Source: Sinosporangium siamense (GTDB lineage Bacteria > Actinomycetota > Actinomycetes > Streptosporangiales > Streptosporangiaceae). Taken from it: a stretch of 45,267 bases of DNA. Below, piece after piece: positions 1-45,267 of this stretch. Below the pieces are notes generated by a model, which had not been told where the DNA came from, did no database searches, and saw only the letters and a program-made list of their open reading frames with translations. Each line of letters begins with the position of its first letter. The first letter of the stretch is position 1. Position numbers and translations under genes: made by a program. The stretch covers positions 1 to 45,267 of the forward strand of contig NZ_BOOW01000005.1 of the NCBI RefSeq assembly GCF_016863435.1, written 5' to 3'.

Positions 1-950
1 TCCCCGAGGTGGTGTGCCGCAGGGCCGGGCTCACCCAAGCCGGGTACGGCGGAGCCAGGCTCCACGTGGCCGGAGGCCGGGGGGCCGCGGTGGCCCGGGG
101 GCTCCAGGGCGCCGGTGCGTGTGGCGAGGAGCAGGACGCGGCGCACCTGTTCGTCGATCACCTTCTCCGGCACGCGTCCCTCGCGGACCGCCGTCTCCAG
201 CCGCTCGCCCCAAGGCCCCCGCGGGCCGGGCATCGCGATGTCGAGGCCGCCGAGTGCGGTGGCCTCGGTCGTGCGGGCGCCGGTCCAGTCGGACACGACG
301 ACGCCGTCGAAGCCCCACTCGCCCTTCAGAACGTCGCGCAGGAGTGAGCGGTGCTCGCTCATGGTGGTGCCGTTGACCTGGTTGTAGGCGGCCATGACGG
401 CCCAGGCGCCGGCGCGTGCCACCCGCTCGAACGGGGCGAGGTAGAGCTCGCGGAGGGCACGCTCGCCGACCCGCACGTCCACGGTGAAACGCTCGGTCTC
501 GGAGTCGTTGGCGGTGAAATGTTTGGCGGTGGCGGCGACTCCGCCCTCCTGCACGCCTTCGACGTAGGCCGCGCCGATCTCACCGGTCAGGTAGGGGTCC
601 TCGGAGAAACACTCGAAATGCCGCCCGCCGAGAGGGCTGCGGTGCAGGTTGAGCGTGGGGGCGAGGAGCACGTGCACGCCCTTGCGCGCGGCCTCCTGCG
701 CGAGCAGCCGCCCGGCCCGCCGCACCAGCGCGACGTCCCAGGTGGCGGCGAGGGCGGTGGGGGAGGGCAGCGCGATCGAAGGGTCGCCCGACGACCATCG
801 CTCGCCGCGTACGCCGATCGGGCCGTCGCTCATGACGAGCCGCGACAGCCCGATCTCGGGAACGGCGGGCAACGACCACATGTCGGCGCCCGTCAGCAGT
901 CGGATCTTCGTGGGGAGGTCCAGTCCGGCGACGAGGTGGTCGAGGTTCAA
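1..950 (-). CDS. Glycoside hydrolase family 3 beta-glucosidase-like protein, cut by window edge
   Basis: N-terminal 316 residues of a GH3 enzyme; the rest lies beyond position 1. GH3 enzymes hydrolyse beta-glucosides or related beta-glycosides from the non-reducing end with retention. Visible family landmarks are MSDGPIGVRG near the start, the substrate-site stretch KHFTANDSETERF, and VVVSDWTG, whose Asp (about residue 221) matches the catalytic nucleophile. There is no signal peptide, so a cytoplasmic enzyme acting on imported oligosaccharides is likely. The start is the TTG at 950, chosen because GGGGAG lies 6-8 bases upstream and the protein then begins NLDHLVAGL, as is common for the family. 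It follows lipA by 24 bases on the same strand, but a functional link is not evident. The exact sugar specificity cannot be read from this part. Confidence 0.9.
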   Translation of the reverse strand, partial: MNLDHLVAGLDLPTKIRLLTGADMWSLPAVPEIGLSRLVMSDGPIGVRGERWSSGDPSIALPSPTALAATWDVALVRRAGRLLAQEAARKGVHVLLAPTLNLHRSPLGGRHFECFSEDPYLTGEIGAAYVEGVQEGGVAATAKHFTANDSETERFTVDVRVGERALRELYLAPFERVARAGAWAVMAAYNQVNGTTMSEHRSLLRDVLKGEWGFDGVVVSDWTGARTTEATALGGLDIAMPGPRGPWGERLETAVREGRVPEKVIDEQVRRVLLLATRTGALEPPGHRGPPASGHVEPGSAVPGLGEPGPAAHHLG

Positions 951-974
951 GAGGCGCTCCCCACGAATCCGGCG

Positions 975-1910
975 TCAGGCCTTCTGGCGAGCCTCCACGG
1001 CCTGCTTGTAAAGACGTCCTGCCCGGTATGACGAGCGCACAAGCGGCCCGGACAGCACACCGGCGAATCCGATGGCCTCGGCCTCCTGCTGAAGCTCCAC
1101 GAACTCGTGCGGCTTGACCCAGCGGTCCACCGGGTGGTGGCGCGGCGACGGCCGCAGGTATTGCGTGATGGTCAGCAGGTCGCACCCTGCGTTGTGCAGG
1201 TCGCGCATCGCCTGGACGACCTCCTCCCGCTCCTCGCCCATGCCGAGGATCAGGTTGGACTTGGTCACCAGACCCGCCTCACGCCCCATGGTGATGACCT
1301 GGAGCGACCGCTCGTAGCGGAAGGCGGGGCGGATGCGGCGGAAGATGCGCGGCACGGTCTCGATGTTGTGCGCGAACACCTCGGGCCGGCTGGAGAACAC
1401 CTCTTCGAGCTGGGCCCGGTCGCCGTTGAAGTCGGGCACGAGGAGCTCGACGCCGCATCCCTCGACGGTGGCGTGAATCTGCCTGGCGGTCTCGGCGTAG
1501 AGCCAAGCGCCGCCGTCGGGCAGGTCGTCACGGGCCACCCCCGTCACGGTGGCGTATTTGAGCCCCATCTGCTGGACGGACTCGGCCACGCGACGGGGCT
1601 CGTCCCGGTCGTATTCCGCGGGTTTGCCGGTGTCGATCTGGCAGAAGTCGCAACGCCGGGTGCACTGGTCGCCGCCGATGAGGAACGTCGCCTCACGGTC
1701 TTCCCAGCACTCGTAGATATTGGGACAGCCGGCCTCTTCGCAGACGGTGTGGAGACCCTCCCGCCTCACGAGCGACTTCAGCTCGGTGTATTCGGGACCG
1801 GTCCTAAGCTTCGTCTTGATCCACGGCGGCTTGCGCTCGATGGGGGTCTGGCTGTTGCGCACCTCCAGGCGGAGGAGCTTACGGCCTTCTGGAGCTACGG
1901 TCACGACCAC
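975..1910 (-). CDS. lipA: Lipoyl synthase LipA
   Basis: Radical SAM enzyme that inserts two sulfur atoms into protein-bound octanoyl groups to form lipoyl groups, as on the SucB E2 subunit encoded nearby. At 311 residues it is family-typical in length. Both iron-sulfur sites are visible: the auxiliary cluster cysteines C57, C62 and C68 in [12 protein letters not shown], and the radical SAM cysteines C83, C87 and C90 in CTRRCDFC. The C-terminal RSSYRAG holds the serine known to ligate the auxiliary cluster. The start at 1910 gives [16 protein letters not shown], like other actinobacterial LipA proteins. It lies 57 bases downstream of lipB, so the two enzymes of octanoyl transfer and sulfur insertion are probably cotranscribed. 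Confidence 0.97.
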
Positions 1911-1933
1911 AGCTTATGTCCCGCACCGCGAGT

Positions 1934-1950
1934 CGGGGGCACGGCCCCCG
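1934..1950 (-). other. Small GC hairpin in the lipB-lipA gap
   Basis: A 7-bp perfect stem (CGGGGGC / GCCCCCG) with a 3-base loop sits in the 57-base gap between lipB and lipA. It has no T-tract, so it looks like a partial attenuator or mRNA processing element rather than a full terminator. The function is inference only. Confidence 0.3.
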
Positions 1951-1967
1951 CCGCAAGCCGCCGGAGG

Positions 1968-2654
1968 TCAGGCGCGCAGCATCGCCGAGAGATCCTCTTC
2001 GTGCAAGTCGTATGGCTCGGACCCGAGAGCCTCGGCCACCCGCTTCTCGGCGAACGGCAGCACCTCGTCGACCACGATCCGCCGCCCCGTCTCGGCCGAC
2101 AGGGACGAGACCCCGGCGTCGTCGATGCCGCAGGGAACGATGCGGTTGAACCAGCTCGGGTCGTTTGAGCAGTTCAGGGCGAACCCGTGCATCGTTGTGC
2201 CCCGGGAGACCCGGATGCCGATCGCGCCGAGTTTGCGGTCGGGCAGCCCCACCGCGGGGTCGCCCGGCACCCACACGCCGCTGCGCCCCTCGACGCGCCC
2301 GGCGGCGATGCCGAAGTCGGCGCACACGTTGATCAGCGCCTCCTCCAGCGACCGCACATAGGCGACGACGTCCATCTCGCCGCTCAGTTTGACGATGGGA
2401 TAACCCACGAGTTGCCCCGGGCCGTGCCAGGTGATGCGGCCTCCCCGGTCGACGTCGACCACGGGCGTGCCGTCGGTGGGGCGTTCGCCCTCCGTGGTGC
2501 GCTTGCCCGCCGTATAGACGGGCGCATGCTCCAGCAGGAGGGCGACATCAGGCCCCCGGTCGTCGGCGCGCCACGCGTGAACGCGTCGCTGAAGCGCCCA
2601 TGCTTGCTCGTAAGGGACATCAACGCCCAGTCGGACGACCGCCAGCTTGTTCAC
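1968..2654 (-). CDS. lipB: Octanoyl-[acyl carrier protein]:protein octanoyltransferase LipB
   Basis: Transfers octanoyl from acyl carrier protein to a lysine of lipoyl domains, the first step of de novo lipoylation. It has 228 residues. The catalytic pair is visible: Lys141 in PDRKLGAIG and Cys175 in [24 protein letters not shown] is the family signature. The GTG start at 2654 has no Shine-Dalgarno sequence but lies 6 bases after a TAATCT hexamer, the pattern of a leaderless actinobacterial transcript. lipA follows 57 bases downstream. The neighbourhood with sucB and lpdA matches the arrangement known in Streptomyces. Confidence 0.97.
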
Positions 2655-2660
2655 GCTTTA

Positions 2661-2666
2661 AGATTA
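2661..2666 (-). promoter_or_regulatory. Candidate -10 element of a leaderless lipB promoter
   Basis: TAATCT on the minus strand, followed by six bases and the lipB GTG. In actinobacteria a -10 hexamer 6-7 bases before the start codon typically marks a leaderless mRNA. No good -35 element is visible. Transcription start mapping would decide. Confidence 0.4.
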
Positions 2667-2686
2667 GTTGACCGGCCCGACGCTTC

Positions 2687-3421
2687 TCAGGTGGTCAGCC
2701 TTCTCGGCTCGATCCGGAACTCCTTGACCCCGCCCGCGCCGTCCCGCTCGATGCGGTAGGCCGAGCCGCCGTCGGCCGACACCGCCTGAATGAAGTCCGT
2801 GCCCACATAGTGCAGCGCGACCCCTTCGTCGGCCGCGTAACCCTCCGGCAGCTCCCCCTCGGCCACCGACCGGTGGAGCAACTCCCGCCGCTGCGGATCC
2901 GAGTCATAATGCACACCACACGAGAACGGCAAAAGCCCCAGACCCTCGGCCCACGGACGCAGCGTGGGGCCGAAGGAGTCGGTGTTGCCGCCGACGTGCC
3001 AGCAGAGCGCCCCGGCGCTCTGGCCGCATAGGACCACCCCGGCCCGCCAGGCCTCCTCGAAGACGTCGTCGAGCCCGTGGAGCCGCCACAGCGCCGCGAG
3101 GTTGGCCACGCTGCCCCCGGACACGTAGATCGCGTCTTGGGAGAGCACCCACTCGCGGGGATCCTCCACGTTGGGCATGGGGAAGAGGGCCAGGTGGCTC
3201 ACCTCGACGTCCCATTCCCGGAACGCGCCATACATTTTGAGCAACCAGTCGGCGTCGTCACCCGTGGCGGTCGCCAGCAGGCCGAGACGGGGTCTGTCCT
3301 GGCCGGTGAGGTCGAGTGCGTATCGGAGGAGGGCGCTGGGCTCGATCGAACCGTTCCGGCTGGAGGGGCGGAACGAACCACCGCCGATGGCGAGAATGTG
3401 TGACTGGCCAACCCTGCTCAA
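2687..3421 (-). CDS. Peptidase S51 (peptidase E-like) family protein
   Basis: Class-I glutamine-amidotransferase-like serine peptidase of the S51 family, whose members include alpha-aspartyl dipeptidase (PepE) and cyanophycinase. It has 244 residues. The N-terminal strand HILAIGGGSF opens the fold, and CGQSAGALCW contains the nucleophile elbow serine. A histidine in SCGVHYDSD follows, as in actinobacterial peptidase E proteins. There is no signal peptide, so a cytoplasmic role in dipeptide turnover is likely. The start at 3421 gives MSRVGQSHILAIGG; no strong Shine-Dalgarno sequence is present. It is transcribed toward lipB with its own 95-base upstream gap, so it may head a unit with lipB and lipA. 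The exact substrate is unknown. Confidence 0.85.
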   Translation of the reverse strand: MSRVGQSHILAIGGGSFRPSSRNGSIEPSALLRYALDLTGQDRPRLGLLATATGDDADWLLKMYGAFREWDVEVSHLALFPMPNVEDPREWVLSQDAIYVSGGSVANLAALWRLHGLDDVFEEAWRAGVVLCGQSAGALCWHVGGNTDSFGPTLRPWAEGLGLLPFSCGVHYDSDPQRRELLHRSVAEGELPEGYAADEGVALHYVGTDFIQAVSADGGSAYRIERDGAGGVKEFRIEPRRLTT

Positions 3422-3516
3422 TGCTGCTCCTTAGCGTGAGACCCCGTCCGGACGCGGTGGTCCGGACTTGGTGGGGAGGAAACGCGGAGGATCACGCGCT
3501 CCGGACGAACGGCACC

Positions 3517-4410
3517 CTAGAGTACGTCCGCAAGAGCGTCGCCAAGGTCGGTATGACGGAAGGTGTAGTTCGCGGTGATTAGTCGCTTAGGCACCGCCCT
3601 GGTGCCGATCAGCACGCCTTCTTCGGCGAACTCGCCGAGCCCCAGACGCAGCGCGAACCCCGGCACGGGCAGCGGCAGCGTCGGCCGGCCGAGCGCCTTG
3701 CCCAGCGCCTTGGTGAACTCGGCGTTGGTGACCGGTTCCGGCGCAGTCAGGTTGACCGGCCCCGCCACGTCGCCGTGATCGAGCACGTGCCGCACGGCCC
3801 CCACCCAGTCCACGATGGAGATCCACGGCCAGTATTGCCGCCCCGACCCCAGCGGGGCACCCAGTCCCAGCTTGAAGATCGGCAGGATCGGTGCCAGGGC
3901 CCCGCCCTTCCCGCTGAGCACCAGGCCGGTCCGCAGCCGCACGGTGCGGATGCCCGCCTCCTCCGCCGGGACGGTCTCCTCCTCCCAGGCCCGCACGACC
4001 TCGGCCAGAAAACCCGTGCCCGGCGGGGACGTCTCGTCCACGATCCGGTCCCGCGTGTCGCCGTAGTAGCCGACCGCGGACGCCGAGACGAACACCGGCG
4101 GCCTGGCGGAGAGCCCGGCCAGCGTCCGCGCGATCGTGCGGGTGCCCTCGACCCGGCTGCGCCTGATCTCCCGCTTGTGCTCGGGAGTCCAGCGTTTGTC
4201 GCCGATGCCGGCCCCCGCCAGGTGCACGACGGCTTCCGCGCCCTCCAGCACGGCGGGGTCCAGCTCCCCCGTGGCGGGGTTCCAGGACGCCTCGTCCGGC
4301 CCCGCAGGCTCCCGCCGTACCAGGGACAGGACTCGCCGGCCGTCGTCTCTTAGGGAACGAACCAGGGCCGATCCCAACAGTCCCGACGATCCAGTCACGA
4401 TCACTGTCAT
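3517..4410 (-). CDS. TIGR01777-family NAD(P)-dependent epimerase/dehydratase (YfcH-like)
   Basis: Extended short-chain dehydrogenase of 297 residues. The N-terminal Rossmann motif is TGSSGLLGSALV, the catalytic-type YxxxK region is modified as usual in this family (SASAVGYYGD), and the C-terminal DUF1731 region includes LGRPTLPLPVPGFALRLGLGEFAEEGVLIG. Family members are often annotated as SulA-like division inhibitors, but the biochemical role is not established. The true start is the ATG at 4410, because the Rossmann strand begins MTVIVTGSSG; longer upstream readings run into the neighbouring VOC gene in another frame. The start lies 10 bases after the VOC stop codon, so translation is probably coupled. 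It sits between sucB and lipB, as in many actinomycetes. Confidence 0.9.
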   Translation of the reverse strand: MTVIVTGSSGLLGSALVRSLRDDGRRVLSLVRREPAGPDEASWNPATGELDPAVLEGAEAVVHLAGAGIGDKRWTPEHKREIRRSRVEGTRTIARTLAGLSARPPVFVSASAVGYYGDTRDRIVDETSPPGTGFLAEVVRAWEEETVPAEEAGIRTVRLRTGLVLSGKGGALAPILPIFKLGLGAPLGSGRQYWPWISIVDWVGAVRHVLDHGDVAGPVNLTAPEPVTNAEFTKALGKALGRPTLPLPVPGFALRLGLGEFAEEGVLIGTRAVPKRLITANYTFRHTDLGDALADVL

Positions 4411-4420
4411 AGATCTATTC

Positions 4421-5143
4421 TTAGCCCAGTCGAGCGAGGAAGAACCGCAAACCCTGGTCGTCGGAGCAGTCGGCGCTGTCGCCGTAGGAGTGGTGTTCGG
4501 GATCGGTGCTCGTGCCGCCCGCCTCCCGCACCTTGGCCACGGCGGCCTCGACATCGGCCACCACATACAGCGGTACGACGCAGGCCGCCTTGCGCCCGCC
4601 CCGCAGCCCGGTCATCGGACGCAGGTCGGCGCCGCCGACGGTCACGCCCCAGCCGTCCTCCGAGCGGCCCGGGCGGAACTCCCAGCCGAGCGTCGCGCCG
4701 AAGAACGCGCGGGCCCGCTTGGAGTCGGGTGTCTCCATGGTGATGTAGGCGAGATCGCCGGTCTTCGGGGTGACGGCGGGCTCGGCGCCGGTGGTGTCGT
4801 GATAGACGGCGAACGGCAGGCCCTGGTCGTCCTCGCAGAGCGAGACCGTGCCGTAGTGCTCCTCCTTGGGATCCTCCGCCTTGCCGCCGGCCGCCCGGAC
4901 CTTCTCCGCGACGGCCGCGACGTCGTCAACCTCGAAGGCGAGGAAGAGGGTCGGGCGCTCATGGCCGCCCCAGAGGCCGTGCTTGGGGGAGAGGCCCTTC
5001 ACCAGCCGCGACTGGGGGCTGGTCCCGGGCATGATCTCCCATTCGAGCGCCCTGCCGTAGAACTCCTCGGCGCGTTTGACGTCCCGCGTCCACAGGGCGG
5101 CGTATCCCACATCGCCCCGCCGTAGCCGATCGCTCCCCGCCAT
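4421..5143 (-). CDS. Two-domain VOC (glyoxalase/bleomycin-resistance fold) protein
   Basis: A 240-residue protein of two vicinal-oxygen-chelate modules in tandem. The first runs from about residue 10 (GDVGYAALWTRDVKRAEEFYGRALEWE) to 120, the second from about 130 (GDLAYITMETPDSKRARAFFGATLGWEF) to 240. VOC proteins bind a metal or a small ligand between modules; functions range from glyoxalase to antibiotic sequestration, and this one cannot be assigned a substrate. The GGGGGGAA ribosome site lies 7-8 bases upstream of the ATG at 5143. The gene ends 10 bases before the epimerase start, so the pair forms a two-gene unit. It is preceded by the terminator of the sucB unit. Confidence 0.87.
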   Translation of the reverse strand: MAGSDRLRRGDVGYAALWTRDVKRAEEFYGRALEWEIMPGTSPQSRLVKGLSPKHGLWGGHERPTLFLAFEVDDVAAVAEKVRAAGGKAEDPKEEHYGTVSLCEDDQGLPFAVYHDTTGAEPAVTPKTGDLAYITMETPDSKRARAFFGATLGWEFRPGRSEDGWGVTVGGADLRPMTGLRGGRKAACVVPLYVVADVEAAVAKVREAGGTSTDPEHHSYGDSADCSDDQGLRFFLARLG

Positions 5144-5289
5144 AGCCGTTCCCCCCGGTCAGCTCGTGACTGAAGCCTTTCAGCCCCACCCCGCGACCCG
5201 CTGCGGGCCCACGCCGCAGGTCGCACCCTGGGATGAAAAAGGTTCACTGCGACAGGGCATACCCACCCGGGACGGGGTGAAAGCCGAAA

Positions 5290-5315
5290 GACCGGCCCCG
5301 CAGCCGGGGCCGGTC
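5290..5315. terminator. Bidirectional hairpin terminator after sucB
   Basis: Perfect 11-bp stem (GACCGGCCCCG) with a 4-base CAGC loop, in the gap between sucB and the VOC gene. Reading on the minus strand it is followed by TTTCGGCTTTC, so it probably ends the pepA/lpdA/sucB transcript before the VOC gene. The remaining bases of 5144-5364 show no gene. Confidence 0.8.
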
Positions 5316-5364
5316 CTTCGTTTTACTCAATCCTTGACGTGCCTGGCCTTGACGGCCGGCCGAC

Positions 5365-6867
5365 TCAGGCGTTGAGGCCGAGCTGGTTCTCGAAGCGGCC
5401 TTCCTCCAGACGACGCTTGATCGTCGTGAGGAAGCGGGCCGCGTCCGCGCCGTCGACGAGGCGGTGGTCGTAGGTCAGGGCCAGGTAGACCATCGACCGG
5501 ACGGCGATGACCTCGCCCGCCTCGGTGTCGAGCACGACAGGGCGCTTCACCACGGCGCCGGTGCCGAGCATGCCGACCTGCGGCTGGTTGAGGATCGGCG
5601 TGTCGAACAGCGCGCCGCGGCTGCCGGTGTTGGTCAGCGTGAACGTGCCGCCGCCGAGCTCGTCGGGGCTGATGCGGTTGCCGCGGGTGCGCTCCGCGAG
5701 GTCGGCGATCTTGCGGGCGAGACCGGCGATGTTGAGGTCGCCGGCGTCCTTGATCACCGGGACGAGCAGGCCCCGCTCGGTGTCGACCGCGATGCCGAGG
5801 TGCTCGACGTCGTGGTAGGTGACCTCGTTGGTCTCACCGTTGATCACGGCGTTGAGCTTGGGGTGCTGCTTGAGCGCCTCGATGGCGGCCAGAGCGAAGA
5901 ACGGCATGAACGAGAGCTTCACGCCCTCACGCCGCACGAACTCGCCCTTGGCCTGGTCGCGGAGCCGGGCGATCTTGGTCACGTCGACCTCGACGACCGT
6001 GGTGAGCTGCGCCGAGACCTGCAGCGACTCGACCATGCGCCGGGCGATGGTCTGCCGGATGCGCGGCATCTTCTCGGTGCGCCCGCGCAGGGTCGTGTCG
6101 ACCACCACCGGCTCGGGGGCGGCCGGCGCGGCCTGCGCCGGGGCGGCGGCCTGAGGCGCCGCGGCGGGTGCGGCCGGGGCGGGCGCGGCGGCCTGGGCGG
6201 CGGCGCGCTCCCGCTGGACGCGGGCGGCCTCGATCACATCCTGCTTGCGGATGCGCCCGCCGACACCGGTGCCGTTGAGCGAGTCGAGGTCGACGCCGTG
6301 CTCGGCGGCGAGCTTGCGCACGAGCGGGGTGACGTAGGGGCTCTCACCCGTCGTCACCGGAGCGGCAGGAGCGGCGGGAGCCGGAGCGGCGGCCTGCGGC
6401 GCGGGGGCCGGGGCGGGGGCCGGAGCCGGAGCCGGAGGCGCGGGCGGAGCCGGCGGGGCGGCGGGAGCGGCCTGCTGCGGCTGCGGGGGGGCGGCCGGAG
6501 CGGGGGCCGGGGCCGGGGGAGCCGGCGGCGCCGCCGGAGCGGGCTGCGGGATCGAGGAGACGGGGGCGGCGGCCTCGGGGGCCGGCGCGGGGGCCGCCTC
6601 GGGCGCGGGGGCGCTCGCGCCCGCGGAGCCGTTCTGGTCGATGATCGCGAGCTCGGCCCCGACCTCGACCGTCTCGTCCTCGGCGACCACGATCTTGGTG
6701 ATCACACCCGCGGAGGGCGAGGGGATCTCGGTGTCGACCTTGTCGGTCGACACTTCGAGGAGCGGCTCGTCGGCTTCGACGCGCTCGCCTTCCTTCTTGA
6801 GCCAACGGGTGACCGTGCCCTCGGTGACGCTCTCGCCGAGCTGGGGCATCGTTACGGAGACCGGCAT
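5365..6867 (-). CDS. sucB: 2-oxoglutarate/pyruvate dehydrogenase E2, dihydrolipoamide acyltransferase
   Basis: Core subunit of a 2-oxoacid dehydrogenase complex, moving succinyl or acetyl groups from E1 to coenzyme A by way of a lipoyl arm. It has 500 residues. A single lipoyl domain (1-76) has its target lysine at K43 in [10 protein letters not shown] long Ala/Pro linker (about 80-170) follows, then a peripheral-subunit binding domain (about 175-215, [19 protein letters not shown]), a second Ala/Pro linker, and the catalytic domain with His468 and Asp472 in DHRLVDG. The AGGAG site precedes the ATG at 6867. The gene is 28 bases downstream of lpdA. In actinobacteria the equivalent E2 (DlaT/SucB) can serve more than one complex, so 2-oxoglutarate specificity is by convention only. 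The linker is GC-rich and repetitive and throws long false open frames on the opposite strand. Confidence 0.95.
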
Positions 6868-6895
6868 GATGGTTCTTCTCCTGTGAGGGCTTGGC

Positions 6896-8275
6896 TTAGG
6901 TGTGCAGGTGGAGCGGCTTGCCGGCCAGGGCCAGCATGGCCTCGCCGACGGCCTCGGACTGGGTCGGGTGCGCGTGGATGAGCTGGGCCACCTCGGAGGG
7001 CAGAGCCTCCCAGTTGTAGATGAGCTGACCCTCGGTCACCAGCTCGCCGATGCGGCGGCCGACCATGTGCACCCCGAGGACGGGGCCGTCCTTCTGGGCG
7101 ATGACCTTCACGGCTCCCTGCGTCTGCAGGATCTGGCTCTTGGGGTTGCCCGCGAGGTCGTATGTCATCTCGACGATCTCGTAGCCGCGCTGCCTGGCGA
7201 CCTCGGAGGTGATGCCGACGGAGGCAACCTCGGGGTCGGAGTAGGTGATGCGGGGGACGCCGTCGTAGTCGATGGGCGCGGGGTTGAGCCCCGCGATGTG
7301 CTCGGCGACCAGGATGCCCTCGGCGAAGCCCACGTGGGCGAGCTGGAGGGTCGGGTTGACGTCGCCGATGGCGTAGACGCCGGGCACGCTGGTGCGGCAG
7401 TGGGCGTCGACGACGACCGCGCCGCGCTCAAGGGCGACGCCGGCCTCCTCGTAACCGAGGCCCGCGGTCACCGCGCCGCGGCCGACCGCGACGAGCAGGA
7501 GCTCGGCCTCCAGGGTCTTGCCGCCCTCCAGGGTGACGACGACGCCGGTGTCGTTGCTCTTGACGCTCTCGAAGCGGGCGCCGAGCTCGGACTTGATGCC
7601 GCGGCGGCGGAAGGCACGCTCCAGCAGCTTGGAGCTCGACTCCTCCTCCAGCGGGAGCAGGTGCGGCAGCGCCTCGACGATGGTGACCTCGGCGCCGAAC
7701 GAACGCCACACGCTGGCGAACTCGACGCCGATCACGCCGCCGCCGAGCACGATGACCGAGGTGGGCACGCGGTCGAGCACGAGCGCGTGCTCGCTGGTGA
7801 TGACCCGCTCGCCGTCGATCTCAAGGCCGGGCAGCGACCTCGGGGCGGAGCCGGTGGCCAGCACGACGTTGCGGCCCTCGTAGACCGTGCCGCCGACGGC
7901 GACGCGGCTCGGGCCCGCCAGGCGTCCCTCACCCTCGACGACCGTGACGCCCGCGCCCTTGAGCAGGCCCTGGACGCCCTTCCAGGCACGGTTGACGATC
8001 TTGTCCCGGAAGGCGAGCACGCCGGGCACGTCGATGCCCTCGAAGCGCGCCTTGACGCCGATCTTCGAGGCCTCGCGGGTCTCGTCGGCCACCTCGGCGG
8101 CGTGCAGGAAGGTCTTCGTGGGGATGCACCCTCTGTGCAGACAGGTGCCGCCGATCTTGTCCTTCTCGATCAGCAGGACCGACTTGCCCAGTTCAGCCGC
8201 GCGCAACGCGCACGCATAGCCGCCGCTACCGCCCCCGAGGATCACGATGTCGTAGGGGCCGCTGCCTTCAGCCAC
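6896..8275 (-). CDS. lpdA: Dihydrolipoyl dehydrogenase (E3)
   Basis: FAD enzyme that re-oxidises dihydrolipoyl groups of E2 using NAD+. It has 459 residues. The FAD-binding GGGSGGY (14-20) is followed by the redox disulfide C45/C50 in [14 protein letters not shown] second Rossmann motif for NAD ([13 protein letters not shown]) lies mid-protein, and the dimer-interface His436/Glu441 pair is in HAHPTQSE. It starts with GTG at 8275, with AAGGAG 7 bases upstream. It lies directly upstream of sucB, so E3 and E2 are cotranscribed; pepA is 106 bases further upstream on the same strand. Confidence 0.97.
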
Positions 8276-8381
8276 AGGATTGCTCCTTGTCAGATCGATC
8301 CGCCGGCGACGGGCGCTGAACCCGCCCCCGGCAATAGCATCTTTTCACTTGTCCACGCCGTAGGTGACCCGCTCGCGCGTG

Positions 8382-9914
8382 TCACTCCGCGTAGCGTCCG
8401 GCCAGCTCCACGAGCGTGCGGGTGATGGCCCCCGTGCCGCCCTTCGGGGTGTAGCCGTACGGTTCGCCCTTGTTGAAGCTCGGCCCCGCCATGTCGACGT
8501 GTGCCCAACGTATGCCGTCCGGCACGAATTCCCGCAGGAAGAGTGCCGCGGTCAGCATGCCGCCCATGCGCTCGGGGTGGACGTTGGCGATGTCGGCCAC
8601 CGCCGAGTCGAGCCCCTTGCGCAGTTCCTCGGGCAGGGGCATGCCCCAGGTGGCCTCGCCCACGCTGGACGCGGTCGCCACGACCTCGTCGCGGACGGCG
8701 TCGTCGTTGCTCATCACGCCGGCGACGCGCCAGCCGAGCGCGACGATCTGCGCGCCGGTCAGGGTCGCCACGTCGACGATGAGGTCCGGCTGGTCCTGCG
8801 CGGCCCTGGCGATGCCGTCGACGAGCACGAGGCGGCCCTCGGCGTCGGTGTCGAGCACCTCGACCGTCTTGCCGCTGAACGTCTTGAGCACGTCGGAGGG
8901 CCGCTGCGCGGTGCCGCTCGGCATGTTCTCCGCCAGGCAGAGGTAGCCGACCACGTTGACGGGGAGCCCCAGCCCGGCGATGGAGACCATCGCGCCGAGC
9001 ACCGCGGCCGCGCCCGCCATGTCGGACTTCATCCAGTCCATGGAGGCCGAGGGCTTGAGCGACAGGCCGCCGGAGTCGAAGGTGATGCCCTTGCCGACGA
9101 ACGCGACCGTCTTGCTCGCGCCGGCCGGGGAGTAGGCCAGCCGGACCAGGCGCGGCGGGTTCGTCGATCCCTGGCCGACGCCGACGATGCCGCCGTAGCC
9201 GCCTTCACGCAGGGCGTGCTCGTCCAGCACCTCGGCCGTGAAGCCGCTGCGAGCGCCGTATTCCTCGGCGATCTCGGCGAAGCGGGCCGGCCACAGGTCC
9301 GACGGGGGAGTGTTGACCAGGTCGCGGGTGAGCGTCACGCCGCCCGCCAGCGTCTGTGCGGCCTCAAGCGCCTCGCCGGCACCTTCGGCGGAGGTGAGCA
9401 CCGTGATCTCACCGACCGGCTCCTTCCGCTGCCCGTTCGTCAGGTAGCGGTGGAAACCGTATGCCCCGAGGGCGCCGCCAAGCGCTACGGCCCCCACCTG
9501 TGCCGCGGTGGCGGCCGGAAGCGCGAGCGCCGCGCTCTCGACGCCCGCGAGGGCGCGGGTGGCCTCACCTGCGGCGCGCCGCAGGGCCTCCAGGCCCGCG
9601 TCGGTGCCGGGGTCGCCTTCCGAGACGTCGCCGAGACCGACGGTGACGAGCAGCGGCGCGGTGATCGCGCCGAAAGTCGGGATCTTCGCGACCTCGCCGG
9701 GGACGCCCTTCAGCCCCATCGCGGTCAGGGTGGCGGAAAGTTTGCCGTCGAACGCCTGGTCGACCGACTCGGCGCCCGCAGCGGGGCGAATGCCGTCCGG
9801 ACCGGCGTGGACACCGATCACGAGCGCGCCTGTGTCGATCGTGGTGGGGTCAGTTGTGTTCAGCCGCACAGTGGTCACACAGCCCGATGCTAGCCCTGGT
9901 TCATGTGTAGTCAT
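8382..9914 (-). CDS. pepA: Leucyl aminopeptidase, M17 family
   Basis: Cytosolic dizinc aminopeptidase removing N-terminal residues. It has 510 residues with the start used here. The metal and catalytic region GKGITFDSGGLSLKPSASMDWMKSDMAG is intact. The family signature, usually NTDAEGR, reads DTDAEGR here (Asn to Asp) with the metal-binding Asp and Glu retained. The start is uncertain: the ATG at 9914 lies 12 bases after a TAGGAT hexamer, while an in-frame GTG at 9878 would give VTTVRLNTTD; neither has a Shine-Dalgarno sequence. The gene diverges from a GntR regulator, and its likely -35 element overlaps that regulator's candidate operator. The lpdA and sucB genes follow. Confidence 0.93.
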   Translation of the reverse strand: MTTHEPGLASGCVTTVRLNTTDPTTIDTGALVIGVHAGPDGIRPAAGAESVDQAFDGKLSATLTAMGLKGVPGEVAKIPTFGAITAPLLVTVGLGDVSEGDPGTDAGLEALRRAAGEATRALAGVESAALALPAATAAQVGAVALGGALGAYGFHRYLTNGQRKEPVGEITVLTSAEGAGEALEAAQTLAGGVTLTRDLVNTPPSDLWPARFAEIAEEYGARSGFTAEVLDEHALREGGYGGIVGVGQGSTNPPRLVRLAYSPAGASKTVAFVGKGITFDSGGLSLKPSASMDWMKSDMAGAAAVLGAMVSIAGLGLPVNVVGYLCLAENMPSGTAQRPSDVLKTFSGKTVEVLDTDAEGRLVLVDGIARAAQDQPDLIVDVATLTGAQIVALGWRVAGVMSNDDAVRDEVVATASSVGEATWGMPLPEELRKGLDSAVADIANVHPERMGGMLTAALFLREFVPDGIRWAHVDMAGPSFNKGEPYGYTPKGGTGAITRTLVELAGRYAE

Positions 9915-9958
9915 AAACGAGGGTTCATCCTACCAATCGGTAATGGCGTCATAAACGA
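9910..9958. repeat. 11-bp direct repeat in the pepA/gntR intergenic region
   Basis: GTCATAAACGA occurs at 9910-9920 and again, identically, at 9948-9958. On the minus strand (TCGTTTATGAC) one copy contains the pepA ATG and the other lies at the candidate -10 element upstream. It may be a binding site pair or a small local duplication. Confidence 0.6.
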
Positions 9959-9975
9959 AATAGTGCTACTGTCAA
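9948..9975 (-). promoter_or_regulatory. Candidate pepA promoter
   Basis: On the minus strand a perfect TTGACA (9975-9970) is followed after 16 bases by TATGAC (9953-9948). A second possible -10, TAGGAT, lies at 9932-9927. The -35 falls inside the GTGCTA/TAGCAC palindrome, so binding there should block it. Confidence 0.45.
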
Positions 9976-9981
9976 TAGCAC
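9963..9981. promoter_or_regulatory. Candidate GntR (YtrA-type) operator
   Basis: Inverted repeat GTGCTA-CTGTCAA-TAGCAC with perfect 6-bp arms ends one base before the gntR ATG. The position immediately in front of the regulator and over the pepA -35 fits autoregulation and divergent control. The assignment to this regulator is inference. Confidence 0.5.
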
Positions 9982-9982
9982 C

Positions 9983-10330
9983 ATGCTGCTCTCACTGGAC
10001 CTCAGCGACCCGCGCCCCATCCACGACCAGGTGGCCGCGGCGATCCGCCGCGCGATCACCCAGGGCACCTATGTCCCCGGAGACCGCCTGCCGCCCGCCC
10101 GGGACCTGGCCGACGCCCTCGGCATCAACGCCAACACGGTGCTGCGCGCTCTGCGCGAGCTGCGCGACGAGGGACTGCTTGAGTTCCGGCGCGGGCGCGG
10201 GGTCAGCGTGCAGCGGCTCCCCGACCCCAAATCCGCCCTGGAATCCCTGGCCCGCGAGTTAGTGGAGGAAGCCGGACGCTACGGCTACAGCAAAGACGAC
10301 GTGATCGAGATTCTCAGGGGGCTCCCATGA
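9983..10330 (+). CDS. GntR-family transcriptional regulator, YtrA subfamily
   Basis: A 115-residue regulator. The N-terminal winged helix (about 10-75) has the GntR pattern IHDQVAAAIRRAITQGTYVPGDRLPPARDLADAL, with the recognition helix in GINANTVLRALRELRDEGLLEFRRGRG. Only a short helical tail follows (about 40 residues), typical of the YtrA subgroup, whose members usually control neighbouring membrane or transporter genes. The ATG at 9983 has no Shine-Dalgarno sequence, and a TACTGT 10 bases upstream suggests a nearly leaderless message. The DUF1648 membrane protein follows 25 bases downstream, the classical YtrA partner arrangement. The inverted repeat at 9963-9981 is the likely operator. 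Confidence 0.9.
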   Translation: MLLSLDLSDPRPIHDQVAAAIRRAITQGTYVPGDRLPPARDLADALGINANTVLRALRELRDEGLLEFRRGRGVSVQRLPDPKSALESLARELVEEAGRYGYSKDDVIEILRGLP

Positions 10331-10355
10331 CCCCGCCATGCCGCAGGGAGGCACA

Positions 10356-11336
10356 ATGACCGACAGAACCCGCGCACTTGCCGTCGCCGTCCCATGGGGC
10401 GCCCTTGTGGCCGCGGCCATCCTGGCCGTCCCGGCGGCCCTCAGCGACCGCCTCCCCGACCCTCTCGCCACGCACTGGGGCTCAAGCGGGATCGACGGCA
10501 CCACGTCCGCCACCGGGATGACGGTGTTCACCCTGCTGTTCTGGCTCCTGCCGTGGGCGGTCCTCGTCGGCGTCATGCTGTTCGCCCAGCCGCGCACCCG
10601 CGCCGGGCGGAGCGGCTGGTGGGCCTCCCTCGTCGGCTGGGGCCTGCTCACCGTCTCCATGACGTGCTCCATCGTCTACGCCAACCTGGACGCTCCCGAG
10701 GCGCGCCTCGCCGGCTCGCCCGGGTGGGACATCGCGCTGGTCCTCGCCGTGGCCTTCGGCGGCGCCGCGCTCGCCGGCTTCCTCGGCAGGGGCGCGCCCG
10801 ACCAGCCGAACCCCGCCCCCGCGGACCTGCCCACCGTCCGGTTGCACCCCGGGCGGCGCACCGTGTGGGTCGGCCGCGTCGTGAGTCTCAGCATGATCAT
10901 CTCGTCGGTGATCGGTGTGGCGGTCGTCGTCGTCGCCGGCGCGACCATGCTCGTCGGCCTGCTTCCCGCCGATGCGCTCTGGATCATGCCCGGCCTCCTC
11001 CTGATCGCCGTGGCCGGCGCTTTCACCGGCACCGTCAGGGTGCGCATCGGCGAGCACGGCCTGGCGATCGGTTTCGGCCCCTTCGGATGGCCGGGGAAGC
11101 ACATCCCGCTCGACCGCATCGAATCCGCCTGGACGGAGCAGCGCACCCCGGCTCAGGTCGGCGGATGGGGCTGGCGCGGCCTGCCCGGTAATACGACTCT
11201 CATGCTCCGGGGCGGAGAGTGCCTGGTCGTCGCCGAGACCTCCGGCAAGCGCGTCGCCGTCAGCGTCGACGACGCCGCCCGCGGCGCGTCGCTCCTGAAC
11301 GCCCTCGCGGCGGAGCGCTCCCACCACGTCGCCTGA
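10356..11336 (+). CDS. DUF1648-domain membrane protein
   Basis: A 326-residue multi-pass membrane protein. The DUF1648 signature LPDPLATHWGSSGIDGTTSATGM lies after the first membrane helix; further hydrophobic segments occur around residues 50-75, 85-105, 120-140, 175-200 and 200-225. A soluble C-terminal part (about 225-326) follows, with IPLDRIESAWTEQRTPAQVGGWGWRG resembling a PH-like region. DUF1648 proteins (SdpI-like) are often controlled by an adjacent GntR or autorepressor, and some give immunity to toxins or stress. The start is the ATG at 10356 because GGGAGG lies 4-5 bases upstream; an earlier ATG at 10338 lacks such a site. Actual function unknown. Confidence 0.85.
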   Translation: MTDRTRALAVAVPWGALVAAAILAVPAALSDRLPDPLATHWGSSGIDGTTSATGMTVFTLLFWLLPWAVLVGVMLFAQPRTRAGRSGWWASLVGWGLLTVSMTCSIVYANLDAPEARLAGSPGWDIALVLAVAFGGAALAGFLGRGAPDQPNPAPADLPTVRLHPGRRTVWVGRVVSLSMIISSVIGVAVVVVAGATMLVGLLPADALWIMPGLLLIAVAGAFTGTVRVRIGEHGLAIGFGPFGWPGKHIPLDRIESAWTEQRTPAQVGGWGWRGLPGNTTLMLRGGECLVVAETSGKRVAVSVDDAARGASLLNALAAERSHHVA

Positions 11337-11370
11337 TCCCCCGGCTTCCGACCTCCGTTTGGAGACACCT

Positions 11371-12324
11371 TTGACGTACGGAAGATCCGACCTGACCGTC
11401 TTCCTCGCCGTGGCCTTCGGCCTGTCCTGGCTGATCATGCTTCCCGTCTGGATCGGCGGAGCCCGGCTCGGCACCCCCGTCGTGACGGTCACCAGCGTGG
11501 CCATGATGTTCACCCCCGCGTTCGGTGTGATCGCCGTCTGGATGCGCAATCGCCGCACCACCGGCTTCCGCGCCCTCGCCCGCGAGACCGGCCTCACCTT
11601 CGGCACGAGCAGGCGCGGCACCGTCGCCATGGTCGCCCTGATGTGGCTGGGCACACCGCTGATCATCCTGCTCGTCGCCGCGCTCAGCGCCGCCCTCGGG
11701 CTGCTCACCCTCGACCTTGAGAACTTCAGCCTGTTCCGCGCCGGGCTCGCCCAGGCTCCGCTTCAGGGCGGACCGGCCCCCGATCCGCAGGTCCTCGTCA
11801 TCGCCCAGATCGCCACGGCGTTCACCATCGCGCCGCTCATCAACTCCGTCGCGGCCTTCGGTGAGGAATGGGGGTGGCGCGGGTGGCTCCTGCCCCGGCT
11901 CCTGCGCGGCGGGCGCGGCGTGTGGGGGGCGTTCCTCGTCTCCGGGATCATCTGGGGGCTCTGGCACGCGCCGCTCACCCTGCGCGGCTACAACTATCCC
12001 GAGCTCGGGCCCTGGGCGGCGCTCGTCTTCGTCGGCTTCTGCGTGATCTACGGCTCCCTGCTGGGCTGGACCAGGCTCCGCACCGGCAGCGTCTGGCCCG
12101 CCGTCGTCGGCCACGGCGCCTTCAACGCGGCCGCGGCCATGCCGCTGATCCTCGGCTCCACCGCCGACCCGCCCAACCTCACCGTCGCCGGGATCATCGG
12201 CTTCGTCGGCTGGGCCGTACTCGCCGGTCTCACCCTCCTCGTCATGCGGGTGTGGCCCGTCACCTCACAGCAGGGCGGCGACCAGCAGGGCGGCGACCGT
12301 GGCCGTCTCCACCAGGGCGCCTAG
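11371..12324 (+). CDS. CPBP-family intramembrane metalloprotease
   Basis: A 317-residue polytopic membrane protein of the CPBP (CAAX protease / bacteriocin-processing) family. The two catalytic motifs are present: FGEEWGWRGWLLP (the EExxxR-type motif) and GLWHAPL with the metal-binding His; a later GHGAFN supplies the third. About eight hydrophobic segments are visible. Family members process prenylated proteins, bacteriocins or confer self-immunity; no substrate can be named. The start is TTG at 11371 because GGAG lies 6 bases before it; an earlier in-frame TTG (11359) has no ribosome site. It follows the DUF1648 gene by 34 bases. Its last 60 bases overlap the 3' end of cobS on the opposite strand. 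Confidence 0.88.
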   Translation: MTYGRSDLTVFLAVAFGLSWLIMLPVWIGGARLGTPVVTVTSVAMMFTPAFGVIAVWMRNRRTTGFRALARETGLTFGTSRRGTVAMVALMWLGTPLIILLVAALSAALGLLTLDLENFSLFRAGLAQAPLQGGPAPDPQVLVIAQIATAFTIAPLINSVAAFGEEWGWRGWLLPRLLRGGRGVWGAFLVSGIIWGLWHAPLTLRGYNYPELGPWAALVFVGFCVIYGSLLGWTRLRTGSVWPAVVGHGAFNAAAAMPLILGSTADPPNLTVAGIIGFVGWAVLAGLTLLVMRVWPVTSQQGGDQQGGDRGRLHQGA

Positions 12325-13011
12325 CACGTCGCCGGTGATCCCGCCGAGCCTGCGCACGGCGCGGCGCCGCAGGCCCCACGCCGCCAGCAGCCCGGCCGCC
12401 ACCGCCGCCGGGAACAGGACGGGGGAGACGCCCCCGGCGAGCGACACGAGCACGGCCCCCGCCATCGCGAGCGCCGTCGCGGCCACCTGGGCGGCGCGGG
12501 GGACCGTGCCCGCCACCATCGCCCCCAGCCCGTCCGGCCGTGCGGGCGGCACCCCCCGCCCGCACGCCCACGTGAGCGCCAGCCGGCCGGTCACCACCGC
12601 CACCAGGAGCGAGTATGGCCCGGCCTCGACGGCGGCGCCCACCTGGACGAGCAACGTCAGCACCAGCGTGACCACACCGAACGGCCCGATGTCCGATTTT
12701 TTCATGATATTTAGGGCGGCATCGGCGGGTTTGCCGCTCCCCAGCCCGTCGGCCAGATCGGCCAGCCCGTCGAGATGCAACCCGCGCGTGAGCAGCGCCA
12801 CCACCGCCACCGCGAGCGCGGCGGGCAGAAAACCCCCGCTGCTCAGTTCCGCCGCCCACATCAGCAGCGCCGCCGCGCCCCCCAGCGCCACACCCACCAC
12901 CGGGGCCAGCGCCATCGCCTGACCCGCCGAGGTCCGGGTCACCTCGGGGAACCGTACGGGGGCCACACTCAGCAACCCGAACGCCAGCCGCAACGCATTC
13001 ATATAGTTCAT
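12265..13011 (-). CDS. cobS: Adenosylcobinamide-GDP ribazoletransferase CobS
   Basis: Membrane enzyme joining alpha-ribazole to adenosylcobinamide-GDP, the last steps of B12 nucleotide-loop assembly. It has 248 residues. The signature GLHLDGLADLADGLGSG is followed by KKSDIGPFGV, and at least five hydrophobic segments follow. The start is the ATG at 13011, chosen because it overlaps the cobU stop codon as ATGA, a coupled pair; a second ATG lies three codons later. The 3' end overlaps the converging CPBP gene by 60 bases. It works directly after CobU in the same pathway. Confidence 0.93.
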   Translation of the reverse strand: MNYMNALRLAFGLLSVAPVRFPEVTRTSAGQAMALAPVVGVALGGAAALLMWAAELSSGGFLPAALAVAVVALLTRGLHLDGLADLADGLGSGKPADAALNIMKKSDIGPFGVVTLVLTLLVQVGAAVEAGPYSLLVAVVTGRLALTWACGRGVPPARPDGLGAMVAGTVPRAAQVAATALAMAGAVLVSLAGGVSPVLFPAAVAAGLLAAWGLRRRAVRRLGGITGDVLGALVETATVAALLVAALL

Positions 13012-14012
13012 ACCGGCAGGGGCGTCAGGCGCCCGGCCACCACCAGCGCCACCTCGTCGGATTCGGCGGCGATCGCCTGGTTCAGCCGCCCCAGCGCGTC
13101 GCGGAACCGCCGCCCGCTCGACGTCGCCGGCACCACACCGGACCCCACCTCGTCCGACACCGCCACCACCCGCGCCCGCGCGCCCCGCCACGCCCGCACG
13201 AGCTCCGCGCAGCGCTCAGCCACACCCGCCGTGGAGCCCTCCCAGGCCCCGCACTCGTCGAACACCGCCGCCACCCACGTGCCCAGCCCGTCGATCATGA
13301 GGGCTCCCTCCGCCTGCCGCAGCAGCGGCACAAGATCGGTGCTCTCCACCGTCTCCCAGTGCCCCGGCCGCCGGCCCCGGTGCTCGGCCACCCGCCGCCG
13401 CCACTCAGGATCGTCCCCTCCCGAGGGGCCCGTCGCCACATAAGTAACGTATGGCTCACCGGCCAGCCGCAGCTCCGCCTCCGCCGACTTGCCCGACCGC
13501 GACCCCCCTAAGAGCAGCGTCCGCCTCGGCTGCGGCTCGGCCTGGGGGGCGGGGAGGGACGAGTCGATCACCATTCCATCGGCCGCGACCCGCACCCCCC
13601 ACAGCTTCGCCCGCCGCGCGAGCTCCCCCGGTGAGGGCACCCGGTGGTCGAACCCCGCCGCCACCACATGCGTGCCCGGTCCCACAAGCCCGGACCTCCG
13701 CAGCTCCCCCAGCCGCTCCGGCCGGTCGAGCACGTCAAGAATCACCACGTCGTAAGGCGTGCTTGTGCCGTACGGCCCGGGGCCCGCGAGAAGCAGCCGC
13801 GCCCCGTCCTGCCCCGTGACACTCAGCCCCTCGCTTGTCTCCACCGTTTCGAATCCCGGCGGAGCCCCTTCGCCCGGCAGCCGGAGAAGCTCGTCAACCA
13901 CGATCTCAAGGGGCCGATGCACAAGGTGCGCCACCCGCGCACATGAGGCACACAAACACCCGGACTCCGGCCAGCCCGCCCCACCCGCCGACCCATTGAT
14001 CACGACCTTCAT
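13008..14012 (-). CDS. cobU: CobU-type adenosylcobinamide kinase/guanylyltransferase with extra N-terminal domain
   Basis: The C-terminal half (about 163-334) is a bifunctional adenosylcobinamide kinase/GTP:adenosylcobinamide-phosphate guanylyltransferase with P-loop GGSRSGKS (169-176), YVATGP, the EHRGRRPGHWETVE stretch that includes the region of the guanylylated His, and SDEVGSGVVP. The first 160 residues are an additional domain beginning MKVVINGSAGGAGWPESGCLCASC. Its C-rich start resembles PhnP-like metallo-beta-lactamase folds, and fused forms of this type are known in actinomycetes. Here the HxHxDH metal motif is absent, so the domain is probably degenerate. ATG at 14012 has only a weak upstream site; TAGGCT lies 9 bases before it. 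Its stop overlaps the cobS start. Confidence 0.9.
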   Translation of the reverse strand: MKVVINGSAGGAGWPESGCLCASCARVAHLVHRPLEIVVDELLRLPGEGAPPGFETVETSEGLSVTGQDGARLLLAGPGPYGTSTPYDVVILDVLDRPERLGELRRSGLVGPGTHVVAAGFDHRVPSPGELARRAKLWGVRVAADGMVIDSSLPAPQAEPQPRRTLLLGGSRSGKSAEAELRLAGEPYVTYVATGPSGGDDPEWRRRVAEHRGRRPGHWETVESTDLVPLLRQAEGALMIDGLGTWVAAVFDECGAWEGSTAGVAERCAELVRAWRGARARVVAVSDEVGSGVVPATSSGRRFRDALGRLNQAIAAESDEVALVVAGRLTPLPV

Positions 14013-14211
14013 CGGTGAGCAAGCCTACGCGGCCCCCGGCAGCAGGCACTGTCGCACCCCGGGACTCAAGGAGCCGCGGGGTGAACGGTGAAACGGCCTG
14101 CGCGTCGAGAGGAGCTGCGGGGTCAATGGGGGATACGGGGGGCACCTCTTCTCCTACCGGCTCACGATGTATCCCGAGGACAGCCGGGTGAGCGGACAAA
14201 CGGGGACGTCG

Positions 14212-14250
14212 GAACCGCCGGGCGAACGAAAGATGTTCGCCCGGCGGTTC
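14212..14250. terminator. Strong hairpin terminator between the EF-hand gene and cobU
   Basis: A perfect 16-bp stem (14212-14227 pairing with 14235-14250) with a 7-base loop, 35 bases beyond the EF-hand stop codon. The T-rich tail is on the plus side (TTCTCT), but its position suits termination of the minus-strand EF-hand transcript. The flanking bases 14013-14211 hold the cobU upstream region; no cobalamin riboswitch pattern is visible there. Confidence 0.75.
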
Positions 14251-14284
14251 TTCTCTGGTGGGGCGGGGTTCGGTCAGCCCGGTC

Positions 14285-14830
14285 TTAGATGGGGCCCAGG
14301 AGCACGTTGCCTATGTCGGTGGGATTGTCGGAGAAGTAGAACTCGCGGACGAGGACCTGGAACTCGTCGCGGGTGAGCCGCCCGTCGCCGTCGGTGTCGG
14401 CGTGGGTGAAGAAGGCGTCGATGTCGGCGACGGGAAGGCCGAAGAGCGACATGGCCTGGGTGTATTCCCGCTGCGTCACCGAGCCGTCGTCGTCGAGGTC
14501 GAGCAGGGTGAAGAACAGATCGGCGATGGGGACCAGCACGTCGTCGAAGAGATCGGCCTGCGTGATCAGTTGCTGCATTGCCTTGATGAACACGTCGCGT
14601 TCCACCGTCCCCGCGCCGCTTGCGTCGAGAGGTGCGATGGCCCGCTCCCAAAGGGGGCTGAGGCTCTCCCGCAGCGGCTGTCCGGCCGTTGAACCCGGCA
14701 GGGCGGTGAGGTCGTCTCCGGAGAGGTCGGCGAAACGCAGGTAGTCGGCGACCTCGATGACGCCGTTTCCGTCGGCGTCCAGGAAGTCGAAGAGGCGGTT
14801 GAACTTACGTGTCTGCAAATCGGTCAGCAT
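14285..14830 (-). CDS. Calerythrin-like EF-hand calcium-binding protein
   Basis: A 181-residue cytoplasmic protein with four EF-hand positions, as in calerythrin of Saccharopolyspora. Loop 1 (18-29, DADGNGVIEVAD), loop 3 (111-122, DLDDDGSVTQRE) and loop 4 (145-156, DTDGDGRLTRDE) have good calcium ligands. Loop 2 (about 69-80, DASGAGTVERDV) lacks several and is probably silent. Calerythrins act as calcium buffers or sensors; targets are unknown. The start is the ATG at 14830 (MLTDLQTRKFNRLF), matching the usual family N-terminus; the frame continues upstream but that part has no family likeness. It is monocistronic, ended by the hairpin at 14212-14250. Confidence 0.9.
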   Translation of the reverse strand: MLTDLQTRKFNRLFDFLDADGNGVIEVADYLRFADLSGDDLTALPGSTAGQPLRESLSPLWERAIAPLDASGAGTVERDVFIKAMQQLITQADLFDDVLVPIADLFFTLLDLDDDGSVTQREYTQAMSLFGLPVADIDAFFTHADTDGDGRLTRDEFQVLVREFYFSDNPTDIGNVLLGPI

Positions 14831-15296
14831 GATCCCGGGGGGTCCTTTCTCAGATGCGGGGCCTTCGGGGGTACGGCGGAGCATCGTTTGCCGTGCCGGA
14901 TGCGTGGTTCGCGACGGTTGTGCCGTACCGGCGTCGTGCGGGGAGTGCCGTGCGCGGACCGAGGCATGGTGGGTCCGTCTGATGAGGGGAGGGCTTCGCG
15001 GGTGTGATCAGGTTGGCCGGAAGTGCCGAGACTGAGAGTAACTATATGACTACGAAAGGCTAGGGGGCGAAGGTGAATTGAGTTGCGGAGAGTAATGATC
15101 TCATAACCCGTCGTGCCGTCTTGGGGGTTTGCCGGCGGGGGACTGAAGACCGGGCGGTGCGGCGTTCTCCACTGCTGACGAGAGGTACAGGTGGGACGGA
15201 TAGGGTTCGTGCGGCCGGTTGATTTCGTCCCGGCGTCACCTCGCGCGAGGGGTGGCCGCGAGCTTGGTCGTGAAGTGTGGGAAGAGGAGCGTGGAG
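14831..15296. other. Non-coding gap between divergent EF-hand and small-protein genes
   Basis: No credible gene is visible. The stretch 15020-15120 is clearly lower in GC than the surroundings. A TAGGGT at 15201-15206 could be the -10 of a plus-strand promoter for the small protein at 15297, with an approximate TGACGA 19 bases upstream; this is weak evidence. Confidence 0.4.
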
Positions 15297-15503
15297 ATGA
15301 CCTGGCGCTGGCGGTATGAGAACGCGAACGGTGGCGAGGTCACCGATCAGCCGCTGCCGAGAGATGTGTTCCAGAACCAGTCCGACGCCGAGTCATGGCT
15401 GGGCGAGAACTGGTCTGAGTTGTTGAGTCTTGGAGTCGAGCAGGTGACCCTGCTGGAGGACGACCGCGTCGAATATTCCGGCATGTCACTCCGGGTGGGG
15501 TGA
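15297..15503 (+). CDS. Conserved small acidic protein (68 residues)
   Basis: Encodes MTWRWRYENANGGEV followed by a helix rich in acidic residues (NQSDAESWLGENWSELLSLGVEQVTLLEDD) and a C-terminal EYSGMSLRVG. I recognise the general pattern (WRWRYE at the start, Q.DAE.WLG..W.ELL..GV..VTLLED.., GPMSL-like end) as a small protein common in actinomycetes with no known function. The start is the ATG at 15297 because GAGGAG lies 7-12 bases upstream; in-frame upstream codons have no family likeness. Monocistronic, ending before a large palindrome. Confidence 0.8.
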   Translation: MTWRWRYENANGGEVTDQPLPRDVFQNQSDAESWLGENWSELLSLGVEQVTLLEDDRVEYSGMSLRVG

Positions 15504-15618
15504 AACCTGGGGAACCGGCATGTGCCCTGGGTGGGGTGGCATCGGTCCGGCACCGTCGCTCTGCCGCTCCGCGCGGAGTGACCTCGGCGGATCGGCGTGT
15601 CTCCTCCATGGCGGGCGG

Positions 15619-15674
15619 AACGGACAAGAGCCCGCCCGCTCCGGATATCCGGAGCGGGCGGGCTCTTGTCCGTT
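15619..15674. terminator. 56-bp perfect palindrome, bidirectional terminator
   Basis: A perfect inverted repeat with two 28-base arms and no unpaired centre (centre GGATATCC), between the converging small-protein gene and aldo/keto reductase gene. The arms begin with AACGGACAAGAG, giving A-rich and T-rich ends on both strands. This is typical of a shared terminator but unusually long and exact. Confidence 0.85.
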
Positions 15675-15699
15675 GACCGGCGGCGTCGCCGGAGCTTGG

Positions 15700-16698
15700 T
15701 TACGGGCGCTCGGCGGGCACGCTGACGAGGCTCGCGTCGCGCTCGACCACGGGGCCGAGGATGTCGTCGATCTTCTTCATCACCTCGGCGCCGAGCTTGA
15801 CCCCGGAGGCCTTGACGTTGTCGCGCACCTGGTCGGGGCGTGTGGCGCCGATGATGGCCGAGGCCACGTTGGGGTTCTGCAACACCCAGGCGACCGCGAG
15901 CTGGGCCATGGTGATGCCGAGGTCGCCGGCGATGGCCTTGAGGCTCTGCACCCGGGTGAGCACATCGTCCTGCAGCCAGTGGGAGATGAAAGTCGAACCG
16001 CCCGCGTCGGTGGCGCGGGAACCGACCGGCGGCGGCCGGCCGGGCAGATACTTGCCGGTGAGCACACCCTGGGCGATGGGCGACCAGACGATCTGGCTGA
16101 TGCCCTCCTTCTCACACAGCGGCACGACCTCTGACTCGATGACCCGCCAAAGCATTGAATATTGCGGCTGGTTGGAGATGATCCGGTCGAAGCCCATCTC
16201 GTCGGCGAGCTTGAGCGCCTCGGCGATGCGGTCGGCAGGCCATTCGCTGACGCCGATGTAGAGCACCTTGCCCTGCCGTACGAGGTCGTCGAAGGCCCGC
16301 AGGGTCTCGACGAGCGGCGTCTCCACGTCATAGCGGTGGGCTTGGTAGAGATCCACATAATCGGTCTGCAACCGGCGCAGCGAGCCGTGGAGGGACTCCA
16401 TGATGTGCTTGCGCGAAAGTCCGCGGTCGTTGGGGCCGGGACCGGTCGGCCAATAGACCTTGGTGAAGATCTCCAAAGATTCCCGGCGCACGCCCTTGAG
16501 GGCACGCCCGAGCACTTCCTCCGCCTTCGTGCCTGCATAGACGTCGGCGGTGTCGAAGGTGGTGATGCCTTCGTCGAGCGCCGCCTGAACACACGCCTTT
16601 GCGGCGTCCTCTTCGACCTGCGAGCCGTGAGTGATCCAGTTGCCGTAGCTGATCTCACTGACTTTCAGGCCACTACGACCGAGATAGCGGAATTCCAT
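15700..16698 (-). CDS. Aldo/keto reductase (potassium channel beta-subunit-like)
   Basis: NADPH-dependent oxidoreductase of the AKR superfamily with 332 residues. The catalytic tetrad is visible: Asp and Tyr in TFDTADVYAG, Lys in IFTKVYW and His in YQAHRYD. The cofactor-binding C-terminal region IIGATRPDQVRDNV is intact. The order YLGRSGLKVSEISYGNW matches the Kv-beta/YghZ branch, which reduces aldehydes including methylglyoxal; the natural substrate here is unknown. The ATG at 16698 begins MEFRYLGRSGLKV; the long upstream frame extension is spurious. A TAGGGT lies 7 bases upstream of the ATG, suggesting a leaderless transcript. The palindrome at 15619-15674 terminates it. Confidence 0.92.
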   Translation of the reverse strand: MEFRYLGRSGLKVSEISYGNWITHGSQVEEDAAKACVQAALDEGITTFDTADVYAGTKAEEVLGRALKGVRRESLEIFTKVYWPTGPGPNDRGLSRKHIMESLHGSLRRLQTDYVDLYQAHRYDVETPLVETLRAFDDLVRQGKVLYIGVSEWPADRIAEALKLADEMGFDRIISNQPQYSMLWRVIESEVVPLCEKEGISQIVWSPIAQGVLTGKYLPGRPPPVGSRATDAGGSTFISHWLQDDVLTRVQSLKAIAGDLGITMAQLAVAWVLQNPNVASAIIGATRPDQVRDNVKASGVKLGAEVMKKIDDILGPVVERDASLVSVPAERP

Positions 16699-16986
16699 AC
16701 ATCTCACCCTACGCCCCAGCTCAGGGGAGATCCTTCCAACGAACCGAGGCATGGCGCACATGACGGCGTGACTTACGCGGTGCCGTTCAGGCGGGTTCGG
16801 GAGGCGATGAGGAACCGGACTTCCATCGGCAGAAGCGGAGGGAAGTGTCGTTACCTCTCGGGGCGATCTTGGAAGGCGCCCCGGGATGTCGGTGGGGTCG
16901 AGTAGCTTCCCGGTTCGTGATCGGTCGCCCGCGCTGTGGCCGGCGCCTTGCCGGCATGCGCGGGCCCTATGGCTGGGAGGTGAGAC
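16699..16986. other. Divergent intergenic region upstream of the five-gene VWA-MoxR operon
   Basis: 288 bases without a gene, holding the promoters for the aldo/keto reductase (minus; TAGGGT at 16711-16706) and for the operon starting at 16987. No convincing -35/-10 pair was found for the plus strand. An inverted repeat GCCGGCGCCTTGCCGGC is at about 16939-16955. Confidence 0.45.
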
Positions 16987-17478
16987 ATGGACGCTGACGA
17001 GGCAGCCTGGGAGCGGCACAGTGTGCTGCGGGTCGTGCCGCCGGTGGCGCCGCGCAAGCTGGCGAAGGTGCCGTTCGTCGAGTTGGCGGACGGGCGGTTG
17101 CAAGGGGTGGTGTCGAGCGGGTCCGACATCGAGCGGGTCTACGTGTCGTCGATCGCCGCGGGCAGCCACGCCATGAGTTGCAGCACCAACAACAACCGCC
17201 CCTGCGGGGGGCTGCACGGCACGGCCTGCAAACACCTGGGTTCGCTGGTCGACGAGGCGGTGGTGCAATACGGCGTCGATCGGGTCGCGCGTTATCTGCG
17301 GGTCGAGGTGCCCGAGGACGGCAGGTTGATCGGTGCGTTGCGCGGTCAGGTGGAGCGTGCGCCGGCCGCGGTCGTGTTCAGCCGCTTCCTGCGGCACCTG
17401 ACCTACCTTGAGGTGCCCGACAGCACCGAGCCGCTCGCCGAGATGCAGTGGTTTCCGACGTCGCAGGCGGTGCGCTGA
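16987..17478 (+). CDS. SWIM-like zinc-finger protein, first gene of the VWA-MoxR operon
   Basis: A 163-residue protein with a candidate zinc site C65-x7-C73-x7-C81-x-H83 in CSTNNNRPCGGLHGTACKHL. The CxH end followed by a helix (LGSLVDEAVVQYG) matches SWIM domains, but the first two cysteines are seven residues apart instead of the canonical CxC, so this is a variant. SWIM domains mediate DNA or protein binding. GGGAGG precedes the ATG at 16987. The stop and the next start share one base (TGATG), so the genes are translationally coupled. Its place as first gene of the operon suggests a recognition or adaptor role; that is inference. Confidence 0.7.
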   Translation: MDADEAAWERHSVLRVVPPVAPRKLAKVPFVELADGRLQGVVSSGSDIERVYVSSIAAGSHAMSCSTNNNRPCGGLHGTACKHLGSLVDEAVVQYGVDRVARYLRVEVPEDGRLIGALRGQVERAPAAVVFSRFLRHLTYLEVPDSTEPLAEMQWFPTSQAVR

Positions 17479-18983
17479 TGCTTGAGGTGAAGCTGAAGGC
17501 CCTGCTTGACGGCGCGCCGGCCGGGGTCGACGCGGCGCTCGACGTGGTGGCGGGTCTGGACGAGGCTCTTGTCACGGGGTTCGCCCGGCTGGGGCCGGAG
17601 CGGGCGGAGGCGCTGACGGCCTTCGCCGGCGCCCTCGCGGGCACGCCGCTCGGAGCGCGGCTCGGCGAGGCGGTGGAGAAGGCGGTCGCCGGCTCCGTCT
17701 CCGACGAGCACCTGGCTGCTTTGGCCGGTGGCCGGTCCGCTGTGCTCGGCGCGGTCCACGACGCCCTGCTTGACGGGCTCGACGAGGCCCTCGGGCGCTC
17801 GCGCACGGCATGGCAGACGACTCCTGACGCCGCGGTGACCCCATCAAGTGCCGCGGCGGCGTCCACAGGCTCGGGTGGTGGGGCGGCGACTTCGGATTCC
17901 GCTGAGGCGGCCACCGAGACCCTGGGCGATGACGCCGCGGGCGCGGCCTCGGCTTCCGTGGTGGGGGCTCTGGCCGGGTGCCGGGCGTGGTTGCGCGAGG
18001 TGGCCATCACCGGGTGGCGTGGTGTCGACCACGAGCTGACGACGGCGTGTGATCGGGTGGTTGAGGCGCTGCTCGCCGTGCCGGGGTTGCGGGGGCTCGC
18101 CGTGCTGGTCGACGGGCTCGCGGCGGAGCTGCGGGCGTTGAGTCCGCTCGCGACGGCGGAGCGCGTTCCGGCACGCCGGTGGGCCGACATGTGGGCGCGC
18201 GGGTTGCTGCTGGCGCAGGCCGGGGCGTGGCACGGCGACGTGGCCGAGGTGGTGTCGGGGCGGCTGCTGCTCCTCGGCGTGGACGTGCAAGAGCACGGCA
18301 CGGCGGTCAGGGCGCAGGTGTATGCGGTCCTGGAGCCCGCGGGCGGCCGGCCGTCGCGGCTGGTGCGCACGAGTGTCGCGGCGGCGAAGGTGGAGACGAT
18401 CGTCGGCTCCGCCGTATGGCGCCTGCTTGGCGCGCATCCCGTGCTGATGGGCGCGCTGGCCGACCACCGCAGTGTGGAGATCACCGACATGCCGCTTCTG
18501 GCCGGTGGCGACCTGGTCTGGCATGACGACCGGGCTATGGCGAGCACGCCCGCCGACCCGTTCACGACCGCGCGGGTTCAGCTCGCCGAGGCGTCGGCGC
18601 CGCCGGTGACGCCGCTCGACCGCCACCCGGTGCAGATCGCCGAACCTGTGCTGGTGGAGGGCTACTCGTCCGACGGCCGGCTGGTGCGGCTCGGCGAGAC
18701 AGCACTGCCCGTCGATCTCGATCGGCTGCCGGCGCATGGGCCGGTCACGGCCGGGCTTGTGGCCGCCTCCTCGGCCTGCATCGGTCTGATGCGCTGGGAC
18801 GGCGGGCGCTGGCTGCTGCAGCCGCTCGCGGTGCAGGCGACGGTCAAACGCAAGGCGGTCGTCGCGCACACGGGCGACTGGGCGATGGGCCCCACCGATC
18901 CCAAGGTGGTCAAGGCCGAGGCGAAGGCCGGCGACGCGGTCGCCGTGCTCCGGGAACGAGCGCGAAGGCTGCTGAGGCGATGA
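17478..18983 (+). CDS. Unknown 501-residue protein, second gene of the VWA-MoxR operon
   Basis: I do not recognise a named domain. The N-terminal part (about 1-110) is predicted helical and repeats a leucine/alanine pattern (DAALDVVAGLDEALV). Residues about 115-155 form an Ser/Thr/Ala/Gly linker of low complexity. The larger C-terminal part (about 160-495) mixes helices and strands, with LLLLGVDVQEHGTAVRAQVYAVLEPAGG and a basic C-terminus (RERARRLLRR). The start at 17478 is fixed by the one-base overlap with the preceding stop; the stop overlaps the VWA start as ATGA. No signal peptide or membrane segment. It is an obligate-looking partner of the system but its role is unknown. Confidence 0.85.
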   Translation: MLEVKLKALLDGAPAGVDAALDVVAGLDEALVTGFARLGPERAEALTAFAGALAGTPLGARLGEAVEKAVAGSVSDEHLAALAGGRSAVLGAVHDALLDGLDEALGRSRTAWQTTPDAAVTPSSAAAASTGSGGGAATSDSAEAATETLGDDAAGAASASVVGALAGCRAWLREVAITGWRGVDHELTTACDRVVEALLAVPGLRGLAVLVDGLAAELRALSPLATAERVPARRWADMWARGLLLAQAGAWHGDVAEVVSGRLLLLGVDVQEHGTAVRAQVYAVLEPAGGRPSRLVRTSVAAAKVETIVGSAVWRLLGAHPVLMGALADHRSVEITDMPLLAGGDLVWHDDRAMASTPADPFTTARVQLAEASAPPVTPLDRHPVQIAEPVLVEGYSSDGRLVRLGETALPVDLDRLPAHGPVTAGLVAASSACIGLMRWDGGRWLLQPLAVQATVKRKAVVAHTGDWAMGPTDPKVVKAEAKAGDAVAVLRERARRLLRR

Positions 18984-20512
18984 GTGACTTCTCCGGCGGT
19001 CCCGCATCCCCTGCCACGTCCGCCGATCCGTCCGGCCGTTCCGTGTTGTCCGCCTCGTCGGCCGGCCTCCCGGGGGCTTCGCCGTACTCCACGCCGGCTG
19101 ATGGGCTGTCCCCGGGCACCTCGGCACTTGCGGAGGATGGGGCGTCCCCCGGCACCTCAACGCTCGCGGAGGATGTGGTGCCCCCGGGCACCTCGGCACT
19201 TGCGGAGGTGTCCGGGGACCCCATGGCCGCGGGGGTCGCGCATCGGCGGCAGGTGCTCTATTGGCGGCTCCTGTCCCGGCTCTTCGGTGCCGAGGAGCAG
19301 CCCACCCTGGAGACCGCCTCCATGGCGGTCGTCGAGGAGCTGGGCCTGCCTGCCACGTTGCTTGATCCGGAGGTCTCCGTCGACAACCTGGTGCAGCGTT
19401 TCCCCGCGCTCGCCGGCGAGTTGTGCGACCTCATGGCGGCGCGGGAGCACTCCGGTGGTGACGAGGTGCGCAGGGCGGCGCTGGTGTCCAAGTTGCTGCT
19501 CAATGTGTTCGCGACCGGGAGCGGCACCGTCACGGCGGGTGACCTGGCCCGGTGGAAGAAGGACGCGGAGTGGTTCGAGCGCGGCATGGGCTGCGAGCCC
19601 GGCGGGTTGCGCGGGCCGGACGGCGACGCCGAGGTGGCGGGTGTCCTCACCACTCTGGAGGGCGACCTCGTCAAACGGATGCGCCTGCGTGAGGTTCTCG
19701 CCGATCCCTACCTGGCGAGGCAGCTCACGCCGAGCATGTCGCTCATCGAGCAGCTCTTGCGTGACAAGTCCAACCTGTCGGGCGTGGCACTGGCCAACGC
19801 CAAGGCGCTGATCCGCAAATATGTGGACGAGGTCGCCGAGGTGCTGCGCACCCAGGTCGAGCAGACCAGCGTGGGTGTGATCGACAGGTCGGTGCCGCCG
19901 AAACGGGTGTTCCGCAACCTCGACATCGAACGCACGATCTGGAAGAACCTCACCAACTGGAGCCCGGAGGACCAGCGGCTCTACGTGGACCGGCTCTTCT
20001 ACCGCCAGACCGCGCGCCGCACCACCCCGGCCAAGCTGATCGTCGTGGTCGACCAGTCGGGGTCCATGGTGGACTCGATGGTCAACTGCACCATCCTGGC
20101 CTCCATCTTCGCCGGCCTTCCCAAGGTCGACGTGCATCTCATCGCCTTCGACACCCGTGCCCTCGACCTCACCCCGTGGGTGCACGACCCGTTCGAGGTG
20201 TTGCTGCGCACCGACCTCGGCGGCGGCAACGACGGCCACGTGGCGATGAACCTCGCCCGGCCCAAGATCACCGATCCGCGCAACACGGTGATGGTGTGGA
20301 TCTCCGACTTCTACGAGGTCCGCACGCTGATCACCGACTTCGAGTCGGTCCACCGCTCCGGGGTGAAGCTCATCCCCGTCGGTTCGGTGAACAGCTCCGG
20401 CCGCAACAGCATCGACCCGTGGTATCGCCAGAAATTCAAAGACCTGGGCACCCCCGTGATCTCAGGCCATATCCGCAAGCTCGTCGTCGAGTTGAAGAAC
20501 TTTCTCACCTAG
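18980..20512 (+). CDS. VWA-domain protein (ViaA/CoxE-like), partner of MoxR ATPase
   Basis: A 510-residue protein. Residues 1-80 are low-complexity Ser/Pro/Thr with a 12-residue tandem repeat (44-79). A helical middle part (about 85-340) follows. The C-terminal VWA domain begins near 350 with the metal-ion site D358-Q-S-G-S362 (VVVDQSGSM), and TDLGGGNDGHVA provides the next loop. The layout, helical N-terminus and C-terminal VWA, is that of ViaA, which works with the MoxR-type ATPase RavA in E. coli. The start overlaps the previous stop (ATGA). The MoxR ATPase gene follows 10 bases later with a GGAG site. The N-terminal extension may be dispensable; a Met at residue 82 is just before the conserved part. 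Confidence 0.92.
   Translation: MSDFSGGPASPATSADPSGRSVLSASSAGLPGASPYSTPADGLSPGTSALAEDGASPGTSTLAEDVVPPGTSALAEVSGDPMAAGVAHRRQVLYWRLLSRLFGAEEQPTLETASMAVVEELGLPATLLDPEVSVDNLVQRFPALAGELCDLMAAREHSGGDEVRRAALVSKLLLNVFATGSGTVTAGDLARWKKDAEWFERGMGCEPGGLRGPDGDAEVAGVLTTLEGDLVKRMRLREVLADPYLARQLTPSMSLIEQLLRDKSNLSGVALANAKALIRKYVDEVAEVLRTQVEQTSVGVIDRSVPPKRVFRNLDIERTIWKNLTNWSPEDQRLYVDRLFYRQTARRTTPAKLIVVVDQSGSMVDSMVNCTILASIFAGLPKVDVHLIAFDTRALDLTPWVHDPFEVLLRTDLGGGNDGHVAMNLARPKITDPRNTVMVWISDFYEVRTLITDFESVHRSGVKLIPVGSVNSSGRNSIDPWYRQKFKDLGTPVISGHIRKLVVELKNFLT
19109..19216 (+). repeat. 36-bp tandem repeat (3 copies) in the VWA gene
   Basis: Three successive 36-base units encode SPGTSALAEDGA, SPGTSTLAEDVV and PPGTSALAEVSG. 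The unit length keeps the reading frame. Units 1 and 3 share long identical runs, unit 2 has diverged slightly. Confidence 0.85.
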
Positions 20513-20522
20513 GAGCCCCCAC

Positions 20523-21638
20523 ATGACGGACAACATGCTGCGCGCCCCCGCCGAAGTGAAATACGCCGAGGAGCTTGACTGGCTGGAGTCGATCGACGAC
20601 GGGCCCAAGCCGTTCTCGTGGCGGCTCAGCCCCCGCATGGTGCGGCTGTTTGTGCTCGGCTCGGAACGTTCCGACGGCCTTGACCGTGAGATTCCGCAGA
20701 AGTGGTTCGGCGACCGCAGTTTCGTCGAGCGCAGCATCGTCACCTTGGCGTCGGACCGCGGTCTGCTGCTGATCGGCGACCCGGGCACGGGCAAGAGCTG
20801 GCTCGCCGAGTTGCTCTCCGCCGCCATCTGCCGCAACTCCACCCTTGTGGTGCAGGGCACGGCGGGCACGACCGAAGACCACATCAAATATTCGTGGAAC
20901 GTCTCCATGGTGATCGGCAAGGGGCAGTCGCGGGAGTCGATGATCCCGTCGCCCATCATGACCGCGATGGAGCAGGGCGTGATCGGGCGTTTCGAGGAGC
21001 TCACCCGGTCGACCAGCGACGTGCAGGACGCGCTCATCTCCATCCTGTCGGAGAAATACGTGTCGATCCCCGAGCTCGACGACGACAACATCGTGTTCGC
21101 CCAGCCCGGCTTCTCGATCATCGCCACCGCCAACAGCCGCGACCGGGGTGTGAACGACCTTTCGTCCGCGCTGAAGCGCCGGTTCAACTTCGTGCGCATC
21201 CCCGTGGTGACGAACAAGAAGAGCGAGGCGGAGATCGTGCGCTTCCGCACGGAAGAGCTGATGAACAGGCACAACATCGCGCTCGACGTGCCGCCCACGC
21301 TGCTCGACATCCTGCTGCAGAGCTTCGCCGACCTGCGCGCCGCCGCCGCGTCGGCCGGCAGCGACGACGAGAAGCTGGAGTCGGCGCTGTCCACCGCCGA
21401 GCAGATCGGTGTGCTTGAGGACGCCATCCTGCACAGCAACTTCTTCGGCGAGGGCACCCTCAGCGGTCAGACCCTGGCCGGCTCTCTGGTCGGCTCCCTG
21501 GCCCGGCGCAGCCCCGAGGACCTCGCCATCCTCAACAAATATTGGCACGGGGTGATCGAGCCCCGCAGCAAGAAGGACGGCGGGGAGTGGCGCGACTTCC
21601 TGGACGGCGGTCGCCAGGCGATCGCCACGCTCTCATGA
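20523..21638 (+). CDS. MoxR-type AAA+ ATPase
   Basis: A 371-residue AAA+ ATPase. Walker A is GDPGTGKS (85-92). The Walker B position reads RFEELTR (156-162), so the usual hhhhDE has Glu-Glu (E158, E159) with the Asp replaced. Sensor 1 is ATANSRDRG (201-209), and SALKRRFNF carries the arginine-finger region. MoxR ATPases act as chaperones or remodellers with VWA partners, sometimes inserting metals or maturing complexes. GGAG precedes the ATG at 20523. The stop overlaps the DUF5682 start as ATGA. It presumably drives the VWA and DUF5682 partners by ATP hydrolysis; the substrate is unknown. Confidence 0.93.
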   Translation: MTDNMLRAPAEVKYAEELDWLESIDDGPKPFSWRLSPRMVRLFVLGSERSDGLDREIPQKWFGDRSFVERSIVTLASDRGLLLIGDPGTGKSWLAELLSAAICRNSTLVVQGTAGTTEDHIKYSWNVSMVIGKGQSRESMIPSPIMTAMEQGVIGRFEELTRSTSDVQDALISILSEKYVSIPELDDDNIVFAQPGFSIIATANSRDRGVNDLSSALKRRFNFVRIPVVTNKKSEAEIVRFRTEELMNRHNIALDVPPTLLDILLQSFADLRAAAASAGSDDEKLESALSTAEQIGVLEDAILHSNFFGEGTLSGQTLAGSLVGSLARRSPEDLAILNKYWHGVIEPRSKKDGGEWRDFLDGGRQAIATLS

Positions 21639-24600
21639 GCCCCACCGGCGCCGCTCCTGCGAGCCCGTCCGGCGCCCTGCCTTCAAACCCGTCCGGCGTC
21701 AGTCCCTCCAGGACCCTGACCTCAGGTCCGTCCAGGACCCTGGCCTCAGGTCCGTCCAGGACCCTGGCCTCAGGTCCGTCCAGGACCCTGGCCTCAGGTT
21801 CGTCCAGCGCTCCTGCCATGAGCACGCCCGGCGCCCCACGCGAAAACCCGCGCGCCGGTTCGCCCGCGAGGGCCTCCGGCACCGATATGCACTCAGGTGC
21901 GTTCGGTGCCCTCAGGGAGCAGTTGCTAGGTGCCGCCTCCGAGTTCGCCGGGGCTTCCGGCAGCCTGGCGGAGATCCTGTCGGGGCTCGTCGACGACGTC
22001 GATCGGGCGCTGCGCGAAGAGCTGGAGATCTTCCCGGTCTGCCACCACTCGCCGGCGTCCGCGCTCAGCATGGTGCGGCGTCTCCACGAGAAGCGGCCCA
22101 AGGTCATCTACCTGGAGTTGTGTGAGGATCTCACGCCGCTGCTGACCGAGCTGCGCAACTGCCGCCTGCCCGTGGCGCTGCAGGCGTTCGCCTCCGACCT
22201 CGACGGGTTCCCGCCCGCCGCCGGGCCGCTCAGCGTGGTGGCCCCCATCACCGAGGCGTCGGCGGAATATCAGGCGATCGCTTATGCACTGGAGACGCCT
22301 GGCGTCGAGCTCGTGCTGGTGGACCGCTCGTGCGACCACGTCTTCCAGTGGTTGCCCCAGGAGAAGGGGCAGGAAGCCGGCGAAGGCGACGCCCCCAAAG
22401 AGCAGGCCGAGCACGGCGAGGACGCCAACCTGCACGGCGACGCGGTCGGACTGGAGATCGGCGACCTGCGCCCCGGTTTCGCGGAGCTGGAGGAGTTCCT
22501 CCTGCACCACGGCAAGGTGCGCCACTGGTCGGAGTGGTGGGATCAATACGTCGAGCAGCCGCTCGTCTCCGCGGACTACGACACCTACCGCCAGGTCATG
22601 GTGCTGATCGGCAGCCTGTTCCGCCGCCTGCGCCCCACCCGCGGCGAACGCCGCACCGTGGACGAGGACCGCGAACGCTACATGTGGACCCGCATCCGCG
22701 AACACCTCGCCACGTCGGGCGCCGACCCGGCGGACTGCGTCTACGTGTGCGGCGCGTTCCACGCCGCGAGCCGCGTCGAGGAGTTCGGCCTGGCCGCACC
22801 CGCCACGTCGTTCGAGATCAGCCCGCGCACGGCCACCCGCTGGCTCTACGGTCTCATCCCATCGAGCCACTCGGCCATCGAGGCGCAGTTCGGCCTGGCC
22901 CCCGGCTCGGTGTCGGTGGCCGCCGCGACCTGGAGCAAGGCCGTCTCCCGCCAAGGCGTGGAGACCTTCCGGCTCGCCGGTCAGAAGGGCGCGGCCAAGC
23001 GGGGCGGCAAGGCCAAACCCGCGCCCGCGCCGGCCCCGGACGGGCCGCACGAGGTCGTCGACCGGCTGTCGGGCTTCCTCGCCCAGCCGCGCACCCTCGA
23101 CAAACTCGACGAGGCCGAGCTGCTCGGCTGGTGCGTCGACATCGTGCGGCTGGCCCGCCGCAACGGTTACCTCTCAAGCACGGCCGACGCCATCGCCGTG
23201 TTCGAGACGTCGATCCTGCTGGCGGGGATGCGTGGCAGAGCCAGGCCCACGCCATACGATTTTCAGGACGCGGCGGTCACCTGCATCGAGAAGGACTCCG
23301 TGCCGGGGCGGCGCGACGTGCGCCGCCTGTGCGAGATCCTCCTCGGCGGCGACCGCGTCGGGGTCGTGGGCTACGAGGCGCTGCCGCCCCTGGCCCGCGA
23401 GGTGTTCGACCGGCTGGAGCCGCTTGGGCTCGACCTGTCCAAACGCACGGTGCAGCGTTCGCTGATGGACCTCACCGCCTCACCCGAGCTCGTCCCGTGC
23501 TCGGATCTGCTGTGGCGGCTGCGTTTCCTCCTGCCGCAGGGGGCCGTGCGCCCCATCATGGGGGAGCGGGGGCTCGGCGAGCGGTCCATCCAGGAGAGCT
23601 GGGACCTGGCACTAGGGCGTCACCAGCGCGACATCATCGAGCTGGGCTACGAGGGCGTCACCGTCGAACAGGTGCTTGAGCAGCGGCTCCGCCGCAGGGT
23701 GTGGGACCCGGAGGCGACCGCGGCCACCGCTTTGAGCGCCGTCGAGGACGCCGTCGTCTTCCTCGGCGGCGACCGGCTCGCCGACGAGCTCGGGGCGCGG
23801 GCGGTGGAGCTGCTGGCCGCCGAGCGCACCGTCGACAGCGCGCCCGAGGTGTTGCGCAGGATCCGCAGGCTGCTCGCCTACTATCGCGGCCGCGGCACCG
23901 ACCTGCCCGGCTGGTGCGCCGAGTTCGCCACCGTGGGCTACGCGCATTACTGCACGCTGCTGCCGACCGCGTGCGCCGACGGCGACACGGGCGTGCGGCA
24001 GGTGGGCGCGATGCTCGGCTTCCTGTTCAGCATGGAGAGCGTGGCGCTGGCCCTCGGCTGCGACAGGACCCAGCTCGAACTCGCGGTGCGGCAGTGCGCC
24101 CCCGAGCAGCCCGCCAAGGTCGCGCTGGTGTGGGCCGCCGAATGCCACCTCGGACTGCTGCCACTGGCCGAGCTGCGGTCCCGCTGCGACGAACTGCTGG
24201 ACAACCCGCTGGTCGTCCCGTCGTTCCCGCTCTACCTCACCGGCTTCGTCCAGGCCGCCGAACCCGTCCCCGCCTTGACGGGCTTTGTGGTGGAGGTCGT
24301 CTCCAAGGCGTTCGGCCTGCTGCCCGACCACGTGTTGCTGCCGTGGTTGCCGAAGCTCATCACGATGCTCAAGGATCAGGCCGCCGAGTCGATGCCGCTG
24401 CTGGTGCGCGAGGCCGGCCGCACCTTCCCCGGCACCCTGGCAGGCCTGGACTCCTGGACACCCCCATGGTCGGCCCCATCCGTCCCCACCCGCCCCGCCA
24501 CACGTCCGGCGGGCGGCCCGGTGGCCGAGCTGCTCATGTCCCACCGGGCAGCGTGCGACGCGGCCGCCGTCCTCCTCGGCTACGACGACCCATGGGCCAC

Positions 24601-24688
24601 CGCCGGCACACCGGGCAACCCAGAGGTGAACACGCTGCTGTCCACCCACCCCGCCACGGCCCTCGCGGTCGCGGCCCTGCTCACCTGA
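21635..24688 (+). CDS. DUF5682-family large protein, possible TraB/EreA/ChaN-like enzyme
   Basis: A 1017-residue protein. Residues 1-85 are low complexity with a tandem repeat. The conserved domain starts about 95, with FPVCHHSPASA (H137/H138), VIYLELCEDL (E161) and VYVCGAFHAASR (H376). A His followed by a Glu at the end of a strand, and later a Gly-x-x-His, resembles the TraB/Tiki, EreA and ChaN group of metal-dependent or hydrolytic enzymes; this likeness is my reading. A basic Lys/Ala linker (KRGGKAKPAPAPAPDG, about 455-470) separates it from a long helical C-terminal region. No signal peptide. The start overlaps the MoxR stop (ATGA). It is likely the effector of the five-gene system. Confidence 0.85.
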   Translation: MSPTGAAPASPSGALPSNPSGVSPSRTLTSGPSRTLASGPSRTLASGPSRTLASGSSSAPAMSTPGAPRENPRAGSPARASGTDMHSGAFGALREQLLGAASEFAGASGSLAEILSGLVDDVDRALREELEIFPVCHHSPASALSMVRRLHEKRPKVIYLELCEDLTPLLTELRNCRLPVALQAFASDLDGFPPAAGPLSVVAPITEASAEYQAIAYALETPGVELVLVDRSCDHVFQWLPQEKGQEAGEGDAPKEQAEHGEDANLHGDAVGLEIGDLRPGFAELEEFLLHHGKVRHWSEWWDQYVEQPLVSADYDTYRQVMVLIGSLFRRLRPTRGERRTVDEDRERYMWTRIREHLATSGADPADCVYVCGAFHAASRVEEFGLAAPATSFEISPRTATRWLYGLIPSSHSAIEAQFGLAPGSVSVAAATWSKAVSRQGVETFRLAGQKGAAKRGGKAKPAPAPAPDGPHEVVDRLSGFLAQPRTLDKLDEAELLGWCVDIVRLARRNGYLSSTADAIAVFETSILLAGMRGRARPTPYDFQDAAVTCIEKDSVPGRRDVRRLCEILLGGDRVGVVGYEALPPLAREVFDRLEPLGLDLSKRTVQRSLMDLTASPELVPCSDLLWRLRFLLPQGAVRPIMGERGLGERSIQESWDLALGRHQRDIIELGYEGVTVEQVLEQRLRRRVWDPEATAATALSAVEDAVVFLGGDRLADELGARAVELLAAERTVDSAPEVLRRIRRLLAYYRGRGTDLPGWCAEFATVGYAHYCTLLPTACADGDTGVRQVGAMLGFLFSMESVALALGCDRTQLELAVRQCAPEQPAKVALVWAAECHLGLLPLAELRSRCDELLDNPLVVPSFPLYLTGFVQAAEPVPALTGFVVEVVSKAFGLLPDHVLLPWLPKLITMLKDQAAESMPLLVREAGRTFPGTLAGLDSWTPPWSAPSVPTRPATRPAGGPVAELLMSHRAACDAAAVLLGYDDPWATAGTPGNPEVNTLLSTHPATALAVAALLT
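21707..21802 (+). repeat. 24-bp tandem repeat (4 copies) in the DUF5682 gene
   Basis: Four 24-base units in phase with the reading frame, encoding SRTLTSGP/SRTLASGP repeats. Units two and three are identical, the first and last differ by a base each. High identity suggests recent expansion and possible length variation between strains. Confidence 0.92.
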
Positions 24689-24693
24689 CCCCC

Positions 24694-24723
24694 TCCCGGG
24701 CCGAGGTTCGCCTCGGCCCGGGA
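24694..24723. terminator. Terminator of the five-gene operon
   Basis: Perfect 12-bp stem (TCCCGGGCCGAG) with a 6-base loop, five bases after the DUF5682 stop codon. No T-tract, which is common in actinomycete terminators. Confidence 0.75.
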
Positions 24724-24796
24724 TACACGGCGTGAGCCCGGTCGGCCGGGTGGGTGACGGGGTGACCTGGGCGCCGACGAGTTGGGCGAGCGGCGG

Positions 24797-24958
24797 CTAA
24801 CCGTCTGGGGGAAATGATCTCTGGAGTGGTATCCATTCCATATAGAACACCGCACGCCCAATCGCCACAAAGAGCGCGCTGAGCATCCAGAACCTGACGA
24901 CGATCGTCGTCTCGGCCCATCCGCGCAATTCAAAGTGATGCTGGAGCGGTATGGAAAA
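24797..24958 (-). pseudogene. C-terminal remnant of mraY
   Basis: Minus-strand translation gives [14 protein letters not shown], then [20 protein letters not shown] and [19 protein letters not shown] before TAG at 24797. The HHFELxGWAExxxVVRFW pattern is the hallmark C-terminus of MraY (phospho-MurNAc-pentapeptide translocase, which makes lipid I). In MraY it is preceded by an FRMxPLHH-type segment; here the likeness stops at about 24958 and the upstream frame is unrelated. There is no start codon or upstream two thirds of the gene, so it is a fragment of about 54 codons left by deletion or duplication. It lies outside any dcw cluster. Confidence 0.75.
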
Positions 24959-25096
24959 AGAGGGTGGCCGGGGCGACAGATCGGGTGAAACCCGACACGG
25001 GGGTTTGGTGGAGCCCTACCCGATGGATCATGTGTGAGATGGGCTGCCGGGATTCAAGATAGTGTGCCGCGAGTGCGGCGGTTGAGCGGTTCACGG

Positions 25097-26272
25097 ATGG
25101 TGCGGCGGACGCTGCTCGTGGTCATCGTGACCGCGATCGTCGTGCGGGTCGTCAGGCAGCGGCGCATCGCCCGGGAGCGGGAGCTTCTGGCGCGGAGAGA
25201 GCGGGCTCAGGCGAGGGCTCGGCTGAGATCCGGGGCGCTCAAGCTGTACGCTCCACCCCCTCCGCTCAAGGCCGATCAGGGTGGCTCCGTACAGGTGCTC
25301 GGGGTGCCCTCGGCGGACGATCTCGCGCGCTATGCCAAGCCGGCGCCCCTCAAGGACGCGCTCGCGGCCCCCAGGAGTCCCCGCCCGCCGAGGAAGGCGA
25401 ACCCTCTGCTGGAGCGCCTCGCCCTGGCCGGAGCGGCGCTGGTGGTGCTGCTGGTGCTGGTCGAGGGGTTCGAGACCTTGACGTTCGCCCAGAAGCCGGC
25501 GCGGCCGGCGCCCTTGCCGCTTCAGGCGAATGCCGCCCCACGCGACCCCGGCAGCGCGATGGCCTCATCGTCGACGAACTCATATGCCGTAGAGCGCAAC
25601 CCGGCCCGCTGCCACGAGCGGTATTCCCGCCTGACGGTCCGCCCGCTCACTCCCGCCATGCGGCGCGCGGTGAACCGCCAATGGGTGCGGATCGAGCGAT
25701 GGTTGCGCACCAACGCCCCGCGGACCTACGCGAGCCTGCGCCCGCCCGCGACAGCGCGTGCGATCGCGGTCGCCGAGGCGCAGATGATGTTGAACATCCC
25801 CGACTCCCTGCGGGCTTCGCTCCTGCGCCACAACGGCGCGATCGGCCCCGCCGCCTTCTCCCTCGGGACGGGCGAGTTGTACGGCATACGCCAGCTTCGC
25901 GACGCCTGGCTCGCGTCGTGCCCGGGGAAGGCCGTGAACGGCGACTACCCGGTGGGCTGGATCCCGTTCGCCGAGCGCGCGGAGGTGCACGCGGTCACAG
26001 GGAAGACGATCGACCAGGGCGGCGGCGACGAGGACGCCCCCAGCAGGACGTATTACGCCGCGCTACGGGCGGCCGCGGACGCGCTGACCACCGGGCGCCC
26101 CCTCGACGGCCGCCGGGCGAGGGCCGTCGACGGTGTGCTCCGATGGGTGCCGGTGGGAGGCGCGTCGGCGCCGCAGGACCGGGCCTCGACCGAGCGGACG
26201 GACTGGTCGAAGTGGCCGTCGTCGTGGCCGGGACCTGTCCACCGAACCGTGAGTGAGTCCACTGATCAGTGA
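25097..26272 (+). CDS. Membrane-anchored SUKH (SMI1/KNR4) domain protein
   Basis: A 391-residue protein. A hydrophobic helix follows the start (MVRRTLLVVIVTAIVVRVV), then a basic Arg/Glu/Ala region, then a second helix (about 106-128, LALAGAALVVLLVLVEGFETL). The C-terminal part (about 190-330) is a SUKH domain: WVRIERWLRTNAPRTYASLRP, then EAQMMLNIPDSLRASLLRHNG, then GELYGIRQLRDAW and GWIPFAE. SUKH proteins are known as immunity proteins to polymorphic toxins and as regulators. The start is uncertain: ATG at 25097 abuts the first helix, while GTG at 25034 adds 21 residues; neither has a good ribosome site. Monocistronic. Confidence 0.78.
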   Translation: MVRRTLLVVIVTAIVVRVVRQRRIARERELLARRERAQARARLRSGALKLYAPPPPLKADQGGSVQVLGVPSADDLARYAKPAPLKDALAAPRSPRPPRKANPLLERLALAGAALVVLLVLVEGFETLTFAQKPARPAPLPLQANAAPRDPGSAMASSSTNSYAVERNPARCHERYSRLTVRPLTPAMRRAVNRQWVRIERWLRTNAPRTYASLRPPATARAIAVAEAQMMLNIPDSLRASLLRHNGAIGPAAFSLGTGELYGIRQLRDAWLASCPGKAVNGDYPVGWIPFAERAEVHAVTGKTIDQGGGDEDAPSRTYYAALRAAADALTTGRPLDGRRARAVDGVLRWVPVGGASAPQDRASTERTDWSKWPSSWPGPVHRTVSESTDQ

Positions 26273-26322
26273 GCGCGGTCGTGTACCCGCGTCGGCTACG
26301 AACGACCCGGAAGGGACGGTAG

Positions 26323-26476
26323 GAGCCGGACGGAGGGTGAGCCGGACAACCTAAACAGCGGGGGACGGAACGGCCGTGAGCCAGCCAAGCGGCATGGGAA
26401 AGGGCGGCCGTGAGCCGGGCCGGGCGGGAGCCGGCCCGAACGGGCCGAACCGCGAGCCGGACAAGGCAGGAGCCAG
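26323..26476. repeat. Cluster of GAGCCGG short repeats
   Basis: GAGCCGG occurs at 26323, 26339, 26412, 26428 and 26454, and GAGCCAG at 26378 and 26470, all in the gap between the SUKH and DUF3043 genes. Spacing is irregular. No gene is visible in 26273-26507. Confidence 0.55.
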
Positions 26477-26507
26477 CCCGAACTAGGGCAAAACCAGGGC
26501 AGAACCC

Positions 26508-27128
26508 TCAGCGGCGTGAAGAAGGCGTGGGCATAGGAGCCCCGCCGACCTTGACCATCGGCTTGGGGAAGCGCAGTCTGCGGATCTGCATGGCGCGCAT
26601 CGCCGCGTAGAAGCCGATGCCCTTCATGTTCTCCCCGGGGAACTTCTCCAGCGCCACCTTCTTGACCCGCCACCCGACCCAGATCGCGGTGATCAGCACG
26701 CTGACCATCATCACCGGCCACGCGACCGTGATGACGCCGAAGTAGATGTATTGCCGCATGGCGACGGGGAAGGGCACCCAGGTCAAGATCAGAATGACCA
26801 GGGAGAACGGCAGGAAGTATTGGCTGACGATGCGCCGCGAGTCCACCCAGTCGCGGGCGAACTTGCGCACGGGGCCGCGGTCGCGCGGCTGGTAGTAGCG
26901 CTCGTCGCCGCGGGCGAGGCCCTCTTGGACGCGGGCCCGCTGGGACGCCTGCCGTTCGCGGAGTTGGCGGTAGGCTTCTTTACGGGTCTTGGGAGCCGTC
27001 ACGGGCTGGCGCCTACGTCCCTCGGCATCTCGGCGCTTAGGGGTTGGGCGTCCCTTGCCCCCGGATTTAGCATCATTTGCGGTGGAGGGGGACTCTTCCA
27101 CGGCTTGCTGGGTACGACGTCGGAACAC
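26508..27128 (-). CDS. DUF3043-domain membrane protein
   Basis: A 206-residue protein of a family widespread in actinobacteria. Residues 1-100 are highly charged (Lys/Arg-rich, KGRPTPKRRDAEGRRR) with a conserved RKEAYRQLRERQ and RDWVDSRRIVSQYFLPFS. Two membrane helices follow (about 105-125 and 132-155). The C-terminus returns to the cytoplasm (ALEKFPGENMKGIGFYAAMRAMQIRRLRFPKP). The function is unknown. It diverges from pspA, and the 148-base gap between their starts holds both promoters. Confidence 0.9.
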   Translation of the reverse strand: MFRRRTQQAVEESPSTANDAKSGGKGRPTPKRRDAEGRRRQPVTAPKTRKEAYRQLRERQASQRARVQEGLARGDERYYQPRDRGPVRKFARDWVDSRRIVSQYFLPFSLVILILTWVPFPVAMRQYIYFGVITVAWPVMMVSVLITAIWVGWRVKKVALEKFPGENMKGIGFYAAMRAMQIRRLRFPKPMVKVGGAPMPTPSSRR

Positions 27129-27157
27129 GACGTTCAGCCTACCGGGAGTGCAACTTA

Positions 27158-27186
27158 GTGACGCCCTCGTGCGTTATGCGTAGGGT
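27158..27186 (+). promoter_or_regulatory. Candidate pspA promoter
   Basis: GTGACG (27158-27163), a 17-base spacer and TAGGGT (27181-27186), giving a start near 27193 and a leader of about 85 bases before the pspA ATG. Both boxes are imperfect. Confidence 0.35.
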
Positions 27187-27276
27187 GAACCCATAGGCGG
27201 CTCCGCTGATCCCAGGGGGGCGGTCCGGCAGGGGGCGACCCAAGCACGACCACGAAGAAGGGGACGGCCGACGCGC

Positions 27277-28071
27277 ATGAGCGTGATGAAGAGACTTTCG
27301 ATGATCTTCAAGTCCAAGGCCAACAAAGCCTTGGACAAGATGGAGGATCCACGCGAAACTCTGGACTATTCGTATCAGCGCCAGATCGAGCTGCTGCAAA
27401 AGGTCCGCCGGGGCGTGGCCGACGTCGCCACCTCCCGCAAGCGCGTTGAACTCCAGATCAACCAGCTTGAGCAGCAGGGTGCCCGCCTTGAGGACCAGGG
27501 CCGCAAGGCGCTGACGGTGGGCCGCGAGGATCTGGCGCGTGAGGCGCTCACCCGCCGTTCCGGCTTGCAGTCGCAGATCGCCGACCTGCGCATCCAGCAT
27601 GACAACCTGCAGGCCGAGGAGGAGAAGCTGACGACGGCGTCGCAGCGGCTCCAGGCCAAGGTGGACGCTTTCCGTACGCGGAAGGAGACCATCAAGGCCA
27701 CCTACACCGCAGCCGAGGCGCAGACGCGGATCAACGAGGCTTTCTCCGGCATTTCCGAGGAAATGGGCGACGTGGGTCTCGCGATCCAGCGGGCCGAGGA
27801 CAAGACGGCGCAGATGCAGGCGCGCGCGGGGGCCATCGACGAGCTGCTCGCCAGCGGTGCGCTTGAGGACTTCACCGGTAAGCGGGACGACATCCAGGCC
27901 GAGCTCGACCGCATGGGCGCGACGACCGACATCGAGCTGGAGCTTCAGCGCATGCGCGCCGAGCTTGGGCAGGCACCCGCGCCGAAGAGCGCCATCGAGT
28001 CCGGGGGGCAGCCGCAGCAGCAGCCCCAGCCGCAGACTCAGAACTACCGCCAACCGGGGGAGGGCTTGTGA
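27277..28071 (+). CDS. pspA: PspA/IM30 phage-shock protein
   Basis: A 264-residue coiled-coil membrane-effector protein of the ESCRT-III-like PspA/Vipp1 superfamily. It binds stressed inner-membrane regions and helps keep the proton gradient. The N-terminal amphipathic helix (MKRLSMIFKSKANKALDKMEDP) is followed by the DYSYQRQIELLQKVRRGVADVA signature and long coiled coils (30-220). The C-terminal tail (about 235-264) is Gln/Pro-rich. A weak purine-rich site (GAAGAAGGGGA) is 12-22 bases upstream of 27277; a second ATG at 27286 is possible. The stop overlaps the pspAA GTG start. It heads a run with pspAA, htpX and pspAB, typical of actinobacterial Psp loci. Confidence 0.95.
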   Translation: MSVMKRLSMIFKSKANKALDKMEDPRETLDYSYQRQIELLQKVRRGVADVATSRKRVELQINQLEQQGARLEDQGRKALTVGREDLAREALTRRSGLQSQIADLRIQHDNLQAEEEKLTTASQRLQAKVDAFRTRKETIKATYTAAEAQTRINEAFSGISEEMGDVGLAIQRAEDKTAQMQARAGAIDELLASGALEDFTGKRDDIQAELDRMGATTDIELELQRMRAELGQAPAPKSAIESGGQPQQQPQPQTQNYRQPGEGL

Positions 28072-28346
28072 TCGCAAGGATCATGGGCGAGGGGCAGGTC
28101 CAGATCGCGGAGAGCGATATCGACGTGCTCAACGAGCTTGACGACAAGCTGGAGACGGCCATCCGGGCCGGGGACGAGGGGGAGTTCCGCGGCCGGTTGC
28201 ACGACCTGCTTGACAAGGTGCGCGAGGTGGGCAGCCCGCTGCCCGACGACAGCTTGGAGCCTTCCGAGCTGATTTTGCCTCCGCCTGACGCTTCCATGGA
28301 CGAAGTGCAGTCAATGCTTGGAGATTCCGGGCTTATCCCCGGCTAG
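28068..28346 (+). CDS. pspAA: PspA-associated protein PspAA
   Basis: A 92-residue acidic protein starting with GTG that overlaps the pspA stop (GTGA). The MIARIMGEGQVQIAESDIDVLNELDD pattern and the DEGEFRGRLHDLLDKVREVG helix match the PspAA family known beside PspA. It presumably modulates PspA; mechanism unknown. htpX starts 9 bases after its stop. Confidence 0.9.
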   Translation: MIARIMGEGQVQIAESDIDVLNELDDKLETAIRAGDEGEFRGRLHDLLDKVREVGSPLPDDSLEPSELILPPPDASMDEVQSMLGDSGLIPG

Positions 28347-28355
28347 CTTGGGGGC

Positions 28356-29255
28356 ATGACTCGCACCCGGTTTGCCGCAGACCGGGGTCTCGGCCGGCGC
28401 ATGGTGCTCACCATGTTCCTGCTGGGGCTGCTCTATGTGGCATTCGTGGCCGTGTTGATCGCTCTGGGAGCCAGAGCGATCACCGTTTTGGTGATCGCAG
28501 GCTGCTTCCTGCTGGTGCAATATTTCTTCTCCGACCGCATCGCGCTCTTCGCGATGGGAGGCCGGGAGGTGTCCCCGCAGGAGGCACCCGAACTCCACGC
28601 TCTCATCGACCGCCTGTGCGCCATGGCCGACATGCCCAAACCGCGCGTGGCGATCGCCGAGACCGACGTCCCCAACGCCTTCGCCACCGGACGCGACCAG
28701 AAGCACGCCGTCGTCTGCGTGACCACGGGCATCCTGCGCCGCCTCTCGCCGCAGGAGCTGGAGGGCGTGCTCGCCCATGAGATGTCCCATGTCGCCCACC
28801 GCGACGTCGCCGTGATGACCATCGCCTCGTTCCTCGGCATCGTGGCCGGCCTGATGACGAGGTTCGCGCTCTACACCGGCCTCGGCCGCAGCCGCGACGA
28901 CCGCGGCGGCCTGCCCATCGGCCTGATCGTCATGCTGGTCTCCATGATCGTCTATGCGATCAGCTTCCTCCTCACCCGCGCCCTGTCCCGCTACCGCGAG
29001 CTCGCCGCCGACCGCGCCGGTGCCCTGCTCACCCAGCGCCCCTCCGCCCTCGCCAGCGCGCTCACCAAGATCAGCGGGGACATGTCCCGCATTCCCACCG
29101 AGGACCTGCGCAAGGCCGCGCCGTACAACGCCTTCTACTTCGCGCCCGCGCTCGCCCCCGGCGCGAGCCTCGCGGCGCTGTTCGCCACCCACCCCCCGCT
29201 GGAGCGCCGCCTCGAACAGCTCGCCCGCATCAGCGCGCAGCTCGGCCGTCCGTAA
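28356..29255 (+). CDS. htpX: M48 zinc metalloprotease HtpX
   Basis: A 299-residue integral-membrane protease. Two N-terminal membrane helices (about 19-41 and 44-66) precede the catalytic domain. The zinc motif is H141-E-M-S-H145, and the third ligand is the Glu in RELAADRAG. HtpX removes misfolded membrane proteins. It lies between pspAA and pspAB, which fits a joint membrane stress response. GGGGGC precedes the ATG by two bases only, so initiation may depend on coupling to pspAA. Confidence 0.95.
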   Translation: MTRTRFAADRGLGRRMVLTMFLLGLLYVAFVAVLIALGARAITVLVIAGCFLLVQYFFSDRIALFAMGGREVSPQEAPELHALIDRLCAMADMPKPRVAIAETDVPNAFATGRDQKHAVVCVTTGILRRLSPQELEGVLAHEMSHVAHRDVAVMTIASFLGIVAGLMTRFALYTGLGRSRDDRGGLPIGLIVMLVSMIVYAISFLLTRALSRYRELAADRAGALLTQRPSALASALTKISGDMSRIPTEDLRKAAPYNAFYFAPALAPGASLAALFATHPPLERRLEQLARISAQLGRP

Positions 29256-29278
29256 GTCCCCGGGGGAAGGGGGTTTCC

Positions 29279-29839
29279 ATGGGGTGGTGGGACACGTTGC
29301 TCGGCCGCACCAAGCCGGCCGCGCCCAACCTCGACGCGCTGTTCCGGCTGCCGTCGGCCGCCGTGACGCTTCAGGCGGCGACCGGCCTCACCCCGACCGG
29401 CCGGGGCTCGGTGAGCTTCCGTGCGGCCGAGGGCGGCGTGTTCACCGACCTCACGGCCGAGGCGCAGGCGCTCATCGGGGAGCGCGCGGAGCGTTCCGCC
29501 GACTCCTACGGCTACACCTGGGTCACGGTCACGCACCTGCCGGACGACGTGAGCGGCCTGGTCACCGACCTGCACGCGGTGAACTCCTCCCTGGAGTCGG
29601 CCGGGTTCGGCCCGTCGCTGCTGTGCTCCCTGATCTCCTTCACCGGCTCCCCTGGCGCCCCCCTCGCCCTGGTCTACCTCTACAAGCGGGGCACCTTCTA
29701 CCCCTTCGCCCCGCTCCCGAATGAGCATCGGGACAACGCCCTCGAAATCCAGGTGCGCGGGGTTCTGCAGGACGAGCTCCCGATCGAAGCGGATCTGAGC
29801 AGGTGGTTCCCGGTCTGGGGAGCCCCGGGCCTTACGTGA
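29279..29839 (+). CDS. pspAB: PspA-associated protein PspAB
   Basis: A 186-residue soluble protein with the family start MGWWDTLLGRTKPAAPNLDALF, then TLQAATGLTPTGRGSVSFRAAEGG and, near the end, LVYLYKRGTFYPFAPL. It is found in actinobacterial Psp loci with PspA and HtpX. Its biochemical role is unknown. A GGGGAAGGGGG stretch lies 5-15 bases upstream. The stop overlaps the next gene's GTG start (GTGA), coupling it to the downstream hydrolase. Confidence 0.9.
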   Translation: MGWWDTLLGRTKPAAPNLDALFRLPSAAVTLQAATGLTPTGRGSVSFRAAEGGVFTDLTAEAQALIGERAERSADSYGYTWVTVTHLPDDVSGLVTDLHAVNSSLESAGFGPSLLCSLISFTGSPGAPLALVYLYKRGTFYPFAPLPNEHRDNALEIQVRGVLQDELPIEADLSRWFPVWGAPGLT

Positions 29840-31332
29840 TCACCACGCGAGCCCTCGCACTCGCCTCGGCCTGGCTGCTGGTCCTGGCCGCCGTCGCCTA
29901 CAGCCTGTGGGTGCCTCTGCAGTACATGAACCCCGGCGTCCACCGCGCCCTCGGCTACCTCAGCGAACTGGGCGCCCTCGATCAGCCCTGGTCGTGGATG
30001 GCGAGGCTCGGTGACGTGGTCGCCGGGGCCGCGTGCCTGCTCGCTGTAGCCCTCGTGCCCGATCCCCGGCCGGGTCCCTGGCGGGGCGCCGGCTGGCTCG
30101 GGCTCGCGGTCTTCGGCGCGGCGACGCTCGCCGACGGCGTTTTCGCGCTCGACTGCGCGTCGCTGAGCAACCCGGAGTGCATGGCACGTGAGATCTCCGG
30201 CCAGGCGTCGTTCTCCCATTACGTGCACATGGCGACGAGCGGCCTGGCCGCCGCGGGGGTGCTGCTCAGCCTGCCGACCCTGGTGATCGGCTCGCGCCGC
30301 CCCCTCATCAGGTACGGCGGAGCCGCCTGGACCCTCGCAGCCCTGGTGGCGACGGTCTGGACGCTGGTGGCGGTCGTCCTGCGCGCCGAGGTCGGCCTCG
30401 CCCAGCGGATCCAGGTGGCGGTGTTCACCCTCTGGCTGCTGACACTGGCGGTGGGACTGCCGAAGGAGCGCCAGGTGCGGCGTCCGGCCGGCGTGCACGT
30501 GGTGCGGGAGGGCGTCGAGGCGGCGCCGCAGGTCGTTCTGACGTCGGGCATGGCGGGCGCCTGGTACCACTGGGACGCTGTCGCCGAGCAGCTCCGGGGC
30601 GACCTCACCGTCGTCCGCTTCGACCGCCCTGGGCTCGGCCTCAGCCCCGCCCCGGTCGTCCCGCCGACCTTGCGGCGCGAAGCCGTGCGCCTGCTGGCCC
30701 TGACCGGCGACACCCCCGTAGTGGTGGTGGCGCACTCGGTCGCGGCCTGGCACGCCGAGGCGTTCGCCCGGCTCTGGCCGGGGCTGGTGGGGGGTGTGGT
30801 GCTGCTGGACCCCAGTTGCGAGTCCCGGCCGAGGAGAGGCACCTCCCCGGCCGGCAGGCTGCTCGGCCGGGCGCTCCCGGCGCTCGGCCACACCCTGGGG
30901 GCCGTCGTGATCACTCGCCTGTCCGGCCCGGCGGCCTACCGCCTGGCGGGTGGCGCGCGGGTCGACGGCAGGGCGCGAGAGGTGTACGGCAGTGCCAGGG
31001 TGGCCGCGGCCTCGCTCGGCGAGTGGCTGGCCTACCGCGACATGGCCGACGATCTCACCGCGCTCCGCGGCAAGCTGCCCTATCCCGCCGTCCCGACCGT
31101 GGTGATCACCGCGGGACGGGAGAACCCGTGCCACAGGGACCTGGCCGCCGCCCTGAACGCCGAGCGGGTCGTGCTTCCGGACGCGGGGCACCAGGTGCAC
31201 GTGGAGCGGCCGGAGGCCGTGGCGGCGGCGGTGCGGCACGTGGTGGAAGCCGTCCAAGGTCGTCAGCCCGGGGTCCGGGGGCGTCCCGTCGATGGTAAAC
31301 AAGATGGGATAGACGGATATCTCCCCTGGTAA
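29836..31332 (+). CDS. DUF998-type membrane domain fused to an alpha/beta hydrolase
   Basis: A 498-residue protein. The N-terminal half (about 1-215) has some six membrane helices with DUF998-like pattern (PGVHRALGYLSELGALDQPWSWMARLGD). The C-terminal half (about 220-480) is an alpha/beta hydrolase with an oxyanion region TSGMAGAWYHWD, RFDRPGLGLSP, a nucleophile elbow VVVAHSVAAWHAE and a C-terminal His in DAGHQVHVERPE. The elbow reads A-H-S-V-A rather than the usual G-x-S-x-G. The active site would face one membrane side. The GTG at 29836 overlaps the pspAB stop; lysX follows 43-49 bases later. Substrate unknown; a lipid or ester is plausible. Confidence 0.85.
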   Translation: MITTRALALASAWLLVLAAVAYSLWVPLQYMNPGVHRALGYLSELGALDQPWSWMARLGDVVAGAACLLAVALVPDPRPGPWRGAGWLGLAVFGAATLADGVFALDCASLSNPECMAREISGQASFSHYVHMATSGLAAAGVLLSLPTLVIGSRRPLIRYGGAAWTLAALVATVWTLVAVVLRAEVGLAQRIQVAVFTLWLLTLAVGLPKERQVRRPAGVHVVREGVEAAPQVVLTSGMAGAWYHWDAVAEQLRGDLTVVRFDRPGLGLSPAPVVPPTLRREAVRLLALTGDTPVVVVAHSVAAWHAEAFARLWPGLVGGVVLLDPSCESRPRRGTSPAGRLLGRALPALGHTLGAVVITRLSGPAAYRLAGGARVDGRAREVYGSARVAAASLGEWLAYRDMADDLTALRGKLPYPAVPTVVITAGRENPCHRDLAAALNAERVVLPDAGHQVHVERPEAVAAAVRHVVEAVQGRQPGVRGRPVDGKQDGIDGYLPW

Positions 31333-31351
31333 AGGGGTATTTCTCTTACCA
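31327..31351. promoter_or_regulatory. Inverted repeat upstream of lysX
   Basis: TGGTAA and TTACCA arms separated by 13 bases, overlapping the hydrolase stop codon and 31 bases before the lysX ATG. It may be a regulator site or a weak RNA hairpin; not assigned. Confidence 0.3.
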
Positions 31352-31381
31352 AGTGGATCATCATCATTCGGGGGGATGGCG

Positions 31382-34300
31382 ATGGGGCGCGCTCAGGTCT
31401 ACCGGGTCGAGCCCGAGGCCGGAGGCGGGCACACCGCACGGGGGGAGCGGTGGTCGCGCTTCCTGTCCGGCGTGCCCAGAGTGCTCGCGACGATCCTCGC
31501 CGTCCTCGCGATCTACAGTGCCGCCATCACCTTGGTCCCGCCCCTGCGGCACTTCCTGCGGCCCTTCACCGAGGTGTTCATCTTCGGGGTGTTCACCCTG
31601 GAGGCCAACCTGGCCTACGCGGTGTTCATGGCGCTGCTCGCCGGCGCCGTGGCCCGGCGCAAACGGGTCGCCTACTGGGTGCTCGTCGCCCTCGTCGTGA
31701 TCACCCTGCTCGCCGACGTCGTGACCATCCCGGTCTATCTGCTGGTGCCCGAGCTCCGCAGCGAGTTGCCGCTGCGCTTCCTCATCGCCAGCTCGTTCAA
31801 CATCGTCCTCATGACCGCCCTGCTGGTCGTGCTGATCGCCGCCTACAGCGAGTTCTACGCCAGGGTCCAGCACGCCTCCTTCCGCAAGGCCGTCTCCACC
31901 GTCATCGCGCTGCTGCTGGTCTCCTTCACCGTCGGGTTGCTCCTGGTCACCTTCTTCCCCGGCACCCTCCCCGTGCACGAGCACATCACCTGGGTCCTGG
32001 AGAAGGCCCTCGGCGGGGCGATCAGCTTCGACTTCGACGCGACCGGCCAGCCGCCCCACTGGGTGTCCTTCCTGATCGGCCTCTTCAGCGCCACGGCCCT
32101 CGTGGCGGGGTTCATCGTGCTGTTCAGGTCACAGCGGGCTCATGCCGTACTCGATCCGCAGAACGAGTCCCGCATCCGCGCGCTGCTCACCGAACACGGC
32201 GAATGCGACTCGCTGGGCTACTTCGCCACCCGCCGCGACCGGGCCGCGATCTTCTCCGCGAGCGGCAAGGCGGCGGTGTCGTACCGGGTCGTGGCGGGGG
32301 TGAGCCTCGCGGGGGGCGATCCGCTCGGCGACCCCGAGGCGTGGCCGCCCGCGATCGAGGCGTTTCTCGACCAGGCCAAGGTGCACGGCTGGACCGCGGC
32401 GGTCGTCGGCGCGGGGGAGGAGGGCGCCCGCGCCTACGACCGCAGCGGCCTGCATGTGCTTCAGATCGGCGACGAGGCCGTGCTCGACGTCGGCACCTTC
32501 TCGATCGACCGGCGGGGCATGCGTGCCGTACGGCAGGCCGTGAACCGGGTCGAACGCGCCGGTTACACGCTGCGGGTGCGCCGCCACAGCGATCTCGCCC
32601 CGCAGGAGATGCGCCGGGTGATCGACCGCGCCCGCGCCTGGCGCGGCGCCGAGACCGAACGCGGCTTCTCCATGGCGCTCGGCCGGCTCGGCGACCCCGC
32701 CGACGGGCGGTGCGTGCTTGTGGAGGCGCTGACCGCGGAGGGGGACGAGGCCGCGATCCTGTCCTTCGTGCCGTGGGGGCGCACCGGTCTGTCGCTCGAC
32801 CTCATGCGCAGGGACCGGCTGTCCGACAACGGCCTGATCGAGTTCATGGTGGCGGGGCTGGTCGAGCGGGCCCCCGCACTGGGGGTCGACCGCGTCTCGC
32901 TGAACTTCGCGGTCTTCCGCTCGGTGTTCGAGGAGGGCGCGCGGATGGGCGCCGGGCCGGTGCTGCGCGCCTGGCGGCGCACGCTGCTCTTCGTCTCCCG
33001 CTGGTTGCAGCTCGAATCGATCTACCGGTCCAATGTGAAATATCGCCCCCTATGGGTGCCGCGCTATCTCGCCTACGGGGAGATCCGCGACCTGCCCAAG
33101 GTCGGCATCGCCCTCGCGGCCGCCGAGGGTTTCCTGCCGAGCAGCCTGCGCACCCTGCTCCACCGGGGCGAGGCCGGCGCCGAGGCCCGGGCCGGAGTGC
33201 GGGCCGGCCGTGCGGAGGCCGCGCCGATCGCCTTCACCGAGGCGCCCACCGAGATCCCCGCCGGAACGCCCGTGGATTCGTCCGCGGCGACGCCCGAGAT
33301 CCGCGCCGCCCCTCAGGCCGAGGTGCCCCTTGCCGCCTCCGAGCAGTCCCGGGTGCGGCTGCGCAAGCTGTCGGAGGTCGCCGACCCCTACCCGCCGATG
33401 TTCCCCCGGACCCACACCTGCGCGGAGGTACGGCGCCGCCACGCAGGCCTCGACCCCGACCAGGCCACCGGCGAGGAGGTGGCGGTGGCGGGCCGCGTCA
33501 TGCTGGTGCGCGACCACGGCCGGGTGATGTTCGCCACGATCGCCGACTGGAGCGGCGATCTTCAGCTCATGCTGACCGACCCGGACCTCCTGTCGAGCTG
33601 GCGGCGCACCGTGGACCTCGGCGATCACGTCGGCTGCCGCGGCGAGGTGGTCACCACCCGCGCGGGCGAGATCTCGGTGCGCGCCGCCGAGTGCGTGATC
33701 ACCGCCAAGTGCCTGCACCCGCTGCCGCGGGCCCACCACGACCTGTCCGGCGCCGAGGCCGGGGCACGCCGGCGCTACCTGGACCTCGTGGTGCGGCCGG
33801 AGGCACGCGAGATGCTGCGCGTGCGGAGCACCGTGCTGCACGCACTGCGCGGCGCGCTGGCCGGGCGGGGGTTCCTGGAGGTCGAGACGCCGATGCTCCA
33901 GCCGCTCCACGGGGGTGCGCTCGCGCGGGCCTTCACGACGCACATCAACGTGTACGACATGGCGCTGCAGCTGCGGATCGCCCCGGAGCTCTACCTCAAA
34001 CGGCTCTGCGTCGGCGGGGTGGAGAAGGTCTTCGAACTCGGCCGGTCGTTCCGCAACGAAGGGGTGTCCTACCGCCACAACCCCGAGTTCACGATGCTGG
34101 AGGCATATCAGGCATATGCCGACTACGGGACCATGCTCACCCTGACCCGCGAACTGATCCAGCAGGCCGCGACCGCCGTCTACGGCTCCCCGGTGGTGCT
34201 CCGGGAGCACACCTCGACCGACATCTCAGGCGAATGGCCGGTGGTCACCGTATACAACGCGATCTCGGCGGCAGCGGGCGAGGAGATCACCCCGGACACC

Positions 34301-34789
34301 CCGGCGGACGAGCTGCTGGTCATCGCCGAACGGCTGGACGTCCCGCTCGAACGGCACTGGGGCAGGGGAGCGGTCGTCCTCGAACTCTATGAACGGCTCG
34401 TCGAGGAACGCACCGTGAACCCCACCTTCTACATCGACTTCCCCGTCGAGACCAGCCCGCTCGCCCGCCCCCACCGGGGCGACCCGCGCCTGGCCGAACG
34501 GTGGGACCTCGTGGCCTACGGCACCGAGATCGCCACCGCCTACTCCGAGCTCACCGACCCGCTCGAACAGCGCCGCCGCCTCACCGAGCAGTCCCTGCGC
34601 GCCGCCGGGGGCGACCCCGAGGCGATGCGGCTCGACGAGGACTTCCTGTTCGCGCTCGAACACGCCATGCCCCCCACCGGCGGCCTCGGGCTCGGCGTCG
34701 ACCGGCTCGTGATGTTTCTCACCGGCGCGTCGATCCGGCAGACCCTGACCTTCCCGCTGGTACGGCTGGGCCCGCTGCACCTCCGGTAG
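31382..34789 (+). CDS. lysX: Bifunctional lysyl-tRNA synthetase / phosphatidylglycerol lysyltransferase
   Basis: A 1135-residue LysX protein that charges tRNA with lysine and transfers it to phosphatidylglycerol, reducing surface charge and raising resistance to cationic peptides. The N-terminal part (1-265) has six or seven membrane helices. A DUF2156/GNAT-like lysyltransferase domain follows (about 270-590), then a variable Ala/Pro linker (590-650), an OB-fold (about 670-765) and a class II synthetase (about 785-1135) with motif 2 FRNEGVSYRHNPEFTMLEAY and motif 3 GLGLGVDRLVMFL. The ATG at 31382 is preferred over 31376 because GGGGGG then lies 6 bases upstream. It ends the Psp-hydrolase run. 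Confidence 0.93.
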   Translation: MGRAQVYRVEPEAGGGHTARGERWSRFLSGVPRVLATILAVLAIYSAAITLVPPLRHFLRPFTEVFIFGVFTLEANLAYAVFMALLAGAVARRKRVAYWVLVALVVITLLADVVTIPVYLLVPELRSELPLRFLIASSFNIVLMTALLVVLIAAYSEFYARVQHASFRKAVSTVIALLLVSFTVGLLLVTFFPGTLPVHEHITWVLEKALGGAISFDFDATGQPPHWVSFLIGLFSATALVAGFIVLFRSQRAHAVLDPQNESRIRALLTEHGECDSLGYFATRRDRAAIFSASGKAAVSYRVVAGVSLAGGDPLGDPEAWPPAIEAFLDQAKVHGWTAAVVGAGEEGARAYDRSGLHVLQIGDEAVLDVGTFSIDRRGMRAVRQAVNRVERAGYTLRVRRHSDLAPQEMRRVIDRARAWRGAETERGFSMALGRLGDPADGRCVLVEALTAEGDEAAILSFVPWGRTGLSLDLMRRDRLSDNGLIEFMVAGLVERAPALGVDRVSLNFAVFRSVFEEGARMGAGPVLRAWRRTLLFVSRWLQLESIYRSNVKYRPLWVPRYLAYGEIRDLPKVGIALAAAEGFLPSSLRTLLHRGEAGAEARAGVRAGRAEAAPIAFTEAPTEIPAGTPVDSSAATPEIRAAPQAEVPLAASEQSRVRLRKLSEVADPYPPMFPRTHTCAEVRRRHAGLDPDQATGEEVAVAGRVMLVRDHGRVMFATIADWSGDLQLMLTDPDLLSSWRRTVDLGDHVGCRGEVVTTRAGEISVRAAECVITAKCLHPLPRAHHDLSGAEAGARRRYLDLVVRPEAREMLRVRSTVLHALRGALAGRGFLEVETPMLQPLHGGALARAFTTHINVYDMALQLRIAPELYLKRLCVGGVEKVFELGRSFRNEGVSYRHNPEFTMLEAYQAYADYGTMLTLTRELIQQAATAVYGSPVVLREHTSTDISGEWPVVTVYNAISAAAGEEITPDTPADELLVIAERLDVPLERHWGRGAVVLELYERLVEERTVNPTFYIDFPVETSPLARPHRGDPRLAERWDLVAYGTEIATAYSELTDPLEQRRRLTEQSLRAAGGDPEAMRLDEDFLFALEHAMPPTGGLGLGVDRLVMFLTGASIRQTLTFPLVRLGPLHLR

Positions 34790-34869
34790 ACCTTTTGGGT
34801 GCCTGCGGATAGCGTCAAGTCCGGGCGCGGCGCACGGTGCATCCCCGCGCCCGCTGGTGACATCCCCTC

Positions 34870-35619
34870 ATGATCAAGATGACTCGTGCGGTGGCCGCCG
34901 TCGCCGCCGCGCTGGCCGGACTGTCCGTCTGCGGACCGTCGGTTTTCGGGCTGTCTGTGCTCGGGGGGATCGCCCACGCCGACTCTCCCACACCGAAGGT
35001 GACAATGCAGAACGAAACTCCGAGGGTAACCGTCGTCGGAGAGGGCAGAGTGTCCGCCGCCCCCGACATCATGCGTCTCAACGCCGGCGTCGAGGGGCGC
35101 CGCCCCACGGCCGCCGAGGCGTTCTCCGCGGCCCGCGCCGCGGCAGCCAGGCTGACCAAGGCTCTGCTGGAGCAGGGCATCGAAGCCAAGGACCTGCAGA
35201 CCAACGACCTGAGCCTCGGCCCGGAGTTCGAGGTGCACTCGAGGATCTCGGGCTACCGCGCCACCCAGGGCGTGCAGGCCGTCGTCCGCGACGTCGCCAC
35301 GGCGGACAAGGTCATCGAGGCCGTGGCGACGGTGGGGGAGGAGGTGCGGCTCAACGGCATCTCGTTCGAGCTGTCCAACCGCCGCGACGCGCTCACGGTC
35401 GCCCGCGAGCGCGCCTTCGAGGACGCGTCCAAGAAGGCGCGGCAATACGCCCGGCTCGCCGGCCGCGAGCTCGGCCGCGTCGTCACGGTCAGCGAGGAGA
35501 CCGGCGGCCCGTCCCGGCCCATGCTCATGAGCGCCGAGTTCGCCTCCGACAAGGCGTCGGTCAGCGCCGGGCGGGAGACAGTCGCCGTCACCGCCCGCGT
35601 GGTCTTCGAACTCCGCTGA
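34870..35619 (+). CDS. SIMPL-domain (DUF541) secreted protein
   Basis: A 249-residue protein with a signal peptide (about 1-37, basic start, hydrophobic core and GGIAHADS cleavage region). The SIMPL domain (about 50-249) has VTVVGEGRVSAAPDIMRLNAGVEGRRPTA and the C-terminal TVAVTARVVFELR. SIMPL proteins include oxidative-stress and periplasmic proteins of unknown mechanism. Start at 34870 or an ATG nine bases later; no ribosome site is seen. Monocistronic, ended by the hairpin at 35630-35668. Confidence 0.9.
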   Translation: MIKMTRAVAAVAAALAGLSVCGPSVFGLSVLGGIAHADSPTPKVTMQNETPRVTVVGEGRVSAAPDIMRLNAGVEGRRPTAAEAFSAARAAAARLTKALLEQGIEAKDLQTNDLSLGPEFEVHSRISGYRATQGVQAVVRDVATADKVIEAVATVGEEVRLNGISFELSNRRDALTVARERAFEDASKKARQYARLAGRELGRVVTVSEETGGPSRPMLMSAEFASDKASVSAGRETVAVTARVVFELR

Positions 35620-35629
35620 CGACCCGAGC

Positions 35630-35668
35630 GGGGTACGGCACAGGCCCGCGTGGCGTGTGCCGTACCCC
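35630..35668. terminator. Bidirectional terminator between the SIMPL gene and nadA
   Basis: Perfect 12-bp stem (GGGGTACGGCAC with GTGCCGTACCCC) and a 15-base loop, with further pairing outside. It lies in the 57-base gap of the converging genes and can serve both. Confidence 0.8.
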
Positions 35669-35676
35669 CCTCGCGG

Positions 35677-36831
35677 CTAGGGCAGGGCGAGCATGCGGTC
35701 GAGGGCGACCTTGGCCCAGTGGGTGGTGTCCTCGTCGACGGTGATCTGGTTGACGAGCGTGCCCGCGGCGAGCGACTCAAGCGCCCACACGAGGTGGGGC
35801 AGGTCGATGCGGTTCATCGTGGAGCAGTAGCAGACCGTCTTGTCGAGGAAGGAGACGTTCTTGTCGGGGAACATCGTGGCGAGCCGCTTGACCAGGTTGA
35901 GTTCGGTGCCGATCGCCCACGACGAGCCGGCGGGGGCCTCCTGGAGCCGCTTGATGATGTATTCGGTCGACCCGACGTAGTCGGCCTTGGTCACGACCTC
36001 GTGGCGGCACTCGGGGTGCACGAGCACGTTGACGCCCGGGACGCGCTCACGCACGTCGTCGACGCTCTCGGCGGTGAAACGGCCGTGCACCGAGCAGTGG
36101 CCCTTCCAAAGGATGATCTTCGCATCCCGCAGCTGGGCCTCGGTGAGGCCGCCGTTCGGGCGGTGCGGGTTGTAGACCACGCAGTCCGACAGGGACAGGC
36201 CGAGCTCCAGCACCGCCGTATTGCGGCCGAGGTGCTGGTCGGGCAGGAAGAGCACCTTCTCGCCCTGCTCGAACGCCCAGGTGAGCGCGCGCTTGGCGTT
36301 GGACGAGGTGCAGACGGCGCCGCCGTTCCTGCCGCAGAAGGCCTTGATGTCGGCACTTGAGTTCATGTAGGTCACGGGGACGGTGACTCCGGCGATCCCG
36401 GCGTCCTCCAGGACCTCCCAGCACTCCTCGACCTGGTCGAAGGTCGCCATGTCGGCCATCGAGCAGCCCGCGGCGAGGTCGGGAAGCACCACCTTCTGGT
36501 GGTCGCCGGTGAGGATGTCGGCCGACTCGGCCATGAAGTGCACACCGCAGAAGACCACGAACTCCGCATCCGGTCTCGCCGCCGCCTCTCTGGCCAGTTT
36601 GAACGAGTCGCCCGTCACATCCGCGAACTGGATCACCTCGTCACGCTGGTAGTGGTGGCCGAGCACGAACAGCCGGTCGCCGAGCGCCGCCTTGGCCCTT
36701 CGAGCCCGCTGCACCAGCGCCGGATCCGAGGCGGGCGGAAGCTCGCCGGGGCAGTCGACCCCGCGCTCGCTGTGCGGGTCCTTTGACTGGCCGAGGACGA
36801 AGAGCGGAAGACCGATCTGGGTGGTCGACAC
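35677..36831 (-). CDS. nadA: Quinolinate synthase NadA
   Basis: Iron-sulfur enzyme condensing iminoaspartate and dihydroxyacetone phosphate to quinolinate in NAD synthesis. It has 384 residues. Signatures are LGHHYQRDEVIQFADVTGDSF, VVFCGVHFMAESADIL and VLVHPECRHEV; cluster cysteines lie in FCGVHF, HPEC and VCYCSTMN. The start is placed at the GTG at 36831, with AGGGGG 7 bases upstream; a GTG at 36837 adds two residues but is too near that site. nadB and nadC do not follow in the window. An inverted repeat lies directly upstream at 36844-36866. Confidence 0.96.
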   Translation of the reverse strand: MSTTQIGLPLFVLGQSKDPHSERGVDCPGELPPASDPALVQRARRAKAALGDRLFVLGHHYQRDEVIQFADVTGDSFKLAREAAARPDAEFVVFCGVHFMAESADILTGDHQKVVLPDLAAGCSMADMATFDQVEECWEVLEDAGIAGVTVPVTYMNSSADIKAFCGRNGGAVCTSSNAKRALTWAFEQGEKVLFLPDQHLGRNTAVLELGLSLSDCVVYNPHRPNGGLTEAQLRDAKIILWKGHCSVHGRFTAESVDDVRERVPGVNVLVHPECRHEVVTKADYVGSTEYIIKRLQEAPAGSSWAIGTELNLVKRLATMFPDKNVSFLDKTVCYCSTMNRIDLPHLVWALESLAAGTLVNQITVDEDTTHWAKVALDRMLALP

Positions 36832-36843
36832 GACCACACCCCC

Positions 36844-36866
36844 TTATCGTCGAACTGACGACTAAT
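36844..36866. promoter_or_regulatory. Inverted repeat upstream of nadA, possible repressor site
   Basis: On the minus strand TTAGTCGTC-AGTTC-GACGATAA, an imperfect palindrome with one base missing in one arm. It lies 13 bases before the nadA start. NAD synthesis genes of actinobacteria are often controlled by NrtR-type or similar repressors at such repeats; the regulator here is not identified. The rest of the nadA-erpA gap (to 37103) has a weak TAGCGT before erpA and nothing else. Confidence 0.45.
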
Positions 36867-37103
36867 GATGGCATACGAGAAGTGAATTGTCCGGTCCGGG
36901 GGGTCTAACTATGACAAAACCGCAGGTACGGGGGTGGGAGCGCCGTCTACCTGCCGGACGGCAGAGGCTCCTGGGAGGCTCGCGAAATCTGTGGCACCGC
37001 CATGGAATGTGTGGCGCACGACGGGTGTTGGTAGCGTCTAAGGAGAGACGTCACATTCAGACAGTCGCCCGCGGCGGCGGCTATCCACACGCGGGAGCAG
37101 CAC

Positions 37104-37463
37104 ATGACGGTTGAGAGCGGCCACACCACTGAGCAGCAGCAGGGGCTCATCCTGACCGACGCCGCGGCGGCCAAGGTCAGGAGCCTGCTTGAGCAGCAGG
37201 GTGAGGAAGGCCTCCAGCTTCGCGTCGCCGTGCAGCCGGGCGGCTGCTCCGGCCTTCGTTACCAGCTCTTCTTCGACGACCGGTCGATGGACGGCGACGT
37301 GGTGACCGACTTCGGCGGCGTCGGCGTGGTGACCGACCGCATGAGCGCGCCTTACCTCATCGGCGCCAGCATCGACTTCGTCGACACGATCGAGAAGCAG
37401 GGCTTCACGATCGACAACCCCAACGCCACGGGCTCCTGTGCCTGTGGTGACTCCTTCAACTAA
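37104..37463 (+). CDS. erpA: Iron-sulfur cluster insertion protein, HesB/IscA family (ErpA-like)
   Basis: A 119-residue A-type carrier delivering iron-sulfur clusters to apo-proteins. The three ligand cysteines are in PGGCSGLRY and GSCACGDSF. ILTDAAAAKVRSLLEQQGEEGLQLRVAVQPGG is family-typical. The ATG at 37104 follows GGGAGC by 6 bases. It is monocistronic and neighbours nadA, which needs a 4Fe-4S cluster. Terminator at 37508-37547. Confidence 0.95.
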   Translation: MTVESGHTTEQQQGLILTDAAAAKVRSLLEQQGEEGLQLRVAVQPGGCSGLRYQLFFDDRSMDGDVVTDFGGVGVVTDRMSAPYLIGASIDFVDTIEKQGFTIDNPNATGSCACGDSFN

Positions 37464-37507
37464 CGATCACACCAGGTCCGCCCCAGCGGCCGGCCCACAT
37501 GATCGTC

Positions 37508-37547
37508 GCGAGGCTCCGTTCACCTTGGGGGTGAGCGGAGCCTTCGC
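37508..37547 (+). terminator. Terminator after erpA
   Basis: Hairpin with GGCTCCG/CGGAGCC, an inner TCACC/GGTGA stem and an outer GCGA/TTCGC closing, followed by GTATTCTTG. It is 45 bases after the erpA stop codon. Confidence 0.75.
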
Positions 37548-37636
37548 GTATTCTTGCGTGGTTCACCGGCGGTCCCGATTCTGTCCCGGCACCGTCTCTG
37601 CCCTCGAAAGATGCTGACAACGAGGAGAAGAACCCC

Positions 37637-38623
37637 GTGCGCATCGCCGTCACCGGCTCCATCGCGACCGACCACCTGATGACCTTTCCCGGCCGGTTCT
37701 CCGATCAGCTCATCGCCGATCAGCTCGACCGGGTGTCGTTGTCGTTCCTCGTCGACGATCTGCAGATCAGGCGGGGAGGCATCGCGGCGAACATCAGCTT
37801 CGGCATGGGCTGCCTCGGTCTGACGCCGATCCTCGTCGGCGCCGTGGGCGCGGACTTCGCGGACTATCGCTCGTGGCTTGAGCGCCACGGCGTCGACTGC
37901 TCGTCGGTGCACGTCTCCGAGCTCCACCACACCGCACGCTTCCTGTGCACGACCGACGAGAGCCACAACCAGATCGCCTCGTTCTACACCGGCGCCATGG
38001 CCGAGGCCAGGCTGATCGAGCTCCAGCCGATCGCCGACCGGGTGGGCGGCCTCGACCTGGTGGTCGTGAGCCCCAACGACCCCGACGCCATGCTCCGCCA
38101 CACCGACGAGGCCCGCACGCGCGGCATCCCCTTCGCCGCCGACCCCTCCCAGCAGCTCGCCCGCATGGACGGCGAGCAGATCAAGACCCTCGTGGAGGGC
38201 GCGGCCTACCTGTTCGGCAACGACTACGAGAAGGCCCTCATCGAGCAGAAGACGGGCTGGAGCGAAGAGGAGCTCCTGAAGCGCGTCGGCGTCCGCGTCA
38301 CCACGCTCGGCCCCAAGGGCGCCCGCGTCGACCGCGTCGGCGAGCCCTCCCTGCACATCCCGCCGGCCCCCGAGCTCGGCAAGGCCGACCCGACCGGCGT
38401 CGGCGACGCCTTCCGGGCCGGTTTCCTGTCCGCCCTGTCCTGGGGCCTGTCCCTGGAGCGCTGCGCGCAGGTCGGCAACCTCACGGCCACCCACGTGCTT
38501 GAGCGCGTCGGCTGCCAGGAATACGAGCTCAAGCGGCAGGTCTTCCTCGACCGCCTCTCCTCGGCCTACGGCGCCGACGCAGCCGCCGAGGTGGCCCCCC
38601 ACCTGCGGTGCCACCACGCCTGA
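37637..38623 (+). CDS. PfkB-family carbohydrate/adenosine kinase
   Basis: A 328-residue ribokinase-fold kinase. RRGGIAANISFGMG is the PfkB signature 1 region, and DPTGVGDAFRAGFLSAL is signature 2 with the catalytic Asp. It closely fits the actinobacterial adenosine kinase group (Mycobacterium AdoK, Rv2202c), which salvages adenosine to AMP; location near erpA and ctaC fits this as well. The GTG at 37637 follows GAGGAG by 10 bases. A strong terminator at 38768-38822 lies in the downstream convergent gap. Confidence 0.9.
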   Translation: MRIAVTGSIATDHLMTFPGRFSDQLIADQLDRVSLSFLVDDLQIRRGGIAANISFGMGCLGLTPILVGAVGADFADYRSWLERHGVDCSSVHVSELHHTARFLCTTDESHNQIASFYTGAMAEARLIELQPIADRVGGLDLVVVSPNDPDAMLRHTDEARTRGIPFAADPSQQLARMDGEQIKTLVEGAAYLFGNDYEKALIEQKTGWSEEELLKRVGVRVTTLGPKGARVDRVGEPSLHIPPAPELGKADPTGVGDAFRAGFLSALSWGLSLERCAQVGNLTATHVLERVGCQEYELKRQVFLDRLSSAYGADAAAEVAPHLRCHHA

Positions 38624-38767
38624 GAGCCCCGCGGGCCTTCCGTTCTAGGGATCGTCGCCGGGGCTTTCCCCTCAGTGGTTGTACGGCGATCGCCGGCTCG
38701 GCGCACGGCCTGGACGGCGGGCGCGCACGGCTCTGAGAGCACTCCGGGGTTCTCGTGGGCGGTTCGG

Positions 38768-38822
38768 GCTCCCGCCGCCCGCCTGAGCCCCTGGACGCGG
38801 GGCCCGGCGGGCGGCGGGGAGC
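38768..38822. terminator. Bidirectional hairpin between the kinase and CBS genes
   Basis: Arms of 16 and 17 bases (core CCGCCGCCCGCC with GGCGGGCGGCGG, one bulged G) with a 22-base loop that can itself pair. It separates converging genes. The other bases of 38624-38830 show no gene. Confidence 0.7.
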
Positions 38823-38830
38823 GGTGCCGG

Positions 38831-39268
38831 TCACACTCCGGCGTAGATCCTGTGCACGAAGTGTGCGAGCTGGTCGTCGGGCAGGTGTCTCGCGAGGTCG
38901 GCCTCGCTGATCATGCCGACGATCCTGTGGTTCTCGATGACGGGCAGCCGGCGGATCTGGTGCCGCTCCATGATCGAGAGCGCTTCGGCCACACCGGCCT
39001 CGGCGTCGACCCACACCAGGCCGGTGGCGAGGTCACCCGCCCGCACCGTGCTCGGGTCGTGGCCCTCGGCCACGCACCTGACGACGATGTCGCGGTCGGT
39101 GATGATGCCCTTGAGCCGGTCGTCGCTGCCGCAGATGGGCAGGGCCCCCACGCCCATGTCCCGCATCATCTGGGCGGCTCTGTCGAGAGTCTCATGGGCT
39201 TCGACGCAGCGTGCACCCGCAGTCATCAGATCGCGGGCGTGCTCATGGGTTTCTCCACAAGTCATCAT
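38831..39268 (-). CDS. Two-CBS-domain protein
   Basis: A 145-residue protein of two CBS domains only. The first (about 10-70) has ARDLMTAGARCVEAHETLDRAAQMM and GIITDRDIVVR; the second (about 75-140) has VAEALSIMERHQIRRLPVIENHRIVGMISEADLA. CBS pairs bind adenosyl nucleotides; stand-alone ones often sense stress or hypoxia in actinobacteria. AGGGGGG lies 3 or 6 bases before two adjacent ATG codons (39268, 39265). It follows TusA by 51 bases, so it may belong to the desulfurase-TusA unit. Confidence 0.92.
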   Translation of the reverse strand: MMTCGETHEHARDLMTAGARCVEAHETLDRAAQMMRDMGVGALPICGSDDRLKGIITDRDIVVRCVAEGHDPSTVRAGDLATGLVWVDAEAGVAEALSIMERHQIRRLPVIENHRIVGMISEADLARHLPDDQLAHFVHRIYAGV

Positions 39269-39319
39269 GTCCCCCCTGAAATGAGATGACTTAGTGGGTC
39301 ATACCCCTTTTGTCCGGGT

Positions 39320-39580
39320 TCAGTAATTTCTGCGCACGTGAATGGCCCAGCCCCCCTGCGGCAGGTCGTAACTGCCGACGTGGTGGTGGGACTTGAGCCT
39401 GCACCAGGCGGGCACGTCGGTGAAGGCGGCGGGATCGTCGGCGAGCACCGCGACCACCGAGTTCATCGGCACCTGGTTGATCTGCTCCGCGAGCATGATG
39501 ATGGGGATCGGGCACTTCTTGCCCAGCGCGTCGATCGTCAGCGCGGGCTGCGGCGCAGTCTCGGTCGGCCTGCTCATCAT
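39320..39580 (-). CDS. TusA-family sulfur carrier
   Basis: An 86-residue sulfurtransferase. The catalytic motif is KKCPIPI (CPxP), whose Cys carries the persulfide, followed by MLAEQINQVPMNSVVAVLADDPAAF. TusA proteins take sulfur from a cysteine desulfurase and pass it on to tRNA, cofactors or others. The ATG at 39580 overlaps the desulfurase stop (ATGA), making the pair strictly coupled. Confidence 0.92.
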   Translation of the reverse strand: MMSRPTETAPQPALTIDALGKKCPIPIIMLAEQINQVPMNSVVAVLADDPAAFTDVPAWCRLKSHHHVGSYDLPQGGWAIHVRRNY

Positions 39581-40710
39581 CTCACCCCAGCGTCTTCGCG
39601 AATCCGGCGCACGACATCCGGGAGGACGGCGAGGAACCGGTCGATCTCGGCCGCCGCCACACCCCGCGGCAGCGACACACGCACGTTTCCATGTGTGATC
39701 ACGCCCATGGCCTCCAAAACATGCGATGGACGAAGCGTACTCGCCGTACAGGAGCTTCCTGACGAAACCGCAAAACCAAGGGTGTCCAATGCAGTCAACA
39801 ACGCCTCACCTTCGACATAGAGGCACGAAAAGGTCAGGATGTGCGGCGCCCGCTCGTCCGGATCTCCGATGATCTCCACGTCCGGCACGATCTCCGGGAT
39901 GGTCTTGCGCATGCGATCGATCAATCCCGACAGGCGGGTCATCTCCGTGCCCGCCTCGGCCGCCATCGCCCGCAGCGCCGCGGCGGCGGCCACCACCGCG
40001 GGCACGTTCTCGAAGCCGGGCACGCGGCGGCCCTCACGCTCGTCCTCGGGCAGCGGCGAGCGCCAGCGGGTGCCCTTGCGCACCGCCAGCACGCCCACAC
40101 CCGCGGGGCCGCCCCACTTGTGGGCACTCGCCGTCAGCACCGACCAGCCCGCGGGAACCGGCACGCGCCCCGCCGTCTGGGCCGCGTCCACCAGGAGCGG
40201 CACCCCGGCATTACGGCACGCCTCGGCCGCCGCCGCCACCGGCTGGAGGGTGCCCACCTCGTGGTTGGCCGTCTGCAGGCAGGCCAGAGCCGTGCCCGGC
40301 TCCAGCACCGCCGCCTCGAAGGCCGCAGGATCCACCGCGCCGGTGCGCCGGACGCCCACGGTCTCCACCGTGCCGCCGTCACGCTCGTGCGTGCCGGCGG
40401 CGTGGAGCACGCTGGAGTGCTCCACGGCGCTCGTCACCAGCCGGCGGCCGGCCCGGCGCCTGCCCGACAGCGTGCCGAGCACGCCGAGGTGCACCGCCTG
40501 GGTGCCCGACGTGGTGAACGACACCTCGTCGGGCCGTGCCCCCAGCACCTCGGCGATCTCCGCGCGCGCTTGATCGAGAAGCATGCGTGCACGCCGCGAC
40601 GGCCCGTAGAGTCGGGAGGGATCTGACCAGCCGACGTCCAGCGCCGCGATCAGTGCCTGTCTGGCCTGGGGATGAAGCGGCTCGGTCGACGCCGCGTCGA
40701 AGTACGCCAC
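39577..40710 (-). CDS. Cysteine desulfurase (NifS/IscS family)
   Basis: A 377-residue PLP enzyme taking sulfur from cysteine. The PLP lysine is in ASAHKWGGP, the substrate region is TSAVEHSSVLHAAG and the catalytic Cys is in SSGSSCTASTLRPSHVL. It starts with GTG at 40710, 6 bases after TAGTGT, so the message may be leaderless. TusA overlaps its stop. The pair forms a sulfur relay next to erpA and nadA, both iron-sulfur related; the real recipient is unknown. Confidence 0.94.
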   Translation of the reverse strand: MAYFDAASTEPLHPQARQALIAALDVGWSDPSRLYGPSRRARMLLDQARAEIAEVLGARPDEVSFTTSGTQAVHLGVLGTLSGRRRAGRRLVTSAVEHSSVLHAAGTHERDGGTVETVGVRRTGAVDPAAFEAAVLEPGTALACLQTANHEVGTLQPVAAAAEACRNAGVPLLVDAAQTAGRVPVPAGWSVLTASAHKWGGPAGVGVLAVRKGTRWRSPLPEDEREGRRVPGFENVPAVVAAAAALRAMAAEAGTEMTRLSGLIDRMRKTIPEIVPDVEIIGDPDERAPHILTFSCLYVEGEALLTALDTLGFAVSSGSSCTASTLRPSHVLEAMGVITHGNVRVSLPRGVAAAEIDRFLAVLPDVVRRIREDAGVR

Positions 40711-40843
40711 AGCTCGACACTAACGGGGGCTGGGAACAGGGGCGGCATCAGTCCGCGCTAATGTGTCCCCACCAATGCGTGAATATCGAAACGACCGCCC
40801 CGGGCTTCCGCCCTGGGCTTTCATTCTGTGGGGTAGGCGATCC

Positions 40844-41662
40844 GTGAGTCCGACCCGCCGTGCTGTACGGCGTCCGTTGGCCCGGCGCAGGGTGCCACGT
40901 GCGGCGGCTCTGGCGCTGCTGGTGGTGTCCGCGACGGGCTGCAGCAGTGAGGCACTTGACGAGTGGTCCCGTGGCGGCATGCCCGTCAACATCACCGAGC
41001 AGGCCGAGGTAGTCCAGAACCTCTGGAACGGGTCCTGGATCGCCGCCATCGCCACGGGTGTTGTCGTTATGGCTCTCATCCTGTGGGCGTGCCTCTTCCA
41101 CCGGAAGAAGAAGAACAGCAAGGAAGAGCTTCCGCCGCAGGTGCGCTACAACCTGCCGATCGAGATCCTCTACACGGTCGTCCCGATCGTCATGGTCTCG
41201 GTGTTCTTCTACTTCACCGCGCGCGACCAGAACTACCTGGGTGAGTTCTCGAAGTCCCCGGACGTCAAGGTCAAGGTTGAGGCCTTCCAGTGGAGCTGGC
41301 GCTTCACCACCGACTACCAGGGCAAGAAGGCCGAGGTCGTCGGCGTGCCGGTGAGCGACTACGACAAGGGCCCGCAGCTTGTGCTGCCGGTCAACAAGAA
41401 GGTGTTGTTCGAGCTTCACTCGCCCGACGTCATCCACTCCTTCTGGGTGCCGTCGTTCCTCTTCAAGCGCGACGTGATCCCGGGCAACATCAACAAGAAC
41501 AACAAGTTTGAGATCACAACGCTCAACAAGCCCGGCATTTACGCGGGCCGTTGCGCCGAGCTTTGCGGTACCGACCACAGCCGCATGCTGTTCTCGGTGA
41601 AGCTCGTGCCTCAGGCCGAATACGACGCCTACATCGCCGGCCAGGCTGGGAGGACCCAGTGA
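40844..41662 (+). CDS. ctaC: Cytochrome c oxidase subunit II
   Basis: A 272-residue CuA subunit of the aa3 oxidase. An N-terminal lipoprotein signal ends in VVSATGC (lipobox). Two membrane helices follow (about 50-72 and 95-115). The CuA ligands are in [12 protein letters not shown] and [12 protein letters not shown]. The start is the GTG at 40844 ([16 protein letters not shown]), with GGGGTAGG upstream; the frame upstream has no family likeness. The stop overlaps the ctaD start as GTGA. A TAATGT at 40759-40764 may be the promoter -10. Confidence 0.95.
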
Positions 41663-43332
41663 CCGCCATCGACCACCCGGTCCGCCCGTCCCTCGGGGGC
41701 GCCAAGCCGACCAGCCGCGGGCACGTGCTGGCCAAATGGCTGTCGACGACCGACCACAAGATCATCGGTCACCTTTACCTCATCACGTCGTTCATCTTCT
41801 TCCTGATCGGCGGCGTGATGGCGCTGATCATGCGGGCCGAGCTGGCACAGCCCGGTCTGCAGATCACGAGCAACGAGCAGTTCAACCAGCTGTTCACCAT
41901 GCACGGCACGATCATGCTGCTGATGTTCGCGACCCCGCTGTTCGCGGGTTTCGCCAACGAGCTGATGCCGCTCCAGATCGGCGCCCCCGACGTGGCCTTC
42001 CCGCGTCTCAACATGGTGAGCTACTGGCTCTACCTCTTCGGCAGCATCATCGCCGTCTCGGGCTTCTTCACCCCCAACGGCGCGGCCAGCTTCGGATGGT
42101 TCGCCTACACGCCGCTGTCCAACGCGATCAGCTCGCCTGGCATGGGTGGAGACCTGTGGATCATGGGTCTGGCGATGTCGGGCCTCGGCACCATCCTCGG
42201 CGCCGTCAACTTCATCACCACGATCATCTGCATGCGCGCCCCCGGCATGACGATGTTCCGCATGCCGATGTTCACCTGGAACGTCCTGCTCACCTCGATC
42301 CTGGTGCTGCTGGCCTTCCCGGTGCTCGCCGCCGCGCTGCTCGCCCTTGAGGCCGATCGTAAGCTCGGGACGCTGATCTTCGCTCCCGAGACCGGCGGCG
42401 CGATGCTGTGGCAGCACCTCTTCTGGTTCTTCGGCCATCCCGAGGTCTACATCATCGCCCTGCCGTTCTTCGGCATCGTGACGGAGATCTTCCCGGTCTT
42501 CAGCCGCAAGCCGCTCTTCGGCTACATTGGCCTGGTCAGCGCGACCATCGCCATCGCCGGCCTGTCGGTCACCGTGTGGGCCCACCACATGTTCCCGACG
42601 GGGCAAGTGCTGCTGCCGTTCTTCTCCTTCATGACCTTCCTCATCGCGGTGCCGACCGGAGTGAAGTTCTTCAACTGGATCGGCACGATGTGGCGAGGGC
42701 ATCTCAGCTTCGAGTCACCCATGTTGTTCTCGGTGGGCTTCCTGATCACCTTCCTTCTCGGTGGTCTGACCGGTGTCATCCTGGCCTCGCCGCCGCTCGA
42801 CTTCGCGATCAGCGACAGCTACTTTGTCGTCGCCCACTTCCACTACGTGGTCTTCGGCACCGTCGTCTTCGCGATGTTCGCCGGCTTCTACTTCTGGTGG
42901 CCGAAGTTCACCGGCAAGATGCTCAACGACAAGCTGGGCAAGTGGCACTTCTGGACGCTGTTCATCGGCTTCCACGCGACCTTCCTCGTGCAGCACTGGC
43001 TGGGCGTCGTCGGCTTCCCGCGGCGCTACGCGGACTACAGCCCGATCGACGACTTCACCGACCTCAACATGATCTCGTCGATCGGCGCCTTCGTCCTCGG
43101 TGCCTCCACGCTGTTCTTCTTCTACAATGTGTGGACCACCTGGCGTAACGCGCCTAAGGTCACGGTGGACGACCCGTGGGGCTTCGGCGGCTCGCTGGAA
43201 TGGGCGACCTCCTGCCCGCCGCCGCGGCACAACTTCACCTCGCTGCCGCGCATCAGGTCCGAGCGTCCCGCGTTCGACCTGCACTACCCGCACGTTTCGG
43301 CCAAGCCTCAGTTGGAGGGTGAGTCCTCATGA
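41659..43332 (+). CDS. ctaD: Cytochrome c oxidase subunit I
   Basis: A 557-residue catalytic subunit with 12 membrane helices. The heme/CuB ligands are in [40 protein letters not shown] and HFHYVVFG. The GTG start at 41659 overlaps the ctaC stop; the longer frame upstream lies in ctaC. The stop overlaps ctaF as ATGA. Confidence 0.97.
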
Positions 43333-43724
43333 AGGTCCAGGGGTGGCTCTTCCTGCTCTGCGGCATCTTCTTCGCCGCGGCCGACGTCGTCTACTGGTTC
43401 TGGTCACGTGAGCCCGCGGGCACCGCGGCGCTGGCGATCTCCACGGGGTTCGCCTTCATGATCGGCTACTACCTGATGTACACCGCTAAGCGGATCGGGG
43501 ACCAGCCGGAGGACGACAAGCTGGGTGAGATCAGTGACGGCGCGGGGGAGCTCGGCTTCTTCCCGCCGCACAGCTGGTGGCCGCTGTTCGTCTGCCTCGC
43601 CGTCGCGCTGACCTTCTTCGGGTTCGTCATCGGCTGGTGGCTGTTCATGATCGGCGTGTTCGCCGTCATCATGTCCATGATCGGCTTCGTCTTCCAGTAC
43701 TACCGGGGCAACTTCTCGCACTGA
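43329..43724 (+). CDS. ctaF: Cytochrome c oxidase subunit IV, actinobacterial type
   Basis: A 131-residue membrane protein with four hydrophobic helices (about 4-24, 32-50, 77-97, 98-122). The [35 protein letters not shown] start is typical of CtaF. It completes the ctaC-ctaD-ctaF module, all coupled by 4-base overlaps. Confidence 0.93.
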
Positions 43725-43741
43725 CCCGGCGTGTTTGATGA

Positions 43742-43778
43742 GAGGGCTCCTCCGTTCAGGAGGGGCCCTCTTGTTGTT
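43742..43778 (+). terminator. Terminator of the cta operon
   Basis: A 12-bp stem (one G-U pair) with a 5-base loop, followed by TTGTTGTT. It lies 17 bases after the ctaF stop codon. Confidence 0.85.
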
Positions 43779-43860
43779 CCGCCCTGATCGTCGTTTCGTG
43801 CCGGTGCTTATAGCTGTGTCCGTGAAACCTGGTTCCGTCGGTGATAACGGAGAAATAGAA

Positions 43861-43890
43861 CGGGTGCCCCTTTTAGGGGCACCCGCTTTT
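43861..43890 (+). terminator. Second terminator downstream of the cta genes
   Basis: Perfect 11-bp stem (CGGGTGCCCCT) with a 3-base TTT loop and a CTTTT tail. It sits 82 bases after the first terminator; the bases between hold a possible TATAGC box (43809-43814), no ORF. Confidence 0.75.
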
Positions 43891-43991
43891 GGGCTTCTTT
43901 GCCGTTCGCTTGGTGTGTTCGATGTGCCTGCGGATCATCCCGGGGTAATAACTCCGAATGGGAAGATCGGTGACGTGACGGGGGGATTCAC

Positions 43992-45221
43992 GTGGTCGTA
44001 CAGGGACGTCACTCACTACGTGGAACGCTCCACGGCGCCGGTCTGCTCGGTATGGCCCTCATCGCCTCCTGCGCCGTCGGCGGCGCCGGGGAGGAGTCAG
44101 GGGACGGGAAGGCGCCCACGACGGCCGAGGCGGCCATCAGCGTCGTTCCCTCGGGCAGGGTGGGGCCGGTCACCCCCGACACCACGGTCCTCATCTCGAC
44201 GTACGGAGGGACCCTGACGGCGGTCACCGTACGCGCGGCCGGAGGACGGGGTGAGGCCGTCAAGGGCGTGCTCAGCGCCGACCGCACCCAGTGGCGCAGC
44301 AGCCGCAGCATGGCGCCCGGCACCACCTACACCGTCAGCGCCACCGCGGCCAACCCCTCAGGGAAGGCCACGAAGGTCGACAGCACCTTCAGCACGGTGA
44401 AGTCCACCGCACCCTTCGCGATCAAGGACATCACGCCCACCAAGGGGGAGACCGTCGGGGTGGGCATGCCGATCATGATCACCTTCGACCGCGAGGTCAA
44501 CAACCGGGTCGACGTCGAACGCAACCTGCGCGTCGTCACCTCCAAGCGCGTCGAGGGCGCCTGGCACTGGGTGGACGGCACCACGGTGCACTTCCGCCCC
44601 CGCGAGTATTGGCCGAGCAACACCAAGGTCAAACTCATCGGCCAGCTCAGAGGGGTCGAGGTCGACAACGGGCGCTACGCCACCCAGGACTTCACCCACG
44701 AGTTCGCCGTCGGCCGCACTCAGGTCAGCACGGTGAACACCGACACGCACATGATGAAGGTGCGGCGAAACGGCAGGGTGATCAGGAACTTCGGGATCAG
44801 CGCCGGCCGCGGCGGCGTGACGAAGTATTACACCACCAACGGCAAACACATCGCCATGTCCATGGAACCCGTCGTGATCATGGACTCCTCGACCGTCGGC
44901 TGCGGCCCGGGATGCCCCGGCTACTACCGGCAGACCGTCTACAGCAACGTGCGCATCTCGAACAGCGGCGAGTATGTCCACGGCGCCCCCTGGTCCGTCG
45001 GCTCCCAGGGCAGCGCCAACGTCAGCCACGGCTGCGTCAACGTCGCTCCGGAGAACGCCAGGTGGTTCATGCGCAACACCCTGCGCGGCGACCCCATCAA
45101 CGTCACGGGCAGCCCGCGCGAGCTCGAACCCTTCAACGGCTGGGGCCAGTGGCAGATGCCCTGGCACCGCTGGGTCAAGGGCAGCGCCGTCTCCCTGGGC
45201 TTCGACACCGAAAAACTGTGA
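43992..45221 (+). CDS. Lipoprotein L,D-transpeptidase
   Basis: A 409-residue cell-wall crosslinking enzyme making 3-3 bonds in peptidoglycan. The lipoprotein signal ends LIASC (Cys about 27). Two Ig-like domains (about 45-140 and 145-245, the second with ITFDREVNNRVDVERNLRV) precede the YkuD catalytic domain, with HGAPWSVGSQGSANVSHGCVNV and catalytic Cys348. This layout is that of LdtMt2-like proteins. The GTG at 43992 follows GGGGGG by 6 bases. Monocistronic. Confidence 0.93.
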   Translation: MVVQGRHSLRGTLHGAGLLGMALIASCAVGGAGEESGDGKAPTTAEAAISVVPSGRVGPVTPDTTVLISTYGGTLTAVTVRAAGGRGEAVKGVLSADRTQWRSSRSMAPGTTYTVSATAANPSGKATKVDSTFSTVKSTAPFAIKDITPTKGETVGVGMPIMITFDREVNNRVDVERNLRVVTSKRVEGAWHWVDGTTVHFRPREYWPSNTKVKLIGQLRGVEVDNGRYATQDFTHEFAVGRTQVSTVNTDTHMMKVRRNGRVIRNFGISAGRGGVTKYYTTNGKHIAMSMEPVVIMDSSTVGCGPGCPGYYRQTVYSNVRISNSGEYVHGAPWSVGSQGSANVSHGCVNVAPENARWFMRNTLRGDPINVTGSPRELEPFNGWGQWQMPWHRWVKGSAVSLGFDTEKL

Positions 45222-45233
45222 CGCGAGGTCGTG

Positions 45234-45264
45234 TACGGCGGAAGCCGGCCAGTGCTTCGCCGTA
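45234..45264 (+). terminator. Hairpin after the L,D-transpeptidase gene
   Basis: An 11-bp stem with one bulged G (TACGGCG-GAAGC with GCTTCGCCGTA) and an 8-base loop, 12 bases after the stop codon. The tail lies beyond the window. Confidence 0.55.
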
Positions 45265-45267
45265 GTG

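Follow-up and report, generated by a model that had tools for sequence, protein, structure and literature searches.

The window analysed here, a stretch of 45,267 nucleotides from Sinosporangium siamense, carries five plus-strand open reading frames within 7.7 kb (16987..24688), at the coordinates at which an earlier, sequence-only reading had placed them. The first encodes a SWIM-like zinc-finger protein of 163 amino acids (16987..17478), which shares a TNNNRPCG motif with its relatives. It is followed by genes for a protein of 501 amino acids without any library match, which serves as the marker of the window's operon lineage (17478..18983), a VWA_CoxE protein homologous to YehP (18980..20512; PF05762, E 1.5e-26), a MoxR AAA+ ATPase assigned to the YehL type by tree (20523..21638; AAA_5, E 3.6e-36), and a DUF5682 protein homologous to YehM (21635..24688; PF18934, E 8.3e-34). 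Read directly from the sequence, the junctions are the one-base or ATGA overlaps and the single 10-base gap described previously. The stop codon of the SWIM-like gene and the ATG at 17478 have one base in common (TGATG), the second gene and the VWA gene share an ATGA at 18980-18983, 10 bases (20513-20522) separate the VWA and MoxR genes, and the MoxR and DUF5682 genes overlap in an ATGA at 21635-21638, given an ATG start for DUF5682 at 21635. The listed DUF5682 reading frame, the longest available, opens at a TTG at 21542, and the residues of this protein are numbered from that position. A scan covering one promoter type found no promoter.

This operon is real and tightly conserved. A DUF5682 query of a species-genome collection returned at least 566 confirmed relatives, and because the best 80 of these were kept, the sample leans to near kin. 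The proposal that the five families should be sought as neighbours in other genomes was borne out, as all five genes occurred in one order and on one strand in 78 of these best 80 loci; the two others, L046 without the first gene and L035 without the first three, are incomplete because the contig starts there. Among relatives, the junction between the SWIM-like and the second gene is -1 in 71 of 78 and that between the second gene and the VWA gene -4 in 78 of 79, while the gap before MoxR measures 6 to 28 bases in 67 of the 69 values listed. The MoxR/DUF5682 junction is -4 in 53 of the 75 values listed, the others being scattered, in part through misassigned starts. The most widespread flank family, by contrast, reached 16 of the 80 loci, and the window belonged to none of the 45 flank families among the matches listed; six of the 80 loci gave matches to its aldo-keto reductase neighbour, all of them weak (23-34% identity). 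Since the five-gene order is kept while the flanks change, we take these five genes to be the conserved module.

Other genes of the window deserve brief mention. The next gene downstream (25034-26272, plus strand) encodes a SUKH-1 (SMI1/KNR4) domain, and none of the 80 related loci (the best 80 of at least 566) was found to carry it; the SUKH-1 family includes toxin-immunity proteins. Further along the plus strand (31376-34789) lies a gene for a 1137-residue protein that joins a class II lysyl-tRNA synthetase to a transmembrane region and a domain of the phosphatidylglycerol lysyltransferase type, and the minus strand encodes a bacterial EF-hand protein of 199 residues (14285-14884).

The MoxR motor and its VWA partner, both named in the sequence-only reading, are confirmed by Pfam as AAA_5 and VWA_CoxE. 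Walker A, the EE motif and the sensor stretch of the ATPase are present in all 80 aligned rows, and the VWA domain contains a MIDAS site (20051..20308) consisting of D358-x-S-x-S, N at position 417 and D443; position 417 is T in 48 of the 80 rows and N in 32, among them the window. Profile comparison links the window MoxR protein to YehL (100%) and the VWA protein to the YehP group (100% probability). In the MoxR tree, whose outgroup branches are very long and in which the join has a support of 88/80, the window protein falls together with YehL and the type A and B proteins, apart from RavA and from three other ATPases of its own genome. The likeness to RavA-ViaA drawn earlier therefore stands for the pairing of MoxR and VWA proteins but not for close kinship, as the clade that contains the window MoxR does not include RavA, which is a more distant comparison than YehL. 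Similar to the window operon, NorQ-NorD and CoxD-CoxE combine a MoxR motor with a VWA partner, but their clients are cofactor-bearing oxidoreductases, whereas no conserved client gene was found beside the window-type operon. For NorQ-NorD, the available part of the report describes a VWA finger that enters the MoxR pore and a VWA protein that is twisted by ATP use (PMC13036017).

At the cut-offs applied, neither of the first two proteins had a match in Pfam, NCBIfam or PADLOC. In the first, TNNNRPCG is present in 78 of 79 relatives, and the variant finger C-X7-C-X7-C-X-H (17179..17235) in 51 of 79, while in the remaining 28 one or two residues are added to the second gap; the SWIM finger of other operon types reads C-X-C...C-X-H where the pattern was found. 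Profile comparison of this protein gave a short alignment (E 0.059), with no Pfam match. Given that the first protein has no library match, its SWIM label rests on the variant finger, and judged by sequence "SWIM-like" is a fair name while "SWIM" is not proven. Of the zinc/SWIM protein proposed before, the conserved Cys/His finger is thus upheld but membership of the SWIM family by library match is not. The second protein had no relative in a PDB sequence search, and its best profile match was the C-terminus of YehQ (probability 1.4, E 0.037); its identification as DUF5691, a SWIM protein or a YehQ homologue was rejected in the absence of a significant profile match. We also considered that the first two genes are a split form of one YehQ-like gene, an idea that was unsupported.

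The DUF5682 protein scores 117 bits against PF18934 (cut-off 26; YehM scores 331) and is linked to the YehM group at 99.3% by profile comparison. The earlier description of it as enzyme-like is supported. A His/Glu/Arg/His set is conserved, and we predict from its model that the N-terminal domain (21950..22942) folds like the TIKI/TraB/EreA/ChaN superfamily. Of the ten best structure rows for this domain, seven were members of the TIKI/EreA/ChaN superfamily and three were unnamed, after which the score falls, and the best named match was ChaN in a haem-bound entry. The conserved residues are H168/H169, E192, D261, R377/E378 and H407. All 35 of 35 sequences have a His and a Glu where strands end, another His and a basic residue, and in the predicted model the conserved His, Glu, Arg and His sit at active-site positions of the TIKI family; no counterpart was matched for the second Glu of the TIKI 2His/2Glu set. 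The TIKI superfamily is marked by two GX2H motifs. The second-site G-x-x-H is present in all 35 DUF5682 sequences, while the first site reads GVRH or GIRH in 13 of the 14 other-lineage sequences among those listed and PVCH in the window lineage. Sequence comparison gave no link between DUF5682 and TIKI proteins and was likewise negative for the positive control, and a PDB sequence search with DUF5682 returned chance-level rows only (E 0.54 and up). Whole-model fold searches were filled by helical-repeat proteins matching the helical part and are silent on the N-terminal domain. The C-terminal helix run, a predicted alpha-solenoid (23624..24442, model residues 578-850), has pLDDT values mostly above 85. 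A further helical segment (23054..23461) may, as a lead only, resemble the AAA+ lid of MoxR; no lid family was found by Pfam in six pieces, although the piece taken from L127 corresponded to a different region. Unlike the TIKI/TraB/EreA/ChaN proteins, with which it shares the predicted fold and the His-Glu-Arg-His positions, the DUF5682 domain lies within a protein of ~1,000 residues with a helical solenoid, beside a MoxR motor.

The sequence-only reading had presented the set as undescribed, which it is not: yehL, yehM, yehP and yehQ of E. coli K-12 encode the same core of MoxR, DUF5682, VWA_CoxE and SWIM proteins in one gene run, and the available part of PMC3893208 lists YehL among seven named subfamilies of MoxR. 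On present sequence evidence, the window operon is a divergent lineage of this known YehL kind. Its MoxR, DUF5682 and VWA proteins are homologous by profile to those of E. coli, but it differs in gene order, in its short SWIM-like protein with an altered finger and in its extra gene, and no DUF4132 gene was present among the window neighbours scanned. By Pfam and profiles, the extra gene is neither DUF4132 nor DUF5691; because the accessory gene differs among lineages, we did not count these two families as defining the YehL type. The genome that carries the window also contains a second operon of the typical actinomycete type, in the order SWIM / DUF5691 / MoxR / DUF5682 / VWA (L004). The core set is common to both, but the window's extra gene replaces DUF5691, the order differs, and the MoxR, VWA and DUF5682 proteins of the two operons fall into separate tree groups.

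With 20 further actinobacterial loci counted in, we drew lineages A, B, Y and W. DUF5691 was found in 13 of 14 loci of lineage A. Lineage B (L140-L143) has DUF5682 fused to VWA in one open reading frame in 4 of 4 loci, an adjoining protein of ~1,600 residues with no Pfam family where tested (L141 and L143), and a DUF4132 gene where tested (L141). Lineage Y is E. coli-like, with DUF4132 nearby in L145, L146 and E. coli, as also in the outlier L144. Lineage W is the window's own and, as far as the sequences tell, a separate fourth lineage with its own extra gene. The trees of VWA and DUF5682 proteins place each of the four in a single group. In that of MoxR, W and Y also form one group each, A does so weakly, and B is split because L144, labelled B there, falls apart from L140-L143; the long W branches leave the branching order among lineages unsure. 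In the E. coli locus (L003, 5280-15945), yehI, a DUF4132 gene, lies upstream of yehL with yehK alone in between, and this arrangement, together with the DUF4132 genes near L141, L144, L145 and L146, suggests that YehI is part of the YehL system.

Of 150 genomes from the window's order, 141 had DUF5682 of any lineage and 61 had the W-specific extra gene at E <=0.001 (58 strong, three weak and partial); among 396 genomes of the phylum, the counts were 24 and seven, one of the seven weak. On a rapidly built tree, 73 sequences of W-type DUF5682 required 13 changes over 11 genera (minimum 10, shuffled mean 39.5), which suggests that the gene mostly follows genus. The sequence from Streptomyces milbemycinicus is placed among Actinomadura and possibly reflects transfer. 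Across genera, identity to the window in the best DUF5682 segments is 65-77%. W-type DUF5682 also occurs on five plasmid records, of which four are labelled non-mobilizable and some are chromosome-sized, and the one plasmid record examined, a Streptomyces plasmid of 0.93 Mb, has the five-gene order.

Our best reading, to which we give about an even chance of being correct, is that a MoxR-VWA machine controls a TIKI-type hydrolase, the five proteins acting together in a single ATP-driven complex of the kind that YehL-YehM-YehP-YehQ represents. The motor ring would be MoxR. On the pattern of NorQ-NorD, the VWA protein would couple this ring to DUF5682 through its MIDAS site and a finger that enters the pore. 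DUF5682 would be the working enzyme. Its N-terminal TIKI-type hydrolase may cleave peptide or ester bonds, a possibly lid-like segment may attach it to the MoxR ring, and a long helical solenoid would bind substrate or partner. ATP hydrolysis would twist the VWA-DUF5682 unit, opening or loading the hydrolase only while a target is held, and the SWIM-like and second proteins would recognise that target. The DUF5682-VWA fusion of lineage B makes it most likely that DUF5682 rides on the same lever as the VWA domain. A wider proposal, which we make tentatively and think somewhat more apt to be wrong than right, is that YehL-type systems are a new AAA+-gated enzyme, in which a MoxR ring acts by way of a VWA lever on a peptidase or esterase of the TIKI type that has its own AAA-lid mimic to dock with, and a SWIM-finger protein selects the targets, the window representing a fourth lineage with a lineage-specific recognition protein.

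It is possible, if rather doubtful, that the operon instead encodes a maturation machine, in which MoxR-VWA, after the manner of NorQ-NorD and CoxD-CoxE, would open a client to insert a metal or another cofactor, with DUF5682 as the client or as a ChaN-like haem or metal binder and the SWIM-like protein as the carrier of zinc. MoxR-VWA pairs are known in cofactor insertion and complex maturation, as described in the available parts of PMC3893208 and PMC13036017, the VWA protein belongs to the CoxE family, and haem-bound ChaN is the best named fold match; yet no partner gene is kept beside the operon, where flank families reach at most 16 of 80 loci. The metal-loading idea of the sequence-only reading gains from the available part of PMC12409786 one thin hint, that yehM was mutated in copper-evolved E. 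coli, but this was one mutated gene among many.

We consider it unlikely that the system serves protein quality control as an unfoldase with a peptidase, its TIKI domain cutting motor-fed proteins under stress. An AAA+ motor, a putative hydrolase, a helical solenoid and the occurrence of DUF5682 across the order (141 of 150 genomes) would suit such a role, but the protease activity of DUF5682 is putative only, and we know of no MoxR system that threads substrates into a protease. Moreover, the MoxR systems described in the available parts of three accounts (PMC3893208; PMC13036017; PMC7159879) remodel their clients.

That DUF5682 is the effector of a MoxR-vWA ternary system, serving conflict or anti-phage defence, appears very improbable. 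Ternary systems are predicted conflict systems, mostly of multicellular bacteria, in the available part of PMC7159879, in which the words SWIM, yeh and DUF5682 were not found. Sister MoxR proteins match the bpMoxR model weakly and below cut-off (L004, E 2.7e-5; YehL, 0.0012), and the window type is patchy (58 strong in 150 genomes), with relatives in five plasmid records. Against this, among the matches listed for 133 neighbour proteins (25 of 44 PADLOC and 25 of 158 Pfam families), the commonest PADLOC families, TAP-like hydrolases and kinase-like proteins, matched three to four times, and the Pfam families were regulators, cupins, hydrolases, a few kinases and the like; these are raw counts without a matched control. 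As the neighbour families are ordinary, the defence idea gains no support from them, and a defence island is unsupported by the PADLOC and Pfam families among these matches. DUF5682 and the second protein had no PADLOC match, and DUF5682 shows 65-77% identity across genera with a tree mostly by genus. No VMAP, iSTAND, FtsH, beta-propeller or effector domain passed the Pfam cut-off in the five proteins, two of which had no match at all, although Pfam may not hold all these domains. Adjacency of the five genes by chance has virtually no probability and is refuted by their co-occurrence in the same order in 78 of 80 loci while the flanks change.

As the sequence-only reading had stated, no experimental function for a YehL-type set was found in the literature searched, which had most subscription journals outside its scope; within the same scope, no mention of DUF5682 or DUF5691 was found. 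Papers in this literature that name at least two of yehL, yehM, yehP and yehQ were, by title, genome papers only, and yehQ was among the genes tested in a butanol study, according to its available part. YehL belongs to E. coli K-12, and yet no functional study of it was found in the literature searched. New here are the predicted TIKI-type assignment of DUF5682 and the link of DUF5682 to the VWA adaptor. The DUF5682 fold, its likely active site and the VWA fusion turn an unknown operon into residue-level tests, and since E. coli carries a related four-gene set, the operon's job is testable in a laboratory strain. If our reading of a MoxR-VWA machine acting on a TIKI-type hydrolase is right, cofactor insertion would not be the only process under the control of MoxR motors, some of which would govern a hydrolase.
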